NCBI RefSeq assembly: GCF_017654485.1
Contig: NZ_CP061091.1
Span: 2,734,501 to 2,798,500, forward strand
Length of the DNA stretch: 64,000 nucleotides
Reading direction: 5' to 3'
Origin: Roseomonas marmotae
GTDB taxonomy: Bacteria; Pseudomonadota; Alphaproteobacteria; Acetobacterales; Acetobacteraceae
Positions 1 through 64,000 of the stretch are shown here, piece after piece; positions within the stretch are counted from its first letter, which is position 1, and the number at the start of each line of letters is the position of its first letter. Under the pieces are notes generated by a model. That model worked only from the letters and a program-made list of their open reading frames with translations. It did not search any database and was not told where the DNA came from. A program made the position numbers and the translations under genes.

Positions 1-415
1 CGGCCGGGGGCGAGGGTCCGTATCCCACGCCCATCAGCAGCGCGCCCAGCAGCAGCAGCGGCCACCAGCCGGAGGCCGCGACAACCAGCCCCGCCACCGC
101 CGTCAGCGCACCGATCTGGAGCATCCGCACCGGTCCCAGCCGCGCCAGCAGCGGCCCGCCGAAGAGCAGGAAGAGCACCGTGCCCAGCGAATTGAGGGAG
201 GAGAGGTTGCCGATCCGCTCCGGCGCCAGCCCGGCACCCGCCGTCAGCAGCGGCGCGATGACCGGCAGGCTCTGGCTGAGGAAGGAGGCCACTGTCTGCA
301 TCCCCAGCGTGGTGCCGAGGGCGATGATCCAGAGCGGAACCCCTCCCTTGGCACCATCTGCTCCGGGCGTGGCGCGCGTCTGCTCTCCGGCGGGCTGGGG
401 CATTCCTGCTGGCAT
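1..415 (-). CDS. MFS transporter, N-terminal part (runs off left edge)
   Basis: Reading left from an ATG at 415, the frame stays open to base 1, so only about the first 138 residues are in the window. After a polar lead of about 25 residues comes a run of hydrophobic segments typical of the first membrane helices of a major facilitator permease. A loop resembling the MFS motif A region (GGPLLARLGPVRML) lies between helices 2 and 3. A second in-frame ATG at 403 is preceded by AGGA, and an AGAGG just upstream of 415 could serve either start. Substrate cannot be told. The family assignment rests on hydrophobic pattern only. Confidence 0.65.
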   Translation of the reverse strand, partial: MPAGMPQPAGEQTRATPGADGAKGGVPLWIIALGTTLGMQTVASFLSQSLPVIAPLLTAGAGLAPERIGNLSSLNSLGTVLFLLFGGPLLARLGPVRMLQIGALTAVAGLVVAASGWWPLLLLGALLMGVGYGPSPPA

Positions 416-539
416 CCTCTGCGAAGGCGCCGCCCCTTGGCGTGGGGCCACGGCGGATGCGCGGCCAGCATGGCTCCGGAACGGCTAGGCGAGCAGGATG
501 CTTACGACGCCCCGCCGCATCCGTCGACCACACGCGCCT

Positions 540-1907
540 TCATGGATGCGGCGCCGGCCGCAGGTCGCCCAGCACGGTCGGGATCAGTTCCGATACGGTG
601 GGATGGATCGGCACCGCCCAGCGCAGCACCGGATAGGGCGTGCCGGCATGCATGGCATCCAGGATGCCGTGGATCGCCTCGTCCCCCTCCACCCCCAGGA
701 TGGCGGCGCCGAGGATGTGCAGTGTCTCGGCATCGGCCACCACCTTCATGACGCCCTGCGTCTCGCCACGCTCCACCGCGCGGCCGACGCGCGCCATCGG
801 CCGGCTGGAGACCAGCAGGGGCCGGCCGGTGGCGCGGGCCTGCGCCTCGGTCATGCCCACCCGGCCCAGAGGCGGGTCGATATAAAGCGCATAGGCGGGG
901 ATGCGGTCGCTGACGCGCCGCGCCTCGCCATCCAGCAGATTGGCGGCGACGATCTCGAAGTCGTTGTAGGCGGTGTGGGTGAAGGCGCCGCGCCCGTTGC
1001 AGTCGCCCAGCGCCCAGATGCCCGGCACGCTGCTGGCCAGCCCGTCATCCACCACCACAAAGCCGCGCGCATCCAGCGCGACCCCGGCGGCCTCCAGCCC
1101 GAGATCATCGGTATTCGGCCGCCGCCCCGTGGCCACCAGCACATGGGAGGCCGCGATCTCCGCCCCGCCCACCCGCACCAGCGCGCCGGAGCCGCGCGGG
1201 GTGAAGCTGACATCCTCGGCACCGGTATGGATGGTGATGCCGTCCGCCTCCAGGATCTCGCGGATCATCGCGGAGATATCAGGGTCCTCGCGGGGGACCA
1301 GGGCGGTGCCACGCTCGATCACCGTCACCTCGGCGCCGAAGCGGCGGTGCATCTGCGCGTATTCCAGCCCGATATAGCTGCCGCCGATCACCACCAGATG
1401 CTCCGGCACCACCTCCAGCCGCAGGATGCCTGAACTGTCCAGCGGCGTGATCCGGTCCAGGCCCGGCATCTCCGGCATGGTGGGGCGGGCACCGACATTC
1501 AGGAAGAGGCGCGGGGCGGTCAGCCGCTCCTCCCCCACGCGGATCACCTGCGGGGCCTCGAAGCAGGCATGGCCGCGCAACAGGGTCAGCCGCTCCATCC
1601 CGCCCAGCCATGTCTCCAGGTTGCCGCGGGCATTGAGGGTGACGGTCTCGGCCCGCGCCTGGACCGCCGGCATGTCGATGGCGACCGGCCCGGCCGAGAC
1701 GCCCCAGCGGGCGGCGTTGCGCGCCACATGCGCGGCGCGGGCACTGGCCACCAGCGCCTTGGTCGGCATGCAGCCGGTATTGACGCAGGTGCCGCCGAGG
1801 AACTTGCGTTCCACCAGGGCGACGTTCATGCCGGCGGCGGTCAGCCGCCCGGCGAGCGAGGGCCCCGCCTGCCCGGCCCCGATGATGATGGCGTCGAACT
1901 CTTTCAT
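540..1907 (-). CDS. FAD-dependent pyridine nucleotide-disulfide oxidoreductase (mercuric reductase/LPD-like)
   Basis: 455-residue class I flavoprotein disulfide reductase. The start MKEFDAIIIGAGQAG puts the FAD-binding GxGxxG at residues 10-15. The redox-active pair is C41/C46 in GGTCVNTGCMPTK. A second Rossmann motif for NAD(P)H (VVIGGSYIGLEYA) follows mid-protein, and the C-terminal dimerisation domain keeps the HPTVSE His-Glu base. The CVNTGC spacing is canonical for the superfamily, but no extra N-terminal metal-binding domain or C-terminal Cys pair is present, so mercury reduction is not supported. It may be a general quinone, aldehyde or dihydrolipoamide-type reductase. An upstream in-frame extension to 2045 exists, but family N-termini begin at the Rossmann strand, so 1907 is preferred. 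Confidence 0.85.
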   Translation of the reverse strand: MKEFDAIIIGAGQAGPSLAGRLTAAGMNVALVERKFLGGTCVNTGCMPTKALVASARAAHVARNAARWGVSAGPVAIDMPAVQARAETVTLNARGNLETWLGGMERLTLLRGHACFEAPQVIRVGEERLTAPRLFLNVGARPTMPEMPGLDRITPLDSSGILRLEVVPEHLVVIGGSYIGLEYAQMHRRFGAEVTVIERGTALVPREDPDISAMIREILEADGITIHTGAEDVSFTPRGSGALVRVGGAEIAASHVLVATGRRPNTDDLGLEAAGVALDARGFVVVDDGLASSVPGIWALGDCNGRGAFTHTAYNDFEIVAANLLDGEARRVSDRIPAYALYIDPPLGRVGMTEAQARATGRPLLVSSRPMARVGRAVERGETQGVMKVVADAETLHILGAAILGVEGDEAIHGILDAMHAGTPYPVLRWAVPIHPTVSELIPTVLGDLRPAPHP

Positions 1908-2041
1908 GCGCCCTCCGCTGGACAGGCGGCATGGAACCGCTGTCGCGCCGTCGGTGGTTCTGGCCAGCGGGCAGCATGCGCCAGCTGGAGCAGCTTTGGC
2001 CAGGATTACCGTTCGGTCCGCGCCATGGATGACGTGCTGGC

Positions 2042-2854
2042 TCACGCCCCGCTGGCGTGGCGCTCCAGCCAGGATACCGCGAAGGCGCAGATGGCCGCGG
2101 CATCCAGCAGCATTGACGGCGCCGCGCCGACCAGCCCCCGCGCGCCCTGCCCGCCGGCCAGGAAATCCCGCAGGATGGTGGCGAAATAATCATCATCCAG
2201 GCCCGGCACGACCGGCAGGGATGTCTCGAATTCCTCCAGCATGCGCCAGCACACTCCGCCAGGGATGGCGAAGGGCACCTCATACCGGCGGATGCGCTTG
2301 CCGGGGATGCGCGCCCGGTGCTCGGCCAGATGCAGCAGCGTGATGGTATCGGGCGGCGCAGCGACCATCAGGATCTTGCCGCCCGCCTCCACCAGCTTCG
2401 CGAAGGGCGAAGCTTCGCCATAGCCGTAGTCCAGCGGATGCGCCTCCGTCACCCAGCCGGCGCGCGTGCCGATGGCGGCGACGGATGCACCGGGATTGCC
2501 GCTGCGGCGGGCGCCAGGCGTGGTGCGGATGAATTCCGCCAGCACGCCGTTCTCCCGGCTGGCGCGGGAGGATGCGGGGTCGAAAGGCGGGATATGCGGG
2601 CGCCATGCCGGCGGGACGCGCCCCTGCCCGTCCAGAAGTTCGTCATAGGCCGCATCCCAGTCGGTATAGGCGAGGATGGTGCCACCGGGGCCCACCGCGT
2701 CCCGGAGCGCGCCGATCAGGGCATCCGGTCCGTTTAGCAGCCGCCCCACCTGGCGCATGGCGGCATGCACCATCACCATCCCGCCCGCCTCGAGGCCGAG
2801 GCGCGCCAGATCCTCCCGCAGGTCAGCGCGTGTGCGGAAAGGTGGTGCGGTCAT
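2042..2854 (-). CDS. Aminoglycoside N3-acetyltransferase family protein (AAC(3)-like)
   Basis: 270 residues, the normal AAC(3) length. Hallmarks are an N-terminal HAAMRQVG block, a GGTILAYTDWDAAY strand and a conserved HPLDYGYGEASPFAKLVEAG block followed by ILMVAAPPDTITLLHLAEH, which in this family builds the acetyl-CoA and aminoglycoside pockets. The family moves an acetyl group from acetyl-CoA to the 3-amino group of 2-deoxystreptamine aminoglycosides. Nothing mobile flanks the gene and its base use matches its neighbours, so this is probably an intrinsic chromosomal enzyme that may have another natural substrate. It lies 134 bp upstream of the oxidoreductase on the same strand. Confidence 0.85.
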   Translation of the reverse strand: MTAPPFRTRADLREDLARLGLEAGGMVMVHAAMRQVGRLLNGPDALIGALRDAVGPGGTILAYTDWDAAYDELLDGQGRVPPAWRPHIPPFDPASSRASRENGVLAEFIRTTPGARRSGNPGASVAAIGTRAGWVTEAHPLDYGYGEASPFAKLVEAGGKILMVAAPPDTITLLHLAEHRARIPGKRIRRYEVPFAIPGGVCWRMLEEFETSLPVVPGLDDDYFATILRDFLAGGQGARGLVGAAPSMLLDAAAICAFAVSWLERHASGA

Positions 2855-2927
2855 CCGGGGAAGGTCGCCAGCCGCCGGGCCGGCGTCAACCGGTGGCCCG
2901 GGCCATATGCCCGGACCACCCGTGAGA

Positions 2928-5156
2928 TCAGATGCCGATGGCGGCCTTGATCTTCTCCCGCGTCATCGGCAAGTCGCGCAGGCGTTGGCCGGCGGCACGC
3001 GCCACGGCATTGCCGATGGCCGCCGCCGCGGGCCCCTGCCCCGTCTCCCCCGCGCCCAGGAACGGCGTGCCGGGCCGGTCGATCACATGCACATCCATCT
3101 GCCGGGGCACGGCGTTGAAGCGCATCATCGGGTAGGTGGACCAGTCCACGCTGGTCAGGCCGTTCGGCGTGAAGCCCACGGACTCATAGAGCGTCCAGCT
3201 GGTGGATTGGATGATGGCGCCTTCCACCTGGTTGCGAAGCCCGTCAGGGTTGACGACCTCCCCGGCATCCACCGCCGCCACGATGCGCAGCGGCCGCACG
3301 CGTCCGGTCTCGCGCTCCACCGTCACCTCGGCCGCCACGGCGCAATAGGCGGCGTAGTTCTTGTAGCGCGCGAAGCCGAAGCCATGGCCGATGCCCGGCG
3401 CCGGCTTGCCCTTGCCCCAGCCGAACTTCTCCGCCGCCAGCTGGATGACGGCGCGGCCCCGCTCATCCTCCAGGTGCCGCAGGCGGAACTCCACGGGGTC
3501 GGCGCCGGCGGCATCCGCCAGCTCGTCCATGAAACTCTCGATGCTGAAGACGTTCATGAAGGCACCAAGTCCCCGCAGGGCCGAGACGCGCAGCGGCATC
3601 TGCGGGATGAAGTGGTGCATCACCTGGGCGTTGGGGAAGGTGTAGAGCGGGATGGCATTGCGGTCGCCAGCCCCCGCCGGCTGCGGCGCGGGCCTGGGCG
3701 CCGCGGGCTTGAAGGGCTCGGCCAAAAGCTGCCCGGCCAGCAGGTTGCCCGCCGGGCCGGGGCGGGTGTTATGCGTATTGCTCCAGACGCCGTAGTCCCA
3801 GTTGATGATCCGCCCGTCAGCGTCCAGCTTTCCGGCGGCCTCGGTGATCATGGCGGGGGAGAGCGGCTCCCAGCCCTGTTCCTGCTCCCGCATCCATTGC
3901 AGGCGGATGGGGCGGCCGGGCATGGCGCGCGCGATCAGCACGGCATCCGCCGCCACGTCGTCGGCGCCGTTATGGCCGTAGCAGCCGGAGCCCTCGACAT
4001 GGATGCAGCGCACCTGCTCCGCCGGCATCCGCAGCATCTCGGAAAGGGCGCCGCGCAAGGGATAGACGCCCTGGCTATGCGTCCAGACCGTCATCACCCC
4101 GTCCTGGAACTGCGCCAGGGCGCATGAGGGGCCGATGGAGCCATGCGCCTGGTACTGGCGCGTATAGGTGGCGCGCAGCTCCTTCACCGTGCCGGGGACA
4201 GGCGCGTTCTTGTCCAGGATGGAATAGCTCTGGGTCGGCAGGGCACGCATGGCGGCGAAGAGGTCGCTCTGCTCGGGCAGGTTAGGCCCGCCTTCCCAGC
4301 GCGCGCCGGCGGCCAGGGCACGCATGGCCTTGATGGCCTGCCATTCGCGCTCCGCCACCACGGCCAGGAAGCTGCCGTCCCGCACCACGCCCAGCACGCC
4401 CGGCAGGGCCTCGGCGGCGGTGCTGTCCAGCAGGGCGAGCCGCGCGCCCGGCGCGGGCGGGCGCACCACGCGGGCATGGAGCATGCCCTCGGGCCGCATG
4501 TCCTGCACATAAGCGGCGCCACCCGTGACCTTGGCGGGGATATCCACGCGCGGCACGGGCTGCCCCATCACCCGGAACTGTGCGGGCGCCTTCAGCTTGG
4601 ATTCCGGCTGGGCCTTCACATGCAGGTCCAGCCCTGTCACCAGCTCCCCGAAGCTGACGCGGCGGCCATCGGCGGCGATGACGGCGCCCTGTTCGGCGCG
4701 CAGGCTTCCGGCCTCCAGGCCCAGCTGCTCGGCGGCGCGGCCGATCAGCAGCTCCCGCACCTGCGCGGCCGCGTGGCGGATGGCGGTGCCGCTTTCCTGC
4801 ATGGACTGGCTGCCGGCGGTATAGCCCTCATTGGGCGTACGACCGGTATCGCCGCTGACGAGCTGGATGCGCTCCATCGGCACCTCCAGCTCCTCCGCCG
4901 CGATCTGCATCACCGCTGTCTTGACGCCCTGCCCCAGCTCCACCTTGCCGGTGAAGAGCGTGACGTCGCCCTGGGCATCGATCCGCAGCCAGGCATCCAG
5001 CTCAGGCGTGGTCTTCAGGCTTCCCGGCAGCGGCGGGGCCTTGGCGGGCGGCGTGCCGGGCTGCGCGGCTTCCTGCGCGCGCAGCGGCAGGGTGAAGCCC
5101 AGCACCAGCGCCCCGCCGACGCCGAGAAGCCCGCGGCGGGAGAGTTCGGCACTCAT
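2928..5156 (-). CDS. Molybdopterin-binding large subunit of xanthine dehydrogenase-family oxidoreductase (IorB/AldG-like)
   Basis: 742 residues. The N-terminus MSAELSRRGLLGVGG is a twin-arginine signal (RR at 7-8) followed by a hydrophobic core and an AQE-type cleavage site, so the folded Mo-cofactor subunit should be exported to the periplasm. The rest matches the two-part molybdopterin-binding architecture of isoquinoline 1-oxidoreductase beta / AldG. The C-terminal GAGETGQGPAAAAIGNAVARA block is the family's cofactor and active-site Glu region. Its ATG overlaps the stop of the [2Fe-2S] subunit by 4 bp (ATGA), so the two are translationally coupled. The likely reaction is hydroxylation or oxidation of an aldehyde or N-heterocycle, with electrons going to the [2Fe-2S] subunit and then to the neighbouring cytochrome c. 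Substrate is unknown. Confidence 0.9.
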   Translation of the reverse strand: MSAELSRRGLLGVGGALVLGFTLPLRAQEAAQPGTPPAKAPPLPGSLKTTPELDAWLRIDAQGDVTLFTGKVELGQGVKTAVMQIAAEELEVPMERIQLVSGDTGRTPNEGYTAGSQSMQESGTAIRHAAAQVRELLIGRAAEQLGLEAGSLRAEQGAVIAADGRRVSFGELVTGLDLHVKAQPESKLKAPAQFRVMGQPVPRVDIPAKVTGGAAYVQDMRPEGMLHARVVRPPAPGARLALLDSTAAEALPGVLGVVRDGSFLAVVAEREWQAIKAMRALAAGARWEGGPNLPEQSDLFAAMRALPTQSYSILDKNAPVPGTVKELRATYTRQYQAHGSIGPSCALAQFQDGVMTVWTHSQGVYPLRGALSEMLRMPAEQVRCIHVEGSGCYGHNGADDVAADAVLIARAMPGRPIRLQWMREQEQGWEPLSPAMITEAAGKLDADGRIINWDYGVWSNTHNTRPGPAGNLLAGQLLAEPFKPAAPRPAPQPAGAGDRNAIPLYTFPNAQVMHHFIPQMPLRVSALRGLGAFMNVFSIESFMDELADAAGADPVEFRLRHLEDERGRAVIQLAAEKFGWGKGKPAPGIGHGFGFARYKNYAAYCAVAAEVTVERETGRVRPLRIVAAVDAGEVVNPDGLRNQVEGAIIQSTSWTLYESVGFTPNGLTSVDWSTYPMMRFNAVPRQMDVHVIDRPGTPFLGAGETGQGPAAAAIGNAVARAAGQRLRDLPMTREKIKAAIGI

Positions 5157-5653
5157 CGCACCGCTCCCGTGGCGGAGGTGGGACTGGCATCGGCCCGCTG
5201 CATCAGCCCGGCGGCCCGGCGGACGGCCTTCAGGATCCGCACATGCGTGCCGCAGCGGCAGAGGTTGGTCTGCAGGTTCGCGCGGATCTCGTCATCCGTC
5301 GGGTTCGGGTTGGCGCGCAGCAGGGCCTGGGCACGCATCATCATGCCGGGGATGCAGTAGCCGCACTGGGCCGCCTGCTCCTCGATGAAGGCGCGTTGCA
5401 GGGCGCCGGGCGCCTCGGCGGTGCCGAGGCCCTCCAGGGTCGTGATCTCCCGCCCCTCGAGCAGCAGCACAGGGGAGACGCAGGAGAAGACCGCCTCCCC
5501 ATCCACCATCACCGTGCAGGAGCCGCATTGGCCGAGGCCGCAGCCGTATTTGGCCGCGTGCAGCCCCAGCTCATCCCGCAGCGCGTAGAGCAGCGGCGTT
5601 TCCGGGTCGATATCCAGCGAATGCTGCTGGCCGTTTACCTTGAGATTCACCAT
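5153..5653 (-). CDS. [2Fe-2S] small subunit of molybdenum hydroxylase (IorA/AldF-like)
   Basis: 166 residues. The N-terminal plant-type ferredoxin domain carries CGLGQCGSC and a later Cys (VFSC). The C-terminal all-helical domain carries CGYC and CRC motifs for the second [2Fe-2S] cluster. No signal peptide is present, so it probably leaves the cell bound to the Tat-exported large subunit. ATG 5653 is chosen because GAGG lies six bases upstream. A GTG at 5665 overlapping the cytochrome stop as GTGA is an alternative that would couple translation to the upstream gene. It sits between the cytochrome c gene and the Mo subunit in one operon. Confidence 0.9.
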   Translation of the reverse strand: MVNLKVNGQQHSLDIDPETPLLYALRDELGLHAAKYGCGLGQCGSCTVMVDGEAVFSCVSPVLLLEGREITTLEGLGTAEAPGALQRAFIEEQAAQCGYCIPGMMMRAQALLRANPNPTDDEIRANLQTNLCRCGTHVRILKAVRRAAGLMQRADASPTSATGAVR

Positions 5654-5661
5654 GGCAGGCC

Positions 5662-7023
5662 TCACTGGGTCGGGTCGGCGGGGGCGGACTGCACGGCATC
5701 GGTGGGCCGGGCCGCCGAGGTCGTATGGCCCCGCCGCACCTCGCGCACCAAAGCTTCCACCCCCGTCCAGGGCTGCTGGTCCGTGAAGGCGGCGCGGATA
5801 TAGCCTAGCAGCTCGACGATCTGCTGATCGGTCAAGACTGCGCGGAAACCCGGCATGATCGGCGCGCGCTCACCCTCGGCGGCGGGCAGGCCGTCCAGCA
5901 CGACATTGATGAGGTTGCGTGGATTGGGGCCGTGCGGGGCGGTGCTGCCCTTCAGGTGCATGCCGCCGAAGGGCAGTGGCCGGCCGGCCTCGTGGCAGCT
6001 GGCGCAGGCGCTGGCATAGACGGCGCGCCCGGCATCCTGCCCGGGCACCGGGGGCACTGACTGGCTGTCGGCCATGATGGGGCTGGTGCCGGGGCCGGGC
6101 GTGGGGGTGGTGGGGGCCGTCACAGTGGCCGGCGTCACGCCATGTCCCATCCGCCGCGCCACATAGCCGGCGATGGCGCGCACGTCCTCCTCCGGCACCC
6201 AGGCCAGATTAGCCACCACGGGCGCCATCGGGCCACGGGCGATGCCATGCGAGGCCTCCCAGCCGTGGCGGAGGTAGTGAAAGAGGCTTTCCTCCGTCCA
6301 GGGCTGCGGCGCCGGGGAGGATTGGTCGACGGCATAGGCGTACCAGCCCTCCGCCTCCCCGCCCGAGAGGGCGCGGTCATGCTGCACGGCGCCCAGGGCA
6401 TTGCGCGGCGAGTGGCAGGCGCCGCAATGGCCGAGGCCCTCCGCCAGATAGGCGCCGTGGTCGGCCTCGAGCTCCGGCCTCGGACCCTCCTTCAGGAAGA
6501 GCAGCTTCCACCCCGCCAGCAGCGGCCGGAAGCCCAGCGGGAAGACCAGTTCATTGGCCGGCGTCTCGGCCCGCACCGGCTCGCGCGTCATCAGATAGGC
6601 ATAGATGGCGCGGTTGTCGGCCTCGGTGACGAGGGTGAAGTGGTCGTAGGGGAAAGCCGGGTAGAGGTGGCTGCCCTCGCGGTCCACGCCCTCGCGCATC
6701 GCGCGCTGGAAGGCGGCTTCCGACCAGCGGCCGATCCCTGTCTCCAGGTCCGGAGTGATATTGGTGGAATAGACGGTGCCAAAGGGCGTCGGCAGGGCCA
6801 GCCCACCGGCGAAGACCTTGCCGCCCGGCGCGGTGTGGCAGGTGTTGCAATCGCCGATCGCCGCCAGTTCCGCGCCGCGCCGGATCAGTTCGGGCGGGAA
6901 GCTCTCGCGCGTCGGTGGCGTCACGGGGTCCAGGGCGGGCTTCCAGGCCAGCGCGGCGAAGCCGGCGCCAGCCAGGACGATCGCCCCGGCGGCGCCCAGC
7001 AGTAGTGTCTTGAGTCTTGGCAC
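5662..7023 (-). CDS. Membrane-anchored tri-heme cytochrome c (AldH-like electron acceptor)
   Basis: 453 residues with one N-terminal membrane helix (about residues 6-28) and three CXXCH haem motifs: CNTCH at 59, CGACH at 200 and CASCH at 340. This three-haem layout is that of the cytochrome subunits of acetic-acid-bacterial alcohol, aldehyde and gluconate dehydrogenases, which pass electrons to ubiquinone. The GTG start at 7023 is picked because GGAGG lies five bases upstream; an ATG at 7044 would add seven poorly conserved residues. It is the first gene of the operon and should accept electrons from the following [2Fe-2S]/Mo subunits in the periplasm. Confidence 0.88.
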   Translation of the reverse strand: MPRLKTLLLGAAGAIVLAGAGFAALAWKPALDPVTPPTRESFPPELIRRGAELAAIGDCNTCHTAPGGKVFAGGLALPTPFGTVYSTNITPDLETGIGRWSEAAFQRAMREGVDREGSHLYPAFPYDHFTLVTEADNRAIYAYLMTREPVRAETPANELVFPLGFRPLLAGWKLLFLKEGPRPELEADHGAYLAEGLGHCGACHSPRNALGAVQHDRALSGGEAEGWYAYAVDQSSPAPQPWTEESLFHYLRHGWEASHGIARGPMAPVVANLAWVPEEDVRAIAGYVARRMGHGVTPATVTAPTTPTPGPGTSPIMADSQSVPPVPGQDAGRAVYASACASCHEAGRPLPFGGMHLKGSTAPHGPNPRNLINVVLDGLPAAEGERAPIMPGFRAVLTDQQIVELLGYIRAAFTDQQPWTGVEALVREVRRGHTTSAARPTDAVQSAPADPTQ

Positions 7024-7239
7024 AGTTACCTCCGCGCACAGCATGTTGCGCCACCCGTCCTACCGCAACCCCCCCGCGAAGAAGGGCACGGGACCACACC
7101 ATGGCGCCGGCACCATGCGGACGGGGCCAGTCCATGGATCGGCGATGACTTGTCTGACGGCCCGCGCTAATGGATTTGAATGCAAATCGACCGCTTCAAG
7201 AAAGCTTGGGTCGAAGAAACTGGGGAGAACTTGCCGATC

Positions 7240-8856
7240 ATGTCCAGACAGCCTTCCGGCCGGGCGACCCGCTTCACGCTCCGGGCAGCCCTCACCGCCT
7301 CCTGTCTCGCGGTGTCCCTGCTGGCATCGGCGGTGCCGGCGCAGGCACAGAGCACGTTGCGCGTCGTGCTGCGCAACGACCTCGCCTCCATCGACCCGGT
7401 GGCCTCGACCGCCACCTTCGCCCGCAACCACGGCTTCATGGTCTATGACCAGCTCTACGCCCTCGACACCAAGGGCGAGCCGCAGCGGCAGATGCTGGAG
7501 AGCGAGGAGGTCTCGGCCGACGGCCGCCAGTGGCGCTTCACGCTGCGCGACGGCCTGCGCTTCCATGACGGCAACCCCGTGCGCGCCGCCGATGCCGTGG
7601 CCTCCATCCGCCGCTGGGCGCAGCGCGACGTGGTGGGCCGGGCGCTCGCCGCCGCCACGGGATCGATGGAGGTGGTGGACGACAAGACCTTCACCATCAC
7701 CCTCTCCCGCCCCTTCGCGCTGGTGAAGCAGGCGCTGGCGCGGCCGACGGCCAGCGCGCTCTTCATCATGCCGGAGGCCGTGGCGCAGACCCCGGCGACC
7801 GAGCAGATCACCAGCGCCGTCGGCTCCGGCCCCTTCATCTTCCGCCGTGACCAGTGGCAGGTCGGCAACCGCGCCATCTATGAGCGCAATCCGGAGTATC
7901 GCGCGCGCAGCGAGGCGCCAGACGGGCTGGCCGGCGCCAAGACCCCGAAGGTGGACCGGATCGAATGGCTCTCCATGCCCGATCCCTCCACCGCCCTGGG
8001 TGCGCTGAGCACGGGCGAGATCGATTTCTGGGAGCTGCCGCCGCCGGACATGATCCCGGCGCTGGAGAAGATGCGGAACGTCAGCCTCGCGGCGATCGAT
8101 CCCATCGGCTCCCAGGTCTGGCTGCGGATGAATGCCCAGCAACCGCCTTTCAACGACCCGCGCGCGCGCCAGGCGCTGCTGCGCGTCATCAATCAGCGTG
8201 ACGTGCTGGATGCCGCCGGCCTGCCGCCGGAGGATCGGGTGGAGCGCTGCAACGCCTTCTTCTACTGCGGCACGCCGCTGGAAAGCGCCGCCGGCACAGA
8301 GGGTCTCGACCGCCCGGACCCTGAGGCCGCGCGCGCGCTGCTGAAGGAGGCCGGCTATGACGGCCGCCCCATCGTCTTCCTGGATGCGGCGGACCTGACC
8401 ACCAACCACGCGGCCACGCTGGTGATGGCCGAGGCCTTCAGCAAGATCGGGCTGAAGATGGATACCGTGACCACCGACTTCGCCACCCTGACCGCCCGCC
8501 GCAACAAGCGGGATCCGGTGGCGCAGGGCGGCTGGAACCTCTTCATCACCGTGGGCAACGTGCTGGATGGCGGCGATCCGCTCTCCAGCCTCTATCTCGC
8601 CTCACCCTGCACGGGCGGGCTGGCGGGCTGGCCCTGCGACGAGAAGCTGGAGGAGCTGCGCCGCACCTGGTGGCAGGAGCAGGACCCGGCGAAGCGCCGC
8701 GCGCTGGTGGATGACATCCAGCGCCAGGCCTATCAGAGCCTGCCCTATATTCCGGCCGGGCAGTTCCGCAGCCGCGCCGCCTTCCGCAGCAATGTGCAGG
8801 GCGTGCGGGCGACGACGGTGCCGGTCTTCTGGGGTATCGAGAAGACGGGGAACTGA
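7240..8856 (+). CDS. ABC transporter substrate-binding protein, family 5 (peptide/opine type)
   Basis: 538 residues with a cleavable signal ending near AVPAQAQ. It is a typical family 5 binding protein: an early LASIDPVAST segment, WRFTLRDGLRFHDG (the DppA/OppA signature strand) and GSGPF in the hinge region. GGGGAGA lies 11 bases before ATG 7240; an in-frame ATG at 7180 is upstream but would precede the signal peptide with 20 polar residues. No permease or ATPase genes are adjacent, so it is an orphan receptor here. It resembles the binding protein at 51-52.6 kb. It probably captures peptides or peptide-like compounds in the periplasm. Confidence 0.88.
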   Translation: MSRQPSGRATRFTLRAALTASCLAVSLLASAVPAQAQSTLRVVLRNDLASIDPVASTATFARNHGFMVYDQLYALDTKGEPQRQMLESEEVSADGRQWRFTLRDGLRFHDGNPVRAADAVASIRRWAQRDVVGRALAAATGSMEVVDDKTFTITLSRPFALVKQALARPTASALFIMPEAVAQTPATEQITSAVGSGPFIFRRDQWQVGNRAIYERNPEYRARSEAPDGLAGAKTPKVDRIEWLSMPDPSTALGALSTGEIDFWELPPPDMIPALEKMRNVSLAAIDPIGSQVWLRMNAQQPPFNDPRARQALLRVINQRDVLDAAGLPPEDRVERCNAFFYCGTPLESAAGTEGLDRPDPEAARALLKEAGYDGRPIVFLDAADLTTNHAATLVMAEAFSKIGLKMDTVTTDFATLTARRNKRDPVAQGGWNLFITVGNVLDGGDPLSSLYLASPCTGGLAGWPCDEKLEELRRTWWQEQDPAKRRALVDDIQRQAYQSLPYIPAGQFRSRAAFRSNVQGVRATTVPVFWGIEKTGN

Positions 8857-8862
8857 AACAGG

Positions 8863-8893
8863 AGGGGGGGCAGGTTCCGCCCTGCCCCCCTTT
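8863..8893 (+). terminator. Intrinsic terminator after the family-5 binding protein
   Basis: A GGGGGGCAGG / CCTGCCCCCC stem of 10 pairs with a six-base loop is followed by TTT. It begins 8 bases after the stop codon of the plus-strand gene and lies between two convergent genes. The T-run is short, but a complementary A-poor flank makes it weaker on the minus strand. Confidence 0.7.
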
Positions 8894-8896
8894 GCC

Positions 8897-9885
8897 TCAC
8901 TCCGCCGGGGCGGGTGCCACCGCCGGGCTACTGCGGCTGAGCGCCGCCATCTGCTTGCGCCGGCTGAGCTGCTGGTCGGCGATGACGCCCAGCAGGATGA
9001 CGCTGCCCATCACCGCGAAGTTCAGCGAGGATGGGATGCCCAGGATATTCACGAGGTTCTGAAGGATCTGCAGCAGCACCGTGCCCAGCACGATGCCGAG
9101 GATGCTGCCCTCCCCGCCCCGCAGCGAGCATCCGCCGAGCACCGCCGCCGCGATGGCGTAAAGCTCGTAGAAATTGCCGAAGGAGGAGGGGGAGACGGAG
9201 CTGGTATAGAAGACCAGCAGCACCGTCGAGAGGCCCGCCAGCCCGCCACCGATCAGATAGGCACCGGCGATGACGGCATTGGTGCGGATTCCGGAATGGC
9301 GCGCCGCTTCCTCGTTCCGCCCGACGGCGTAGAGGTAGCGGCCGAAGACCGAGCGGTGCAGCACCACCGCCATGCAGGCCGCTACCACCAGCAGGATGAT
9401 GAAGGGGTTGGGCACCCCGAAGCTGCGGCCCGAGGCCAGCCAGGTGAGGGTGTCCAGGTCCCCGGCATAGCCGAAGCCCATGGTGCCGTCCTGCGAGTAG
9501 TAGCGGGCGATGCCGCGATAGATCAGCAGCCCGCAGAGCGTCACCACGAAGGGCTGCAGCCGCAGCTTCGTCACCAGCAACCCGTGCAGCAGGCCCAGCC
9601 CCAGCCCGGCGCACAGCACGATCAGCACCGCCAGCGGCCAGGGGAGCTCGTAGTTCACCAGCAGGTCCACGAAGATCACGCCCAGCAGCGCGAACATGGA
9701 GCCGACGGAGAGGTCGATGCCCCCGGTGATGATGATGATGCCCTGGCCGATGCTGAAGACGCCGAAGAGGCCGATCAGATTGGCCATGTTCAGCAGGTTC
9801 ACGCCGGACAGGAAGAGCGGGTTGAGCGCCGCCGTGATCCCGCCGATGACGATCAGCAGGATGCCGAGGCCCAGTTCCTTCTTGC

Positions 9886-9889
<4 letters not shown>
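8897..9889 (-). CDS. Sugar ABC transporter permease (RbsC/XylH family)
   Basis: 330 residues, almost entirely hydrophobic with about eight to ten membrane helices. The conserved block GGIDLSVGSMFAL is the signature of ribose/xylose-type permeases, and a second conserved stretch (AAAVLGGCSLRGGEGSILG) lies near the C-terminus. The start overlaps the stop of the ATPase gene by 4 bp, showing translational coupling. It forms the membrane channel for the ATPase and binding protein just upstream. The C-terminal tail after residue 305 is basic and then Pro/Ala-rich. Confidence 0.92.
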
Positions 9890-11459
<1,570 letters not shown>

Positions 11460-11460
<1 letters not shown>

Positions 11461-12416
11461 TACCGGCCGCGCAGCAGTTCCCGCATCTGCTTGGAGAATT
11501 CCTCGACATTGGATTTGTCGATGATGCGGGTCGGGATGATGATGCGCTTGTCGGCGGGGATGAAGCCACGATCATTGTTCATGTATTTGATCATGCCGAT
11601 CATGCTCTGGTAGCCGAATTCGTAAGGCTGCTGCACCACGGTGGAATAGACCGTGCCGTCGGAGACGCCGCGCAGCGTCAGCGCATCCTCGTCGAAGCCG
11701 ACGATTTTCACGCGCCCTTCCTTCTCGGCGCCCTTCACCGCCTGATAGATCTGCGGCGTATTATAGGCCCAGAGACCCACCAGAAGGTCGATATCAGCGT
11801 AGCGGGCCAGTGTGTCCTCGACGTTGCGCTTCGCGCGGGCGATGTCGGATTCATCCGTGCGAATATCGACGATCTCGATATTTCCGCCCTGAAGGGCCTC
11901 ACGGATGCCCTGCACGCGCTCGCGCGCATTGTCGGCATCCATGGTGCCGACGAAGAGCATGGCCTTGCCGCCCTGCGGCAGGGCCTTCTTCATCTGCGCA
12001 CCGGCCTCGCGTCCGGCGGCCACGTTGTCGGTGCCGATATAGACGACGCGGTTGCTGGCCGGTGCGTCGCTATCCGTCGTGAAGAGCACCGCCTGAGCGG
12101 CGGCGCGGTTCAGCATATCCGTGGAATTGCCGGGGTTGATGGCGGAGATGGCGATTCCCGCGACGCGACGGGCCAGCAGCTCATCGACGATGCGGCGCTG
12201 CTCGGCGGCGCTGGCCTGGCCGGGCACGATCATTTCCATGTTGAATTCGGGATGCTCGCGGTTCGCCTTCTCGATCCCGCGGCGGGCGATGGTCCAGAAA
12301 TCGGCAGAGACGTTGACGACGAAAGCCAGCGTCTTCTTATCCTGTGCGCGCAGGGCGCCGGGTGCGGCGGCAAAGGCAAGCGCTGCCGGGGCGGCAAGCA
12401 GGGTGCGCCGTTTCAT
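11460..12416 (-). CDS. Sugar ABC transporter substrate-binding protein (RbsB family)
   Basis: 318 residues. The MKRRTLL start has an RR pair before a hydrophobic core, so a Tat-type or Sec signal ending near ALRAQD is likely. The mature part is a periplasmic-binding fold of the ribose/galactose class (VNVSADFWTIARRGIEKA, then AISAINPG and IVGFDEDALTLRG near the hinge). AGGAG is six bases before the ATG. It is the first gene of the three-gene transporter. The sugar cannot be named from sequence; the SDR dehydrogenase just upstream suggests a sugar or polyol that is oxidised after uptake. Confidence 0.92.
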
Positions 12417-12580
12417 GCTTTCTCCTGATTTCCTCTTGGCCCTGGTTATCTTCGGGCCTTCTGCCAGCCTTCACGGCTGCCGCCGGAAGGCTAGCAGAGC
12501 TTCTCGCGGACATGGAAGCAGAGGCTCAGGCGCTCACGATTCAGTCATGTTAAAGATTAACTTCTGACCATCGTCCCGTT

Positions 12581-13351
12581 TCAGGTCCAGCCACCATCGA
12601 CCACGAACTCCTGGGCCGAGCACATCGCCGAGGCCCTGGAGGAGAGGAAGAGCGCCATATCAGCGATATTCTCCGGCATGACCCGCCCGGCGAGGCACTG
12701 GCCGGCATCGATCTCCTTCTCCGCTTCCGGCGTCACCCAGAGTGTCAGCTGCCGTCTGGTCATGACCCAGCCCGGCACGAGCGTATTTACCCGGATGTTC
12801 TGCTTGCCATAGTCGCGCGCGAGGCCACGGGTGAGGCCGTGCACGGAAGCCTTGGCCATGGTGTAGGCCGGCATGCCGCCCTGGCGAAGCTTCCAGCTGA
12901 CGGAACCGAAGTTTACGATCGCCCCGCCACCGGAGCGTTGCATCATCGGGATGATGGCCTGCGCGGTGAAGAACATCGGGCGCTGGTTGATGGCCATCCG
13001 TTCATCCCAGTATTCCGGCGTCACCTCCTCCGGCTTGTGGCGCTGGTCGTTGGCGGCGTTGTTGAGCAGCACGGTGATATCGCCATGCGCCTCCCGCGCC
13101 TGCTCCACCGAGGCCCGCAGAGCCGCGATGTCGCGCAGGTCGCAACGGATGAAGAGGGGGGTGTGCTCCACACCTTCATCGGCGACCTGCCGGACCAGAG
13201 CCGTGCTTTCCTCCTCCGCGATATCCACGAATGCGACCCTGCTGCCCTGCTGCGCGAAGGCACGCGTCAGGGCGGCGCCGATGCCGCTGCCGCCACCGGT
13301 GATAAAGACACTGCGCCCGGAAAGATCAGGATAGACCGCTGTCTGCGGCAT
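12581..13351 (-). CDS. SDR family NAD(P)-dependent oxidoreductase
   Basis: 256-residue classical short-chain dehydrogenase. It has the cofactor motif TGGGSGIG near the N-terminus, LLNNAAND (the NNAG-like strand), catalytic Ser in FGSVSW, and the YTMAK Tyr-Lys pair. The C-terminus EFVVDGGWT is the family's usual end. The start at 13351 follows GAGAGGG by eight bases; a longer in-frame reading to 13669 has no family match and is ignored. It lies 164 bp upstream of the sugar transporter on the same strand, so it likely oxidises the imported sugar or a lactone precursor. Substrate is inferred from context only. Confidence 0.88.
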   Translation of the reverse strand: MPQTAVYPDLSGRSVFITGGGSGIGAALTRAFAQQGSRVAFVDIAEEESTALVRQVADEGVEHTPLFIRCDLRDIAALRASVEQAREAHGDITVLLNNAANDQRHKPEEVTPEYWDERMAINQRPMFFTAQAIIPMMQRSGGGAIVNFGSVSWKLRQGGMPAYTMAKASVHGLTRGLARDYGKQNIRVNTLVPGWVMTRRQLTLWVTPEAEKEIDAGQCLAGRVMPENIADMALFLSSRASAMCSAQEFVVDGGWT

Positions 13352-14195
13352 ATGGACGTCCCTCTCATGCTCGGCGGCGCATTCGGACAGCGCCGCTGGC
13401 ACGGTCAGTCTGCCCCTCTCGCTCCAGCCGTCAATCAGGCTCGCCAGGCTGTGAACTTGGCGGGCTCGCCAGCCGCTTCGGGCGGGCGCCTCCTGGGCCA
13501 TCGGCCGGTCTGACGCATGACCAATTCTACCGGAACCCCGGCACCGCCAGCCCTGGCGCGGCCCTGGGCATGAACCACTCAAGGGCAATGCTGCGGCATG
13601 GCTGGCAGGGGAGAGGGCGACCTTCCAGGCAAGCCTGGTTATCCATGCAAGCCCAGCAGGCCTCCGCAATGAGGAGGGATCCGGCTGCTCAGCTTTCTGG
13701 CCAGATCCGATGTCGCGAACGGACCAACCAAGTGCGATACAGGCCCGGAATCGGGCATTCCCTGCGCCTATACTGCGGTGGCGATGAAGAAGCTGCCATT
13801 CCTGTTGGGTGACTAACCTTTATTTGGCGACATTCTTATCGTGAACGCCAAGACGCCCAGGTATTTGCTTGCCATTCAGTATCGGCGCCTCTCGGACAGC
13901 CGATTCTCCGGTCGGGGCGACGGGGATGCCTGTGCGATGCGCGACAGCGGCAGTGGCTGTCACGGGGCTCGGCAAGACTGACAATTTGGACAGAAAGCGG
14001 CAGCTGAGCCGGGTGCGTCTAGTCTGTCCAAGCTTTTTTACAACCCAACCGATTACCCGCAATAGTTTCATCTGGATGACCAAGCGGCTCATCACAAATT
14101 CGAAAGCAGCATTTTCAGCCACGTTTCGAAGGAGTGTTGCAACGAATTTCACGGAACGCAAATATGTTGCAAATGAGGCGCTTGGAAGCCAAGTT
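13352..14195. other. Gene-poor stretch, no supported gene
   Basis: About 840 bases with lower GC than the flanks, especially 14000-14190. Open frames on both strands lack a ribosome site, recognisable family or consistent codon use. A plus-strand frame ending at 14225 touches the ATG of the small ORF at 14222 as ATGA, but its composition does not look coding. No repeat or RNA gene was recognised. It probably holds the promoter of the small unit at 14.2 kb. Confidence 0.5.
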
Positions 14196-14220
14196 GCACC
14201 GCGGTTAGCGGAGGCGGTGC
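14196..14220 (+). promoter_or_regulatory. Hairpin enclosing the ribosome-binding site of the 62-aa ORF
   Basis: GCACCGC (14196-14202) can pair with GCGGTGC (14214-14220). The GGAGG ribosome site (14210-14214) falls in the loop and touches the 3' arm, one base before the ATG at 14222. Such folding would limit ribosome access. The pairing is seen directly; regulatory use is inference. Confidence 0.4.
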
Positions 14221-14221
14221 G

Positions 14222-14410
14222 ATGATTGAGGAATGCTGGGTTCGCGTCTATGCGGGTCAGGCGGCGTGCCTGATGCATTACGAGGGCGATGTGGCCATTG
14301 TTTATCTGGCCGGTGAAGAGATGACGATGGAGAAGTCCGCCTGGGCCTCCCTCCCCCCTTACCGGGCCATGGCACCGCTGCCCTGGATGGCTGAAGCCGT
14401 CCCGGCCTGA
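14222..14410 (+). CDS. Small hypothetical protein (62 aa)
   Basis: No family is recognised. The ORF starts with MIEECWVRVYAGQAACLMHYEGD, a mixed alpha/beta-looking segment without signal or membrane helix, and ends with a Pro-rich tail (PYRAMAPLPWMAEAVPA). Support comes from context: a GGAGG seven bases before the ATG and, 12 bases after the stop, two successive hairpins of which the second is a good intrinsic terminator. This looks like a one-gene transcription unit. Without homologues it could still be chance. Confidence 0.45.
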   Translation: MIEECWVRVYAGQAACLMHYEGDVAIVYLAGEEMTMEKSAWASLPPYRAMAPLPWMAEAVPA

Positions 14411-14422
14411 GACGACCGGATC

Positions 14423-14458
14423 TCCTCGGCACCCGCCGTTACGGGCGGGCACCGAGGA
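14423..14458 (+). other. Stable hairpin upstream of a terminator (possible small RNA body)
   Basis: TCCTCGG (14423-14429) pairs with CCGAGGA (14452-14458). Inside it, CCCGCC pairs with GGCGGG across a CA/CA internal loop. A single-stranded purine-rich linker containing AAGGAG leads into the terminator at 14479. The hairpin, linker and terminator together resemble a short alphaproteobacterial small RNA, or simply a structured 3' UTR. Confidence 0.4.
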
Positions 14459-14478
14459 AATCAAGGAGACTTCCGGGA

Positions 14479-14506
14479 CCCCGGCCATTCATGGCCGGGG
14501 TTTCTT
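14479..14506 (+). terminator. Intrinsic terminator
   Basis: CCCCGGCC pairs with GGCCGGGG across ATTCAT, followed by TTTCTT. It is 68 bases past the stop of the 62-aa ORF. On the minus strand there is no T-run. Confidence 0.75.
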
Positions 14507-14692
14507 GCGTTTCGCCCCGTCCCCATCCCATGCCGCTACCCTTCCGGCCCACATATCCCGGCGCGGCAAGCAACGAGGCCCAAGGAGACACGGAGGCCTT
14601 GGAACAATCACTGCCGCCAATGTCACGCACCGCTGGAAGATGAATGCTTACCGGAAGACGGCGGGCGGCGCCCGGCTTATGCGCCTGAGGGC

Positions 14693-14722
14693 ATGCACCG
14701 CCAGGCATGCCTGGCGGTGCAT
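14693..14722. repeat. 30-bp perfect palindrome downstream of dhaKL
   Basis: ATGCACCGCCAGG and its exact reverse complement flank CATG, giving a 30-base perfect palindrome that begins 6 bases beyond the dihydroxyacetone kinase stop codon. As RNA it would fold into a very stable hairpin. No T-run follows on either strand, so it may be a factor-assisted terminator, an mRNA-stabilising end or a protein-binding site. Confidence 0.7.
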
Positions 14723-14728
14723 GGCGGC

Positions 14729-16420
14729 TCAGCCGAGGTGGGTGGCGATGGCGCGCATCCAGACCAGCACAGCGCTTGCGCCGGCATCCGGCTCGCCCAG
14801 CGCGCGGTCGCCGAGGTAAGCGGCGCGTCCCAGGCGCGGGCGCATGGAGGCGGTCGCCGCCGCGCCCTCTTCCGCCGCACGCAGTGCGGCACGCCAGGAT
14901 TCAGCGGTGGGACGGCCCTGCCGGATGGCGTCGGTGAAGGCCTCGGCCGCCGGGTGCAGCGCATCCAGCATGGTGCGGTCGCCCGGCCTGGCGCCACCCA
15001 ACTCACCGATGGACGCGACGGCATCGGTAAAGGCCTCGGCCCAGGCCACAGCATCCGGCGATGTCCCCTCCAGCCGCCGCGCGGCCCGCAACAGCGCCGT
15101 GGCATAGAATGGGCCGGAGCTGCCACCGATGGCGCGGCGCAGGCTTTCGCCCATGGCGGTGAGCGCGGCGGCCGGCGTGGCCCAGGCGCCGTCGGGCAAT
15201 GCGCGGATGGCCGCGGCACCGCGCGCCATGCTGATGCCGAGATCGCCATCCCCGGCGTGGCTGTCCAGCTCCGTCAGTTCCGCCTCCGCCGCCTGGAGCG
15301 CATCGGCCGCCGCAAGGGCGGCGGCGCGCAGCGCGGCGGAGAGCGGGCCGGGCGCCGCTGCCTCCCGCCAAGGCGGCGCCACTGCCGGCACCCGCACCAG
15401 CCGGCGAGGGACGATCCTGCCGGGGCCGGGCCAGGCCGGCGCATCGGCCGGCGCGTCGAGCCGCGCCAGGCGGGCGTCATCGACACGCAACAGGGTCAAC
15501 GAACATCCTGGCATTTCCAGGGCTGTCATGAAATTGCCGGCCCAGGCGCGCTCCACCAGGATGCCCTGTCCGCGCAGCACTTCCAGCGCCCGGCGCGCGA
15601 CGATAGCCAGTTCCATCGGCGGCGTGCCACCCAGCCCGTTGACGAGCAGCGCGACCCGCTCGCCCCCCGTCAGCCCGGCATCGTCGATGATGGCCTGCAG
15701 GATCGTATCCACGATGGCGTCGGCGGCCTGGATGGAGGCGCGGCGCACGCCCTGCTCGCCATGGATGCCCAGGCCCAGCTCGATCTCATCGCCGCCCAGC
15801 GCGAAGCCGGGCTTGCCGGCGGCGGGCACGGTGCAGGCACCGAGCGCCACGCCCATGCTGCCAAGCGCCTGGCTGGTCGCCCGCGCCTCCGCCGCCACGG
15901 CATCCAGCGGCAGTCCCGCCGCCGCCGCCGCGCCGGCGACCTTATGCACCAGCACGGTGCCGGCGATGCCGCGGCGCCGCCCATGTTCCACCGTTTCCCG
16001 CAGCGCCACGTCATCGGCCACGATCACCATGCGGGTCGGTATGCCCTCGGCCGTCGCCAGTTCCGCCGCAAGGCCGAAATTCAGCCGGTCTCCGGTATAG
16101 TTCTTGGCCACCAGCACCGCGCCACGCGGGCCGGCCGCGGCGCGAATTGCCGCCAGCACGGCGTCGACGCTGGGGGAAGTGAAGACATCCCCGGCCACGG
16201 CGGCCGTCAGCATGCCCGCACCGACATAGCCGGCATGGGCAGGCTCATGCCCGCTGCCGCCGCCGGAGATGACGGCCACGGGCCGTTCCGCCGGGGACTG
16301 GAGGCCGGCGCGGAGGACCACATCCTCCCCCTCCAGCAGCGCCTGTTGCGGGCTGAGATCGACGAAGCCTTCCAGCATCTGCCGGACGACCCGCCGAGGA
16401 TCATTGACCAGTTTCTTCAT
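14729..16420 (-). CDS. dhaKL: Dihydroxyacetone kinase, fused DhaK-DhaL
   Basis: 563 residues. The N-terminal DhaK domain (about 1-325) has SGGGSGHEPAHAGYVG, which lines the substrate pocket, and GLGIHGEQG, whose His covalently binds dihydroxyacetone as a hemiaminal. The C-terminal DhaL domain (about 350-563) has HAGDGDLGISM, the Mg-ATP-binding Asp cluster, and GGSSGPFYAT. Having both domains in one chain, and no PTS partner nearby, points to the ATP-dependent type, making dihydroxyacetone phosphate in the cytoplasm. The domain linker is Ala/Pro-rich. No glycerol genes are adjacent. Starts with MKKLVNDP at 16420. Confidence 0.93.
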   Translation of the reverse strand: MKKLVNDPRRVVRQMLEGFVDLSPQQALLEGEDVVLRAGLQSPAERPVAVISGGGSGHEPAHAGYVGAGMLTAAVAGDVFTSPSVDAVLAAIRAAAGPRGAVLVAKNYTGDRLNFGLAAELATAEGIPTRMVIVADDVALRETVEHGRRRGIAGTVLVHKVAGAAAAAGLPLDAVAAEARATSQALGSMGVALGACTVPAAGKPGFALGGDEIELGLGIHGEQGVRRASIQAADAIVDTILQAIIDDAGLTGGERVALLVNGLGGTPPMELAIVARRALEVLRGQGILVERAWAGNFMTALEMPGCSLTLLRVDDARLARLDAPADAPAWPGPGRIVPRRLVRVPAVAPPWREAAAPGPLSAALRAAALAAADALQAAEAELTELDSHAGDGDLGISMARGAAAIRALPDGAWATPAAALTAMGESLRRAIGGSSGPFYATALLRAARRLEGTSPDAVAWAEAFTDAVASIGELGGARPGDRTMLDALHPAAEAFTDAIRQGRPTAESWRAALRAAEEGAAATASMRPRLGRAAYLGDRALGEPDAGASAVLVWMRAIATHLG

Positions 16421-16658
16421 GAGGCGTCACTCGCATTCGGGTCCGAGGGCAGAGCCGGGCGAGGCGCGTGCCGCGTGGATGAAGGGACACCCGTTCGCCG
16501 CTCTGCCGCCCTGCCGTTATGGCCAAGGGTCCGACTATGCGCGAGAGGACATGGCTTTCCCAGGCCGGGGTTGAAGCCGCGCCGGGACATGGCGTTGATC
16601 TCCCCGCCGCCTCATGCCAAGTCAGGAGGACGACCCAGGCAGGCCTTGGCGGACTGTG

Positions 16659-16907
16659 TCAGGCCGCCCGGAAGTATCGGATCAGTTCGAGATCATCGGC
16701 GGAGAGTTCGAGTTCCGCCATCAGCGAAGACAAGCGATCCTCAGCCCAATCCTGGATTTCTCCTTCCGGATAATGGGACACGGCATGAGCCATCATGCAG
16801 AGGGAGAGGAGCTTGGTTGTTTTATCCCCCTCCCTGAAGACCTCAACGATGTGTTCGACGGCGTCGTCGAGTATCTCAACGGATAGGTCGGTTGACGAAC
16901 CGCTCAT
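16659..16907 (-). CDS. Small conserved hypothetical protein, copy A (82 aa)
   Basis: Not recognised as a named family. It is paralogous to the protein at 28552-28797: by hand alignment 47 of 81 positions are identical, with a near-invariant core LCMMA...YP.GE.QDWAEDRL and the C-terminus LELxRYFR. The composition is acidic and helical, with no signal or membrane helix. AAAGG lies about 8 bases before the ATG. A stand-alone gene, 238 bp from dhaKL. The strong conservation between copies shows it is a real coding sequence. Confidence 0.8.
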   Translation of the reverse strand: MSGSSTDLSVEILDDAVEHIVEVFREGDKTTKLLSLCMMAHAVSHYPEGEIQDWAEDRLSSLMAELELSADDLELIRYFRAA

Positions 16908-17252
16908 GGCGTCGCCTTTCTTTACATTCCTGGAGTGTAGACAGAACGTGGAACGTAAATAAAGGATTACAAGCTATCCTGGCCGTGACTGCATATTTTC
17001 CTATTTCCTCGCGCTGGGAGTGACTGCGGGAGGCTGATCGCCAGGCCACATGACGTTGCACCCGGTTGTAGAAAGCCAAAGGAGAGGCTTCGTTTCGTGG
17101 CGCGGCCTTGAAGGCGCTGCGGCCTCAGGCCTCAACAGGAATGCGGAGGAAGCGCGACGGCTTTCCCCCCTTCCGCCGCACCTCCGATTTGCCTGCGAGG
17201 AGGGCGCGAACATCACCGATGACAGGTCAGCCTCCTGAAGAGACTTCAGGGA
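16908..17252. other. Intergenic region, no gene supported
   Basis: A 345-base stretch between copy A of the small protein and the Bug receptor. The first 80 bases upstream of copy A are AT-richer and likely hold its promoter. Open frames across the rest overlap each other and show no ribosome site or family. Nothing else was recognised. Confidence 0.5.
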
Positions 17253-17280
17253 AGCCGGGCGGATTTCACGCCGCCCGGCT
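17253..17280 (-). terminator. Hairpin terminator candidate after the Bug receptor gene
   Basis: AGCCGGGCGG (17253-17262) pairs perfectly with CCGCCCGGCT (17271-17280). It lies 9 bases past the stop codon of the minus-strand receptor gene. The following minus-strand sequence has no T-run, so it may work only weakly or as an mRNA end protector. Confidence 0.55.
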
Positions 17281-17289
17281 CGGTTCACG

Positions 17290-18294
17290 TCAGTCCAGCG
17301 TGGCGCCGGAGACTTCGACCAGACCTTTCCAGACCTGCTCCTGCGCGCGCAGATACTCGCCGAAGGCTGCCGGAGACTCGTCCCAGACCGGGGCGAAGCC
17401 CAGGGGCTCCATCTTGGCGCGGAAGGCATCGGACTCCGCCACCTGCCGGATGGCACGGTGCAGGACGGCAATACGATCCTGGGGCGTGCCCGCAGGCGCC
17501 ATGACAGCATACCAGGACTGGGAGTCGATCCCGGAATTCGGCAGCAGCTCCTGCATGCCGGGAACCTCGCGCAGTTCCGGCACATAGGTCACGCGCCCGG
17601 CGCTGCCGACCGCCAGGGCCCGCAGCCGCCCCTCCCGCACATGCGGCATCAGCGCCGGGATGACGTCGAACATCATGTCGACATTGCCGGCCAGCAGATC
17701 CTGGATCGCGGGCGCGCCACCGCGATAAGGCACATGCGTGATCTCCACCCCCGCCGCGCGGTTCAGCGCCGCCAGCGACAGATGGCTGACGGCGCCGGTG
17801 CCCGAGGAGGCCATGGTGATCCGCCCCGGCTTCTCCTTGGCCGCGGCGATCAGTTCCGCGAAGTCCTTCCAGGGCCGGTCAGCCTTCACCACCAGCAGCA
17901 CCGTGCCAGTGGCGACGCGGCAGATGGGCGCCAGATCGGTCACGGGGTCGAAGGACATCGACCGGCGAAAGAGGAACTTGTTCGCCGCCAGGATGGTCGC
18001 GGTGCCCAGCAGCAGCGAGTAGCCGTCCTTCGGGGATTTAGCGACGTTGTCTCCGCCAAGATTGCCGCCGGCGCCGCCACGGTTCTCAACGATCAGGCTC
18101 TGGCCCAGGATCGGCGGCAGCATCTCCGCCAGCAGGCGCCCTGTCAGATCGACGGCGCCGCCGGGGGTGAAGGGCACCACCAGACGGACGGGATGAGCGG
18201 GGAAGCTTTCCTGCGCCTGAGATGGCGAAGCCCCGGCCAGGGAGGCCAGGCCGGCGACGAAGGGTGTGGCCAGAAGGGCGCGGCGACTGGTCAT
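17290..18294 (-). CDS. Tripartite tricarboxylate transporter substrate-binding protein (Bug/TctC family)
   Basis: 334 residues. MTSRRALLATPF has an RR pair before a hydrophobic core (Tat-like or Sec signal) ending near SQAQE. The mature protein begins with FPAHPVRLVVPFTPGGAVDLTGR, the signature strand and loop of Bug receptors, and has GGAGGNLGGDNVAKSPKDGY and VPYRGGAPAIQDLLAGNVDM, both family hallmarks. AGGGA is seven bases before ATG 18294. No TctA/TctB membrane genes are adjacent, which is common for Bug proteins. It diverges from the RpiR regulator and shares its promoter region, so it likely collects a substrate processed by the 18-22 kb enzymes. Confidence 0.93.
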   Translation of the reverse strand: MTSRRALLATPFVAGLASLAGASPSQAQESFPAHPVRLVVPFTPGGAVDLTGRLLAEMLPPILGQSLIVENRGGAGGNLGGDNVAKSPKDGYSLLLGTATILAANKFLFRRSMSFDPVTDLAPICRVATGTVLLVVKADRPWKDFAELIAAAKEKPGRITMASSGTGAVSHLSLAALNRAAGVEITHVPYRGGAPAIQDLLAGNVDMMFDVIPALMPHVREGRLRALAVGSAGRVTYVPELREVPGMQELLPNSGIDSQSWYAVMAPAGTPQDRIAVLHRAIRQVAESDAFRAKMEPLGFAPVWDESPAAFGEYLRAQEQVWKGLVEVSGATLD

Positions 18295-18335
18295 ACTGTT
18301 TTCCCTGAATGCGGTCATATCGATATGATACATCC

Positions 18336-18364
18336 GTTGCAGCAACACATGTTGCGTGCAACAT
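18336..18364. promoter_or_regulatory. Paired inverted repeats in the rpiR/Bug divergent promoter (likely operator)
   Basis: Two inverted repeats with the same half-site lie side by side: GTTGCAGCAAC (18336-18346) and ATGTTGCGTGCAACAT (18349-18364). All four arms carry GTTGC or its complement GCAAC. They sit between the divergent starts at 18294 and 18372, immediately before the regulator's ATG. This is the placement expected for autoregulated RpiR-family operators. Symmetry is seen directly; which protein binds is inferred. Confidence 0.7.
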
Positions 18365-18371
18365 TTATTTC

Positions 18372-19256
18372 ATGACCCCTCCATCCCCCCTGGATCTGTT
18401 GCGGCGCGCCCTGCCTGACCTGCCGCCCAGATTGCAGGAAGTCGCCCGCTACATCGCCCGGCATGATTTCGACGCCGCCACCCGCTCGATGCGCGAACTG
18501 GCGGCGGCCGCCGGGGCGCAGCCCGCCAGCTTCACGCGGCTGGCGCAGGCACTGGGCTATGCCGGCTGGGACGCGCTGCGGGACGCGTTGATCGAGGCGC
18601 ACCGCCAGGCCAGGCTTGCGACCGGTGGCCCCTTCAGCAAGCGCATCCGCCAGGGACGGCCCGCCACGCCCGACCCGGCCGCCGCCATGGCGGGGGACAT
18701 GCTGGCCGCCGATGCCGCCGGCCTCACCCGCCTGGATGGCGAGCGCATCGGCCATGCGGCCGAGGCGCTGCACCTCGCGCCGAGCATCTGGGTCGTGGGC
18801 TTCCGCTCCTGCCGCGCCGTCGCGAATCTGCTGCATTATCAGCTCAGCCTGTTCCGCCCTCACGCGGTGCGGCTGGTGGGCGGCGACCGGCCGGAGGATC
18901 TCGACCTCGGCGCCTTCCAGCCGAAGGATGTGGTGCTGCTCGTCACCTTCGCCCCCTATTCCCGCACCAGCTTGCAGGCGGCGCGGGCGGCGCGCGAGGC
19001 CGGCTGCGTCATCGTCGCGATCGCCGACTGTGGCGACGCGCCGACCTGCGAGGGTGCCGATCATTTCCTGCCCTTCGAGGCCGCCGCCGCGCCCGGCTTC
19101 TTCCCCAGCCTGACCGGCGCCCTGGCCACGGCCCAGGCGCTGGTCGCCGCCTCCTTCCTGCTGGGCGGCGATGCCGCGCTGGCGCGGCTGCACGAGGCCG
19201 AGGACCGGCTGGCCGCCCTCTCCCAATATCTTCCCAACGAGGATTCCCAGGCATGA
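18372..19256 (+). CDS. MurR/RpiR family transcriptional regulator
   Basis: 294 residues. The N-terminal helix-turn-helix domain (about 1-80) has LPPRLQEVARYIARHDFDAATRSMRELAAAAG followed by FTRLAQALGYAGWDALRDAL, the RpiR pattern. The C-terminal SIS domain (about 125-260) has IWVVGFRSCRAVANLLHYQL and DVVLLVTFAPYSRT, which bind phosphosugars or related ligands in the family. ATG 18372 is adopted because the frame upstream runs through the operator repeats. The next gene begins 4 bp before its stop, so it is co-transcribed with the enzymes it probably controls. Confidence 0.92.
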   Translation: MTPPSPLDLLRRALPDLPPRLQEVARYIARHDFDAATRSMRELAAAAGAQPASFTRLAQALGYAGWDALRDALIEAHRQARLATGGPFSKRIRQGRPATPDPAAAMAGDMLAADAAGLTRLDGERIGHAAEALHLAPSIWVVGFRSCRAVANLLHYQLSLFRPHAVRLVGGDRPEDLDLGAFQPKDVVLLVTFAPYSRTSLQAARAAREAGCVIVAIADCGDAPTCEGADHFLPFEAAAAPGFFPSLTGALATAQALVAASFLLGGDAALARLHEAEDRLAALSQYLPNEDSQA

Positions 19257-20602
19257 CACGCATCCTGCACCGCAGCTCGCGCAGCGCGCCGCCCGTCGCG
19301 GCCTCGGCCCAGGGCTCCTGGATCACCGAGGCCGGGGGCCGCCGACTACTGGATGCCTGCGGCGGAGCGGCGGTTTCCTGCCTCGGCCACGGGCATCCGC
19401 GCGTGGTGGAGGCCATCCGCCGCCAGGCCGGGCAGCTGGACTACGTGCATTCCGGCGCCTTCTCCAACGCCGCCGCCGAGGAACTGGCGGAGGTGCTGGT
19501 GGGGCATGAGCCCGGCGGGCTGGCCGGCGCCTATTTCGTCTCCAGCGGCTCGGAGGCCATGGAGGCGGCGCTGAAGCTGGCGCGGCAGTATTTCCTGGAG
19601 CGTGGGCAGGACCAGCGGCAGCACTTCATCGCGCGGCGGCAGAGCTATCACGGCAATACGCTGGGCGCGCTGGCGGTGGGCGGCAACGCGCAGCGCCGGG
19701 CACCCTATGCGCCGCTGCTGGCCGAGGCCTTCAGCCATGTCTCGCCCGCCTATGCCTATCGCGGCCAGCAGGCCGGAGAGAGCGAGGCGGCCTATGCCGC
19801 CCGCCTCGCCGCAGAACTGGAAGCCGAGTTCCAGCGTCTCGGCCCGGATACTGTCGCGGCCTTCATCGCCGAGCCGGTGGTGGGTGCCACGCTGGGCTGT
19901 GCCCCTGCCCCCGCCGGCTATTTCCGCGCGGTGCGGGACGTCTGCGACCGTCATGGCGCGCTGCTGATCCTGGACGAGGTGATGTGCGGCATGGGCCGTA
20001 CCGGCACGCTGCATGCCTGGGAGCAGGAAGGGATCGCCCCGGATATCCAGACCATCGCCAAGGGGCTGGGCGGCGGCTTCCAGCCCATCGGCGGACTGTT
20101 GATCGCCAGCCCGATCCTGGATGCCATCCGCGACGGTTCCGGCAGTTTCAAGCACGGCCATACCTATGTCGCGCATCCCATCGCCTGCGCCGCCGCGCTG
20201 GAAGTACAGCATGTGATCCGGGAGGAAGGGCTGCTGCCACGGGTGCAGGCACTGGGCGAGCGTCTGCGGCAGGGGCTGGAGGCACGGCTGGGCCAGCACC
20301 CGCATGTCGGCGACATCCGCGGGCGCGGGCTGTTCCAGGCCATCGAGCTGGTGGCCAACCGCGACGGCAAGACCTGCTTCGACCCGGGTTTGCAGGTGAA
20401 CCTGCTGATCCGTGACGCGGCGCTGGCCGCCGGCGTGCTCTGCTACCCCGGCGGCGGCACGGCCGATGGGCTGCATGGCGACCATGCCCTGCTGGCCCCG
20501 CCCTATACCGCCACCGAGGAGGAGATCGACATCATCGTCGATGCCATGGGCCAGGCGGTCGACCGCGTCACCTCCACCCTGCGGCGGGAGGCGCGGGCAT
20601 GA
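19253..20602 (+). CDS. Class III pyridoxal-phosphate aminotransferase
   Basis: 449 residues. It has VSSGSEAMEAALKLARQY (phosphate-binding block), QSYHGNTLGAL, LILDEVMCGMGRTG (Asp that contacts the pyridine nitrogen) and the Schiff-base Lys in IAKGLGGGF. The group includes omega-amino acid:pyruvate and aspartate-type aminotransferases; the substrate is not readable. It overlaps the regulator by 4 bp and the M81 gene by 4 bp, so the three form one operon. It likely transfers the amino group of a compound released by the downstream amidohydrolase. Confidence 0.93.
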   Translation: MTRILHRSSRSAPPVAASAQGSWITEAGGRRLLDACGGAAVSCLGHGHPRVVEAIRRQAGQLDYVHSGAFSNAAAEELAEVLVGHEPGGLAGAYFVSSGSEAMEAALKLARQYFLERGQDQRQHFIARRQSYHGNTLGALAVGGNAQRRAPYAPLLAEAFSHVSPAYAYRGQQAGESEAAYAARLAAELEAEFQRLGPDTVAAFIAEPVVGATLGCAPAPAGYFRAVRDVCDRHGALLILDEVMCGMGRTGTLHAWEQEGIAPDIQTIAKGLGGGFQPIGGLLIASPILDAIRDGSGSFKHGHTYVAHPIACAAALEVQHVIREEGLLPRVQALGERLRQGLEARLGQHPHVGDIRGRGLFQAIELVANRDGKTCFDPGLQVNLLIRDAALAAGVLCYPGGGTADGLHGDHALLAPPYTATEEEIDIIVDAMGQAVDRVTSTLRREARA

Positions 20603-22074
20603 CCCGGCTGGCCATCGCCCGCCTCTGGCACGAGGGCAATTCCTTCAGCCCGGTGCCGACGGAGATGGAGGATTTCCTCGCCTCCGAATGGGTGGCCGGC
20701 AAGGCCGCGCGGGAAGTCTACGGCGATACCGAGACCGAGATCGGCGGCGCGCTGGATTTCCTCAGCGCGCATCCGGGCTGGGAGGCGGTCTTCCTGCGCC
20801 AGGCCGCGGCGATGCCCAGCGGCCTGATGCGGCGCGAGGTCTTCGAGCAGGTCTGCGCGGAAATCACCGGCGGACTGAAGGATGGCGGCTTCGATGCCGT
20901 CTACCTCTCGCTGCACGGCGCACTTGTGGTGGAGGAACTGCCGCTGGCCGATCTGGAACTGATCCGGCGCGTGCGCCAGGCCATCGGGCCGGAGGCGAAG
21001 CTGGCGGCCAGCTTCGACCTGCATGCCAATATGCACCCGGAGATCGCCTCGCTGATCGATATCGGCACGGCCTACCGGACGCATCCCCATGTGGATATGC
21101 GCTCCACCGGCCGCCGCGCGGTGGACCTGCTGCGGGAGGCGGTGGAGGGCCGCATCCGCCCGGTGGGCCGCATCGCCAAGCTCAACGCCATCCTGCCCAG
21201 CATCAACATGCGGACCGCCACCGGCCCGATGGCGGAGATGGAGGCCGCCGCCCGCGCGGCAGAGGCCCTGCCGGGCGTGCTGGATTGCAGCATCTTCGGT
21301 GGTTTCAGCTATGGCGACACGCCATCGGCCGGGGGCAGCGTCATGGTCTTCGCGGATGCCGATGCGGCGCTGGCGGAAAGCACGGCGGCCTCGCTGCTGC
21401 GGGAATACGAAGCGCGGCGCGATGCCTTCTTCATCAGCCTGCCCAGCGCGGCGGAAGGGTTGCGGCAGGCTCTCTCCGGCGGCCCCCTGCCCACCGCCAT
21501 CGTCGATGCGGGGGACAACCCCTATTCCGGCGGCATCGGCGACACGCCGGAGCTGATCCGTGCCGTGCTGGACTGCCAGCCGCAGTTGCCCACCGTGGTC
21601 GCCTTCTATTGTGACCCCGGGCTGGTGCAGCGGGCTCAAACGGCGGGTTCCGGGGCTCCGCTCTCCGGCCATTTCGGTGCGCGGCTGACGCGCGACTATG
21701 GGGCGCCCGTGCCTTTCTCCGGCACCGTGGACCTGCTGACCAACGGCCGCTTCCGCAACCGTGGCCCGGTGCTCGGCGGCATGATGGTGGAACTGGGCCC
21801 GACGGCCGTGATCCGCATCGGCCAGGTGCGGGTGATCGTCACCTCGCGCTGCGTCTCGCCCAGCGACCCCGGCTTCTTCGACCTGCACCGGGTGGATGTG
21901 ACGCAGCCGGGCCTGCTCTGCGTGAAGGCGAAGAACCACTTCCGCGCGGCCTTCTCCTCCCTCCTGCCACGCATGATCGACGTGGACGCGCCCGGCCCCG
22001 CGGCGCTGGAGATCCGCTCCTTCCGCTTCCGCCACGCGCCGGCCGGGATCTACCCGCTGTCGGACGCGGCCTGA
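20599..22074 (+). CDS. M81 family metallopeptidase (microcystinase C/MlrC-like)
   Basis: 491 residues. The N-terminal catalytic domain starts with ARLWHEGNSFSP (metal-ligand His) and has SLHGALVVEE and SFDLHANMHPE (Asp and His ligands), all hallmarks of MlrC/DUF1485 enzymes. The C-terminal MlrC domain follows with DAGDNPYSGGIGDTPEL. The founding member opens linearised microcystin fragments; most relatives sit in amino-acid or peptide-like catabolic operons and probably hydrolyse amide bonds of small N-substituted compounds. It is coupled by 4-bp overlap to the aminotransferase. The reaction here is inferred from context. Confidence 0.9.
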   Translation: MTRLAIARLWHEGNSFSPVPTEMEDFLASEWVAGKAAREVYGDTETEIGGALDFLSAHPGWEAVFLRQAAAMPSGLMRREVFEQVCAEITGGLKDGGFDAVYLSLHGALVVEELPLADLELIRRVRQAIGPEAKLAASFDLHANMHPEIASLIDIGTAYRTHPHVDMRSTGRRAVDLLREAVEGRIRPVGRIAKLNAILPSINMRTATGPMAEMEAAARAAEALPGVLDCSIFGGFSYGDTPSAGGSVMVFADADAALAESTAASLLREYEARRDAFFISLPSAAEGLRQALSGGPLPTAIVDAGDNPYSGGIGDTPELIRAVLDCQPQLPTVVAFYCDPGLVQRAQTAGSGAPLSGHFGARLTRDYGAPVPFSGTVDLLTNGRFRNRGPVLGGMMVELGPTAVIRIGQVRVIVTSRCVSPSDPGFFDLHRVDVTQPGLLCVKAKNHFRAAFSSLLPRMIDVDAPGPAALEIRSFRFRHAPAGIYPLSDAA

Positions 22075-22185
22075 GGCTGGAGATATCCCCAGATCTCGGG
22101 GACAGGCCTGTGGATCACCGCGTGGATGGCATGTTGATGGATGGACTTAACGGCGGTTTTCCGCCGGTTCGCGGCCCCTTCCCGC

Positions 22186-22464
22186 TCAGCTCCGCGCTGC
22201 TGCCTGGCCGGGCTCGCGGCCCTCGCGTGCCTGGCTGGCGTAGATGAGGTCGATCAGGTCGGTCGCCGCCGCGTCCACATTCGCGGTGGCGCTGGCCAGC
22301 ATGGTGGCGGTGATGACGAGATCGCCGCCTTCCCGCCGCCGCTTGCGCGTCACCACGGAGAAGCGGGCGCCCAGGCGCTGCTTCAGCTCATCGGCGGCGG
22401 CTTCCACCGCCACGTCATCCGCCCCCTGAAGCATCACGCGAATGCCGGTCTGCCGCTGATCCAT
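22186..22464 (-). CDS. Hypothetical protein (92 aa)
   Basis: No family recognised. It starts MDQRQTGIRVMLQGADDVAVEAAADELKQRLG and continues with GGDLVITATMLASATANVDAA, a pattern that could make an alternating alpha/beta fold of the ferredoxin-like kind. It has no signal peptide or membrane helix. GGAGG sits seven bases before ATG 22464, a strong ribosome site. It stands alone on the minus strand, convergent with the M81 gene. Fold suggestion is weak inference. Confidence 0.65.
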   Translation of the reverse strand: MDQRQTGIRVMLQGADDVAVEAAADELKQRLGARFSVVTRKRRREGGDLVITATMLASATANVDAAATDLIDLIYASQAREGREPGQAAARS

Positions 22465-22645
22465 CGCAAGCCCTCCGAAACACTGTTGCCCGAAGTCTGG
22501 CGGCGGGCGCCCCGGCCCGCCAGGGCGGAAAAGCGGGGATTACGGGGGAACATGGGGATGACATGCCGTCACGCCGCCCGGCATCGGCCGCGCCGCCCCC
22601 TTGCCCTCCACCGACGCGCCGGCATCCGGTGGAGCCGGGCGGGGC

Positions 22646-22813
22646 TCAGTCCGCGGCGCCGAATTCCAGCAAGCTGATCAGCGCACGGGCCTGTCTGATC
22701 AGCGCCGTCACGGAACAGGATGGTCCACCCTCCGGCAAGGCCGCGATGAGCCTCTCCAGATACTCCATGTCGTTCCGCGCGGCCTGCAGCAGCTTCTCAG
22801 CAACCTTGTCCAT
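22646..22813 (-). CDS. Small hypothetical protein (55 aa)
   Basis: The start MDKVAEKLLQAARNDMEYLERLIAAL at 22813 gives a compact, fully helical-looking protein ending in LLEFGAAD; a longer in-frame reading to 22876 adds a basic, unlikely lead. No family recognised. The amphipathic pattern suggests a two-helix bundle or coiled coil. The ribosome site is weak (GGGGTGGG). The gene lies alone with about 180 bp free on its left. Confidence 0.5.
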   Translation of the reverse strand: MDKVAEKLLQAARNDMEYLERLIAALPEGGPSCSVTALIRQARALISLLEFGAAD

Positions 22814-23131
22814 GCCCACCCCGATCTTCCGAACCGGTGAATGCGCCACCGACCAGCGCAACACGGCGGCCCGCACGCATTAGAAACGAATCATCTATAA
22901 CTTGTCATTTTGTCTCATTAATAGCTAAATCTTTGCCGTTAGACGAAGTTTTCGTCGGAAAACTTGCGCCTCGCAGAAGTTCGGGAAAAGACCGGCGCGC
23001 AAGATGCCGCCCGCAGGTCGCGGGACGGAGATTCCGGCACGGCTGAGTTTCGACGGGGTGGCGGCGGGGCGTTGCCGAACTCCTCCTGCCCAGCCACATG
23101 GAAGCAGGGAAATGGCCCCTTGGAGGAAGAG

Positions 23132-23371
23132 ATGTCCGACGAACTGCCCGCCGAACTGCAGCAAGGTCATACTTTCACGGCCGTGCTGGGCGCGCTGATG
23201 GGGACGCTCGCGATGAAGGGCGTGCTTTCGAGAACAGAGCTGCTGGCGATCTTCGAGACCGCCGACCAGATGCTGCCGGACAGCGCCCGCGACCTGGGGG
23301 CGGAGACGATGACAGCGATCCGCGACCTGGTGATGTCGGCCGTGCCGGACGAGCCGCGGGACAGGATATGA
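23132..23371 (+). CDS. Small hypothetical protein (79 aa)
   Basis: Starts MSDELPAELQQGHTFTAVLGALMGTLAMKGVLSRTELLAIFETADQMLP with GGAGGAAGAG directly before the ATG, a strong ribosome site. It is acidic and helical, with no signal and only a moderately hydrophobic central segment. The upstream 250 bases (22877-23131) are AT-rich near 22900 and probably hold promoter elements. No family recognised; possibly a regulatory or adaptor protein conserved in the group. Confidence 0.65.
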   Translation: MSDELPAELQQGHTFTAVLGALMGTLAMKGVLSRTELLAIFETADQMLPDSARDLGAETMTAIRDLVMSAVPDEPRDRI

Positions 23372-23527
23372 CATGAAGAAGGCCGGACGACGTTGAAACG
23401 CCCTTGGCGGTGGGCGGCCGATCCAGGCCAGTTTGCATGCCGATGCCGGAAAGGGACTCGTGTCGCCGCATGAATCGGCTAGAAGGGCGCCTGTATTGAA
23501 CAAAGCTTAGGCTCGGCAGGACAGGCG

Positions 23528-24229
23528 ATGACACCAGAAGTTAGAGTGGTGCGGGAAATCCCGCGTGTCCTGTCCGTTGCCTTGGCGATCTGCGGCTTTT
23601 CCTGGCAGGCCCTGGCGCAGGAAGTTCCGGCTGAAGCCGCCGAAGGGGAACATTTCTTCCTGCGGCTGGGCTATGGCCTGCTGCAGTATGAAACCAGCGG
23701 CCGCGCATCGGTGCACGGCGCCCGCATCGATGACGCGAAGATCGCGTTCGGCGGACAGTCCGCCGTCCTGCTGGAAGCCGGGTGGCGGTTCGCGCCGTCC
23801 TGGAGCGTATCCGTCCTGAGCGGCCTGCCGCCAACGGTGGCGCTGGAGGGGCGCAACGCCTTCGAGAGCTTCGGCACGGTAAGCAAGGTCACCTACGGCT
23901 CTGTCATGCTGGGCATGCAATACCACCCGCTGCAGTTCAGCCGCTTCGATCCCTATGTGGGGGCCGGCATCGACTATACCGCCATCTTCAACACCAGCGG
24001 CGGTTCCCTGCCGGGCCTGCATGTCCGGAACGCCTACGGGCCCGTCCTGCAGGCCGGCTTCGAATACGGGCTGACACGCAACCTCGCGCTGTACGCGGAT
24101 GCGCGGAAGGTGTGGCTGAAATTCCGCGCCAAGGGCATGGTGCCGCATCCGGTGGCGCCTTACCCCGTGCAGGTCTCCGTCACGCCAAACCCGGTCGTCC
24201 TGAGCGTCGGGCTGACCTACCGGTTCTGA
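23528..24229 (+). CDS. OmpW family outer membrane protein
   Basis: 233 residues with a signal peptide (VLSVALAICGFSWQALAQ) and alternating amphipathic strands of an eight-stranded barrel. Segments such as FFLRLGYGLLQYE, AVLLEAGWRFAPSWSV, VMLGMQYHPLQFSRFDPYVGAGIDYT and NLALYADARKVWLKF fit OmpW/AlkL. The final residues LSVGLTYRF end in Phe, as expected for recognition by the BAM complex. OmpW proteins pass small hydrophobic molecules across the outer membrane. Convergent with the GGDEF-EAL gene 22 bp away. Family call is confident; ligand unknown. Confidence 0.82.
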   Translation: MTPEVRVVREIPRVLSVALAICGFSWQALAQEVPAEAAEGEHFFLRLGYGLLQYETSGRASVHGARIDDAKIAFGGQSAVLLEAGWRFAPSWSVSVLSGLPPTVALEGRNAFESFGTVSKVTYGSVMLGMQYHPLQFSRFDPYVGAGIDYTAIFNTSGGSLPGLHVRNAYGPVLQAGFEYGLTRNLALYADARKVWLKFRAKGMVPHPVAPYPVQVSVTPNPVVLSVGLTYRF

Positions 24230-24250
24230 GTCTGGCCGGAGGCCGGCGGG

Positions 24251-26569
24251 TCAGGTGAGATACGCCGCGCGCCGGACCGGCATGGATTCCTGCGGGCGGC
24301 CCAGCAGGTATCCCTGCCCGAAATGGATACCATTCCGCCGGAGCCATTCGAGCTGCTCCGGCTCCTCGATACCTTCGGCGACGACATAGGCGTTCAGGTC
24401 CGCCGCCAGCCGCGTGATCGTGCGGTAGATGGCGGCGACCTTCGGGTCCGGCAGCCGCTTCGTGAAGCTGCGGTCGATCTTGATTCCATCCACCTCGATG
24501 CTGAGAAGATAGCTCAGGGATGAATAGCCGGTGCCGAAATCATCGAGCACCAGCTTGATCCCGTTGGCGCGTAGCGTCTGGAGCTGCTGCAGGGAGGATG
24601 GTGAAAAGTTCAGCAGCAGCGTCTCCGTAATCTCGAGCGCCAGCCGCCCGGGTTCCAGCCCGGTCTCGCCGAGGATGCGGGAGACGATGGCCGGCAGCTG
24701 GCCGCTGTCGAGCTGGCCGGGAGACAGGTTGACGTTGACCTGGATCGGCGCCTCCCATTCCACCGCGTCCTGGCAGGCCGCCCGCAGGATCAACTCGCCA
24801 AGCTGGTCGATCAGGCCGCATCTCTCCGCCGTCTCGACGAAGATGTTGGGCGGGATGGTCCCGCGAATCGGGTGCCGCCAGCGGGCGAGCGCCTCGGCGC
24901 AGATGACCTGGCCGGTCATGATGTCGACGATCGGCTGGTAGGCCACCGTGATCTGGCCCTGCTTGATAGCCTGGCTGAGCTCGACCTCCTGAAGCAGTCT
25001 CTTGCGGTACTCCTGCTCCATCCATGGCTCGAACAGGCAGGCAGTCCCCTTGCCCTGCTCCTTGGCCTTGTAGAGGGCCAGGTCGGTGAGCATCAGCATA
25101 CGCGGCGCATCGTCACCGACGCCCTCGGAGGCGCTGACGCCGAGGCTCGCCCCCGGCACGATCGTCAGGTCATTGATCCTGGTGGGCTGGGAGATGGCCT
25201 TGGCCAGCCGCGTCGCCACATCATGCCCCTGCTCCGCGTCCAGGTCATAAAGCAGCACAGCGAACTCATCGCCACCAAGCCGCCCAGCCGCGTCGCCAGA
25301 ACGGATCACAGCCTGGATGCGCTCCGCGACCGAGATCAGCAGGGCGTCGCCGATATGGTGGCCATAGCTGTCGTTCTTGCCCTTGAAGTCATCGAGGTCG
25401 ATGCTGGCGAGGGCGAAGGGACGCCCCTCCAGGCAGGCCTGCTCCACGAGGCTGACAAAGGCCTTGCGGTTCAGCAGGCCCGTCAGCCCGTCATGGTTCG
25501 CCATGAAGGCCAGCTTCCTGTCCGCCTCATAGCGCTCCGTGATGTCGCGGCCGATGCCGCGGAAGCCTGTCAGCCTGCCCTTGGTGTCGAAGACAGGATG
25601 GCCCGTGAGCGCGAACCAGCGCGTCTGCCCGCCCCCGGCCAGCGTCGTGACCATGTCCCGGAAGGCGAGTTGCCGGCGGAAGCAGTCTGCCAGGTCGGGC
25701 AGGCGGTGCTCCTCCGCTCTCCCGCCACCGGACTCAGGCCGCAGCAGGTCCGGCAGCCGCTTGCCGAGGAGGCTCCGTTCCTCCAGGCCGGTGGAACTCG
25801 CCAGATTGGCGGGAACGAAGCGGAGGTAGCCCTTCGCGTCGGTTTCCCACAGCCAGTCGGGCGAGCCTTCCCGGTATTCGCGCAGGAAGACCTTCACCGT
25901 CGTGATCTCCCGCTGCAACGCCGCCCGCGCCTCTGCTCGCCCGTTGAAAGTCCAGTTCGTGCAGAGGATGCCGCCCGCGGCGTAGAGCGTGAAGGACATG
26001 AAGGCGATGGTCGCCACCGGGTCGGGCTGCGTCATCGTGAAGGTCACGGCGATCACCGAGAGGATGGCATCCGGTATGAAGAAGCCGAATGCCACCGACA
26101 GCGGAACGCTGATGATGGGCGTGGAGACGACGCCGCAGGCCAGGGCCAGGATCAGCGCCATCTGGTTCGGCTCGCCGTAGAAGGCGAGGAGGTTGATGAC
26201 GCTGCCCCAGCTGAAGCCCAGGCCGATAAAAAGTCCCCTCGCCCGCCGCAGGAAGCCGAAGTCATCGGCGTCCTTCTTCCAACGCAGCGCGGAGCGGAAG
26301 ATCGCGCCGTAGAACAGGACGACCAGCGCGGCGCTGATGAGTATCAGCGGGCGTTCCAGCGGCCGGAAATGCGCAGAGATGAAGACGCAGTTGATGATGC
26401 CGGCGACGGGAAAGAGCAGCGACAGGAAGAACAACAGGCCCGCCTGCTCGCGCCGCAGCGCCACCCCCTGCTCCGGGGACAGCCGCCCGGGTTGGGAGAG
26501 CGTACGCAGGGCCGCCCTGGCCCGGTTGGCCAGGGTGGAGAAGGAGGGCCGGTTTTTCAACGCCGCCAT
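24251..26569 (-). CDS. Membrane PAS-GGDEF-EAL cyclic di-GMP protein
   Basis: 772 residues. About five to six membrane helices occupy residues 44-205, with no known sensory family recognised. A PAS domain (about 225-345) follows, then GGDEF (about 352-510) with intact GGDEF at 432-436 and the inhibitory RSGD I-site five residues upstream. The EAL domain (about 525-765) has AEALARWRHP, DDFGTGYSSL and EGIE. Both c-di-GMP synthesis and breakdown are therefore possible. ATG 26569 overlaps the end of the methyltransferase gene by 13 bp, so it is the last gene of the acyl-amino-acid operon. The membrane part may sense a lipid or membrane state (inference). Confidence 0.92.
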   Translation of the reverse strand: MAALKNRPSFSTLANRARAALRTLSQPGRLSPEQGVALRREQAGLLFFLSLLFPVAGIINCVFISAHFRPLERPLILISAALVVLFYGAIFRSALRWKKDADDFGFLRRARGLFIGLGFSWGSVINLLAFYGEPNQMALILALACGVVSTPIISVPLSVAFGFFIPDAILSVIAVTFTMTQPDPVATIAFMSFTLYAAGGILCTNWTFNGRAEARAALQREITTVKVFLREYREGSPDWLWETDAKGYLRFVPANLASSTGLEERSLLGKRLPDLLRPESGGGRAEEHRLPDLADCFRRQLAFRDMVTTLAGGGQTRWFALTGHPVFDTKGRLTGFRGIGRDITERYEADRKLAFMANHDGLTGLLNRKAFVSLVEQACLEGRPFALASIDLDDFKGKNDSYGHHIGDALLISVAERIQAVIRSGDAAGRLGGDEFAVLLYDLDAEQGHDVATRLAKAISQPTRINDLTIVPGASLGVSASEGVGDDAPRMLMLTDLALYKAKEQGKGTACLFEPWMEQEYRKRLLQEVELSQAIKQGQITVAYQPIVDIMTGQVICAEALARWRHPIRGTIPPNIFVETAERCGLIDQLGELILRAACQDAVEWEAPIQVNVNLSPGQLDSGQLPAIVSRILGETGLEPGRLALEITETLLLNFSPSSLQQLQTLRANGIKLVLDDFGTGYSSLSYLLSIEVDGIKIDRSFTKRLPDPKVAAIYRTITRLAADLNAYVVAEGIEEPEQLEWLRRNGIHFGQGYLLGRPQESMPVRRAAYLT

Positions 26570-27132
26570 ACCTGCGCGATGCGTGGCAGGAGCATGCCGG
26601 TCCGGCGCTGATACCCGGCATAGGACGCGGCCATCGGAGATTGAGAGAAGCGTGCCTCCTCGGCGCGCGCCGTCGCATAGTACCAGCCGATGAGCCCGAC
26701 TGCGGCGATCCATTGAAGGCCGCCGGCGGCGACCGCCGCACCAAGCCAGAAGATGCAGTACGACAGGTAGAAAGGGTGCCGGACATAGGCAAAGGGCCCG
26801 GCTTCATGCAGCATCTGCGGCGTATCGCCGGTATGGGCGAGATGGGGCGGGCTATGCTTCGTGGCCTGGACGGCCCACCAGAAGAGCGCCGTCGCGCCGG
26901 CCGAGGCGGCGATGGACACCATTCCCCCGCGCATGCCGACGCCATGGCTGAGGACGAGGAACAGGAACAACAGGGTGGCGGCGCTGCTGGCGAGGGTCAG
27001 CGCGCGCATTCCTGGCGGCATCCCGCCTTCCGCGCGGAAATGGCGCCGCAGGCCCCAGGCGAAGGAGCCAAGCGCCGCCGCCGCGGCCGCGATGATAAGG
27101 ACGGGCAACATGGAATCCCCGATGTTGTTCAT
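26557..27132 (-). CDS. Isoprenylcysteine carboxyl methyltransferase-family membrane protein
   Basis: 191 residues with about five membrane helices. The C-terminal block GPFAYVRHPFYLSYCIFWLG is the RHPxYxx cofactor-binding signature of the ICMT/phospholipid methyltransferase superfamily, followed by EEARFSQSPMAASYAGY (the EE...Y element). These enzymes use S-adenosylmethionine at the membrane to methylate carboxyl or amino groups of lipid-linked substrates. It starts 2 bp after the stop of the FeeM-like synthase and overlaps the GGDEF-EAL gene, so the three are one operon. Its partner suggests an N-acyl amino acid carboxylate as substrate (inference). Confidence 0.85.
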   Translation of the reverse strand: MNNIGDSMLPVLIIAAAAAALGSFAWGLRRHFRAEGGMPPGMRALTLASSAATLLFLFLVLSHGVGMRGGMVSIAASAGATALFWWAVQATKHSPPHLAHTGDTPQMLHEAGPFAYVRHPFYLSYCIFWLGAAVAAGGLQWIAAVGLIGWYYATARAEEARFSQSPMAASYAGYQRRTGMLLPRIAQVWRR

Positions 27133-27134
27133 GG

Positions 27135-27902
27135 TCAGGCCAGAGAGAGCGCGACAGGCTCCCCCCCGAAAAAGCCATTCAGGTTGCCGGTCGTGCCGCC
27201 CAGCGGGTCCATCACGGGAACCTTCTGCCGCAGTTTGTCGTAGCGTTGCCGGTCGCTGGCCATGAGCTGCATCTTACACGTCAGTCCGGGATAGGCACGC
27301 GGCTCAGACACCGCTTGATAACCAAGCCGGCGATAGAATGGTGCGTGGTTGGTGCGGACGCAGGCCAGATGGATCTGGCTGTGCGCGCAGAGCGCGATAT
27401 AACCGGCCATACGGTAGAGGAGGAAAACGAGACCCTGGTTGTTCTCGGCCTCCGGGCTGCGGACCAACCGCGTGACCTCGATGCCACGCCCGGCGAAGGG
27501 GTTGGCAGGGTCCGCATTCAGCAGCGCCTCCACCTCCTCCGGGTAAGTGTCCAGTGCTGGCGAAATAAGGTCGGAGCCGCGGGCGAGGAGGCAGGTCCGG
27601 ACCGAAGCAAGCGGGGTTTCATGGTCATAGATGACAATGGTGCTAGCGTTCGGCAACTCGTCGTACTTGTCCTTGAACAGCCCCGAGCTATTCGGTTGTA
27701 TATGCCCCGCGTTTAGGTAGCAGAGGTATCGAAGCTTGTAAGCATCTCGCCTCACCTCATCCGCAAGGGCGAGTCGCGCGTAGTACTGTGTGGGCTTGCT
27801 GAGCGGCTGCCTGGCCAATGCGGGCCTGACGCCCAGATGGGCGTGTTGTGCTGCTGCGGTAGTGTGAACAAGCGGGGTCGTGGAAGAAGAAGACGGCACC
27901 AT
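27135..27902 (-). CDS. N-acyl amino acid synthase-like protein (FeeM/LuxI-type acyltransferase fold)
   Basis: 255 residues. Elements shared with FeeM and acyl-homoserine-lactone synthases are DAYKLRYLCYLNAGHI (53-68), FKDKYDELPNASTIVIYD (76-93), LASVRTCL (98-105), EVTRLVRSPE (142-151) and NHAPFYRRLGYQ (185-196), the last being the GNAT-like end strand. FeeM joins a fatty acyl chain from acyl-ACP to an amino acid. ATG 27902 is preferred because AGGAG is four bases upstream; 27926 lacks a site. It is the first gene of a three-gene operon with an ICMT-like methylase and a c-di-GMP protein. No LuxR-type regulator is adjacent. Confidence 0.75.
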   Translation of the reverse strand: MVPSSSSTTPLVHTTAAAQHAHLGVRPALARQPLSKPTQYYARLALADEVRRDAYKLRYLCYLNAGHIQPNSSGLFKDKYDELPNASTIVIYDHETPLASVRTCLLARGSDLISPALDTYPEEVEALLNADPANPFAGRGIEVTRLVRSPEAENNQGLVFLLYRMAGYIALCAHSQIHLACVRTNHAPFYRRLGYQAVSEPRAYPGLTCKMQLMASDRQRYDKLRQKVPVMDPLGGTTGNLNGFFGGEPVALSLA

Positions 27903-28149
27903 AGATCTCCTGCGAAATGGCTCCACGCCGCAGGACAGGCGAGTTCAACCCGACGCTCCGGGCGTGGTTCACAGTGTTTACTATGGCTGTGGCGAAGGAT
28001 GCTGACGGGAACCGCTCGCCTGATGGCGCGGCAGCGCGGATCTCTTCCGTCAGCGAAATGCCACGACATACCCTTGCCCGCAGCATCGGGCGCGCGCAGG
28101 CGCAGGTTGCTCCCCCAGGCCATGAACCCCATGAGAACAGAGTTCAGCC

Positions 28150-28380
28150 GTGCAGTTCTTCCAACCTGTTGAAACCCTGTCGGACTTCTATTCCCTCGAT
28201 GAGGGAGACGTCCTTTGCGGGTATATGGACGGCATCCAGGGCCTGCCATGCGACGTCCAGCAGGTCTCACGATCCTACTGGCACGGCTGGCGCAATGGCG
28301 TGGTGGATGGCGGCTTCATCGAACCGGATGAAGCGCATCAGAAGCTCGAAGCCGCGTTCCTGAACTTTCATTCGCGGTAA
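28150..28380 (+). CDS. RMF-like small protein (76 aa)
   Basis: Starts at GTG 28150 with MQFFQPVETLSDFYSLDEGD. Residues 24-50 contain GYMDGIQG, then C34, then RSYWHGWRNG, closely matching the GYxxGxxG...C...RxxWxxGWR pattern of ribosome modulation factor, which binds stationary-phase ribosomes and makes inactive dimers. An acidic N-terminal extension of about 22 residues and a helical tail are additional. It diverges from the FeeM-like operon across 247 bases. The ribosome site is weak. Homology to RMF is judged from motif only. Confidence 0.6.
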   Translation: MQFFQPVETLSDFYSLDEGDVLCGYMDGIQGLPCDVQQVSRSYWHGWRNGVVDGGFIEPDEAHQKLEAAFLNFHSR

Positions 28381-28551
28381 TCGCCTATAGGCTGGATCAC
28401 CCGGCATCTGAGCTTGTCGCCGATGGCATGAAACACCAGCGGTCTGGCGAAGGAGTGGCGTGGAGGACCGTAGCCGCGGAGCGCTTGGCGCGGTACCGGA
28501 ACAAAGGGCTGATGCGGCGAAAGGGACACGCATATGAGCCCGGCGCGTTCG

Positions 28552-28797
28552 CTACGTCCTGAAGTAGCGCACCAGTTCCAACTCATCCGCCGTCAGGTCC
28601 AGCTGGCCGATCAGCGCCGCGAGGCGGTCCTCGGCCCAGTCCTGTAGCTCCCCGGCAGGATAGGCCTTAACGGTGCGGGCCATCATGCACAGCGCCAGAA
28701 CTCGCGTGTGGCGTGTCCCCTCATCGAACACAGCCCCAATCTGCTCGACTGCATCGTCAAGAAATCTGACAGGCACGGCGTACAACGAGGTACTCAT
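28552..28797 (-). CDS. Small conserved hypothetical protein, copy B (81 aa)
   Basis: Paralogue of the protein at 16659-16907. Shared blocks are FLDDAVEQI, LALCMMA, YPAGELQDWAEDRL and LELVRYFR; 47 of 81 aligned residues are identical by hand count. The start at 28797 (MSTSLYAV) aligns exactly with copy A; an in-frame ATG 15 bases upstream is less likely. No known family, signal or membrane helix. It ends beside the decayed island, with 30-base AT-rich upstream flank and no partner gene. Confidence 0.78.
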   Translation of the reverse strand: MSTSLYAVPVRFLDDAVEQIGAVFDEGTRHTRVLALCMMARTVKAYPAGELQDWAEDRLAALIGQLDLTADELELVRYFRT

Positions 28798-29383
28798 TCC
28801 ATGGACCCCCAATTACCTATGGGAAATTATATGCCACCCAGGGTTGTTTATTAAGTAGCAGGTATGGATCCACTATGGAAGCGCAACATTTTTTTACCTC
28901 AACCCTGGGATGCATAACCTTCAAAATACAGGTCGTTAGAGGAACCATAAGCTAGGCATATTTGCGTGTCTGGCGTCCATCGTGCCAAGCTCTGCGGAGC
29001 CGGTCCTGTGCCCTGACCGAATAAGGGCCGCTTCAGTAACGGGGCATCCTTCGTCAAGCCGAGAATGGCGCGTGGTGGGGTCCGCGTGTGCAAGCTGTGC
29101 CGCGGCTTCCTGATGACGCTAGGTCCTGATCACTGCTGCTGCTCAGCGAATTCCCTCACCTGAGATCACCTCGGGTTTATGCTTCGGTCCGTGGTCAGCG
29201 CGATGGCTGCCAACATGATGCTGGTCCAATTGAGGGTCCGATGCGCCCATCTCATAGGCGTGCTCGACTTTGGGTCGGCGACAGTCCTGACCACGGCGTC
29301 ATCGGAACCCCGTCCCGGTGGGGACCTCGAAAGTCTACGTTCAGGCAGACATCAGTGGCAGCTTGCGGCCTTCACCTTGGCGA
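28798..29383. other. AT-richer intergenic stretch at the island edge
   Basis: Nearly 590 bases. The first 120 are clearly lower in GC than the rest of the window. From about 29180 to 29383 the sequence may be the non-coding 3' flank of the IS110-family remnant. No ribosome sites, families or RNA genes were recognised. Short open frames here are not supported. Confidence 0.45.
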
Positions 29384-30419
29384 TCATACGCCAACGTGCC
29401 CTGGCGCGGCATCCAGACGGAAATCTGTGCCATCGCCCCACATCCGGTGAAGGATCGTCCCGATCCGCCGTGCCAAGGCCACCATCGCCCGTTTGATGCC
29501 TCGCCGCTGCCGCACTTGGACAGCCCAGCTTCTGAGCCAGGATGCGGGGCCCCGATGCATCAACACGGTGGCCGCCTGGCACAAGGCTCGTCGGAGATTG
29601 GCATCCCCGGCCCGCGTGATGCCGCCTGTGACATCGCGTTCGCCGGATTGATGGCGCGATGGCGTCAGGCCAACCCATGGATCAACCTTCTTGGACGAGG
29701 TGGAACCGGGACGGATCATCGACGGCCGAACGAAAGGTCAAGGCGACCACGGCGCCGACGCCCGGCATGGTCATCATGCGGCAGCAGATGGGATCATCCT
29801 TGGCCAGCACCCGAACCACACGCTCGAGCCCGGCCAGTTCCTGGCGTAGGCCGTCGCGCGCCCGGAGCATCGGAGCCGAGGCAGCTTCCAGCATGGCATT
29901 GCCCTCAACCAGCTCGCGAACCCGGACCTCAAAGCGACCGCGCGAGATCTGCCCTACCTGGAGTCCGAAGTTCCTCAACAAGCCGCGCAGCGACAACTCG
30001 ATCGCGATCATGCTCTGCTGGATGGCTTTGCGCGCGCCAAGTAAGGCACGGACTTCCTGGGCCGAGACGGATTTGCAGTGCACCGGCCTGAACCAGCCCA
30101 GGTGGAGCAGCCGCGCGATGCCCTCGGCATCGCGCCGATCGGTCTTGATCGGCATCGCCTGCAAGGCCCCTTTGACCTGACGGGTCTCCATAAGAACGAC
30201 ATCTGCGCCAGCCTCGCTGAGGCCGCGATGCAGCCACTGCGACAAAGGCCCGGCCTCAAGACCCATCATGGTCACTTCGCCGTCCAAGCTGCCCGTGAAC
30301 TGCGCGATCACCGCCGGATCGCTGGCAACCTGCGCCTCCCTCACGATCTTGCCGTGCTCATTGAGCGCGCAGACCGCTGTCTTGGCCAAGAGAGAATCAC
30401 GCAGCGCTCTGTGGCTCAA
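29384..30419 (-). pseudogene. IS110-family transposase, frameshifted
   Basis: Two overlapping minus-strand frames join into one IS110 recombinase. The first (30419 to 29682) has LAKTAVCALNEHGKIV, KTDRRDAEGIARLL and MMTMPGVGAVVALTFRSAVDDPSRF, then runs to a stop. The second (29719 to 29384) continues with SSKKVDPWVGLTPSRHQSGE and GDANLRRALCQAA, the conserved C-terminal Ser domain. One base lost or gained near 29700 explains the switch. The extreme N-terminus, normally GLDVS, is not recognisable, and the adjoining sequence resembles the end of another IS, so the 5' end is probably truncated. Not functional as it stands. Confidence 0.85.
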
Positions 30420-30719
30420 CCCTGTTTATGGGTCCTGACCCTAGGTAGAAAACCCATACAACTTATTGGCGCTGCTGGTGTTTTATCTCCTGAACGGGTT
30501 TGAACGGCTCAGGAGGCTGAGATGGCGCGGTTGTTCTGGCTGTCGGATGAGGCTTGGGCTGCCATTGAGCCACACCTGCCGCGCGGCAGGCCAGGCAAGC
30601 CCCGCGTGGATGACCGGCGGGTGATCAGCGGCATCCCGCACGTGCTCAAGACCGGTTGCCGTTGGCGCGATGTGCCTGCGGCTTATGGTCCGCCGACTAC
30701 CATCTACAACCGCTTCAAC

Positions 30720-30723
30720 AGAT
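30720..30723. repeat. Target-site duplication AGAT, left copy
   Basis: AGAT precedes the inner IS and is repeated directly after it at 32006-32009. Removing the IS and one copy restores the reading frame NRFNRWSGRGLWQ of the interrupted transposase. Confidence 0.8.
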
Positions 30724-32005
30724 GGACACTTCGAAAAACCTCGCTGTTGACGCGCTGAGCTGATTCACTGAGGTCATCAGCGGAGGCAGTGGCGATGGCG
30801 GATCAGCCGGGCTTCTTCGATGTGGATGAGCGGTATGCCGCGCTTTCTGCGGCGGGCGACCCACTGGAGCGCCTTTCGAAGGTGGTCGACTTCGAGATTT
30901 TCCGTCCCGTGCTGGATGCGGCGCTGGCGCGCTCGGACCGCAGCCGCGGCGGACGCCCGCCCTATGATGCGGTGCTGATGTTCCGCATCCTGGTGTTGCA
31001 GGCGCTCTACAGCCTCTCCGACGAGCAGGCCGAGTTCCAACTGCGCGACCGGCTGTCCTTCATGCGCTTCGTGGGGCTTGCCCTGCACCAGGTGGTGCCC
31101 GATGCCAAGACGATCTGGCTGTATCGCGAGCAGCTCAAGCAGGCGGGTGCCATGGAGGGGCTGTTCCGCCGCTTTGACGAGGTGCTGGCGGCCAAAGGTT
31201 TTCTCGCCATGGGCGGGCAGATCATCGATGCCACGATCATCGCCGCGCCGCGCCAGAAACTCACCATCGAGGAGAAGGCCACCATCCGGGAGGGCGGCAC
31301 GCCAGAGGGCTGGTCCCGTGCCAAGAGGGCGCAGAAGGATCGGGATGCCCGGTGGACGCTCAAGCGCGGTAAAGCCAAGCCCAAGCCAGAAGGCAATCAG
31401 CGCCAGGTCATCCAGATCGCGGTGCCCATCTTCGGTTACAAGAGCCATATCGGCATCGACCGGCGGCATGGATTGATCCGCCGCTGGACGGTCACCGATG
31501 CCGCTCAGCACGACAGTCGCAGCTTTCCCGTCCTGCTGGATCCCGAGAACACGGCCAGCCGCGTTTGGGCGGACACGGCCTACCGCACCAAGCGCAATCT
31601 GAAAGTGCTGGAGCAGCGCGGCCTGTCCGAGAGGATCCAGTTCCGCCGTCCGCCGCGGCGCCAGCTCTCCGAACAACAGGCGAAGGCCAATGCCACACGC
31701 GCCCGGATCCGCTCGGGCATCGAGCACGTCTTCGCCGCCCAGAAGCACCGTATGAGGCTGTTCGTCCGCACCATCGGCATCGCTCGGGCACAGGTGAAGA
31801 TCGGCATGGCCAATCTCGCCTATAACTTCACCCGCTTGGCGTGGCTCAGCACCCGAACTGCGCCCGCATAACCTCGTAGCCCCCACCAAGGGCGGCACTC
31901 GCCGTCCAAAGCCGGTGACCTGGCGGCGTCAGCAAGGGTATGTCACAGCCTGAGGCAACGATCCTGCTCGCCCGCCCGCGCAGCGGCCGGTAATTCGAGG
32001 GGTCC
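30724..32005 (+). mobile_element. IS5-family insertion sequence (inner, 1282 bp)
   Basis: The left end GGACACTTCGAAAAACC matches the reverse complement of the right end, GGACCCCTCGAATTACC, at 13 of 17 positions. The element is bounded by AGAT duplications and carries one intact transposase gene. It inserted into the older IS5-family transposase. A deleted relative of this IS lies at 60.9-61.1 kb. Confidence 0.88.
30795..31871 (+). CDS. IS5-family transposase, intact
   Basis: 358 residues. The N-terminal domain has RSRGGRPPYDAVLMFRILVL and LSDEQAEFQLRDRLSFMRF, typical of IS5 group transposases. The DDE catalytic core is visible: Asp in GQIIDATIIAAP, Asp in VWADTAYRTKRN and Glu in RSGIEHVFAAQKHRM. 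ATG 30795 is favoured because GGAGG is eight bases upstream; GTG 30789 is too close. No stop or frameshift, and ends and target duplication are present, so this element may still be mobile. Confidence 0.92.
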   Translation: MADQPGFFDVDERYAALSAAGDPLERLSKVVDFEIFRPVLDAALARSDRSRGGRPPYDAVLMFRILVLQALYSLSDEQAEFQLRDRLSFMRFVGLALHQVVPDAKTIWLYREQLKQAGAMEGLFRRFDEVLAAKGFLAMGGQIIDATIIAAPRQKLTIEEKATIREGGTPEGWSRAKRAQKDRDARWTLKRGKAKPKPEGNQRQVIQIAVPIFGYKSHIGIDRRHGLIRRWTVTDAAQHDSRSFPVLLDPENTASRVWADTAYRTKRNLKVLEQRGLSERIQFRRPPRRQLSEQQAKANATRARIRSGIEHVFAAQKHRMRLFVRTIGIARAQVKIGMANLAYNFTRLAWLSTRTAPA

Positions 32006-32009
32006 AGAT
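32006..32009. repeat. Target-site duplication AGAT, right copy
   Basis: Direct repeat of 30720-30723 at the right end of the inner IS; the interrupted transposase resumes right after it. Confidence 0.8.
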
Positions 32010-32602
32010 GGTCCGGACGCGGCCTGTGGCAGCGCCTGTTCGCGAAGATGGCCGCCTCGGGTGAGGTGCCTCAGGAACTCAGCCTGGACGCCTCCCACGT
32101 GAAGGCGCACCGCTCGGCGGCGGGCGGACAAGGGGGGAGTGGACGCAAGCGGTTGGACGCTCGCGCGGCGGCCGCACCTCGAAAATCCATTGCCTGGCCG
32201 ATGATCATGGCCGACCGGTCGCTTTCGCGCTGACGCCGGGCAATATCGCCGACATCAGCATGGCGCTGCCACTGCTCGGGGCCGTGGCCGCACCGAAGTG
32301 CCTCATCGCAGACAAGGCTTATGACGCCGAAAGCCTGCGGCGCTGGCTCAAGGAGCGCCGCATCAAGGCCGTCATCCCTTCCACCGCAACCCGCACCAAG
32401 CCCTATCCACTCGACCGGCGCGCCTATCGGCGCCGCAACCAGATCGAGCGCCTGTTCTGCCGTCTCAAGAACTGGCGGCGCGTCGCCACCCGCTACGACC
32501 GCCTCGCCCAGAATTACCTGGCCGCACTCGCGCTGATCGCCGCCGTCAGCGAGTGGATCTAAATGAGGCCCCTACCTAGCATCACAACAAAGGCCCGCGT
32601 TG

Positions 32603-33502
32603 TCAGGCCTCTTTGGCCTGAGAGTAGAGGTACGTGAGCCTCTTCACGTACTCGGTGACCCGCGCAATTTCCTCCGGCTTCGGTTCGGAGGCGCGCGTCC
32701 AGGTCACATCCTCTGTGATCATCCTGGCCGGGTTGCCACCGACTGCGGTACTGGGCGGCACATCCTTAGTGACAAGGGCCGACGCGCCAACGATGGCGCC
32801 GGGACCGATGGTAACGCCTTTCAGCACGGTCACTCGCTGCCCCAGCCAGACATGGGGGTACAGGATGATGGGCGGGTTCGGCTCTGTGGGATTGTTGATC
32901 ACCCGCCCAGTATTCAGATCGAACACCGCATGCATATCGGTTGGGCGAAGCACGATTTCGGTGGCGAACATGCAGTCCTCGCCAACCAGCACCCCGTCAC
33001 CCTGCCGCCGCAATTCGGTGTAAAGGCCGTTCGTCGTTGAGCCGCGCCCCCAGTACAAAACCGCTGAGCTTCCGTGGAAGGAAATCAATGCCAGATTATC
33101 TCTATCGCTTCCCATGTCGTACAAGCGATTTCCTTGTCCAGCGAGAAGCAAACGACCAGTAAATCCATGAGTGCCGTCAATAAATACATGATTTTCATGC
33201 GCGTGCTCAGCGATCTTTACGCTGAGGTTCCGCTTCGAATTTTTGCTTACGTAGAACGTAACTCTGGTTTTGCCTCGCGCTCGCGGTGACGGATCAATCA
33301 ATTCAATATTGATCCCATAATTCTTAAGATTTCTAGCACTATCCGCATCAGTAATCTTCAGAATATCCATGCCAACCAATTCAGGGAGAGAAAATCCTTC
33401 ACTTCCCAAGAGAGGAAATTGGTCCTGGATTGATAAATTATTTGATTCCACAGGGCCACCATTTTCTGGAGGGAACAGATCGAGTAACGTCGCGACTCTC
33501 AT
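32603..33502 (-). CDS. Acyltransferase with left-handed beta-helix (hexapeptide repeats)
   Basis: 299 residues. The C-terminal third carries hexapeptide turns: VLVGEDCMFATEIVLRP, then IILYPHVWLGQRVTVLKGVTIGPGAIVGASALVTKDV and the closing VGGNPARMI, the LbetaH pattern of sugar or serine O-acetyltransferases. The N-terminal 150 residues (ENGGPVESNNL..., then FYVSKNSKRNLSVKIAEHAHENHVFID) are not recognised and are unusually AT-rich for this genome, suggesting recent transfer. ATG 33502 is used; GTG 33526 is an alternative but abuts its GGAGG with no spacing. It likely decorates a polysaccharide. It lies inside the decayed island with no capsule genes nearby. Confidence 0.75.
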   Translation of the reverse strand: MRVATLLDLFPPENGGPVESNNLSIQDQFPLLGSEGFSLPELVGMDILKITDADSARNLKNYGINIELIDPSPRARGKTRVTFYVSKNSKRNLSVKIAEHAHENHVFIDGTHGFTGRLLLAGQGNRLYDMGSDRDNLALISFHGSSAVLYWGRGSTTNGLYTELRRQGDGVLVGEDCMFATEIVLRPTDMHAVFDLNTGRVINNPTEPNPPIILYPHVWLGQRVTVLKGVTIGPGAIVGASALVTKDVPPSTAVGGNPARMITEDVTWTRASEPKPEEIARVTEYVKRLTYLYSQAKEA

Positions 33503-33635
33503 ACACCCGTTTGGGCCGGATATCACCTCCGCTACTGAGCGGTGTAGTTGAGGTCTCTCATCAAATCAATTTCAAGGAAGGAGAAAAAACAGTTCGGAGT
33601 TGACACGAAATAGGGCACTTACTATCAGGAAAGCG

Positions 33636-33857
33636 ATGCAGCCTTTCCTTCCAGAAGCCGCCCCCCTCAAAAACGTTAGCTCTGTTGAGGACTTGGCGTC
33701 TGCAGAACGGGTGCTGGCCGACATCTGTTCCCGCATAGAGCGAGGAGAGGATGTTGACGTTCGAGCAACATTGGCGGTTCTGACGAAGACGATGGCGCTC
33801 CTGGTGGCTGGCGCAAGAACTGCGGAGGATGTACAGCTCAAGACTGTCACCGGCTAA
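33636..33857 (+). CDS. Small hypothetical protein (73 aa)
   Basis: Starts MQPFLPEAAPLKNVSSVEDLASAERVLADICSRIERGEDVD and is mostly helical and acidic. AGGA lies five bases before ATG 33636; a TTG at 33600 is a less likely start. No family recognised. It sits on the island between the acyltransferase and the lysozyme fragment. Confidence 0.45.
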   Translation: MQPFLPEAAPLKNVSSVEDLASAERVLADICSRIERGEDVDVRATLAVLTKTMALLVAGARTAEDVQLKTVTG

Positions 33858-33866
33858 GACACGACG

Positions 33867-34103
33867 CTAACCCAGCCCAAGTATGCGGCTCCGCATCCAG
33901 CCATAGACGAAGGCCTCTTGGCTCGGGCCGCCCTCAGCCAGGGACAGGTAGTGGCCGGCCTGGAAGGACTTCACCACCTCCCGCAGCACGGCCCGGCCCT
34001 CGGTGCCTCGCCGCTGGAGGAAGCTGTTGAGCGCCGCCCGGGTCATGGCGCCGCAGGTACCATCCACGGTGATGTCTGCATAGAGCGTTCCTCGCCCGCT
34101 CAT
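33867..34103 (-). pseudogene. GH108-type lysozyme/secretion-activator protein, C-terminal fragment
   Basis: The 78 residues have TVDGTCGAMTRAALNSFLQRRG and FQAGHYLSLAEGGPSQEAFVYGWMRSRI, matching the end of the GH108 (TtsA-like) domain, specifically the LxxxQxxxYxxLAxxxPSQExFxYGW region. The catalytic N-terminal half with its Glu-containing motif is missing and replaced by integrase remnant sequence. Probably a relic of a phage or island endolysin. Confidence 0.65.
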
Positions 34104-34780
34104 GTCCCCCAGCCCGAAGGTAGCGCGGCCTTTCTGGCAGCCTACGACCGGACCCGGGACAGCTTTAGAAGCAAGAGAGCGGCCTGGCAGCGGCCGTCAC
34201 ACGGTAGACGACGCAATTACCTCATATCTTGGGAGCGCGGATTACAAGCAGTTGGCCAGGGGTAGCCAAGCCGACTACCGCCGGTCCTTACTGACCGGCT
34301 ATCTCCTGACCGCCCAGCGGGGTGGCGATGTGACCAGCTTCGCCCCGGATCAATATGATGAGGAGCGCCAGATGCTGCGGCTCAAGCAGGCGAAGACCAG
34401 CGAGGATCTGCTGCTTCACGTCACGCCGAGCTTAGCCCGAGCGCTGGCGGCAATGAAGAGGAAGAACTAAGCGCGCCTTTTTCCGACCCCGCGCGGCGAG
34501 CCGTGGACTACCGCCAACGCTCAGGAGACGCTGAGCCCGGCTGCTGGGCATCCTCAAGCTGCCAAGGTCCACCCTCCAGGGCCTTCGCGCCACCGTGCCG
34601 GCCGCTCTGAAGCTGCCGGGCTTTGAAAACCGCGCGATCCGCGCCCTGACCGGCCACACCAGCGATGCCGACCTGGACGTCTAGCTGCGTTGCGTGGACC
34701 ACTATCCGCTGGCGCGGCAGGCACAGGAGGCGTTGGAGGGACAGTTTGCCGCGATGCTCGAGCTGATTGAGGGAGGAGCC
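34102..34780 (+). pseudogene. Tyrosine recombinase/integrase, decayed
   Basis: Pieces in different frames line up along an integrase. GSAAFLAAYDRTRDSF is a typical early motif, followed by HTVDDAITSYLGSADYKQLARGSQADYRR (arm/core-binding part). An internal deletion near 34283 joins it to LLTAQRGGDVTSFAPDQYD and TSEDLLLHVTPSLARAL (catalytic core). After another frameshift come LQGLRAT (degenerate HxLR box) and NRAIRALTGHTSDADLDV followed by TAG at 34682-34684, where the catalytic Tyr codon is expected; the tail VDHYPLARQAQEALEGQF is still readable. It lies 140 bp from tRNA-Glu, a usual integration site. Confidence 0.75.
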
Positions 34781-34876
34781 AGCCCCAACCGCTTCGCAGG
34801 ATCGACCGGGCGCGCAGCAGCCAAAGCGCGGGAGCGCCGTTATCCAACAGGCATCCAACAGTCCAACAGAAGCCGC

Positions 34877-34914
34877 AAAAAAATAAGACCAAAGGGCGCT
34901 AACCCTTTGGTCTT
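34877..34914 (-). terminator. Intrinsic terminator of tRNA-Glu
   Basis: AAGACCAAAGGG (34885-34896) pairs with CCCTTTGGTCTT (34903-34914), 12 perfect pairs. On the minus strand it is followed by a run of T (A-run 34877-34883 on the plus strand). It begins 7 bases beyond the tRNA 3' end. Confidence 0.92.
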
Positions 34915-34920
34915 GTTGAA

Positions 34921-34996
34921 TGGCATCCCCAACGGGATTCGAACCCGTGTTACCAACGTGAAAGGCTGGTGTCCTAGGCCTCTAGACGATGGGGAC
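34921..34996 (-). tRNA. tRNA-Glu (anticodon TTC)
   Basis: 76 bases including encoded CCA. On the minus strand it starts GTCCCCATCGTCTAGAGG and has the T-loop GGTTCGAATCC. The anticodon stem-loop CCAGC-CTTTCAC-GTTGG carries TTC at the centre of its loop. The acceptor stem GTCCCCA pairs with TGGGGAT by the usual cloverleaf with one G-T. It is followed by a strong terminator and flanked by integrase remnants, so it was probably an attachment site. Confidence 0.97.
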
Positions 34997-35090
34997 ACAG
35001 TCTCTGTCCGCGTCATGCGCGGCGGGCCGGTTACTACTGTATCAGGCGGAGTGCGTCTAGCCCCCCGCCGACACAGAATCGGTCGGTTTT

Positions 35091-36887
35091 TTACGCCGCC
35101 GGTGCCGCATCCTGCACATGCAGGCTGGCCGAGACTTCGCCGTTCCAGCTTTCGGCCCGCAAGGCCCCGCAGAGATGCACCGGCGCGCCACCGCTGCCCA
35201 GCAAGAGCTCCGCCAGCGGGCCGTCCTTGGCGCGGAAGCAGATGGCCTTCATGCGGCCCCCGCCCTCGCCCTGGATGAAGGCGCGCACCGTGCCGCCCTC
35301 CCGCCCCACCCGGTCGGCCCGCCCGATCCGGACGCGTGGGAAGACGAAGGAAGGCTCCTCATTGCCCGGGCCGAAGGGGCCCAGGCGTCCCACTTCCTCC
35401 GCGAGGGAGGGCGTGGCGGCGGGCACCATCAGCGCGGCATCCAGCATCAGGTCGGCGGCGCCGGGAAGGTCGGAGGCATGGGCCAGGCGCTCGGCCAGGA
35501 AGGCATGCACCTCCGCCCGCCGCTCCATGCGGAAGGAGAAGCCGGCGGCCATGGCATGGCCACCGCCGGTCTCCAGCAGCCCCATCTGGCGGGCGGCGAT
35601 GACGGCGCTCCCCAGGTCCACCCCGGGCACCGAGCGCCCGGAACCCTTGGCCAGGCCCTCCGCCACGCCAGCCACGCAGGCCGGGCGGTTGAAGCGCTCC
35701 TTCACCCGGCCGGCGACGATGCCGACGACGCCGGGATGCCAGCCCTCCCCCGCGATCAGCAGCACCGGCAGGCCCTCGGCATGCTGCCGCTCGGCCTCGG
35801 CGAAGGCGGCGGAGAGGACCTCGCTCTCCACCTCCTGGCGGCGGCGGTTCACGGCGTCCAGGCGCTCGGCCATCTCGCGCGCGGCGATGGGGTCGTCGCA
35901 GGTCAGCAGCCGCACGCCCAGGTCGGGCTCGCCGATGCGGCCGGAGGCATTGATGCGCGGCCCCAGCAGATAGCCCAGCGTATAGGCCGAAGGGGCGTCC
36001 TTGGCCTGGGCCACTTCCAGCAGCGCGGCCAGGCCGGGTCGGTCACCACGCGCCATGATCTTCAGCCCCTGCGCCACGAAGGCACGGTTCAGGCCGGTCA
36101 GTGGCATCACGTCGCAGACCGTGGCCAGGGCCACGAGATCCAGCAGCTCCCGCAGGTCCGGCTCGCGCCCGGCGGCAAAATAGCCGGATTTGCGCAGGGT
36201 GCGCAGCGTCGCCACAGCGGCCATGAAGGCCACGGCGGCGGCGCAGAGATGACGCAGGCCCGAGCCGCAATCGAGCCGGTTCGGGTTCACGGCAGCGGCC
36301 ACGGTGGGCACCGGGCCTTCGGATTTATGGTGGTCCAGCACCACCACATCGGCACGGCCCCGCGCGGCATCCAGCGCCGCATGAGCCGCGATGCCGCAGT
36401 CGACGCAGACGATCAGCGTCGCGCCTTCGTCGCAGAGCGCGGCGATGGCGGTGGGGTTCGGGCCGTAGCCCTCCTTCAGCCGGTCCGGCACATAGGCGCG
36501 CACCTTGCAGCCCAGCCCGCGCAGGAAGCGCAGCATCAGGGCCGCGGAACAGGCGCCATCCACGTCGTAGTCGCCGAAGACCGCCACCTGCTCCCCCGTG
36601 CGGATGGCATGGGCCAGCCTGTCGGCGGCGGCGTCCATGTCGATCAGGGTGGAAGGGTCGGGCATCAGCGCCCGCAGCGTCGGCTCCAGGAAGTCCTTTG
36701 CCTGGTCGATGCCGATGCCGCGGGCGGAGAGCAGCTGGCCGAGCAGCTCGGGCAGGGCCAGGCGCTGCGCGATGGCCAGGCCGATCCGCTGATCGGCCTG
36801 CCGCCACACCCAACGCCGCCCCGTGGCGCTGCGGCTGACACCGAGAACCGGTGCCGCCGCGTCCGTCGTGAGAAGATCAGCCGACAA
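35091..36887 (-). CDS. recJ: Single-stranded-DNA-specific exonuclease RecJ
   Basis: 598 residues, typical RecJ length. The DHH phosphoesterase core has FGDYDVDGACSA (metal-binding Asp pair), VCVDCGIAAH and VVLDHHKSEG (DHH motif). Later, NASGRIGEPDLGVRLL and GGGHAMAAGFSF belong to the DHHA1 part, and an OB-like C-terminal domain binds ssDNA. It digests 5' ended ssDNA in recombination and mismatch repair. The likely start is TTG 36887, lying inside the last codons of glpX (11-bp overlap); family N-termini (LGVSRSATGRRW) support the extra length. Last gene of a four-gene operon. Confidence 0.95.
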   Translation of the reverse strand: MSADLLTTDAAAPVLGVSRSATGRRWVWRQADQRIGLAIAQRLALPELLGQLLSARGIGIDQAKDFLEPTLRALMPDPSTLIDMDAAADRLAHAIRTGEQVAVFGDYDVDGACSAALMLRFLRGLGCKVRAYVPDRLKEGYGPNPTAIAALCDEGATLIVCVDCGIAAHAALDAARGRADVVVLDHHKSEGPVPTVAAAVNPNRLDCGSGLRHLCAAAVAFMAAVATLRTLRKSGYFAAGREPDLRELLDLVALATVCDVMPLTGLNRAFVAQGLKIMARGDRPGLAALLEVAQAKDAPSAYTLGYLLGPRINASGRIGEPDLGVRLLTCDDPIAAREMAERLDAVNRRRQEVESEVLSAAFAEAERQHAEGLPVLLIAGEGWHPGVVGIVAGRVKERFNRPACVAGVAEGLAKGSGRSVPGVDLGSAVIAARQMGLLETGGGHAMAAGFSFRMERRAEVHAFLAERLAHASDLPGAADLMLDAALMVPAATPSLAEEVGRLGPFGPGNEEPSFVFPRVRIGRADRVGREGGTVRAFIQGEGGGRMKAICFRAKDGPLAELLLGSGGAPVHLCGALRAESWNGEVSASLHVQDAAPAA

Positions 36888-37857
36888 AGGCGCTCGGCTT
36901 CAGGGCAAAGTTGTGATGCGCCTCGATGTAGCGCACCGTCCCGGTCTTGCTGCGCATGATGATGGAATGGGTGAAGGCCGCATTGGCGGTGCGGCGCACG
37001 CCCTTCAGCATCGGTCCGGAGGTGACGCCGGTGGCGGCGAACATCACATTGCCCTTCGCCATCTCCTCGACCGAGAAGATCTTGTTGGGGTCGGTGATGC
37101 CCATCTCCCTGGCGCGGGCGATCTGGCTTTCATCCTCATAGAGCAGCCGCCCCTGCATCTGACCGCCGATGCAGCGCAGCGCCGCGGCCGCCAGCACGCC
37201 CTCCGGCGCGCCACCGGAGCCGAGATAGAGATCCACCCCCGCTTCCGGCTGCGACACGGCGATGACGCCGGCGACATCGCCGTCCGGGATCAGCATGATG
37301 CGGGCTCCCGCCGCACGGCAGGCGTCGATGATGTGCTTGTGGCGGTCACGGCCCAGCGTGCAGACGACGAGGTCGTTGATCTCGCACTTCTTGGCCCGCG
37401 CCAGTTCGCGCAGGTTCTCGGCCGCGCTGGCCTCCAGATGCACCACGCCAGCCGGCAGGCCGGGGCCGACCGCAATCTTGTCCATGTAGATATCGGGCGC
37501 GTGCAGGAAGCCCCCATGCTCGGCCACCGCCAGGGTGGCGATGCTGTTCGGCCCGCCGGTGGCGCAGATATTGGTGCCTTCCAGGGGATCGACGGCGATA
37601 TCGACCTTGGGGCCGCCATGGCCGATCTTCTCGCCGATATAGAGCATCGGCGCCTCGTCCATCTCACCCTCGCCGATGACGACGGTGCCCTCGATATCCA
37701 CGGTATCGAAGGCCTTGCGCATGGCATCCACCGCCGCGCCGTCGGCGGCGTTCTTGTCCCCGCGCCCGATCCAGCGGCTGGCGGCCAGGGCGGCCGCCTC
37801 GGTCACGCGCACCAGTTCAAGGGCGAGGTTGCGGTCGGCAGGGACGGGATCGCGCAT
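36877..37857 (-). CDS. glpX: Class II fructose-1,6-bisphosphatase GlpX
   Basis: 326 residues with the GlpX signatures RVTEAAALAASRWIGRGDKNAADGAAVDAM (cut here: AAALAASRW, GRGDKNAAD), VIGEGEMDEAPML (metal-binding Glu/Asp), DPLEGTN and GSGGAPEGVLAAAAL. It hydrolyses fructose-1,6-bisphosphate in gluconeogenesis. No other FBPase is seen in the window. It sits 38 bp after hom and overlaps recJ, so expression is coupled to both. Confidence 0.95.
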   Translation of the reverse strand: MRDPVPADRNLALELVRVTEAAALAASRWIGRGDKNAADGAAVDAMRKAFDTVDIEGTVVIGEGEMDEAPMLYIGEKIGHGGPKVDIAVDPLEGTNICATGGPNSIATLAVAEHGGFLHAPDIYMDKIAVGPGLPAGVVHLEASAAENLRELARAKKCEINDLVVCTLGRDRHKHIIDACRAAGARIMLIPDGDVAGVIAVSQPEAGVDLYLGSGGAPEGVLAAAALRCIGGQMQGRLLYEDESQIARAREMGITDPNKIFSVEEMAKGNVMFAATGVTSGPMLKGVRRTANAAFTHSIIMRSKTGTVRYIEAHHNFALKPSAFVG

Positions 37858-37895
37858 GGTGGCTCCTGTTCAGGCTTAAGCTTGGCTAACGTCGG

Positions 37896-39188
37896 TCAGA
37901 GCGTTTCGATGCGGATCAGCGCCGGGGGCTCCAGCACCGAATCCAGACCCGCGATGCGCTCCAGGGCACCGCGCATGGAAGCCTCCTGGCAATCATGCGT
38001 GGTCAGCACGATGGGCACTGCCTCTCCCGGGGCCCGGCCGCGCTGGATCATGCTCTCCAGGCTGATGCGGTGGTCCCTCAGCACGCCGGTAATCTCGGCC
38101 ACCACGCCGGGCCGGTCCAGCACCATCAGGCGAAGGTAATAGGCGCCGACATGCCGGTCCATCGGAACGGCGGATTTCTGCGACAGGGCCGTGGTGGCCG
38201 CGCCCCAGACTGGGGTGGAACGCTCCCGCGCGATGTCGATCAGGTCGGCGACCACGGCGCTGGCCGTGGGGCCGGCGCCCGCGCCGCGCCCTTCCAGCAC
38301 CACGCGGCCGACGAAGTCGCCCTCGGCGACCACGGCATTATAGACGCCGTCCACTACCGCGATGGGGTGGCTCACCGGCACCATGCAGGGATGGACGCGG
38401 GTGGAGACGCCGCCTTCCACCGCCTGGGCGATGCCCAGCAGCTTGATGCGATAGCCCAGTTCCTCGGCCAGCTTGATGTCGAGCGCGGTGACGTTGCGGA
38501 TGCCCTCGACATGCACGCTGCCGAAATCGACCGGCCGGCCGAAGGCCAGCGCCGCCAGGATGGCCAGCTTATGCGCGGCGTCGATGCCGTCGATGTCGAA
38601 GGAGGGATCGGCCTCGGCATAGCCGAGCTTCTGAGCCTCGGCCAGCACATCGGCGAATTCGCGGCCCTGGTCCCGCATGCAGGTCAGGATGTAGTTGCAG
38701 GTGCCGTTCAGGATGCCGGTGACGCGGGCGATGTTGTTGGCGGCCAGCCCCTCGCGCAGCCCCTTGATGGCGGGGATGCCACCGGCCACCGCGGCCTCGA
38801 AGGCCAGGGGAACGTCGGCCGCCTCAGCCTTCTCGGCCAGGGCGGCACCGTGCAGGGCCAGCAGCGCTTTGTTGGCGGTAACCACGGGCTTGCGGGCGGC
38901 CAGCGCGGCCTCCACCAGCTCCCGCGCCGGGCCGCTGGAGCCGCCGATCAGCTCCACCACCACATCGACCTTCTCGTCGGCGGCGAGGCGCACGGGGTCC
39001 TCGTACCAGCGCATCCCGTCCAGCGGCACGCCGCGGTCGCGGTTGCGGTCGCGCGCGGCCACGGCGGTAACGACGATGGGGCGCCCGGCGCGGGCGGCGA
39101 TCAGCTCGGCGTTGTCGCGCAGCAGCTTCAGGACGCCGGCGCCGACGGTCCCCAGGCCGGCGACACCAATGGCGAGGGGACGGGTCAT
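37896..39188 (-). CDS. hom: Homoserine dehydrogenase
   Basis: 430 residues: N-terminal Rossmann domain (GVAGLGTVGAGVLKLL), central catalytic domain with NGTCNYILTCM and EADPSFDIDGIDAAHKLAIL (conserved Asp and Lys), and a C-terminal ACT domain (about 350-430, YYLRLMVLDRPGVVAEITGVL) that usually gives threonine feedback. It reduces aspartate semialdehyde to homoserine for Thr and Met. ATG 39188 overlaps the aminotransferase stop as ATGA. Part of the aminotransferase-hom-glpX-recJ operon. Confidence 0.96.
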   Translation of the reverse strand: MTRPLAIGVAGLGTVGAGVLKLLRDNAELIAARAGRPIVVTAVAARDRNRDRGVPLDGMRWYEDPVRLAADEKVDVVVELIGGSSGPARELVEAALAARKPVVTANKALLALHGAALAEKAEAADVPLAFEAAVAGGIPAIKGLREGLAANNIARVTGILNGTCNYILTCMRDQGREFADVLAEAQKLGYAEADPSFDIDGIDAAHKLAILAALAFGRPVDFGSVHVEGIRNVTALDIKLAEELGYRIKLLGIAQAVEGGVSTRVHPCMVPVSHPIAVVDGVYNAVVAEGDFVGRVVLEGRGAGAGPTASAVVADLIDIARERSTPVWGAATTALSQKSAVPMDRHVGAYYLRLMVLDRPGVVAEITGVLRDHRISLESMIQRGRAPGEAVPIVLTTHDCQEASMRGALERIAGLDSVLEPPALIRIETL

Positions 39189-40408
39189 GCCTTCATTCCT
39201 TCAGCGGCGGCTTCCAGGGCAGGACCGGCGTTATCCCCCTGCAGGAAGCCACGGATACCACGCAGCGCCTGCCGGATGCGCTGCGTATTCTCGACCATGG
39301 CGATCCGCACATGGGTATCGCCGTGCTCGCCGAAGCCCAGGCCCGGCGCCACCGCCACCTTGGCGCGGGCCAGCAGCAGCTTGCTGAACTCGACGCTGCC
39401 GAGGTCGCGGAACTTCTCCGGGATCTGCGCCCAGACGAACATGCCGGCCTCCGGCACGGGCACGTCCCAGCCGGCCTGCTTCAGCCCCTTCACCAGCACG
39501 TCCCGCCTTTCGCGGTAGAGCCTGCGCATATCCTCGATGCAGTCCTGCGGCCCGTTCAGCGCGGCGACGGAGGCCACCTGGATCGGCGTGAAGGCGCCGT
39601 AGTCGAGGTAGGACTTCACCCGCGTCAGCGCCGCGATCAGCTTGGGGTTCCCGGCCGCGAAGCCCATGCGCCAGCCGGCCATGTTGTAGGTCTTGGACAT
39701 GGAGGTGAATTCCACCGCCACATCCTTGGCCCCCGGCACCTGCAGGATCGAGGGCGGCACGCGGTCGCCATAATAAAGTTCGGCATAGGCGAGGTCGGAG
39801 AGGATGTAGATCTCGTGCTTCCTCGCGAAGGCGACCAGCTCCCGATAGAAGTCGAGGTCGGCCATCAGCCCCGTCGGGTTGGACGGGAAGTTCACGATCA
39901 GCGCGGTCGGCTTCGGCACGGAATGGCGAACGGCGCGGTCCAGCGCCACCAGCATCGCCTCATCCGGCGTATGCGGGATGGAGCGGACGGAAGCGCCGGC
40001 GATGATGAAGCCGAACTGGTGGATCGGGTAGGAGGGGTTCGGCACCAGGATGGTGTCGCCGGGCGAGGAGATGGCCGCCGCCAGATTGGCCAGCCCTTCC
40101 TTCGAGCCGAGGGTGGCGACCACTTCCGTCTCCGGGTCCAGCTCCACGTTGAAGCGCCGGGCGTAATAGCCCGCCAGGGCCCGGCGCAGGCCGGGGATTC
40201 CCTTGCTGGCCGAATAGCCATGGGTATTCGGGTTCTGCACCGCTTCGATCAGCTTGGCCACGATATGCGGCGGCGTCGGGCTGTCGGGATTGCCCATGCC
40301 GAGGTCCACGATGTCCTCTGCAACCGCCCTGGCCTTGGCCTTCGCCTGGTTCACCTCCGCGAAGACGTAGGGTGGCAGGCGGCGGATGCGGTGGAATTCC
40401 TCAGTCAT
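39185..40408 (-). CDS. Class I/II PLP aminotransferase (LL-diaminopimelate/alanine aminotransferase-like)
   Basis: 407 residues. It has DLGMGNPDSPTPPHIV, VNFPSNPTGLMADL (the NPTG motif), ILSDLAYAELYYG (Asp-x-x-Tyr contacts to PLP), SMSKTYNMAGWRMGF (Schiff-base Lys in SKTY) and a C-terminal RIAMVENTQRI Arg that binds the substrate carboxylate. In Alphaproteobacteria this gene stands upstream of hom and is usually annotated as alanine (AlaC-like) or LL-DAP aminotransferase. Substrate is not decided by sequence. ATG 40408 fits the family; the longer in-frame reading is not used. Confidence 0.92.
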   Translation of the reverse strand: MTEEFHRIRRLPPYVFAEVNQAKAKARAVAEDIVDLGMGNPDSPTPPHIVAKLIEAVQNPNTHGYSASKGIPGLRRALAGYYARRFNVELDPETEVVATLGSKEGLANLAAAISSPGDTILVPNPSYPIHQFGFIIAGASVRSIPHTPDEAMLVALDRAVRHSVPKPTALIVNFPSNPTGLMADLDFYRELVAFARKHEIYILSDLAYAELYYGDRVPPSILQVPGAKDVAVEFTSMSKTYNMAGWRMGFAAGNPKLIAALTRVKSYLDYGAFTPIQVASVAALNGPQDCIEDMRRLYRERRDVLVKGLKQAGWDVPVPEAGMFVWAQIPEKFRDLGSVEFSKLLLARAKVAVAPGLGFGEHGDTHVRIAMVENTQRIRQALRGIRGFLQGDNAGPALEAAAEGMKA

Positions 40409-40485
40409 GGCACGCGGTCCAGAGATGTCGTTGCAGGTGGGCGTAGAGCAGATCACGGCCCATGAAAACCAGGGGCCAGAGCAGG

Positions 40486-41055
40486 TCAGAGGCGCGGTGC
40501 CGGGGGCGGCGGAGCCAGCATCTCGGCCGGGGGCGGCGCCGGGGCCTCGCCGGGGTCGGCGGGTAGGGCATCGGGCGCCGGGACGGACGGCTCCCCGACA
40601 CCGGGAATCGATGGGACGGCCGGCACGGCGCCGAGGGTGGGCACCGGCAGCTCGGTGCCGGGGGCGATGCGTGGCGCCGCGGCCAGGCGCGGCGGCGGCG
40701 GCGGCTGGACCGGCACATCGCTGTCCAGGCCTGGCGGCGGGGGCGGCACCGGAGCACCGGGGGTCAAGGGCTGCTGGGACTGCGCGCGGGCATCGGCCAG
40801 GGCACGGGTCAGTTCCTCCCGCGCCGAGGCTGCGCCGCGCGCCGGGGGCGGCGGCACCGAGGCCAGATTGGGATATCCCTCGGAATCGAGGCCCGGGGGC
40901 GGTGCGCGCCCGCCCAGCGGGTCGCCGGTGATGGAGCGGAAGAACGCCACCGGCCCCTCCCCCACGCATGCCGTCAGGGGTAGCAACAGGGGAAGCGCCA
41001 GCAGATGGCGCAGCACCGCTTGATAGCCCCTGCCCTGGCCTCTACCGTACCGCAT
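40486..41055 (-). CDS. Proline-rich lipoprotein, hypothetical
   Basis: 189 residues. A signal peptide with lipobox LLPLTAC marks a lipid-anchored protein. The mature part is over one quarter proline, with runs such as VPPPPARG, VPPPPPGLDSD and VQPPPPPR and a repeated PPPGLDS element (twice), and no globular domain recognised. It is probably an extended, envelope-spanning or linker lipoprotein. It lies 77 bp upstream of the aminotransferase operon on the same strand. The start at 41055 has only a weak ribosome site. Confidence 0.7.
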   Translation of the reverse strand: MRYGRGQGRGYQAVLRHLLALPLLLPLTACVGEGPVAFFRSITGDPLGGRAPPPGLDSEGYPNLASVPPPPARGAASAREELTRALADARAQSQQPLTPGAPVPPPPPGLDSDVPVQPPPPPRLAAAPRIAPGTELPVPTLGAVPAVPSIPGVGEPSVPAPDALPADPGEAPAPPPAEMLAPPPPAPRL

Positions 41056-41259
41056 GCTGACGTCCCGTTCCGCGCACCGGCCCATGGACCACCTCCACGA
41101 CCTGCGGCAGAGGGTTACCCCGAAATCCGGTCCCGGTGAAAGTCCGGCAGAGTCACGGGGCATCCGCCCGCAGGGGAACGGAGTTAACTTACTGATCCGC
41201 CGGCGCCCGGATCGGCGGCCAGAATGACAGCGCGGCACGCGCGGAAGGCAGGAGAGGCC

Positions 41260-43125
41260 ATGGCCAAGGACGCGAATACGCCGCAGAAGCCCGGCACGAA
41301 CCCGCCCCAGGGGGATCAGGCCGACGGCAATCCGGTCGGCTTCCGGCTCCCCGACCCGGATGTGGTCACCCGCACCATGGCGGATGTGGCGGAGCGCGGA
41401 CACCGTATCGTCACCGACTTCCTGAACCGTCAGACCCTCAATGCCGGGGAGAATGGCGTGCCCGGCCCCGACCCGCTGCATCTCGGCTCCGCCTTCCTGG
41501 AGATGACGACGCGGCTGATGACGAACCCCGCCCGGCTGGTGCAGGCTCAGCTGGGCTTCTGGCAGGACTACCTGACGCTCTGGCAGAACACGGCCCGCCG
41601 GATGTGGGGCGAGGAAGTGCAGCCCGTCATCGCCGAGGACAGCAAGGACCGGCGCTTCAAGGACGAGGCCTGGCGAGATAACGAGGTCTTCGACTTCATC
41701 AAGCAGTCCTATCTGCTCTCCGCCCGCTATGTCACCAATGTGGTCCATGCGGCGGACGACCTGGAGCCGAAGACGGCGCAGAAGCTGGATTTCTATATGC
41801 GCCAGTTCGTCGACGCGATGAGCCCGTCCAACTTCCTGATGACCAACCCGGAGGTACTGCGCCGCACCGCCGAGACGGGCGGCGAGAACCTGCTGCGCGG
41901 CCTGCAGAACCTGTTGTCCGACCTGGAGCGCGGTAAGGGCAAGCTGAAGATCCGCATGACGGATGACAGCAAGTTCACCATCGGGGAGAATATCGCCGTC
42001 TCCCCGGGCAAGGTGGTCTATCAGAACGAGCTGATGCAGCTGATCCAGTACAGCCCGGTCACGGAGACGGTGCTGAAGCGGCCGCTGCTGATCATCCCGC
42101 CCTGGATCAACAAGTTCTACATCCTGGACCTGCGCCCCAAGAACAGCTTCGTGCGCTGGGCGGTGTCGCAGGGCCATACCGTCTTCGTCATCTCCTGGGT
42201 CAACCCGGACGAGCAACTCGCCCAGAAGAGCTTCGAGGACTACATGTTCCAGGGGCCCTATGCCGCCCTGGAGGCGATCGAGCAGGCGACCGGCGAGAAA
42301 TCCGTCAACGCCATCGGCTATTGCCTGGGCGGCACGCTGCTCTCGGCCACGCTGGCGCGGATGGCGGCGAAGCGAGAGACGCGCATCAAATCCGCCACCT
42401 TCTTCACGACCATGGTGGATTTCGAGGAGGCAGGCGAGCTGGCCGTCTTCATCGACGAGGAGCAGCTGAAGTCCATCGAGGACCGCATGCAGAAGCGCGG
42501 CTACCTGGAGGGGCAGGAGATGGCCACCACCTTCAACATGCTGCGGGCCAATGACCTGATCTGGTCCTTCGTGGTGCAGAACTACCTACTGGGCCAGGAA
42601 CCCTTCCCCTTCGACCTGCTGTACTGGAATGCCGACAGCACGCGCATGCCGGCGGCCATGCACAGTTTCTACCTGCGCCGCATGTATCAGCAGAATGACC
42701 TGGTGAAGCCGGGCGCCATCGAGCTGGGCGGCACCGCGCTGGACCTGCGGAAGATCAAGCTGCCGACCTACATCCTCTCGACGAGGGAGGATCACATCGC
42801 GCCCTGGAAGAGCACCTACCGCGCCACGCAGATCTATGGCGGGCCGGTGCGCTTCGTGCTGGCGGCCTCGGGCCACATCGCCGGCGTGGCGAACCCGCCG
42901 GAATCCGGCAAATACAGCCACTGGATCTCGAGCGGCCTGCCCTCCTCCCCCGACGAGTGGTTCGGCAATGCCACGGAACTGGCGGGCTCCTGGTGGCCGG
43001 ACTGGAATCGCTGGGTTTCCGGGCTGGACAAGGCCCGCGTGCCGGCACGGGTGCCCGGGGATGGCAAGCTGCCGGCGCTGGAGGATGCGCCCGGCAGCTA
43101 CGTGAAGGTCATGGCGACCGCCTGA
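41260..43125 (+). CDS. phaC: Class I poly(3-hydroxyalkanoate) synthase PhaC
   Basis: 621 residues. The alpha/beta-hydrolase core carries the lipase-like box GYCLGGTL with catalytic Cys near residue 355, Asp near 511 in TREDHIAPW and His near 539 in ASGHIAGV. The N-terminal region has the long PhaC_N domain (NPARLVQAQLGFWQDYLTLWQ and SPGKVVYQNELMQLIQY). It polymerises hydroxyacyl-CoA to PHA storage granules. AGGAGAGG lies before ATG 41260. No phaE/phaR or phasin is next to it; phaAB are elsewhere. Confidence 0.96.
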   Translation: MAKDANTPQKPGTNPPQGDQADGNPVGFRLPDPDVVTRTMADVAERGHRIVTDFLNRQTLNAGENGVPGPDPLHLGSAFLEMTTRLMTNPARLVQAQLGFWQDYLTLWQNTARRMWGEEVQPVIAEDSKDRRFKDEAWRDNEVFDFIKQSYLLSARYVTNVVHAADDLEPKTAQKLDFYMRQFVDAMSPSNFLMTNPEVLRRTAETGGENLLRGLQNLLSDLERGKGKLKIRMTDDSKFTIGENIAVSPGKVVYQNELMQLIQYSPVTETVLKRPLLIIPPWINKFYILDLRPKNSFVRWAVSQGHTVFVISWVNPDEQLAQKSFEDYMFQGPYAALEAIEQATGEKSVNAIGYCLGGTLLSATLARMAAKRETRIKSATFFTTMVDFEEAGELAVFIDEEQLKSIEDRMQKRGYLEGQEMATTFNMLRANDLIWSFVVQNYLLGQEPFPFDLLYWNADSTRMPAAMHSFYLRRMYQQNDLVKPGAIELGGTALDLRKIKLPTYILSTREDHIAPWKSTYRATQIYGGPVRFVLAASGHIAGVANPPESGKYSHWISSGLPSSPDEWFGNATELAGSWWPDWNRWVSGLDKARVPARVPGDGKLPALEDAPGSYVKVMATA

Positions 43126-43130
43126 ACACA

Positions 43131-43164
43131 AAAAAACCCGGGGGCAGCGATGCCCCCGGGTTTT
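43131..43164. terminator. Bidirectional intrinsic terminator between phaC and the helicase
   Basis: AACCCGGGGGCA (43135-43146) pairs with TGCCCCCGGGTT (43151-43162) across GCGA. TTTT follows on the plus strand, and an A-run on the other side gives T-run on the minus strand. It separates two convergent genes and serves both. Confidence 0.93.
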
Positions 43165-43174
43165 CCGTCATTCC

Positions 43175-44542
43175 TTACCGCTGTTCGCGGAAGTCGCCTT
43201 CGCGCCAGGCGCGGTCCTTGCGCTGGCCCTCGGCGCCGCGCGGAGCCCCGCGCGGCGGGCCACCGCGGCCCGGGCCATTGCCACCACGCGGCGCGCCCTG
43301 GCGGGGCGCACCCTGACCCTGGCGCGGCGGGCCACCGGCCCCACCGCCCGGCCGCCCGCCCCGGCCGCGCTGCGCCGGCTTCGGCATGGTGGCGGCGGCC
43401 TCGGCCCTGCCGGCATCGCTGCGGCGGTCCTCGGCGGGGATCTTCATGGCGATCAGCTTCTCCACCGCCTTCAGCTTCGCCACCTCATCCGGCGCGCAGA
43501 AGGTAATGGCCTCGCCGCTGGCACCCGCGCGGGCGGTGCGGCCGATGCGGTGGACATAGGCCTCGGGCGTATCCGGCAGGTCGAACTGGAAGACATGCGT
43601 CACGCCATCGACGTCGATGCCACGGCTGGCGATATCGGTCGCCACCAGGATCGCGGCGCGGCCGCTGCGGAAATCGGCCAGCGCCCGCTCACGCTGCCCC
43701 TGGCTGCGGTCGCCATGGATGGCATGGGCATTGATGCCGTCGGCATTCAGGTGCTTCGCCACGCGGTCGGCGCCATGCTTGGTGCGCGCGAAGATCAGGG
43801 CGCGGCCGATGCCGGGCCCGCGCAGCATCTCGGAGAGCAGCACGCGCTTCTGGCTGGCGTCGATATGGATCAGCCGCTGCTCGATCCGCTCGGCGGTGGA
43901 GGCCACCGGCGTCACGGAGACCTTGGCCGGGTCCTTCAGCATCTCGCCGGCGATCTTGGCGATCTCAGTCGGCATGGTGGCGCTGAAGAACAGCGTCTGC
44001 CGGTTCTTCGACATCACCGAGGAAAGACGCTTCACCGCCGGCCAGAAGCCGCGGTCCAGCATCTGGTCGGCCTCGTCCAGCACCAGGATCTCGGTGCCCT
44101 GCAGCTTCGCGGCGCCGGTCTGCACATGGTCCTGCAGACGGCCCGGGGTGGCCACCAGGATATCGACGCCACGGCGCAGCGCGTCCACCTGCGGACGCGC
44201 ACCCACGCCGCCGAAGATGACGGCGGTGGTCAGGCCCAGGAAGCGGCCATAGGCGCGGATATTGTCATGGATCTGCGAGGCCAGTTCCCGCGTGGGCGAG
44301 AGGATCAGCGCGCGGCAGCCACCACGCGGCGCCGGCGACTTGCGGTCGGCCAGGTGGTGCAGGATCGGCAGGGCGAAGGCGGCGGTCTTGCCGGTGCCCG
44401 TCTGGGCGATGCCCAGCAGGTCGCGGCCGGCCAGCACATGCGGAATCGCCTGGGCCTGGATCGGGGTCGGGGTCGTATAGCCCTCCTGCGTCAGAGCGCG
44501 GAGGATGGGCTCGGCAAGGCCAAGCGAAGCAAAATCGGTCAT
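43175..44542 (-). CDS. DEAD-box RNA helicase (RhlE-type)
   Basis: 455 residues. Motifs in order: Q motif FASLGL...PTPIQAQAIP, Walker A AQTGTGKT, PTRELASQ, DEAD in VLDEADQMLD, SAT in FSATMP, and RGIDVDGV and HRIGRTARAG in the second RecA domain. The last 70 residues are a Gly/Arg/Pro-rich basic tail with RGG-like repeats (GRGGRPGGGAGG, RGGPPRGAPRG) that usually binds RNA without specificity. It likely acts in RNA decay or ribosome assembly, often under cold stress. Confidence 0.95.
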   Translation of the reverse strand: MTDFASLGLAEPILRALTQEGYTTPTPIQAQAIPHVLAGRDLLGIAQTGTGKTAAFALPILHHLADRKSPAPRGGCRALILSPTRELASQIHDNIRAYGRFLGLTTAVIFGGVGARPQVDALRRGVDILVATPGRLQDHVQTGAAKLQGTEILVLDEADQMLDRGFWPAVKRLSSVMSKNRQTLFFSATMPTEIAKIAGEMLKDPAKVSVTPVASTAERIEQRLIHIDASQKRVLLSEMLRGPGIGRALIFARTKHGADRVAKHLNADGINAHAIHGDRSQGQRERALADFRSGRAAILVATDIASRGIDVDGVTHVFQFDLPDTPEAYVHRIGRTARAGASGEAITFCAPDEVAKLKAVEKLIAMKIPAEDRRSDAGRAEAAATMPKPAQRGRGGRPGGGAGGPPRQGQGAPRQGAPRGGNGPGRGGPPRGAPRGAEGQRKDRAWREGDFREQR

Positions 44543-44792
44543 ACGTCATCCAGTTCCGGCGCGCCATGACGGCCGCACCGGTGGGTTGCGGGTCAGGACG
44601 CCCCGCGTGGATGGGTCGTACCAAGGAAAAGATAGGGTCCGGCGCTTCTGGGCTACCCGGAGGTCCTGGCCATGGCCGCCCTGCTTGTATGGGGCGGGCC
44701 GCTCACGCGACCAGGACGCGGCCGGATTGCTCCGGCAGGGCTCATATGGGCGTCTCTTCCCCTTTACGCAAGTGCGAAGAGAGCAGCATCCG

Positions 44793-45953
44793 TCATCGCG
44801 GCCCCGCGCGCAGCAGGAACAGCGCCAGCAGCGCGGAGAGGCTGAGCCCCACCAGTGCCCAGACCGCCCCGGCCCCGAAGGCCGTGAGCAGCAAGCCGAA
44901 GCCCACCGGCGCGCCGGCCTGCATGACCCGCCCGGGCGCAGCGATGAGGCCCTGCCGCGCGCCGTAGCCAGCCGGGCCGAAGATGGCCAGGGGCAACGTG
45001 CCCCGGGCGATGGTATGAATCCCGTTCCCGGCGCCGAAAAGCAGCACGAAGGCAATCGCCGCCGGGGCACCCAGCAGCAGCAGCGCAAGCCCGCCCACAA
45101 CCTGCGCGAGACAGGCGGCGCGCGCCAGGACCAGCGGGTGCAGCCCGCCCAGCGCGCCGAACTGCAGCAGCCGCGCCCCCACCTGCGCCGGCCCGACCAG
45201 CGACGCCGCCAGCAGGGCCTGCTCCGGAGTCGTGCCGGAGAGTTGCAGCAGCGCCGGCAGATGCGCGCCGATGGCCCCCGCAACCAGAGTGACGGCGGCG
45301 GAGAAGAGAATCAGCACGGCCATGGCATGGGAAGGCGCCGGTGGCTGCGGCGTCCCGACAGCCGGCGGGGCGGAGACACTGGGCGGCGGCGCGGCCGGCA
45401 CGAGCCAGAGTTGCAGGGGCAGCCCCACCAGCAGATGCAGCAGCGCCCAGCCGAGGCAGGCGCCGCGCCAGCCGAACTCCGCCTCCATGACCGTCGAGAG
45501 CGGCCAGCCCAGAGTGGAGGCGAAGCCGGCGATGAGGGTGATGCCAGTGATCGGAGTCTTCGCCGCGGCGCCGAAAAGCCCGGCGAGGGTGGCGAAGGCA
45601 GCCTCATAGAGGCCGGTCGCCATGCCGCAGCCCATCAAGGCCCAGCCCAGGCCCAACGTCACCGGCCCCTGCGCCGCCGCCAGCATCGCCAGCCCGGCTG
45701 CGAAGAGCAGGTTGGAGGCCAGCAGCACCACCCGGCCGCCGCGCCGGTCCACGACCCGCCCGGCCCAGGGGCCAAGCAGCGCCGCCAGCAGCAACGATGC
45801 GGAGAAGAAGCCAAAGACCGTGGCGGTGGACAGCCCCAGCGAGGCCGCCATCGGGCGTGCCAGGATCGCTGGCAGGTAATAGGAGGAAGCCCAGGCCAGG
45901 GTCTGTGCCCCACCCAGGGCCAGCACCACACGGGTGGTCGGCGAAATGGTCAT
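44793..45953 (-). CDS. MFS transporter
   Basis: 386 residues with about 12 hydrophobic helices. The loop GRVVDRRGGRVVLL after helix 2 matches MFS motif A. A central loop (about residues 190-215) is Pro/Ala-rich (APPPSVSAPPAVG). ATG 45953 (MTISPTTRVVLALGGAQTLAWASSYYLP) is taken; the longer in-frame start has no family support. QTLAWASSYYLPA is common in a subgroup of uncharacterised alphaproteobacterial permeases. Substrate unknown. About 250 bases between it and the helicase contain nothing recognised. Confidence 0.85.
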   Translation of the reverse strand: MTISPTTRVVLALGGAQTLAWASSYYLPAILARPMAASLGLSTATVFGFFSASLLLAALLGPWAGRVVDRRGGRVVLLASNLLFAAGLAMLAAAQGPVTLGLGWALMGCGMATGLYEAAFATLAGLFGAAAKTPITGITLIAGFASTLGWPLSTVMEAEFGWRGACLGWALLHLLVGLPLQLWLVPAAPPPSVSAPPAVGTPQPPAPSHAMAVLILFSAAVTLVAGAIGAHLPALLQLSGTTPEQALLAASLVGPAQVGARLLQFGALGGLHPLVLARAACLAQVVGGLALLLLGAPAAIAFVLLFGAGNGIHTIARGTLPLAIFGPAGYGARQGLIAAPGRVMQAGAPVGFGLLLTAFGAGAVWALVGLSLSALLALFLLRAGPR

Positions 45954-46006
45954 GGTGCAGCCAGCTTCGCCATGCGGCGGCGGCGGCACAAGCGGGGGGC
46001 GTGCAG

Positions 46007-46036
46007 AAAATGGCCGGGGTGTCGTCACCCCGGCCA
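46007..46036 (-). terminator. Intrinsic terminator after hsp20
   Basis: TGGCCGGGGT (46011-46020) pairs with ACCCCGGCCA (46027-46036) across GTCGTC. Read on the minus strand, TTTTCTG follows. It lies 27 bases past the hsp20 stop codon. Confidence 0.9.
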
Positions 46037-46063
46037 TCCGTTTCTCAGGCAAGGCCTGAAGTG

Positions 46064-46549
46064 TTAGGCGGCGAGCGCCTGCTGGCCATTGCCCTCGATC
46101 ACCTGGCGTGCAGCCGGCTGGCTGTCGCCGATGGTGATGCGGCGGGGCTTCAGCGCCTCCGGCACCTCGCGCTTCAGCGACACATGCAGCAGACCGTTCG
46201 CCATATCGGCGCCCTGCACCTGGATGTGGTCGGCGAGCACGAAGCGGCGCTCGAAGGCGCGGCCGGCGATGCCGCGGTGCAGGAAGCGGCGCTCCTGGTC
46301 CGACGCCGTCTGGTCCGCCTTGCCGGAGATGGTCAGGACATTTTCATGCGCCGTGATCTCCAGGTTCTCGGGGCCAAAGCCGGCGACGGCCATGGTCAGC
46401 ACGTAGTCGTCGTCACCCGTCTTCTCGATGTTGTAAGGGGGATAGGCAGGCCCCTCCGACGCGGCGCGGGCGCTGTCCACCAGACGGGACAGGCGGTCGA
46501 AGCCGATGGCGGAACGGAACAGGGGGGCCGGGTCAAAAGTCGTCATCAT
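46064..46549 (-). CDS. Small heat shock protein Hsp20 (alpha-crystallin family)
   Basis: 161 residues. The N-terminus MMTTFDPAPLFRSAIGFDRLSRLVD resembles IbpA-class proteins. The alpha-crystallin domain (about 38-135) has YPPYNIEKTGDDDYVLTMAVAGF, LTISGKAD, FLHRGIAGRAFERRFVL and a C-terminal LKPRRITI, the I-x-I-type tail. It forms oligomers that hold unfolding proteins. ATG 46549 follows AGGAGG by five bases. The upstream leader has a ROSE-like anti-Shine-Dalgarno element, so translation is probably heat-induced. Confidence 0.94.
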   Translation of the reverse strand: MMTTFDPAPLFRSAIGFDRLSRLVDSARAASEGPAYPPYNIEKTGDDDYVLTMAVAGFGPENLEITAHENVLTISGKADQTASDQERRFLHRGIAGRAFERRFVLADHIQVQGADMANGLLHVSLKREVPEALKPRRITIGDSQPAARQVIEGNGQQALAA

Positions 46550-46554
46550 CAGAA

Positions 46555-46574
46555 CCTCCTCAGACAAGCAAGGG
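46555..46574 (-). promoter_or_regulatory. ROSE-like RNA thermometer core in the hsp20 leader
   Basis: On the minus strand the leader reads CCTTGCTTGTCTGAGGAGG before the ATG. CCUU-(G)-CU can pair with AG-GAGG, masking the ribosome site with a single bulged G. This is the UUGCU/SD arrangement that defines ROSE elements upstream of small heat-shock genes in rhizobia. More GC-rich hairpins can form further upstream (46580-46680). Pairing is seen directly; temperature response is inferred. Confidence 0.65.
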
Positions 46575-46683
46575 TCCGTTGCTGGGGCGGCCGGGCTTCC
46601 ATCGGGTCCCCATTCGGGCAACCCCTGGTCCATCCGACCGCGCCGGCGGCCCCACATCGGGCACCGCTGGCGGGACCACATAT

Positions 46684-46719
46684 GGAAAACGCCGCCCCCC
46701 ATTCAAGGGAGGCGGCGTT
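46684..46719 (-). terminator. Intrinsic terminator after rpmE
   Basis: AACGCCGCC (46688-46696) pairs with GGCGGCGTT (46711-46719). On the minus strand TTTTCC follows. It is 34 bases beyond the rpmE stop. Confidence 0.85.
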
Positions 46720-46752
46720 CCGATTTTCTGCTGCCGTGAGGGCGGCGAAGGC

Positions 46753-46983
46753 TCAGGCCTTCTTGCGCGCACCGATGCCAGCGAACTTCTTGTTGAACTT
46801 GGCGATCTGCCCACCGGTATCCATGATGCGCTGCTGACCGGTCCAGGCGGGGTGCGACTTCGGGTCGATATCCAGGCGCAACGTATCGCCCGCCTTGCCC
46901 ATGCAGGAGCGCGTCTTGTACGTCGTGCCATCCGTCATGATGACGTTGATCTCGTGGTAGTCGGGATGGATATCGGACTTCAT
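46753..46983 (-). CDS. rpmE: 50S ribosomal protein L31
   Basis: 76 residues starting [22 protein letters not shown], a standard L31 start (the HPxYxxI block). The C-terminal lysine-rich part [14 protein letters not shown] is normal. The CxxC zinc pairs of C+ type L31 are absent; a single Cys (RSCMG) remains, so this is the zinc-independent C- type. Single gene with its own terminator. Confidence 0.96.
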
Positions 46984-47158
46984 GCCGGTGAACTTTCCAT
47001 GACAATGGAGCAGCCGATGCCGACCGGCCGCGCGAAGCGCCGCTTCTAGCCTGCCCCCGCCCACCGGCGCAAGCGCAGTGGCCCGGTTTCGCCCGGATTG
47101 ACCCTTGCCCCCGGCGATCCTAGACCTTCCACGCCCGTAGACGAGGAAAGCGCCAGGC

Positions 47159-48019
47159 ATGAACATCCTCTCCATCCAGTCATGGGTCGCCTATGGGCAT
47201 GTGGGAAATGCCTCCGCCGTCTTTCCGCTACAGCGACTGGGGGCGGAGGTCTGGGCGGTGAACACGGTCCAGTTCTCCAACCACACCGGCTACGGCTCCT
47301 GGCGCGGCCAGGTCTTCGGGGCTGAGTTGGTGCGCGACCTCGTGCAAGGGATCGAGGACCGGGGCGCCCTGCCCCGCTGCGATGCCGTCCTCTCCGGTTA
47401 CATGGGCGATGCTGCTATCGGTGAGGCCATCCTGGATGCGGCGGCACGGGTGAAGGCGTTCAATCCTCATGCGCTCTATTGCTGCGACCCCGTGATCGGC
47501 GATGTCGGGCGCGGGGTCTTCGTGCGCCCCGGCATCCCCGAGTTCATGCGGGACCGCGCCCTGGCCGCCGCCGACCTGATCACGCCCAATCAGTTCGAGC
47601 TGGAGCACATGTCCGGAATGCCCGTGACCACCCTGGCCGAGGCCAAAACGGCGGTCACGGCGCTTCAGCAGCGCATGGCCGGTACCGGGCCGCGCGCCGT
47701 GCTGGTGACATCCCTGAAGGTGGCGGAGACGCCGGAGGATCAGATCGAACTGCTGGCGGCGGAGGGCGGGGCCTTCCACCGGGTGCGCACACCCATGCTG
47801 CCGCTGTCCGTCAATGGCGCGGGCGATGCCATCGCCGCGCTCTTCCTGTTCCACCGGATCAGGACGGGTTCAGTGGCGGCGGCGGCGGCGGCGGCGGCAT
47901 CCTCGATCTACGGGCTGCTGCGCCGCACCTCGGAAGCCGGGTCGCGCGAAATCCTGACGGTGGCGGCGCAGGATGAATTCGTGGCGCCCAGCCGGACCTT
48001 CCTGCCAGAGTCCTGCTAG
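47159..48019 (+). CDS. pdxY: Pyridoxal kinase PdxY
   Basis: 286 residues of the ribokinase fold. The N-terminus [28 protein letters not shown] and [18 protein letters not shown] are PdxY signatures. [13 protein letters not shown] and [14 protein letters not shown] follow, and the anion-hole [13 protein letters not shown] includes the catalytic Asp. It phosphorylates pyridoxal with ATP in the B6 salvage path. It contains a run of eight Ala encoded by (GGC)8 at 47875-47898. Confidence 0.95.
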
Positions 48020-48034
48020 CAGGCCTTCCCCGGC

Positions 48035-48238
48035 TCAGAGGCCAGGGGGAAGCCGCAGCTGGCTCTCCCGCACCACACGCTCATGACCGTCATGGTCGTG
48101 CTTGATGCGGTATTCACGGTCCATGCCATCATTTGGCAGCAGCCGGGTGATGGTATAGGTCCCGCGGGGGGCGCTCGGGCTCATCCGGTCCGAGACGAAC
48201 TCAAGCCTCTGACCGATGTTGAAGCTGTGCTGCGGCAT
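48035..48238 (-). CDS. Small conserved hypothetical protein (67 aa)
   Basis: Starts MPQHSFNIGQRLEFVSDRMSPSAPRGTYTITRLLPNDGMDREYRIKHDHDGHERVVRESQLRL (features: GTYTITRLLP, YRIKHDHDGHERVV). It looks like a compact SH3-like beta-barrel. Similar short proteins with an RLLP...YRIK...HERVV pattern are widespread in Alphaproteobacteria, with unknown function. The gene is convergent with pdxY. Confidence 0.7.
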   Translation of the reverse strand: MPQHSFNIGQRLEFVSDRMSPSAPRGTYTITRLLPNDGMDREYRIKHDHDGHERVVRESQLRLPPGL

Positions 48239-48324
48239 GGCATGTCCTCACGGGCTGTTGCGGCGCCCCAGGCCCAGGGGCAGGCGGCCAGGCGGCCCGC
48301 AGGACCCGGCCACACCAGGGAAGC

Positions 48325-48468
48325 TTATCCCAGGACGTCGAGCACGATCCGGCGAATTTCTTCCCGCGTCAGGCCCGCAGGCTCGGCCTCGCGCCGGGAC
48401 GGCATCAGGACGGCTGCGGTCGCCGGCTGGGACCGGCCTGGATCATGATTTACATTGAAGTTCATCAT
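48325..48468 (-). CDS. Very small hypothetical protein (47 aa)
   Basis: Starts MMNFNVNHDPGRS and ends LTREEIRRIVLDVLG, a helix-forming tail. The sequence before the ATG is an A-rich tract (GAAAGAAAGAAAAAA) rather than a clear Shine-Dalgarno. No family recognised. Listed because the C-terminal TREEIR.IVLDVLG looks like a selected amphipathic helix; it could be spurious. Confidence 0.35.
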   Translation of the reverse strand: MMNFNVNHDPGRSQPATAAVLMPSRREAEPAGLTREEIRRIVLDVLG

Positions 48469-48647
48469 TTTTTTCTTTCTTTCGTATTTGGCGCCTGCCC
48501 GGCGATATTTGGCCTGGGCGTGCCTGGCGCGATACTGGCCCGGCGCAAGGCGCCAGGGCGAAACAGGGCGCGGAGTTTGACCGCGCCCAGCGGGTTCGGG
48601 CAATGGAGGCAGGGGGTGCCTTGGCATCCCCACGCCCGCCCGCGGAT

Positions 48648-48668
48648 GGGCGGCGAAAGACGCCGCCC
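48648..48668 (-). terminator. Hairpin after the cold shock gene
   Basis: GGGCGGCG (48648-48655) pairs with CGCCGCCC (48661-48668) across AAAGA. It lies 9 bases beyond the cold shock stop on the minus strand. No T-run follows, so it is a weak terminator candidate. Confidence 0.5.
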
Positions 48669-48676
48669 GCAGCCGT

Positions 48677-48883
48677 TCAGACCGCCTTCAGCGCAGTGGC
48701 CGAGGTCTTGCCCTGCTGGCCTTGCTGCAACTCGTAGGAGAGGCGGTCGCCCTCACGAGGAGCATCCATGCCGGCGCGCTGGACATCGGAAATATGCAGG
48801 AAGACGTCCTTGCTGCCGTCTTCGGGCTGGATGAAGCCGAAGCCCTTGGTCGCGTTGAACCACTTAACAGTGCCGATGGGCAT
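48677..48883 (-). CDS. Cold shock protein (CspA family)
   Basis: 68 residues starting MPIGTVKWFNATKGFGFI. RNP1 (KGFGFI) and RNP2 (VFLHIS) RNA-binding motifs are intact. It is the usual single OB-fold chaperone for single-stranded nucleic acids. The 240-base upstream gap (48884-49127) is AT-rich and could hold the long 5' UTR typical of csp genes, though no canonical cold box was identified. Confidence 0.95.
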   Translation of the reverse strand: MPIGTVKWFNATKGFGFIQPEDGSKDVFLHISDVQRAGMDAPREGDRLSYELQQGQQGKTSATALKAV

Positions 48884-49127
48884 GATAATTTTCCATTCAT
48901 GACAAAAAACCGGATTGCACGCTGCAAACCGGATCAACTTCGAGCGTGGCGGGATCCTAAGGCTCGAAGCTCATCATGAGCGAGGAGAAAGGCCGTAACA
49001 AACGAGACTGACGCGATCAACATGGACCTCATCGTCAATCGGCACAAGATTTTTCTTTTAGCATCCTGTCACTCCTCGAGATTTGTTTGGGATTTTGCAT
49101 AGTTTCTTTCCGAGTTAACGATCAGCA

Positions 49128-50909
49128 TTATCTGAGTGGCCAGAAGACTGGAATCAACAGAGTCGAGATGACGACGATGAGGAGCGAAAGCGGCAGGCCC
49201 AACCGCCAGTAATCGCCGAAGCGGTAGCCGCCCGGGCCGAGGACCAGCGTGTTGCACTGGTGCCCGATGGGGGTCAGGAAGTCGCTGGCGCAGCCGATGG
49301 CCACCGCCATCAGGAAAGGGTCCGGCCTCAGGCCCAGCTGGCTGGCCATGCTGGCCGCGATGGGCGCCATGATCAGCGCCGTCGCCGCGTTGTTCAGGAA
49401 GGGCGTCAGCAGCATCGCCGCCAGCAGCACCAGCGCCATCGCGCCGGTCGGCGGCAGGGTGACGGCGACCTTGGCCAGCCAGCCCGCGATCAACTCCGCT
49501 CCGCCAGTGGTATTGACGGCATCGCTAATGGGAATGAGGCAGGCGAGCAGCACCAGGATGGGTACATCGATCGCCTGATACGCCTCCTGCAAGGTAAGGA
49601 TCCGCAGTAGCACCGCCAACACGGCAGCAGCGAAGAAGGCGACTGTTACCGGCAGCAGGTTGAAGGCCACCGCCCCCATGGCCAGGGCCAGCAGCACGAA
49701 AGGCAGGATATCCTTGCGCGGCGCGCCGAGTCCGACCGAGCGGTCCATCAGCGGCAGGCACCCCAGCTCCCGCAGCGTCTCCGGCATCTGCCCCGCATCG
49801 CCTTGCAGCGCCAGCACATCGCCGGCGCGGAACCGCACGCGGCTCAGGCGAGCCGCAACCGGCTCTCCCCGCCGGGAAATGGCCAGGAGGTTGACGCCAT
49901 GCGCCTCCCGCAGCCGCAACCGCTGGGGGGACTGCCCGACCAACAGGGATTCCGGCATGACCACCACCTCCATCAGCGTCACATCGGCGGTGGAGAGATC
50001 CTTGACCGGCGGCTTGGTGGCGCCACTCAGCTGGAGGCCGGCCTCGGCGATGAAATCCTTCAGCGCGCGCGGCTCGCTTCGCAAGGTCAGCAGGTCGTCG
50101 GGGAAAAGTGTCCAGTGCCCGGCCGGGATGTAGCGGCGACCGCCCTCCCGCGTGATGGCCGTGACGGCGACATCGCCCTCCCCCAGCGCCTCCAGCTCCG
50201 CCACCGTCTTGTTGGCCATCGGGCTTTCGGCCGGCAGCACGGCCTCGGACAGATAGGGCGCGACCTCGAAGACCTCGGGCGCCGAGGCCTGGTCCCGCCG
50301 CCCGCGCGGCAGCAGCCGCCAGGCGATGGGAAGGTAGACGAGCGTGGCGACGACAATACCAACGCCCACGGGCGTGAAGTCGAACATGCCGAAGGGCTCG
50401 CCCGTGATCTCGCCGCGGATGCGGGCGACGATGATATTGGGCGAGGTGCCGATCATGGTGACGAGCCCGCCGGCCAGGGAGCCGAAGGCCATGGGCATCA
50501 GCAGCGCCGAGGCCGGGGTGCCGCTGCGCCGCCCCACCTGGATCGCGACCGGCAGCAGGATGGCGAGCGCGCCGATATTCTTCATGAGGGTGGAGAGGAG
50601 CGTCACCGCCGTGGCCAGCGCGCCGACGCGCGCGCTGGTGCTCCGCAGCCGCGGCTCGACCCGCCGGACCATACGCCCCGTCAGGCTGGACTTGCCGACC
50701 GCAGCACTGAGGACCAGGGCGGAAGCGATGATGACGACGATCTGGTCGCTGAAGCCGATAAACGCCTTGTCGGCCGGGACGACACCGCAGGCCAGGGCGA
50801 CCAGCAGACCCAGCAAGGCCACGAGATCGTAGCGGAACCGGTTCCAGATGAATAACACAACCATCGCGGCCAGAATGGCGAAGACGATGGCTTGGTCAGG
50901 ACTTGGCAT
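49128..50909 (-). CDS. SLC13-family permease with two RCK_C domains
   Basis: 593 residues. About five N-terminal membrane helices (1-190) include LMKNIGALAILLP and TMIGTSPNIIVA, the SLC13/DASS substrate-loop signature. A cytoplasmic central part (about 205-375) has two TrkA-C/RCK_C ligand-binding repeats (one starting at SEAVLPAESPMANKTVAELEALG). A second membrane half has LLTPFLNNAATALIMAPIA and IGCASDFLTPIGHQCNTLV, the matching signature. Such proteins carry sulfate, dicarboxylates or other anions. Substrate not resolved. Confidence 0.9.
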   Translation of the reverse strand: MPSPDQAIVFAILAAMVVLFIWNRFRYDLVALLGLLVALACGVVPADKAFIGFSDQIVVIIASALVLSAAVGKSSLTGRMVRRVEPRLRSTSARVGALATAVTLLSTLMKNIGALAILLPVAIQVGRRSGTPASALLMPMAFGSLAGGLVTMIGTSPNIIVARIRGEITGEPFGMFDFTPVGVGIVVATLVYLPIAWRLLPRGRRDQASAPEVFEVAPYLSEAVLPAESPMANKTVAELEALGEGDVAVTAITREGGRRYIPAGHWTLFPDDLLTLRSEPRALKDFIAEAGLQLSGATKPPVKDLSTADVTLMEVVVMPESLLVGQSPQRLRLREAHGVNLLAISRRGEPVAARLSRVRFRAGDVLALQGDAGQMPETLRELGCLPLMDRSVGLGAPRKDILPFVLLALAMGAVAFNLLPVTVAFFAAAVLAVLLRILTLQEAYQAIDVPILVLLACLIPISDAVNTTGGAELIAGWLAKVAVTLPPTGAMALVLLAAMLLTPFLNNAATALIMAPIAASMASQLGLRPDPFLMAVAIGCASDFLTPIGHQCNTLVLGPGGYRFGDYWRLGLPLSLLIVVISTLLIPVFWPLR

Positions 50910-51023
50910 ACCACTCCGGCAGCGAGAAGCGCGGAGTTCAAACGCGGCCTGAGATCGGCCGTTGCAGGCAGGAAAGGAAGGAGATGGCGGGCCGGGCTTG
51001 CCCGCCCGCCATCCAGATGGGCC

Positions 51024-52619
51024 TCAGCCCCGCTTCACGTTGATCGGCAGCGGAATGCCCGCACGGATATTCGTCAGCCCCTTGCGATAGGCGCTGTTCA
51101 CGAAATACTGGCCAAGCGGAATGTAAGGCACGTCCTGGAAGAACTGTGCCTGGATCTGCCGGCCGATCTCCTTCTGCGCGGCCATGTCCGGCGCATCGAA
51201 CCAGGATTCCCGCAGCGCCTCGATCTTCTCCGAATTCGGCCAGCCGAACCAGGCATTGTCGCCATTCGTACGCAGCAGCACATGGCCCGCGGGGTTGTTG
51301 AACTCCATGCCGCTGAACAGTGCGATCAGCGCGCTCCAGCCACCCTGGCTCGGCGGGTTCCTGTTCTGGCGGCGCTGCAGCAGCGTGCCCCAGTCGGATG
51401 TCGCGTCCTCGGTATCGAAGCCGACCTTCTGGAACATGTCGACACCCACGGCCATCAGCGCGTTCTGGTTGGCCACGTCCGTCGCATGCAGCGCGACCAC
51501 CTTGGCGCCGCCCTTGCCCGCCGCCGCGATCTCGGCCTTCGCCCCGGCGATGTCGCGCGGGGAGGTCAGCACGGCAAGCCCCTCATCCGAGGCGAGAGGG
51601 CTGGCGACCGGGAAGCAGCCGACGCCCGTGCGCCAGTTCTTCTCGTCACCAGCGACGGAAGCCATGAAGTCGGATTGCTCCACCGCCTTCAGCAGCGCCC
51701 GGCGCACCACCGGGTCATTGAAGGGCGGATGCAGGTGGTTAAGGCGCAGATTGGCGCAGGTGCCGGCGGTGTCGATCCGCTCCAGAACCACGTTGCGCGA
51801 ACGCCCCAGCAAGGCGTTCAGGTCGGGCGGCACAACCTCCCAGAAATCGGCCTCGCCAGCCTGGATGGCGCCGGCGGAGGTGGCGGGGTCGGGGATGACC
51901 TTCCATTCCATCCGCTCGAATTCGGCGATCTTAGGGCCGGCGACCATGCTGGGCTTGCCCACGGGCGTCGGCACATACTTGTCGAAGCGGCGATAGACGA
52001 TCTGCGCGCCCGAGACCCGCTCATCCGCCACGAAGCGATAGGGGCCGGAGCCGACGACCTCGGTGAAGGGCTTGGTCGGGTCCTGGTTGGCGAAGCGCTC
52101 AGGGTAGATGAAGCAGGGATAGGAGGAAGCCTTGCCCAGCGCGTCCAGCATCAGGCCGAAGGGACGCTTCAGGCGGATCTCGAAGCGGCGGTCGTCCAGG
52201 ACGCGGATCTCGTCCATCCGCGCGGCCAGGGTCTGGCCCATGGTGTCGCGCGCCATCCAGCGCTTGATCGAGGCCACGGCATCCTGCGCGCGGATCTTCT
52301 CGCCATCATGGAAGGTCGGGCCCTCGCGCAGCGTGAAGACCCAGCGCTTGCCGTCATCCTCCACCACATGGCCTTCGGCCAGCTGCGGATGCGGCACGAA
52401 ATTCTCGTCGATGCCGTAAAGCGTATCCCAGCACATATGGCCGTGGTTGCGCGTGGGATAGGCGGTGGTGCCCAAGGGGTCCAGGACCGTCACATCCGCC
52501 TGCGGGATGAAGCGCAGGGTATGCGCCGCGGCACCTTGCGCCAGGGCGGGGCGCGCGAGGGAGACGCCGCCCGCGAAAGGCAGGGCGGCGGCACCGGACA
52601 GGAAATGGCGTCTTTTCAT
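51024..52619 (-). CDS. ABC transporter substrate-binding protein, family 5 (second orphan)
   Basis: 531 residues. MKRRHFLSGAAALPFAGG is a Tat-like signal ending near ALAQG. RFIPQADVTVLDPLGTTAYPTRNHG, the WVFTLREGPTFHDGEKI strand and VGSGPYRF mark the family 5 fold. ATG 52619 is used; GGAG ten bases upstream is acceptable; 52634 is the alternative. No permease or ATPase adjoins, as with the 7.2 kb gene, which it resembles along its length. The GTT-AYPTRNHGHMCWDTLYG part parallels VASTATFARNHGFMVYDQLYA. Confidence 0.88.
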   Translation of the reverse strand: MKRRHFLSGAAALPFAGGVSLARPALAQGAAAHTLRFIPQADVTVLDPLGTTAYPTRNHGHMCWDTLYGIDENFVPHPQLAEGHVVEDDGKRWVFTLREGPTFHDGEKIRAQDAVASIKRWMARDTMGQTLAARMDEIRVLDDRRFEIRLKRPFGLMLDALGKASSYPCFIYPERFANQDPTKPFTEVVGSGPYRFVADERVSGAQIVYRRFDKYVPTPVGKPSMVAGPKIAEFERMEWKVIPDPATSAGAIQAGEADFWEVVPPDLNALLGRSRNVVLERIDTAGTCANLRLNHLHPPFNDPVVRRALLKAVEQSDFMASVAGDEKNWRTGVGCFPVASPLASDEGLAVLTSPRDIAGAKAEIAAAGKGGAKVVALHATDVANQNALMAVGVDMFQKVGFDTEDATSDWGTLLQRRQNRNPPSQGGWSALIALFSGMEFNNPAGHVLLRTNGDNAWFGWPNSEKIEALRESWFDAPDMAAQKEIGRQIQAQFFQDVPYIPLGQYFVNSAYRKGLTNIRAGIPLPINVKRG

Positions 52620-52712
52620 TGGTCCCGGCTCCATCGGTCTTCAGGTCCGCCCAACCTGCCGACAAAGGGGCCGGAACACCAGAGGGCCGGGAAGCGAAAT
52701 CGTGAAGCCGGC

Positions 52713-54683
52713 TCAGCCTGCCCGCAGGCTGGAAAGCAGGCCCTGCAACTCCCCACGCAGGGCGGTGCCATGCCGTGCCAGCTCATCGCCCAGTTCATGC
52801 AGGCCATTGGCGGCCGCGGCTGCCTCCCCGGTCGCATGGCTGACGGCCCGCACCGCCTCCGTCACCCGTCCTGTACCCATGGCGGCTTCCTGCACGTTGC
52901 GGGCGATCTCGCGCGTCGCGGCGCCCTGCTCCTCCACCGCGGCGGCGATGCTGCCGGCGATATGGTCCATCTCCGCGATGACGCCGGCGATGGCGCCGAT
53001 CGCCTCCGCCGCGCCATGCGCCACTTCCTGCATGGTGGCGATCTGGCTGCCGATCTCCTCGGTGGCCCGGGCCGTCTGCGCCGCCAGGGACTTCACCTCG
53101 CTGGCCACCACGGCGAAACCCTTGCCGGCCTCCCCGGCCCGTGCGGCCTCGATGGTGGCGTTCAGCGCCAGCAGGTTGGTCTGCCCGGCGATATCGCCGA
53201 TCAGCCGCACCACGTCGCCGATGCGCTGGGAGCTGTCGGAAAGCCCCTGCACCGTGGCATTGGCGGCCTGGCTGCGCTCCAGCGCACGGCGGGCGACGCC
53301 GGCGGAATCGGCCACCTGCCGGGTGATCTCGGCAATGGAGGCGGAAAGCTCCTCGGCCGCCGCGGCCACTGTCTGCACATTGCCGGAAGCCGCATCGGCG
53401 CCACGCGCGGCACCTTCCCCCCGCTCCCCGGCCAGGCCGATATTGCCGGCCAGCCCCTGGGCCTGCTGCTGCAAGCGGGCCGCGCTGCGCGCCAGATCCT
53501 CTCCGACCGCGCCGACGGAGCGCTCCAGCTCTCCCGCGAGGGCCAGGGTGGCCTCGCGCCGCTCGCGCTCGGCGGCGGCACGGCTCTCGGCCTGGGCGGC
53601 GCGCAGGGCCTCGGCCTCCTGCGAACCCAGGCGCAGCACCTCCACGGCCTGGGCCACCTCGCCAATCTCGTCCTTCCGCGTCTGCCCCGGCACGGCGGTG
53701 CCGGTGCTGCCGCCGGCCAGGGCGCGCGCGGCCTCGGCCAGGGCCTGCAGCGGGAGGGCGAGGCGGGATGCCATCAGCCACCCGGCCAGCAGCGCCAGCA
53801 CCGCGGCCAGGAGGGTGGCCAGCAGGGCCTGGCGGTCCGCGGCTTCAGCCCGGCTCAGTCGGGACTCGAGGTTGATCCCCAACTCCATCACGCCCATCAC
53901 CGTGCCATCCATGCTCAGCAGCGGCTCGGCGACGGCGATGTGGCGCTCGCCGTTCAGTTCGGCCTCGGCCTGCGTGGGCGACTCCAGCGCGGCGTTGAGC
54001 CGCGCCATCTCGATGATCGGACGCCCGCCCAGGGTGGAACCGATGGAGACCAGCCTTTCTCCCTGCTTCTGGAAGAAGGTGACATCCGCCAGGCTGGCCG
54101 ATTTCACCCGCGCGGCCAGGGTATCGCTGATCGCCAGGCCCAGGTCGAGCACGGCGGCCACCTTGCCATCCGGGCCCAGGATCGGCGCGCCCGCGAAGGT
54201 GCTGACATTGTCCCGGCCGGGTTCCATCCCCTGCACGGACTGGCCGGTGCGGTAGGTTTCCCGCACCGTGCTGCGGCGGCTGGCGTATTCGTCGCCGAAG
54301 GCGGCGGGATCATGCGCGCGATAGAGAACGACGCCGGGCTGCCGGGACACCACCAGGATCATTCGGCCGAACTGCCGTGACAGCATCGCCTGCACCGGCT
54401 TCATCTGCGTCTCCAGCACCGCGCGGTCACCGGAGAGGGCGGCGGCGATGATCTGCGGATTCTGCGCCAGCGCGCCGGCCAGCCCGGCGGCCAGGCGCCT
54501 CTCTTCCTCCATGGCGCTGCGGACGGCGGCCCGGCCCTGGAGGACCGCCTGCTCCACCTCATGCCGGGCGGATTCGGCCCGCTGCATGGCGTTCAAACCG
54601 AAGAGCAGGGCCGACGCGCCCAGGCTCGCCGCAAGGATAGCCAGGGCGATCCTGGTTCTGATTGAGTTGTACCGCAGACCCAT
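52713..54683 (-). CDS. Methyl-accepting chemotaxis protein
   Basis: 656 residues. One N-terminal membrane helix, then a periplasmic ligand domain (about 35-310, Cache-like), a second membrane helix ([20 protein letters not shown]), HAMP (about 330-385) and a long signalling coiled coil. The hairpin tip region [24 protein letters not shown] matches the conserved CheA/CheW contact site. A GGAGG is well placed before the ATG. No other che genes are near. The chemoattractant is unknown; its operon mate downstream, 94 bp away, is the orphan binding protein. Confidence 0.95.
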
Positions 54684-54752
54684 TGTCCCCTCCTCCGTCT
54701 CGACACGTGGAGGAGGATGCGCCTGATTACCTTAACGGGCCGTGACCGGGAC

Positions 54753-55340
54753 TCAGAAGCCGGTCTGGCCGGCGCCTCTGTTCCAGCCGCCGTCACGGTC
54801 CAGGGCAGCGATGGCCTCGGCGGCCTGCCCGGTCGCGATGCCAGCCTGCGGGAAGGGCCCCGGCGCGCGCAGCCGCTGCATGCTGCGCTCCGGCCCGGCG
54901 GGGAAGAGATCAGCCGGGAAGGAAGGATCGGCTCCACGGTCCAGCGCGCTGGCGGTCTCGGTCAGCACCGCCGTCACCCGCGCCGGGGGCGCATCCGGCA
55001 CGATGCCCAGGGCCGCGCGGGTCTCGGCCGCCGCGCCGCGCAGGGACATGGCCACCCCCTGTGGCAGCGCGGCGTAGCGCGGGTCGGTGGAAAGCGTCGC
55101 CGTCAGCCATTCCAGCCGGCCGATGGCCCGCGCTGTCTCGGCCGGATGGCCCTGCAAGCGGCTGCCCTGGTCGGCGAAATCGGCGGCGGCCATGCGGGTG
55201 GCAGCACGCAGCGGTTCCACACGGGGGGGCAGCAGCGCGGTGGGCAGCGGCTGGCTGGCACGCGGAGTACGCAGCTCCGCGCAGCCCCCGAACAGCAGGG
55301 CGGACAGGGCCAGGGCGGAAAGGAAGGACTTCTGGCGCAT
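54753..55340 (-). CDS. Lipoprotein, hypothetical (tandem paralogue 1)
   Basis: 195 residues with lipobox LLFGGC. Paralogous to the next upstream gene (55403-56002): both carry a helical block RAIGRLEWLTATL / AVAQLEFLSVEI, AAETRAALGIVPDAPP / RHEVRGQLGIPDSAPP, and GPERSMQRL / GPEETLRRL. No known domain. GGAG five bases before ATG 55340. It follows its paralogue by about 60 bp on the same strand. Confidence 0.75.
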   Translation of the reverse strand: MRQKSFLSALALSALLFGGCAELRTPRASQPLPTALLPPRVEPLRAATRMAAADFADQGSRLQGHPAETARAIGRLEWLTATLSTDPRYAALPQGVAMSLRGAAAETRAALGIVPDAPPARVTAVLTETASALDRGADPSFPADLFPAGPERSMQRLRAPGPFPQAGIATGQAAEAIAALDRDGGWNRGAGQTGF

Positions 55341-55402
55341 GAGGACTCCGGGCAGGCTGGGCGGTTGAGACGGCCGCAGCATGGCCCGACGCGCGAGCCG
55401 CG

Positions 55403-56002
55403 TCACCGCGCCGTGTCGATGTCCATGGGGCCGAATTCCATATCGGTCCGCGCGGCCAGGGTCGCGGCATTGGCCTGCGGCAGGCGCGGCAGGCTGGAAA
55501 GGCGCCGCAGCGTCTCCTCCGGCCCCAGGGTGAAGATGGCGGGCTGCGCCAGCGCGGGCGGCTCGGCCAGAAGGGCGTCGATCACGGCCTGGGGTGGCGC
55601 GGAATCCGGAATGCCGAGCTGGCCGCGCACCTCATGCCGCGCGGCCTCCAGTGCCGGGCCGATGATGCCGGAGAGATCGATGCTGGTGCGCCCGGCCATG
55701 ATCTCCACGGACAGGAACTCCAGCTGCGCCACGGCGACGGCTGCCTCGCGAGGCCGGCCGGCCAGGGCGGCGGGATCGGCGAAGGCCGCCTGCGCGCCGC
55801 GAATGGCGGCGCGCACGGGGTCGGGATCCAGGCTGGCGGCAGCCGGCGGCAGCACCAGCGGCGGCGGCGAGGTGGTGCAGCCGGCCAGGGCCAGCAGCAC
55901 CAGTAACCCCGCCCCCCGCCTCAGCCGGGCAGCGCGCGGCCGGCCAGGGAGGTGCGGTGCCGCTTGCCCAGTTCCGCGTAGTGGACGGCGTTCCGGTCCC
56001 AT
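55403..56002 (-). CDS. Lipoprotein, hypothetical (tandem paralogue 2)
   Basis: Lipobox LLALAGC follows a basic RRGAGLLVLL segment. The start is uncertain: ATG 56002 has AGGAG nine bases upstream but gives a 40-residue lead overlapping the gamma-carbonic anhydrase gene by 82 bp, while a non-ATG start near 55926 would give a normal-length signal. Mature part shares the LGIxxxAPP and GPExxxxRL blocks with its neighbour. Function unknown; likely same operon as the carbonic anhydrase-like gene. Confidence 0.65.
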   Translation of the reverse strand: MGPERRPLRGTGQAAPHLPGRPRAARLRRGAGLLVLLALAGCTTSPPPLVLPPAAASLDPDPVRAAIRGAQAAFADPAALAGRPREAAVAVAQLEFLSVEIMAGRTSIDLSGIIGPALEAARHEVRGQLGIPDSAPPQAVIDALLAEPPALAQPAIFTLGPEETLRRLSSLPRLPQANAATLAARTDMEFGPMDIDTAR

Positions 56003-56460
56003 TTGGCTCGCTCCTCTGCGCTCATGACCCTGACGAAGCGGGCGGGGGCGCCCAGCCACAACTCGTTCGGCCCGATCCGCTTGCCGGGCGACAGGAGCCC
56101 GCCGGCGCCGAGCATGCCACCTTCCTCGATCACCGCCCCATCCAGCACCGTGGCGCCCATGCCGACGAAGGCATGGTTCTTCAGGGTGCAGGCATGGATG
56201 ATGCAGGCGTGGCCGATGGTCACGTCATCCCCGATCAGGGCCGGCAGGGTGCCGGCCGCGACATGGACGATGGTGCCGTCCTGGATATTGCTGCGCGCGC
56301 CGACGCGGATGGGATGCGTATCGCCCCGCAGCACGCAATGATACCAGACGCTGGAATCCGGCCCCAGCTCCACATCGCCGATCACCGCCGCCGTGGGGGC
56401 CACGAAGGCGGTGGGGTCGATGCTCGGCAGGCGGCCCTCAAAGGGAAAGATCGGCGACAT
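55921..56460 (-). CDS. Gamma-carbonic anhydrase family protein
   Basis: 179 residues with hexapeptide-repeat beta-helix pattern: DSSVWYHCVLRGDTHPIRVGARSNIQDGTIVHV and IGDDVTIGHACIIHACTLKNHAFVGMGATVLDGAVIEEG. His residues at the usual zinc positions (VHV, GHACIIH) are present. Related to YrdA/PaaY and mitochondrial gamma-CA. It may hydrate CO2 or be an acyltransferase relative. It starts 6 bp after argC. Confidence 0.9.
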   Translation of the reverse strand: MSPIFPFEGRLPSIDPTAFVAPTAAVIGDVELGPDSSVWYHCVLRGDTHPIRVGARSNIQDGTIVHVAAGTLPALIGDDVTIGHACIIHACTLKNHAFVGMGATVLDGAVIEEGGMLGAGGLLSPGKRIGPNELWLGAPARFVRVMSAEERAKWDRNAVHYAELGKRHRTSLAGRALPG

Positions 56461-56466
56461 CTGCCC

Positions 56467-57423
56467 TCACGCCGCCTCGGTCTGGCGGGCCGTGACATCC
56501 ACGCCCAGCATCAGCCCGATATTCTGCACGGCGGCGCCCGAGGCCCCCTTCCCCAGATTGTCCAGCCGCGCCACCAGCACCGCCTGCCCACGCGCGGCAT
56601 TGCCGTAAACGCGGAGTTCCAGCGTATTGGTGTCGTTCAGCGCCTCGGGCTCCAGCTTGCTGTCGGCCGTCGGGGGCAGCACCTTCACCCATGCGGAGCC
56701 GGCGTAATAAGCCTCCAGCGCATCATGCAGCGCCTGGGGTGTGGGCTTGCCGTTCAGCAGGTCCAGGTGCAGCGGGATGGAGACCAGCATGCCCTGCCGG
56801 TAGTCACCGACACTGGGCACGAAGATCGGCCGGCGTGTCAGCTTCGAATAAGTCTGCAACTCCGGCACATGCTTGTGCTCCAGACCCAGGCCATATAGCT
56901 CGAAGGCCGGGTGCTCGCCTTCCTCGAACTGCTCGATCATCGCCTTGCCGCCGCCCGAATAGCCGGAGACAGCATTGACGGTGACGGGATAGTCGGCGGG
57001 CAGCAGCCCGGCCTCGACCAGCGGGCGCAGGAGCAGGATGCCGCCGGTGGGGTAACAGCCGGGGTTGGAGACGCGCGCGGCGGCCGCGATCTTCTCCGCC
57101 TGCCCCGGCGCCAGTTCCGGCACGCCATAGACCCAGTCCGGGTTCACGCGGAAGGCGGTGGAGGCGTCCAGCAGCTTCGGCGCATCGGCACCGAGCGAGG
57201 CCGCCATGGCGGCGCTTTCCTTCGAGGCCGCATCGGGCAGGCAGAGGACCACCAGATCGACCTCGGCCATCAGGGCGCGCTTAGCTTCCGGGTCCTTGCG
57301 GCGCCCGGGGTCGATCGAGCGCACCGCGACGCCGGGAATGGCCGCCAGCCGCTCACGGATGCCGAGGCCCGTAGTGCCGGCCTCGCCGTCGATGAAGATC
57401 GTGGGAATCGCGCCCTTGGCCAT
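56467..57423 (-). CDS. argC: N-acetyl-gamma-glutamyl-phosphate reductase (short type)
   Basis: 318 residues. GxxGxxG in [17 protein letters not shown] and catalytic Cys in [17 protein letters not shown] fit the shorter type 2 ArgC of Alphaproteobacteria. It makes N-acetyl-glutamate semialdehyde in arginine biosynthesis. AGGAGAGACC precedes ATG 57423. It lies downstream of rpsI-rplM but beyond their terminator. Confidence 0.95.
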
Positions 57424-57461
57424 CTGGTCTCTCCTGTTAGGGGTGAGTTTAGCAGAAATCC

Positions 57462-57498
57462 GAAAACAGAAAGGGCGGGCCCTTGCGGACCCGCCCTT
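57462..57498 (-). terminator. Intrinsic terminator after rplM-rpsI
   Basis: AAGGGCGGG (57471-57479) pairs with CCCGCCCTT (57490-57498). On the minus strand it is followed by TCTGTTTT. It is 55 bases beyond the rpsI stop and separates it from argC. Confidence 0.92.
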
Positions 57499-57553
57499 CC
57501 CGATGAAACAGCCTGTTGGCAGCAGGCCGGCGTGGACGCCGGCCCGCCCAGCG

Positions 57554-58048
57554 TCAGCGCTTGCTGAACTGGAAGGAACGTCGCGCCTTCGCCTTGCCGT
57601 ACTTCTTGCGCTCGACCACGCGGGGGTCACGCGTCAGGAAGCCGGCCTTCTTCAGGATGCTGCGCAGGCCCGGCTCGAAGTTGGTCAGAGCGCGGCTGAT
57701 GCCGTGGCGCACTGCGCCGGCCTGGCCGGAAAGGCCGCCGCCGGTCACCGTGCAATACACGTCGAACTGCTGGTAGCGGTCGGCAACCAGGAAAGGCTGC
57801 GTGATCAGCATGCGCAGCACCGGGCGGGCAAAATACTTGCCCGCGGCGCGGCCGTTGATCTCGATGTTGCCCTTGCCGGGCTTCACCCAGACGCGGGCAA
57901 TCGCGTTCTTGCGGCGGCCGGTGGCATAGGAGCGGCCGAACTGGTCCTTCTTCGGCTCGCGCGGCGCTTCCTCGGCGCCGGCGGCCGGGGTACCGGCAAC
58001 CAGGTTCTTCAGCTCGGAGAGAGAGGTGGCGGTCGTCTGCTCGCTCAT
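57554..58048 (-). CDS. rpsI: 30S ribosomal protein S9
   Basis: 164 residues. The N-terminal 30 residues ([17 protein letters not shown]...) are a lineage-specific lead; the S9 domain begins at [17 protein letters not shown] and continues [17 protein letters not shown] to the final FQFSKR (basic tail reaching the P-site tRNA). Starts 4 bases after rplM, the universal rplM-rpsI pair. Confidence 0.98.
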
Positions 58049-58052
58049 GGCC

Positions 58053-58523
58053 TCAGCCCACCTTGTTCTTGCGGTTGAGGGCGGCGACGTCCAGCGCGGT
58101 CGGCTGCGCGCCGGCATGCGGGTGCTCGGCACCAGCATAGACGTGCAGGTTCTTCATCTGCTTCCGGCCAAGCGGGCCGCGCGTGATCATACGCTCCACG
58201 GCCTTCTCGACGACGCGCTCGGGGAAACGGCCTTCCAGCCGCTCACGCACCGTGCGCTCCTTGATGCCGCCGGGGTAGCCGGTGTGCCAGTAGAAGACCG
58301 ACTGCTCGGCCTTGTTACCGGTGACCTTCACCTTGTCGGCGTTGACGATGACGACGTGGTCGCCACAATCGACATGCGGCGTGAACTGCGGCTTGTGCTT
58401 GCCGCGGAGGCGAGTGGCCACGAGTGCCGCGAGACGGCCGAGCACAAGGCCCTCCGCATCGATCAGCACCCAGTCCTTCTTGACCTCCGCCGGCTTCAGC
58501 GAGCGGGTCTGCGTGGAGAGCAT
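58053..58523 (-). CDS. rplM: 50S ribosomal protein L13
   Basis: 156 residues. [45 protein letters not shown] and [14 protein letters not shown] are L13 signatures. First gene of the rplM-rpsI operon. Confidence 0.98.
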
Positions 58524-58693
58524 GTTAATCCAGATGTCGTTACTTCGAGTGGCCGGGGTATCGCCTCCCTCGCCCCGGGAGTCAAGAAAAAGCTTGTGGT
58601 ATCGAGTTACCACATGGTCTGAAGGCCCGGAATTGCCGGGGCCGGGCGGCGCTGGCATAGGCACCCGCTTGAGGCCGGCGGAGGAACAGCAGC

Positions 58694-59566
58694 ATGCGGA
58701 GAGCCCAGGATATGCGTCTTCCCGTGGCCGTGATCGGCGCCTCCGGCCGTTCAGGCGCCGCGTTCTGCCGGGCCCTGGCGCGGGAGGGAATCGCCTTCAC
58801 CCCCGTGGTGCGGGATGCCGCGCGCTGGGCCGCCACGGGCCTGCCCGGCACCCCCATGCTGGCCGACCTGCATGATGAACCCGCCCTGCGCCGGGCGCTG
58901 GCAGGCGCGGGCTCCATCGCCAGCTGTGCCCATGCCCGCCATGCTCCCGCCATCCTGGCCGCCGCGCCGGAGGATGCGCGCATCGTGCTGATGGGCAGCA
59001 CGCGCCGCTTCTCCCGCTGGGCGGACGGGCATGGCGACGGCGTCCGCGCGGGGGAGGCCGCGCTGCTGGCCAGCGGGCGGCATGGCGTCATCCTGCACCC
59101 CACCATGATCTATGGTGCCCAAGGCGAGGACAACGTGCAGCGCCTGGCCGCCCTGATGCGGCGCCTGCCCCTGGCCCCCCTGCCCGGCGGCGGCCGCGCG
59201 CTGGTGCAGCCCATCCACCAGGATGACGTCACCGCCTGCCTGCTGGCCGCCCTCGCGCGGGACTGGGACGGGCCGCATGCCCTGGTCATCGCCGGGCCGG
59301 AGCCGCTGCGTTATGCCGACTTCATCGCTGCTGTCTGCGCGGCGGCGGGGGTACGGGTCCCGCCGGTGGTGCCGGTGCCGCTGGCGCCGCTGCTGGCGCT
59401 CTCCCCCCTCACCCGGCTGCTGCCGGGCCTGCCCACGGTGCGCGCCGCCGAGCTGCGCCGCCTGACGGAGGACAAGGCCTTCGACATCGCCCCCATGCGG
59501 GCCGAACTGGGCGTGGAGCCACTATCGCTGGCTGCTGGGCTGGCGCGCACCTTCGGCAAGGGCTGA
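58694..59566 (+). CDS. NAD(P)-binding atypical epimerase/dehydratase-like protein
   Basis: 290 residues. [18 protein letters not shown] is the extended-SDR GxxGxxG strand; [17 protein letters not shown] and [17 protein letters not shown] fit the NAD(P)H-binding complex-I-assembly-like/epimerase group, and the Tyr-x-x-x-Lys pair is not obvious, so it is an atypical member. GGAGG lies nine bases before ATG 58694; ATG 58712 ([12 protein letters not shown]) is a close alternative. Divergent from the ribosomal pair. Substrate unknown. Confidence 0.85.
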
Positions 59567-60192
59567 CCGGCCCTGCGCCGCTCGGTGCCCCCGGTTTTTG
59601 GTCCAGGCGCTTATTATTGTTATTGCAGCTGCGTTTTCTTCTGACGTGAGTGCCTTGCGCGGCGGCTCGGTGCGCTCTTCGCCAGAGTAACCAGGCGATG
59701 ATGGAGACAGGCCAGGTCCGCAGTCGCGCAAGGCGGATGGCTGTGCGGCGGAGCGCCATCCCGATGTCGCCGATGCCTTAACGCTATCGGCCACGGCCGC
59801 CCAACCAATGGACGCGCCCGCGGCGGTGGCCCGCTTGATCACGTCAGACGCCATGGTAGCCTCGGTCGTGAAGCCACTTCCCGGGAGATGCGCGCTTCGG
59901 CCTCGCGAAGCGACAACGCTCAGGACTCCAGCGCCCTTTCGGTCGCAGTGCCCGCCATCGACAGATCTCCGCAGCAAGATCAACCACCGCTTCAGAGGCA
60001 GTCGAAAAGCGTAACCGTAATGTCACGCCAGGCGGCAGGGTTCACGGGGGCCTCGGAGGGAGAAGTCGGTGCGCTCACCGCCGCGGCGAGCGAACCCATA
60101 CCGACGTATAATCCGGCAATACGCAAAGCCAAATGGACCACGGCACAGCAACGCGTCACCTTCTTCTTACAGCCTGGATGAGGACATTCTTC
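59567..60192. other. Intergenic region, no gene supported
   Basis: 626 bases of mixed composition. Minus-strand open frames across 59522-60026 overlap each other in all three frames and match no family. The stretch has the look of decayed sequence. A T-rich patch near 59610-59640 may belong to a promoter. No RNA or repeat recognised. Confidence 0.5.
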
Positions 60193-60843
60193 ATGAACGC
60201 CCGCACTGGCCTCGGCGCTTTGCTTCGCCCGAAAGATTCGATTGTCCTGTTGATCGATCATCAGGCGTTCCAGATCGCGAATCTGCACAGCCACGAGCCG
60301 ACGATGGTCATCAACAACACCGTCGGTCTGGCGAAGATGGCTACCGTCTTCGGGGTGCCAACCCTGCTGACCACCGTCCTGGCTGAACGCGGCGGGAAGC
60401 TCATCCCTCAGCTCCAAAACCTGTTCCCCGAGCAGGAACCTATAGATCGCACGACGATCAACACCTGGGAGGACCAGCGTGTTGTCGACGCCGTCCGCGC
60501 CGCAGGCCGCAAACAGCTGATCATCGCCGGGCTCTGGACCGAGATCTGCCTGGCCATGCCCGTGATCCAGGCGCTCGCAGAAGGCTTCGAGGTGACCATC
60601 GCCACCGATGCCTCAGGCGGCGTTTCCAAGGAAGCCCACGATATGGCCGTGCTGCGCATGGTCAATGCCGGCGCTAATCCCATGACCTGGATGGCCATCT
60701 CCGCCGAATGGCAACGGGACTGGGCCCGGACGGAAACCCTGGACGGCATGGCTTCCGTGCTGGCCGATCATGGCGGCGCAAGTGGCATCGCCTTCCTGTG
60801 GGAGCAGCAACTTCTGAATACTCCTGTGCCCGCCGCCGGCTGA
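60193..60843 (+). CDS. Isochorismatase-like cysteine hydrolase (YcaC-type)
   Basis: 216 residues. LLIDHQAFQI provides the catalytic Asp, and IIAGLWTEICLAMPV carries the nucleophile Cys in the GxxTExC box; the NTVGLAKMATVFGVPTLLTTVLAE (first half) and DASGGVSKEAHDMAV segments are typical of YcaC-like hydrolases. Reaction unknown for most members. ATG 60193 is preferred: GAGG nine bases upstream. The gene is followed 80 bp later by an IS relic. Confidence 0.9.
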   Translation: MNARTGLGALLRPKDSIVLLIDHQAFQIANLHSHEPTMVINNTVGLAKMATVFGVPTLLTTVLAERGGKLIPQLQNLFPEQEPIDRTTINTWEDQRVVDAVRAAGRKQLIIAGLWTEICLAMPVIQALAEGFEVTIATDASGGVSKEAHDMAVLRMVNAGANPMTWMAISAEWQRDWARTETLDGMASVLADHGGASGIAFLWEQQLLNTPVPAAG

Positions 60844-60922
60844 TGCACCCGTCGCGATCGGCTGCAGACGATCGAACCAAGACGCAACTCTGCGGCAAGC
60901 GCCGCAGGCATCGACGACCTAT

Positions 60923-61131
60923 GGACACTTGGAGAGCCTTCGTGGCTGAGGCGCTAAGCTGATTCACTGTTCTTGGTCAGCGGAGGCGGTGGCAGGAACG
61001 GGCCTGCCTGGCTCAGAACCCGTTCAGCGCCTGCATCACCCCGAAGCCCCACAAAGAGCGGCATGCACCGTCCAAAGCCGGTGAACCGGCTGTGTCAGCA
61101 AGGACATGTCAGGGCCTGAGGCGATGATGCA
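60923..61131. mobile_element. MITE-like internal-deletion relic of the 31 kb IS5-family element
   Basis: The left 70 bases, from GGACACTT through GCTGATTCACTG and GGTCAGCGGAGGC, match the left end of the IS at 30724. From about 61008, TGGCTCAG, CCGTCCAAAGCCGGTGA, GTCAGCAAGG and GCCTGAGGC match, in order, its right end (31842-31960). About 1 kb of transposase is missing between them. The extreme right tip is not recognised, so the relic is probably immobile. Confidence 0.78.
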
Positions 61132-61133
61132 GC

Positions 61134-61403
61134 TCATAAAGGCCGTGCGGCGATGGGCGGTCGGAGTTTCCAGGCACCCAGGAACACCCGCCCGAAAGTG
61201 CGATCGGGGGAGTTGTCTCCTGCCAGGATCTTCAGCAGGTTGATATCCGCCCAGTTCTCCGACACCCAGAGCCGCAGCCCCGTGGCTGCTATCGCCCACA
61301 CGCCTCTGTCGCTCAGACCAAGACTGGCCGCCACTTCGGGATGAGCAGCGATACTATCCGCAGATGGCGCAAGCGCGGCCCCTCCCGGGACTGCCTGGAC
61401 CAC
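61134..61403 (-). CDS. Hypothetical protein fragment (89 aa)
   Basis: The frame from GTG 61403 has a coding-like composition (LGLSDRGVWAIAATGLRLW, NLLKILAGDNSPDRTFGRVF) and ends TGA exactly at the border of the IS relic, which may have cut off the original C-terminus. No ribosome site and no family. Could be real, truncated or chance. Confidence 0.3.
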   Translation of the reverse strand: MVQAVPGGAALAPSADSIAAHPEVAASLGLSDRGVWAIAATGLRLWVSENWADINLLKILAGDNSPDRTFGRVFLGAWKLRPPIAARPL

Positions 61404-61654
61404 CCCGCCGCGAGATGACCGTCAGAGGAAGGCAGAGCCTGACCGTCGAGGCAGGTAGTGCCGTCCAGCGCTGAGGAAGAACTGACACCTTTGGTCCCCT
61501 CGTCAGGCAAAATGGCGGGATTCCATCGCGCACGATCACTTTGCCTGATGTTGGGTATTCGTTGTACCGATTGGTCAGTCGCGCACGATAGATCCATATT
61601 GCTTTCCAACAGAGCGGCACAGGCCGCTTAACCAGATCCGAAAGACCCGCCATC

Positions 61655-61987
61655 ATGTTCCGCAAGCTCCTCCTTTCCGCCGCCCTGCTGGCCTCCTTCT
61701 CCGGTGTGGCACTCGCCGAGGGCGGCGATACCAATATTGAACAGTTCATGGCATCGCAGCCGCATGTCGCCGGCATCTCCAACGGCACGCCGGTGATCGT
61801 CGACAACCAGAATGGCCAGCCCGTCATCGCGTATCGTGGTGAGACCGGCCAAGGCTGGGGCAGCGGGATCGCTGTCATCGTGGACAACCAGGACGGCCAG
61901 CCGGTGATCCGGTATGAGCAGGGCCGCGGCAGCGGCTCCGCTTCAGCCGAGGCGGTCAGTGCCCCCTCCCCAGTGCGGGTCAACTAA
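61655..61987 (+). CDS. Secreted hypothetical protein with two VIVDNQxGQPVIxY repeats
   Basis: 110 residues. Signal peptide MFRKLLLSAALLASFSGVALA. Residues 47-60 (VIVDNQNGQPVIAY) recur at 74-87 (VIVDNQDGQPVIRY), 27 residues apart, each flanked by Gly-rich stretches. The DNA of the two copies differs at synonymous positions, so the protein motif is under selection. The C-terminus is Ser/Ala-rich and disordered. Function unknown. The ribosome site is weak. Confidence 0.65.
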   Translation: MFRKLLLSAALLASFSGVALAEGGDTNIEQFMASQPHVAGISNGTPVIVDNQNGQPVIAYRGETGQGWGSGIAVIVDNQDGQPVIRYEQGRGSGSASAEAVSAPSPVRVN

Positions 61988-62434
61988 CCAGCCCTTCTTC
62001 AAGAACGATCAGGAAAGCGGCGGGGCAGCAAGCCTCGCAGCCTGCCGCGTTGGACAGGCTGAATCAGGCGAACGCCGATGAGGCGGCTCCTTGACCAGCC
62101 CTGCTCGCGGCGGACAGGCCCGGATGGGAGCATCTCATCCATGCCACCAGCTCCCGAAGCCTGTTCCGGCCGCTCGGACATTCAGCCCAGAACATCGCTT
62201 TCGCGTCCGGCGCCGCAGGCCGCTGGTTCTTCAGGTCTTATCGGTCCAGCTGCGCCGAAGTCACACCGGCGACCGCTTCCGCCCATGCCTTCGCTGGGGA
62301 TTGATACCCCGGCGTGCGCTGCCAAGGCGCGGTGGGCAGCCGGAATCGAACATAGAGGCTCATCGGCACGATAAGCATCAGCCGGCGACGCCGAGGGCCT
62401 ACCGTCACAGGCGCCCCTTCAGTAGAACACGGCC
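61988..62434. other. Intergenic region, no gene supported
   Basis: 447 bases. Open frames lack ribosome sites and known families. The sequence near 62020-62050 can form a GC-rich hairpin (GCGGCGGGG...CTGCCGCG) that might end the upstream transcript. Otherwise nothing recognised. Confidence 0.45.
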
Positions 62435-62854
62435 ATGGATAACAGCATGGCGACCAAGCCCTACAGCAAGCTCAAAGGCGACCCCTACCGGGCGTACGAG
62501 GAACTGCCGGCTGAGGTACGCCTCGCCTTGCAGGAAGCCCTGGTGGATTGGTGCCCCCTGCGCGCCCGCGAATGGCATCTTCACCTGCTGCGTCAGCAGC
62601 GGCTGCGGCCGGCGCAGGCGGCGTCCTTCCTCGTCCAGACCATCCGCGGACAGGATCATGCCGAGGTAGCCGCCTTCGCGAGGACCTGGCCGACAGGCGC
62701 TCAGACCTATCCGCACCTCGCCGCCGGCGCGACGCTCCAGCGTTATGCCGGGATAGAGGGCATCCCTACAGCCGAGCCAATTCTCATCACTCCGGCGAAA
62801 GCAAAGCCTAAGGCTCAGGCCAAGCGTCAGGCAGGCCGCCGCCGCCGGCGCTGA
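62435..62854 (+). CDS. Hypothetical protein with basic tail (DUF6525-like)
   Basis: 139 residues. The segment DPYRAYEELPAEVRLALQEALVDWCPLRAREW resembles a short domain of unknown function seen in Acetobacteraceae. The last 25 residues are Lys/Arg/Ala-rich (AKAKPKAQAKRQAGRRRRR), suggesting nucleic-acid or membrane contact. No signal peptide. ATG 62447 is an alternative start. Family tag is from memory and needs a search. Confidence 0.6.
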   Translation: MDNSMATKPYSKLKGDPYRAYEELPAEVRLALQEALVDWCPLRAREWHLHLLRQQRLRPAQAASFLVQTIRGQDHAEVAAFARTWPTGAQTYPHLAAGATLQRYAGIEGIPTAEPILITPAKAKPKAQAKRQAGRRRRR

Positions 62855-62940
62855 GGGCGGCGCGGGTCATTGGCCCGGCTGGCATCGCGCCGTGCACCGA
62901 AAAGCGGAGGTGCCCGGCGCGATCAGCATCTCCGGCCAGG

Positions 62941-64000
62941 CTACCGGGCGCCCGGTTCAGGAAGATCAGCCAGAAACCGCTGCAACTCGGCAGCCCAGAA
63001 GCGGGCGAAGCCGGTGGTGCCATGCCCCCGCGTTTCGGTACTGGCCGGGATCAGGTACAGGCGCGCCCTCGGCATCTTTGCCAGTGCCTGCTCCATCAAT
63101 CCGGTCTCGGGCGGGTTACGCTCATCATCGGCGGAGTTGATCGCGAGCACCGGCACCTGGATGCGTTCCAGGCCTTGCGGGTTGTAGTCGCGCGAGGCGT
63201 TCCATTGATACATCACGTCGTTGGCATCGCCCGACAGGGGCGTGGCCAGGCGGGCATCCAGCAACTTGTCAGCAGCCTCCCGCGTCGGTGCCTGCGCCTG
63301 AAAGGCCAGGGTGCCGCCGCTGGTGGCGATGCCGAAGAAGGCATTGGCCACCTGCACGGCGCGCGGCTGGGTTGTGTAGTCGCCGCCCTTCCACTCCGGA
63401 TCCTTGCGCACGGCGTCGATGATCATCCGGCGCAGCATCCAGTTCCGGCTGGACATCTCGGTTGGCTGCGACGCCATCGGGACCAGCGCATCGGCCATCT
63501 GCGGATAGGTCGTGCCCCAGAGCCAGGCGTGCATCCCTCCCATCGAATTACCCAGTACCAGCCTGAGGTGCGGAATCCGCAGGCCCTCGGTCACCAACCG
63601 ATATTGTGCCAGCACCATGTCTTCATAGTTGTACTCCGGAAAGCGGGCGCGCAGCCCGTCGGATGGTTTGGAGGAGCGGCCGGCGCCAATCGAATCGGGA
63701 ATAATGATGAAGTACTTTTGCGCATCCAGCGCGCCACCCGGCCCGAACAGCGGCTCAGCGAAGGGAGCCGTTAACACGCTGGCAGCAGAGCCGGCGGTGC
63801 CGTGCAGCACCAGTACCGGCTGGCCGGTTGGCTCGCCGATCGTGGTATAGGCGAGGCGCAGTTCCGGCATCACCTCCCCGGTGTGGAAGCGGAAGTCCCT
63901 GGCGATCCACTCGCCTTGCTTCGGCTCCGGGTAGCTGGCGGCACGGGCTTGCGGTGTACCAAGCACCAGCAACAACCCGAACAACAGCCCGGCTCTGACG
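62941..64000 (-). CDS. Alpha/beta hydrolase, MetX-like (5' end outside window)
   Basis: About 350 residues visible, open to the right edge. A signal sequence (LLFGLLLVLGTPQARAA) is partly visible, so the mature enzyme is exported. The core has VLVLHGTAGSAASV (oxyanion strand), nucleophile Ser in LVLGNSMGGMHAW (GxSxG), Asp in AINSADDERN and His in TRGHGTTGFA. Order and spacing follow homoserine O-acetyltransferase relatives, but export and lack of Met genes argue for a hydrolase of other esters. Confidence 0.82.
   Translation of the reverse strand, partial: VRAGLLFGLLLVLGTPQARAASYPEPKQGEWIARDFRFHTGEVMPELRLAYTTIGEPTGQPVLVLHGTAGSAASVLTAPFAEPLFGPGGALDAQKYFIIIPDSIGAGRSSKPSDGLRARFPEYNYEDMVLAQYRLVTEGLRIPHLRLVLGNSMGGMHAWLWGTTYPQMADALVPMASQPTEMSSRNWMLRRMIIDAVRKDPEWKGGDYTTQPRAVQVANAFFGIATSGGTLAFQAQAPTREAADKLLDARLATPLSGDANDVMYQWNASRDYNPQGLERIQVPVLAINSADDERNPPETGLMEQALAKMPRARLYLIPASTETRGHGTTGFARFWAAELQRFLADLPEPGAR

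Follow-up and report, generated by a model that had tools for sequence, protein, structure and literature searches.

A conserved gene set encoding a FeeM-type synthase, a putative membrane methyltransferase and a membrane-PAS-GGDEF-EAL protein is probably an undescribed lipid signalling system

The window analysed here, a 64,000-nucleotide stretch of the Roseomonas marmotae genome, contains three tightly packed minus-strand genes encoding a FeeM-type N-acyl amino acid synthase (255 aa; 27135..27902; PF21926), a putative membrane methyltransferase of the ICMT/PEMT superfamily (191 aa; 26557..27132; sub-threshold Pfam and NCBIfam matches) and a 772-aa GGDEF-EAL protein (24251..26569). A 2-bp gap separates feeM from the methyltransferase gene, which overlaps the GGDEF-EAL gene by 13 bp, exactly as the sequence-only reading had described. 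In the GGDEF-EAL protein, a predicted six-helix membrane domain (residues 32-234; 25868..26476, minus strand), the candidate receptor, is followed by a PAS domain (PF08448, residues 235-348; 25526..25867), a GGDEF domain with an I-site (PF00990, residues 357-507; 25049..25501) and an EAL domain (PF00563, residues 530-759; 24293..24982), all on the same strand. The genome contains seven EAL matches, one FeeM match and one PEMT match at E <= 0.001, so few that the co-location of the trio is not chance.

Two plus-strand genes lie beside the trio, a 76-aa gene divergent from feeM (28150..28380) and a gene that runs convergently towards the operon and encodes an OmpW-like outer membrane protein (23528..24229; PF03922, 65.9 bits). 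The 76-aa gene is present in a single copy in the genome, and its product has no match in Pfam or NCBIfam at E <= 1; of 51 named loci, 28 carry a homologue, each of them divergent from feeM, and a WHGW.NG motif is conserved among these proteins. The name ribosome modulation factor was rejected for this protein, as it appears on one of 36 listed proteins (query included), from one source, and Pfam gives no match. OmpW-like homologues (phmmer E <= 1e-5) accompany seven of the 80 named loci that were kept of 238, all seven in Pseudoroseomonas or Roseomonas. The conserved unit is thus larger than the trio, with both genes kept alongside it in relatives.

The synthase scores 115.6 bits against PF21926 (cut-off 27) and is the sole match to this family in the genome. 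While a search of its sequence against the PDB returned nothing significant, its predicted model (pLDDT 88.3) matches the FeeM crystal structure 2g0b best, with 2g0b chains occupying the top six Foldseek rows (best E 3.5e-12) and AHL synthases ranking directly after FeeM, in agreement with the FeeM/LuxI-type fold proposed earlier for this protein. Identification as an AHL autoinducer synthase was rejected on the grounds that the window protein has no Autoind_synth (PF00765) match at E <= 1. Residue E142, the candidate counterpart of the catalytic FeeM Glu95, is invariant in 50/50 clade rows, and an Asp is aligned there in six distant family members. Family and fold together suggest that the synthase uses acyl-ACP to acylate an amino acid. 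Of 17 places examined in the family where PF21926 matches more weakly, 16 have neither partner, the remaining one being a broken FeeM with both.

The window methyltransferase passes none of the curated Pfam or NCBIfam cut-offs: PEMT (23.1 bits, cut-off 25) and ICMT PF04140 (21.6 bits, cut-off 24) fall just short, and NCBIfam ICMT NF040696 reaches 24.5 bits against a cut-off of 160. Across the family, RHPFY and EE are invariant in 20/20 rows, corresponding to the RHPxY and EE motifs in the C-terminal core of the ICMT/PEMT superfamily. These motifs, together with the similarity of the family profile to solved members, place the protein in this superfamily of membrane methyltransferases; the earlier label of an ICMT-like methylase holds at superfamily level, but not at the level of the ICMT family cut-offs. 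Methylation of some other substrate by a membrane neighbour, be it a phospholipid amine, a sulfur compound or the like, is unlikely, though compatible with the other readings discussed below. In its favour, apart from the unpassed cut-offs, are the 22.5 bits scored by the methanethiol methyltransferase MddA (NCBIfam), the PEMT matches in 20/20 family members at E <= 0.01 compared with 19/20 for ICMT, and the first PDB match of the family profile, 8xku (AtTam46, not an ICMT by name; E 7.9e-12). The next three PDB matches, however, are the solved ICMTs 4a2n (E 8.2e-9), 5v7p (E 2.2e-7) and 5vg9, the alignment to 4a2n extending through the C-terminal TG..P motif, and a class I methyltransferase occupies the same place beside FeeM in Sulfitobacter. 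The methyltransferase clade is, moreover, nearly restricted to FeeM loci: across 299 genomes of the family it has 27 places, 26 of them no further than 3.3 kb from a FeeM, a count that leans toward FeeM as the profile was built from FeeM-linked loci. The score falls from 205 bits within the clade to 57 bits for the next paralogue.

All three Pfam domains of the GGDEF-EAL protein score above cut-off (EAL 233.7, GGDEF 120.8 and PAS_4 43.8 bits), and the protein retains intact GGDEF, I-site RxxD and EAL motifs; in 44/44 aligned rows the GGDEF motif is identical, and the I-site is missing in a few. The model of the membrane domain (pLDDT 90.0) contains six long membrane helices, in line with the five to six expected from the sequence-only reading. 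This domain matches no Pfam family above cut-off, and Foldseek found no significant match to its model (best E 0.2). Used as query in the same 299 genomes, the window sequence of the domain alone, which is free of the bias of FeeM-linked profiles, finds 33 matches, 31 of them no more than 2.6 kb from a FeeM. With the membrane-domain profile, likewise built from FeeM-linked loci and leaning toward FeeM, 42 of the 43 places over 100 bits are near a FeeM. Nine of 52 membrane-domain matches are away from FeeM, including one split gene and one that adjoins the clade methyltransferase in a genome without a FeeM match. A class-level search of 385 genomes added three weak matches outside the family (29-57 bits), none beside FeeM.

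Together, the FeeM synthase, the methyltransferase and the membrane-PAS-GGDEF-EAL protein make up a conserved module. Conservation of the neighbourhood in relatives, on which the sequence-only reading had made its idea depend, is strong, both by the methyltransferase and membrane-domain counts above and in the named genomes, where FeeM is present in the locus of 51/51 methyltransferase-clade members; the named set was gathered by methyltransferase, whose presence is thus by construction. The gene set recurs in dozens of related bacteria, cultured carriers including Gluconobacter and Acidocella; the 80 named loci include no Roseovarius. The possibility that three unrelated genes are simply held together by vertical inheritance could draw on the fact that a single family supplies many of the loci. 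It is exceedingly improbable, being already contradicted by the co-occurrence of the methyltransferase and of the membrane domain with FeeM, and by fusions. The module also occurs in Aureimonas, Jiella, Fulvimarina and Tianweitania (Aureimonas and Tianweitania belong to Hyphomicrobiales by taxonomy look-up), gene order differs in some named genomes, and similarity between window positions 12001-42000 and the P. wenyumeiae locus is confined to 23565-28365. There are three fusions, of the methyltransferase with the GGDEF-EAL protein, requiring three changes on the FeeM tree (a quick tree with long branches); Roseomonas acroporae carries such a natural fusion. Multi-copy genomes contain matched pairs: in 17/17 cases the membrane domain resembles its counterpart from the matching locus elsewhere more closely than it does its own paralogue. 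The module parts are shown to be intact and co-inherited, and in this family they hardly occur apart from one another, with the last two repeatedly fused.

Among 43 strong FeeM loci in a set gathered by FeeM, 40 have a GGDEF-EAL neighbour and 24 a methyltransferase; the other 19 have no recognisable methyltransferase, apart from a remnant in one. A FeeM locus outside the 43 has a methyltransferase and no GGDEF-EAL neighbour, and the FeeM-methyltransferase pair is also found in Methylobacterium trifolii. One FeeM clade of 18 loci keeps the GGDEF-EAL partner in 17/18 and has a methyltransferase in 0/18, so the core pair can do without methylation. The methyltransferase-free group has a support of 92 on the tree, with inner forks under 80.

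Three FeeM queries on plasmids matched 15 different records, of which 11 were examined. An adjoining sensor protein is recognised, by annotation or profile, in seven: two from Loktanella, three from Sulfitobacter, one from Shinella and one from Rhizobium tumorigenes. Loktanella plasmids, including those of Loktanella salsilacus, bear an overlapping methyltransferase-FeeM pair adjoined by a sensor kinase (the second Loktanella kinase is annotated only as an ATP-binding protein), and the order methyltransferase-FeeM-sensor kinase is found on three Sulfitobacter plasmids from two strains. No sensor protein was recognised among the named neighbours in the Acidiphilium, Palleronia and Deinococcus records, nor in that of R. 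leguminosarum, which has no annotation and was checked by GGDEF, EAL, methyltransferase and membrane-domain profiles. By hhalign, the membrane domain shows no homology to the Loktanella/Sulfitobacter kinase sensor domains or to the N-termini of other FeeM-linked GGDEF-EAL proteins, comparisons that exclude little with profiles of four rows for each of the latter two; between these two (four rows each) nothing was found either.

Taken together, the data make it somewhat more likely than not that the locus is a self-contained lipid signalling module, in which an N-acyl amino acid made by FeeM would be esterified by the methyltransferase and sensed by the membrane domain, with a change in c-di-GMP as the outcome. 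Specifically, FeeM would link a long acyl group, taken from acyl-ACP, to an amino acid, and the methyltransferase would methylate the free carboxyl of the product, yielding a neutral, membrane-partitioning N-acyl amino acid methyl ester. The six-helix domain would sense this lipid in the bilayer and, via PAS, alter the ratio of c-di-GMP synthesis to breakdown; in the methyltransferase-free clade, the unmethylated lipid would probably be the signal. The six-helix membrane domains of adenylyl cyclases act as receptors for lipids (PMC11606603). Such a lipid signal pathway had been proposed from the sequence alone, and the conserved neighbourhood and modelled FeeM fold support it in part; against full support stand the match of the methyltransferase to ICMT at superfamily level only and the persistence of the core pair in a clade that lacks this enzyme.

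Alternatively, the GGDEF-EAL protein may be a controller rather than a receptor, sensing another cue and regulating lipid synthesis through local c-di-GMP or by binding the synthase, which we consider rather unlikely. N-acyl amino acid synthases fused to c-di-GMP-binding PilZ domains are known, with c-di-GMP regulation proposed there (PMC4897644), and RpfR restrains RpfF by direct contact through its FI domain (PMC6361424). Yet Pfam finds no PilZ match in any of the three window proteins, and of the four domains it is the membrane domain whose distances correlate best with those of FeeM (0.67), though EAL is close (0.61), followed by GGDEF (0.37) and PAS (0.34). Moreover, the histidine kinase that replaces the GGDEF-EAL protein in Loktanella and Sulfitobacter better fits a sensor than a c-di-GMP regulator of the enzyme.

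The product could also be mainly a surfactant, antibiotic or membrane lipid, the GGDEF-EAL gene merely coordinating its production with biofilm life. N-acyltyrosines are surface-active and antibiotic (PMC4897644), methyl esters have some antimicrobial and antialgal activity (PMC6296433), and genes annotated as HlyD and DHA2 exporters lie near the Loktanella pair; retention of a sensor-type partner even without the methyltransferase speaks against this explanation, which we regard as distinctly improbable. For the signalling module, methyl esters are what FeeM and a carboxyl methyltransferase would be expected to make together; the Loktanella salsilacus plasmids carry such a pair, and methyl esters have been reported from Loktanella (PMC6296433). 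The Loktanella pair and the published esters lend outside support to the methyl-ester idea, the match being at genus level.

Among the closest known systems is RpfF/RpfR of BDSF signalling in Burkholderia and Cronobacter, in which the gene for a fatty-acid-derived signal synthase likewise adjoins that for a PAS-GGDEF-EAL receptor, which alters c-di-GMP (PMC6361424). RpfF dehydrates and hydrolyses acyl-ACP to a fatty acid (PMC6361424), whereas the window synthase is of the FeeM family with a FeeM/AHL-synthase-like fold. RpfR has an N-terminal soluble FI domain where the window protein has six membrane helices, and the system has no methyltransferase. RpfF belongs to another fold than FeeM. FeeM and the other N-acyl amino acid synthases (NasY, Nas343/Nas354) share Pfam family and fold with the window enzyme and, through the PilZ fusions, a c-di-GMP link (PMC4897644), but their genes stand alone, belong to other pathways or are linked to PEP-CTERM/exosortase genes (PMC4897644, citing Craig et al. 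2011); our literature searches turned up no such synthase paired with an ICMT-like enzyme or with a GGDEF protein. LuxI/LuxR quorum sensing shares the synthase-receptor pairing and the AHL synthase fold that ranks next after FeeM, but differs in the Autoind_synth match that the window FeeM lacks and in its partner, here a membrane c-di-GMP enzyme. ImcA-type membrane diguanylate cyclases and the six-helix adenylyl cyclase membrane domains are also among the closest systems.

Because its genes recur together in dozens of related bacteria, the set probably constitutes a lipid signalling system that has yet to be described. A wider reading falls just short of an even chance when taken as a whole: a new class of bacterial cell-cell lipid signalling in which FeeM and a carboxyl methyltransferase would produce N-acyl amino acids or their methyl esters, to be perceived by a matched membrane receptor of several helices whose output can be exchanged, being GGDEF-EAL in Acetobacteraceae and some Hyphomicrobiales and a histidine kinase in Roseobacteraceae. 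The synthase genes of the known methyl ester compounds are given as unknown in the literature (PMC11580390), and we predict that these esters are linked to FeeM-methyltransferase genes. The module may lead to the genes for a bacterial lipid family that is known yet unexplained, for which it offers a role as signal, a candidate receptor and a two-gene biosynthesis; if true, it would add a synthase-receptor class whose receptor is a membrane c-di-GMP enzyme.

The locus comprises three minus-strand genes: feeM (27135–27902), encoding a FeeM-type N-acyl amino acid synthase that passes the Pfam cut-off and whose fold is seen in a predicted model; a membrane methyltransferase gene (26557–27132); and a gene (24251–26569) for a membrane-PAS-GGDEF-EAL protein, the candidate lipid sensor (hereinafter the receptor), in which PAS, GGDEF and EAL each exceed their Pfam cut-offs. 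The 2-bp gap and 13-bp overlap described in the sequence-only reading are borne out by these coordinates; what it called an ICMT-like methylase is a near-match to ICMT and PEMT, both of whose Pfam cut-offs are narrowly missed. A profile search of the whole genome (E ≤ 0.001) returned one FeeM, one PEMT and seven EAL matches.

The same neighbourhood, which that reading proposed to seek in other Acetobacteraceae, is conserved there. The FeeM family PF21926, searched in 299 genomes of the family, matches in 96 and exceeds the cut-off in 58; besides the window, all 43 places of at least 84 bits were fetched, along with 17 that score lower. The window and 42 of the 43 strong places score above 200 bits against a purpose-built FeeM profile, the single place left out (L032, 151 bits) having a methyltransferase upstream and no GGDEF-EAL gene. 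A GGDEF-EAL neighbour lies within 1 kb at 40 of these 43 loci above 200 bits and a methyltransferase is present at 24; two of the three loci without GGDEF-EAL (L054 and L057) are cut by contig ends, and L074 is without either partner. In the same genomes, a methyltransferase profile found 27 places at 205–250 bits, with the next match at 57 bits, and 26 of the 27 lie within 3.3 kb of a FeeM. With the window sequence as sole query, the six-helix N-terminal membrane domain of the receptor was found at 33 places in 30 of the 299 genomes, 31 of them no more than 2.6 kb from a FeeM; the remaining two are the other half of a gene split by a contig end and a place in genome G187, which is also the methyltransferase exception. 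A membrane-domain profile has a FeeM nearby at 43 of 52 places (42 of 43 above 100 bits). The parts of synthase, methyltransferase and receptor are intact, and their linkage is tight and repeated.

At the G187 locus (L178, G187:C11), the methyltransferase and receptor genes are kept, no FeeM was found in the genome (E ≤ 0.001), and the frame adjoining the receptor gene is presumably transposase-like. Among the profile places away from FeeM are receptor-like genes that have no synthase beside them (G153, twice; G263; G132; G219) and two weak matches (G022 and G295). Loci L188–L192 carry a window-type membrane domain in proteins far from any FeeM and are possible orphan receptors. At L079 (G126) and in Endobacter medicaginis (L054/L107), FeeM is split over two frames, next to a methyltransferase gene that looks complete.

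Across the class, 385 genomes yielded FeeM (E ≤ 1e-10) in 5 and a membrane-domain match in 5; three of the latter, weak matches outside the family (29–57 bits), have no adjoining FeeM. Scanning GTDB representatives with the methyltransferase alignment gave 238 relatives, and among the best 80, which we analysed, 51 score at least 200 bits (hereinafter the clade). FeeM is present at all 51 clade loci, within 300 bp in 48 and about 3.2 kb away, past the GGDEF-EAL gene, in 3; a GGDEF-EAL gene lies within 2 kb or is fused in 47, the remaining four (L107, L121, L151 and L162) being interrupted by a contig end. The clade spans Pseudoroseomonas, Roseomonas, Endobacter, Rhodopila, Gluconobacter and Acidocella, and also Aureimonas, Jiella, Fulvimarina and Tianweitania. 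A taxonomy look-up places Aureimonas and Tianweitania in the Hyphomicrobiales; Jiella and Fulvimarina belong there too. Two further genes accompany the trio. Homologues of the 76-aa gene that diverges from feeM in the window (28150–28380, plus strand) occur at 28 of the 51 clade loci from the best 80 of 238 relatives and point away from feeM in all 28; at L101, L103 and L104 feeM is inverted, yet the 76-aa gene is still divergent from it. The OmpW-like gene (23528–24229, plus strand) has homologues at 7 of the same 80 loci, each in Pseudoroseomonas or Roseomonas.

The 29 remoter relatives among the best 80 have FeeM at the locus in two cases, Pelagibacterium and Methylobacterium trifolii, and in the latter the FeeM and methyltransferase genes share one base of overlap. 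In these lower-scoring loci, found among L122–L171, the methyltransferase is of a related subfamily that occurs in Rhizobium, Mesorhizobium, Devosia and others; at 14 of the 29, a protein that we take to be alpha/beta hydrolase-like is clustered near it. Other FeeM subfamilies adjoin GGDEF-EAL proteins in Pelagibacterium (L141), an 8-Mb alphaproteobacterium (L179), Shinella (L201) and Rhizobium tumorigenes (L202), and the N-terminal membrane regions of these four gave no match to that of the window. On a Deinococcus actinosclerus plasmid (L199), a gene with a fatty acid desaturase annotation precedes FeeM and, a gene further along, there is one annotated as chemotaxis protein CheR, which would make it a different type of methyltransferase.

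Methyltransferase and membrane-PAS-GGDEF-EAL protein form a single open frame at four of the GTDB loci (Roseomonas acroporae and three Rhodopila bins) and at two further loci, L036 and L044. On a quickly built FeeM tree of 78 rows, fusion requires three changes and methyltransferase presence two; 18 methyltransferase-free loci form one group, and L072, with a methyltransferase remnant left, stands apart. Hyphomicrobiales rows nest within a group that also has Roseomonas-type rows, suggestive of transfer. The rows closest to the window's FeeM are those of Pseudoroseomonas wenyumeiae (91%) and P. ludipueritiae. When window positions 12001–42000 were compared, DNA likeness to the P. wenyumeiae locus was confined to about 23565–28365; the P. 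ludipueritiae locus is similar over almost that span, which on one side ends about 470 bases beyond it. Directly outside this block lie frames that we assume to be transposase-like (29682–30419, minus strand; 30789–31871, plus strand). Pseudoroseomonas oryzae (L105) has an 86% identical copy of 30724–31870 some 4 kb away from its trio.

Synthase and sensor were compared in 8 genomes with 17 loci bearing both FeeM and membrane domain. At 16 of 17 loci, the closest FeeM comes from a different genome and not from a paralogous locus; all 17 membrane domains are nearer to the one at the matching locus than to their paralogues, and FeeM and membrane domain point to the same nearest locus at 12. Over 40 loci, correlation with FeeM distances is 0.67 for the membrane domain, 0.61 for EAL, 0.37 for GGDEF and 0.34 for PAS, a ranking that is only suggestive because the domains differ in rate and length.

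FeeM-type products carry a free carboxyl. On two Loktanella salsilacus plasmids, FeeM and methyltransferase genes overlap by 4 bases, with a HisKA and HATPase gene upstream. The FeeM gene, annotated as acyl-homoserine-lactone synthase, scores 129.9 bits for FeeM versus 24.6 for Autoind_synth (cut-off 24); the methyltransferase, annotated in one record as isoprenylcysteine carboxylmethyltransferase family, exceeds the cut-offs of DUF1295 (28.2 bits) and PEMT (28.2 bits) and falls under that of ICMT (20.7 bits). Three Sulfitobacter plasmids (two from one strain) carry a run of methyltransferase, FeeM and sensor kinase, the methyltransferase being class I by a domain scan of the first plasmid; kinase membrane regions of the two genera are 35–36% identical. 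That two unlike methyltransferase kinds flank FeeM together with the same sensor kind speaks for a FeeM product that is probably methylated. Methyl esters are reported for D12_1.68 and for Loktanella sp. F13, F14 and D3 (PMC6296433); the tie between the gene pair and known producers extends no further than the genus. Candidate genes for methyl-ester synthesis had not been found earlier, according to a passage of PMC11580390, and the genome note PMC4582587 names none.

Among open-licence papers, none was found that links the synthase by name to GGDEF or N-acyl amino acids to an isoprenylcysteine carboxyl methyltransferase, and searches with kinase, ester and autoinducer terms likewise found no paper. 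In the portion concerned of an Acetobacteraceae metabolite-gene survey, NasY homologues come only from three Acidiphilium type strains, and window-type FeeM genes are thus unreported there (PMC8776678). The closest working analogue is RpfF/RpfR, with adjacent synthase and GGDEF-EAL receptor genes, which differs from the trio in synthase type and sensor and is not of the same family; RpfR binds signal as well as synthase, as excerpts of PMC6361424 describe. In the most serious rival, the synthase is under the control of the GGDEF-EAL protein. The PilZ-fused synthases Nas343 and Nas354, in the relevant section of PMC4897644, show that a c-di-GMP link of such enzymes can exist. Some rival explanations are compatible with one another. 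In the lipid-signal reading, FeeM would join acyl-ACP and an amino acid into an N-acyl amino acid, the methyltransferase would convert it to an ester, and the lipid would be perceived inside the membrane, and c-di-GMP would shift.
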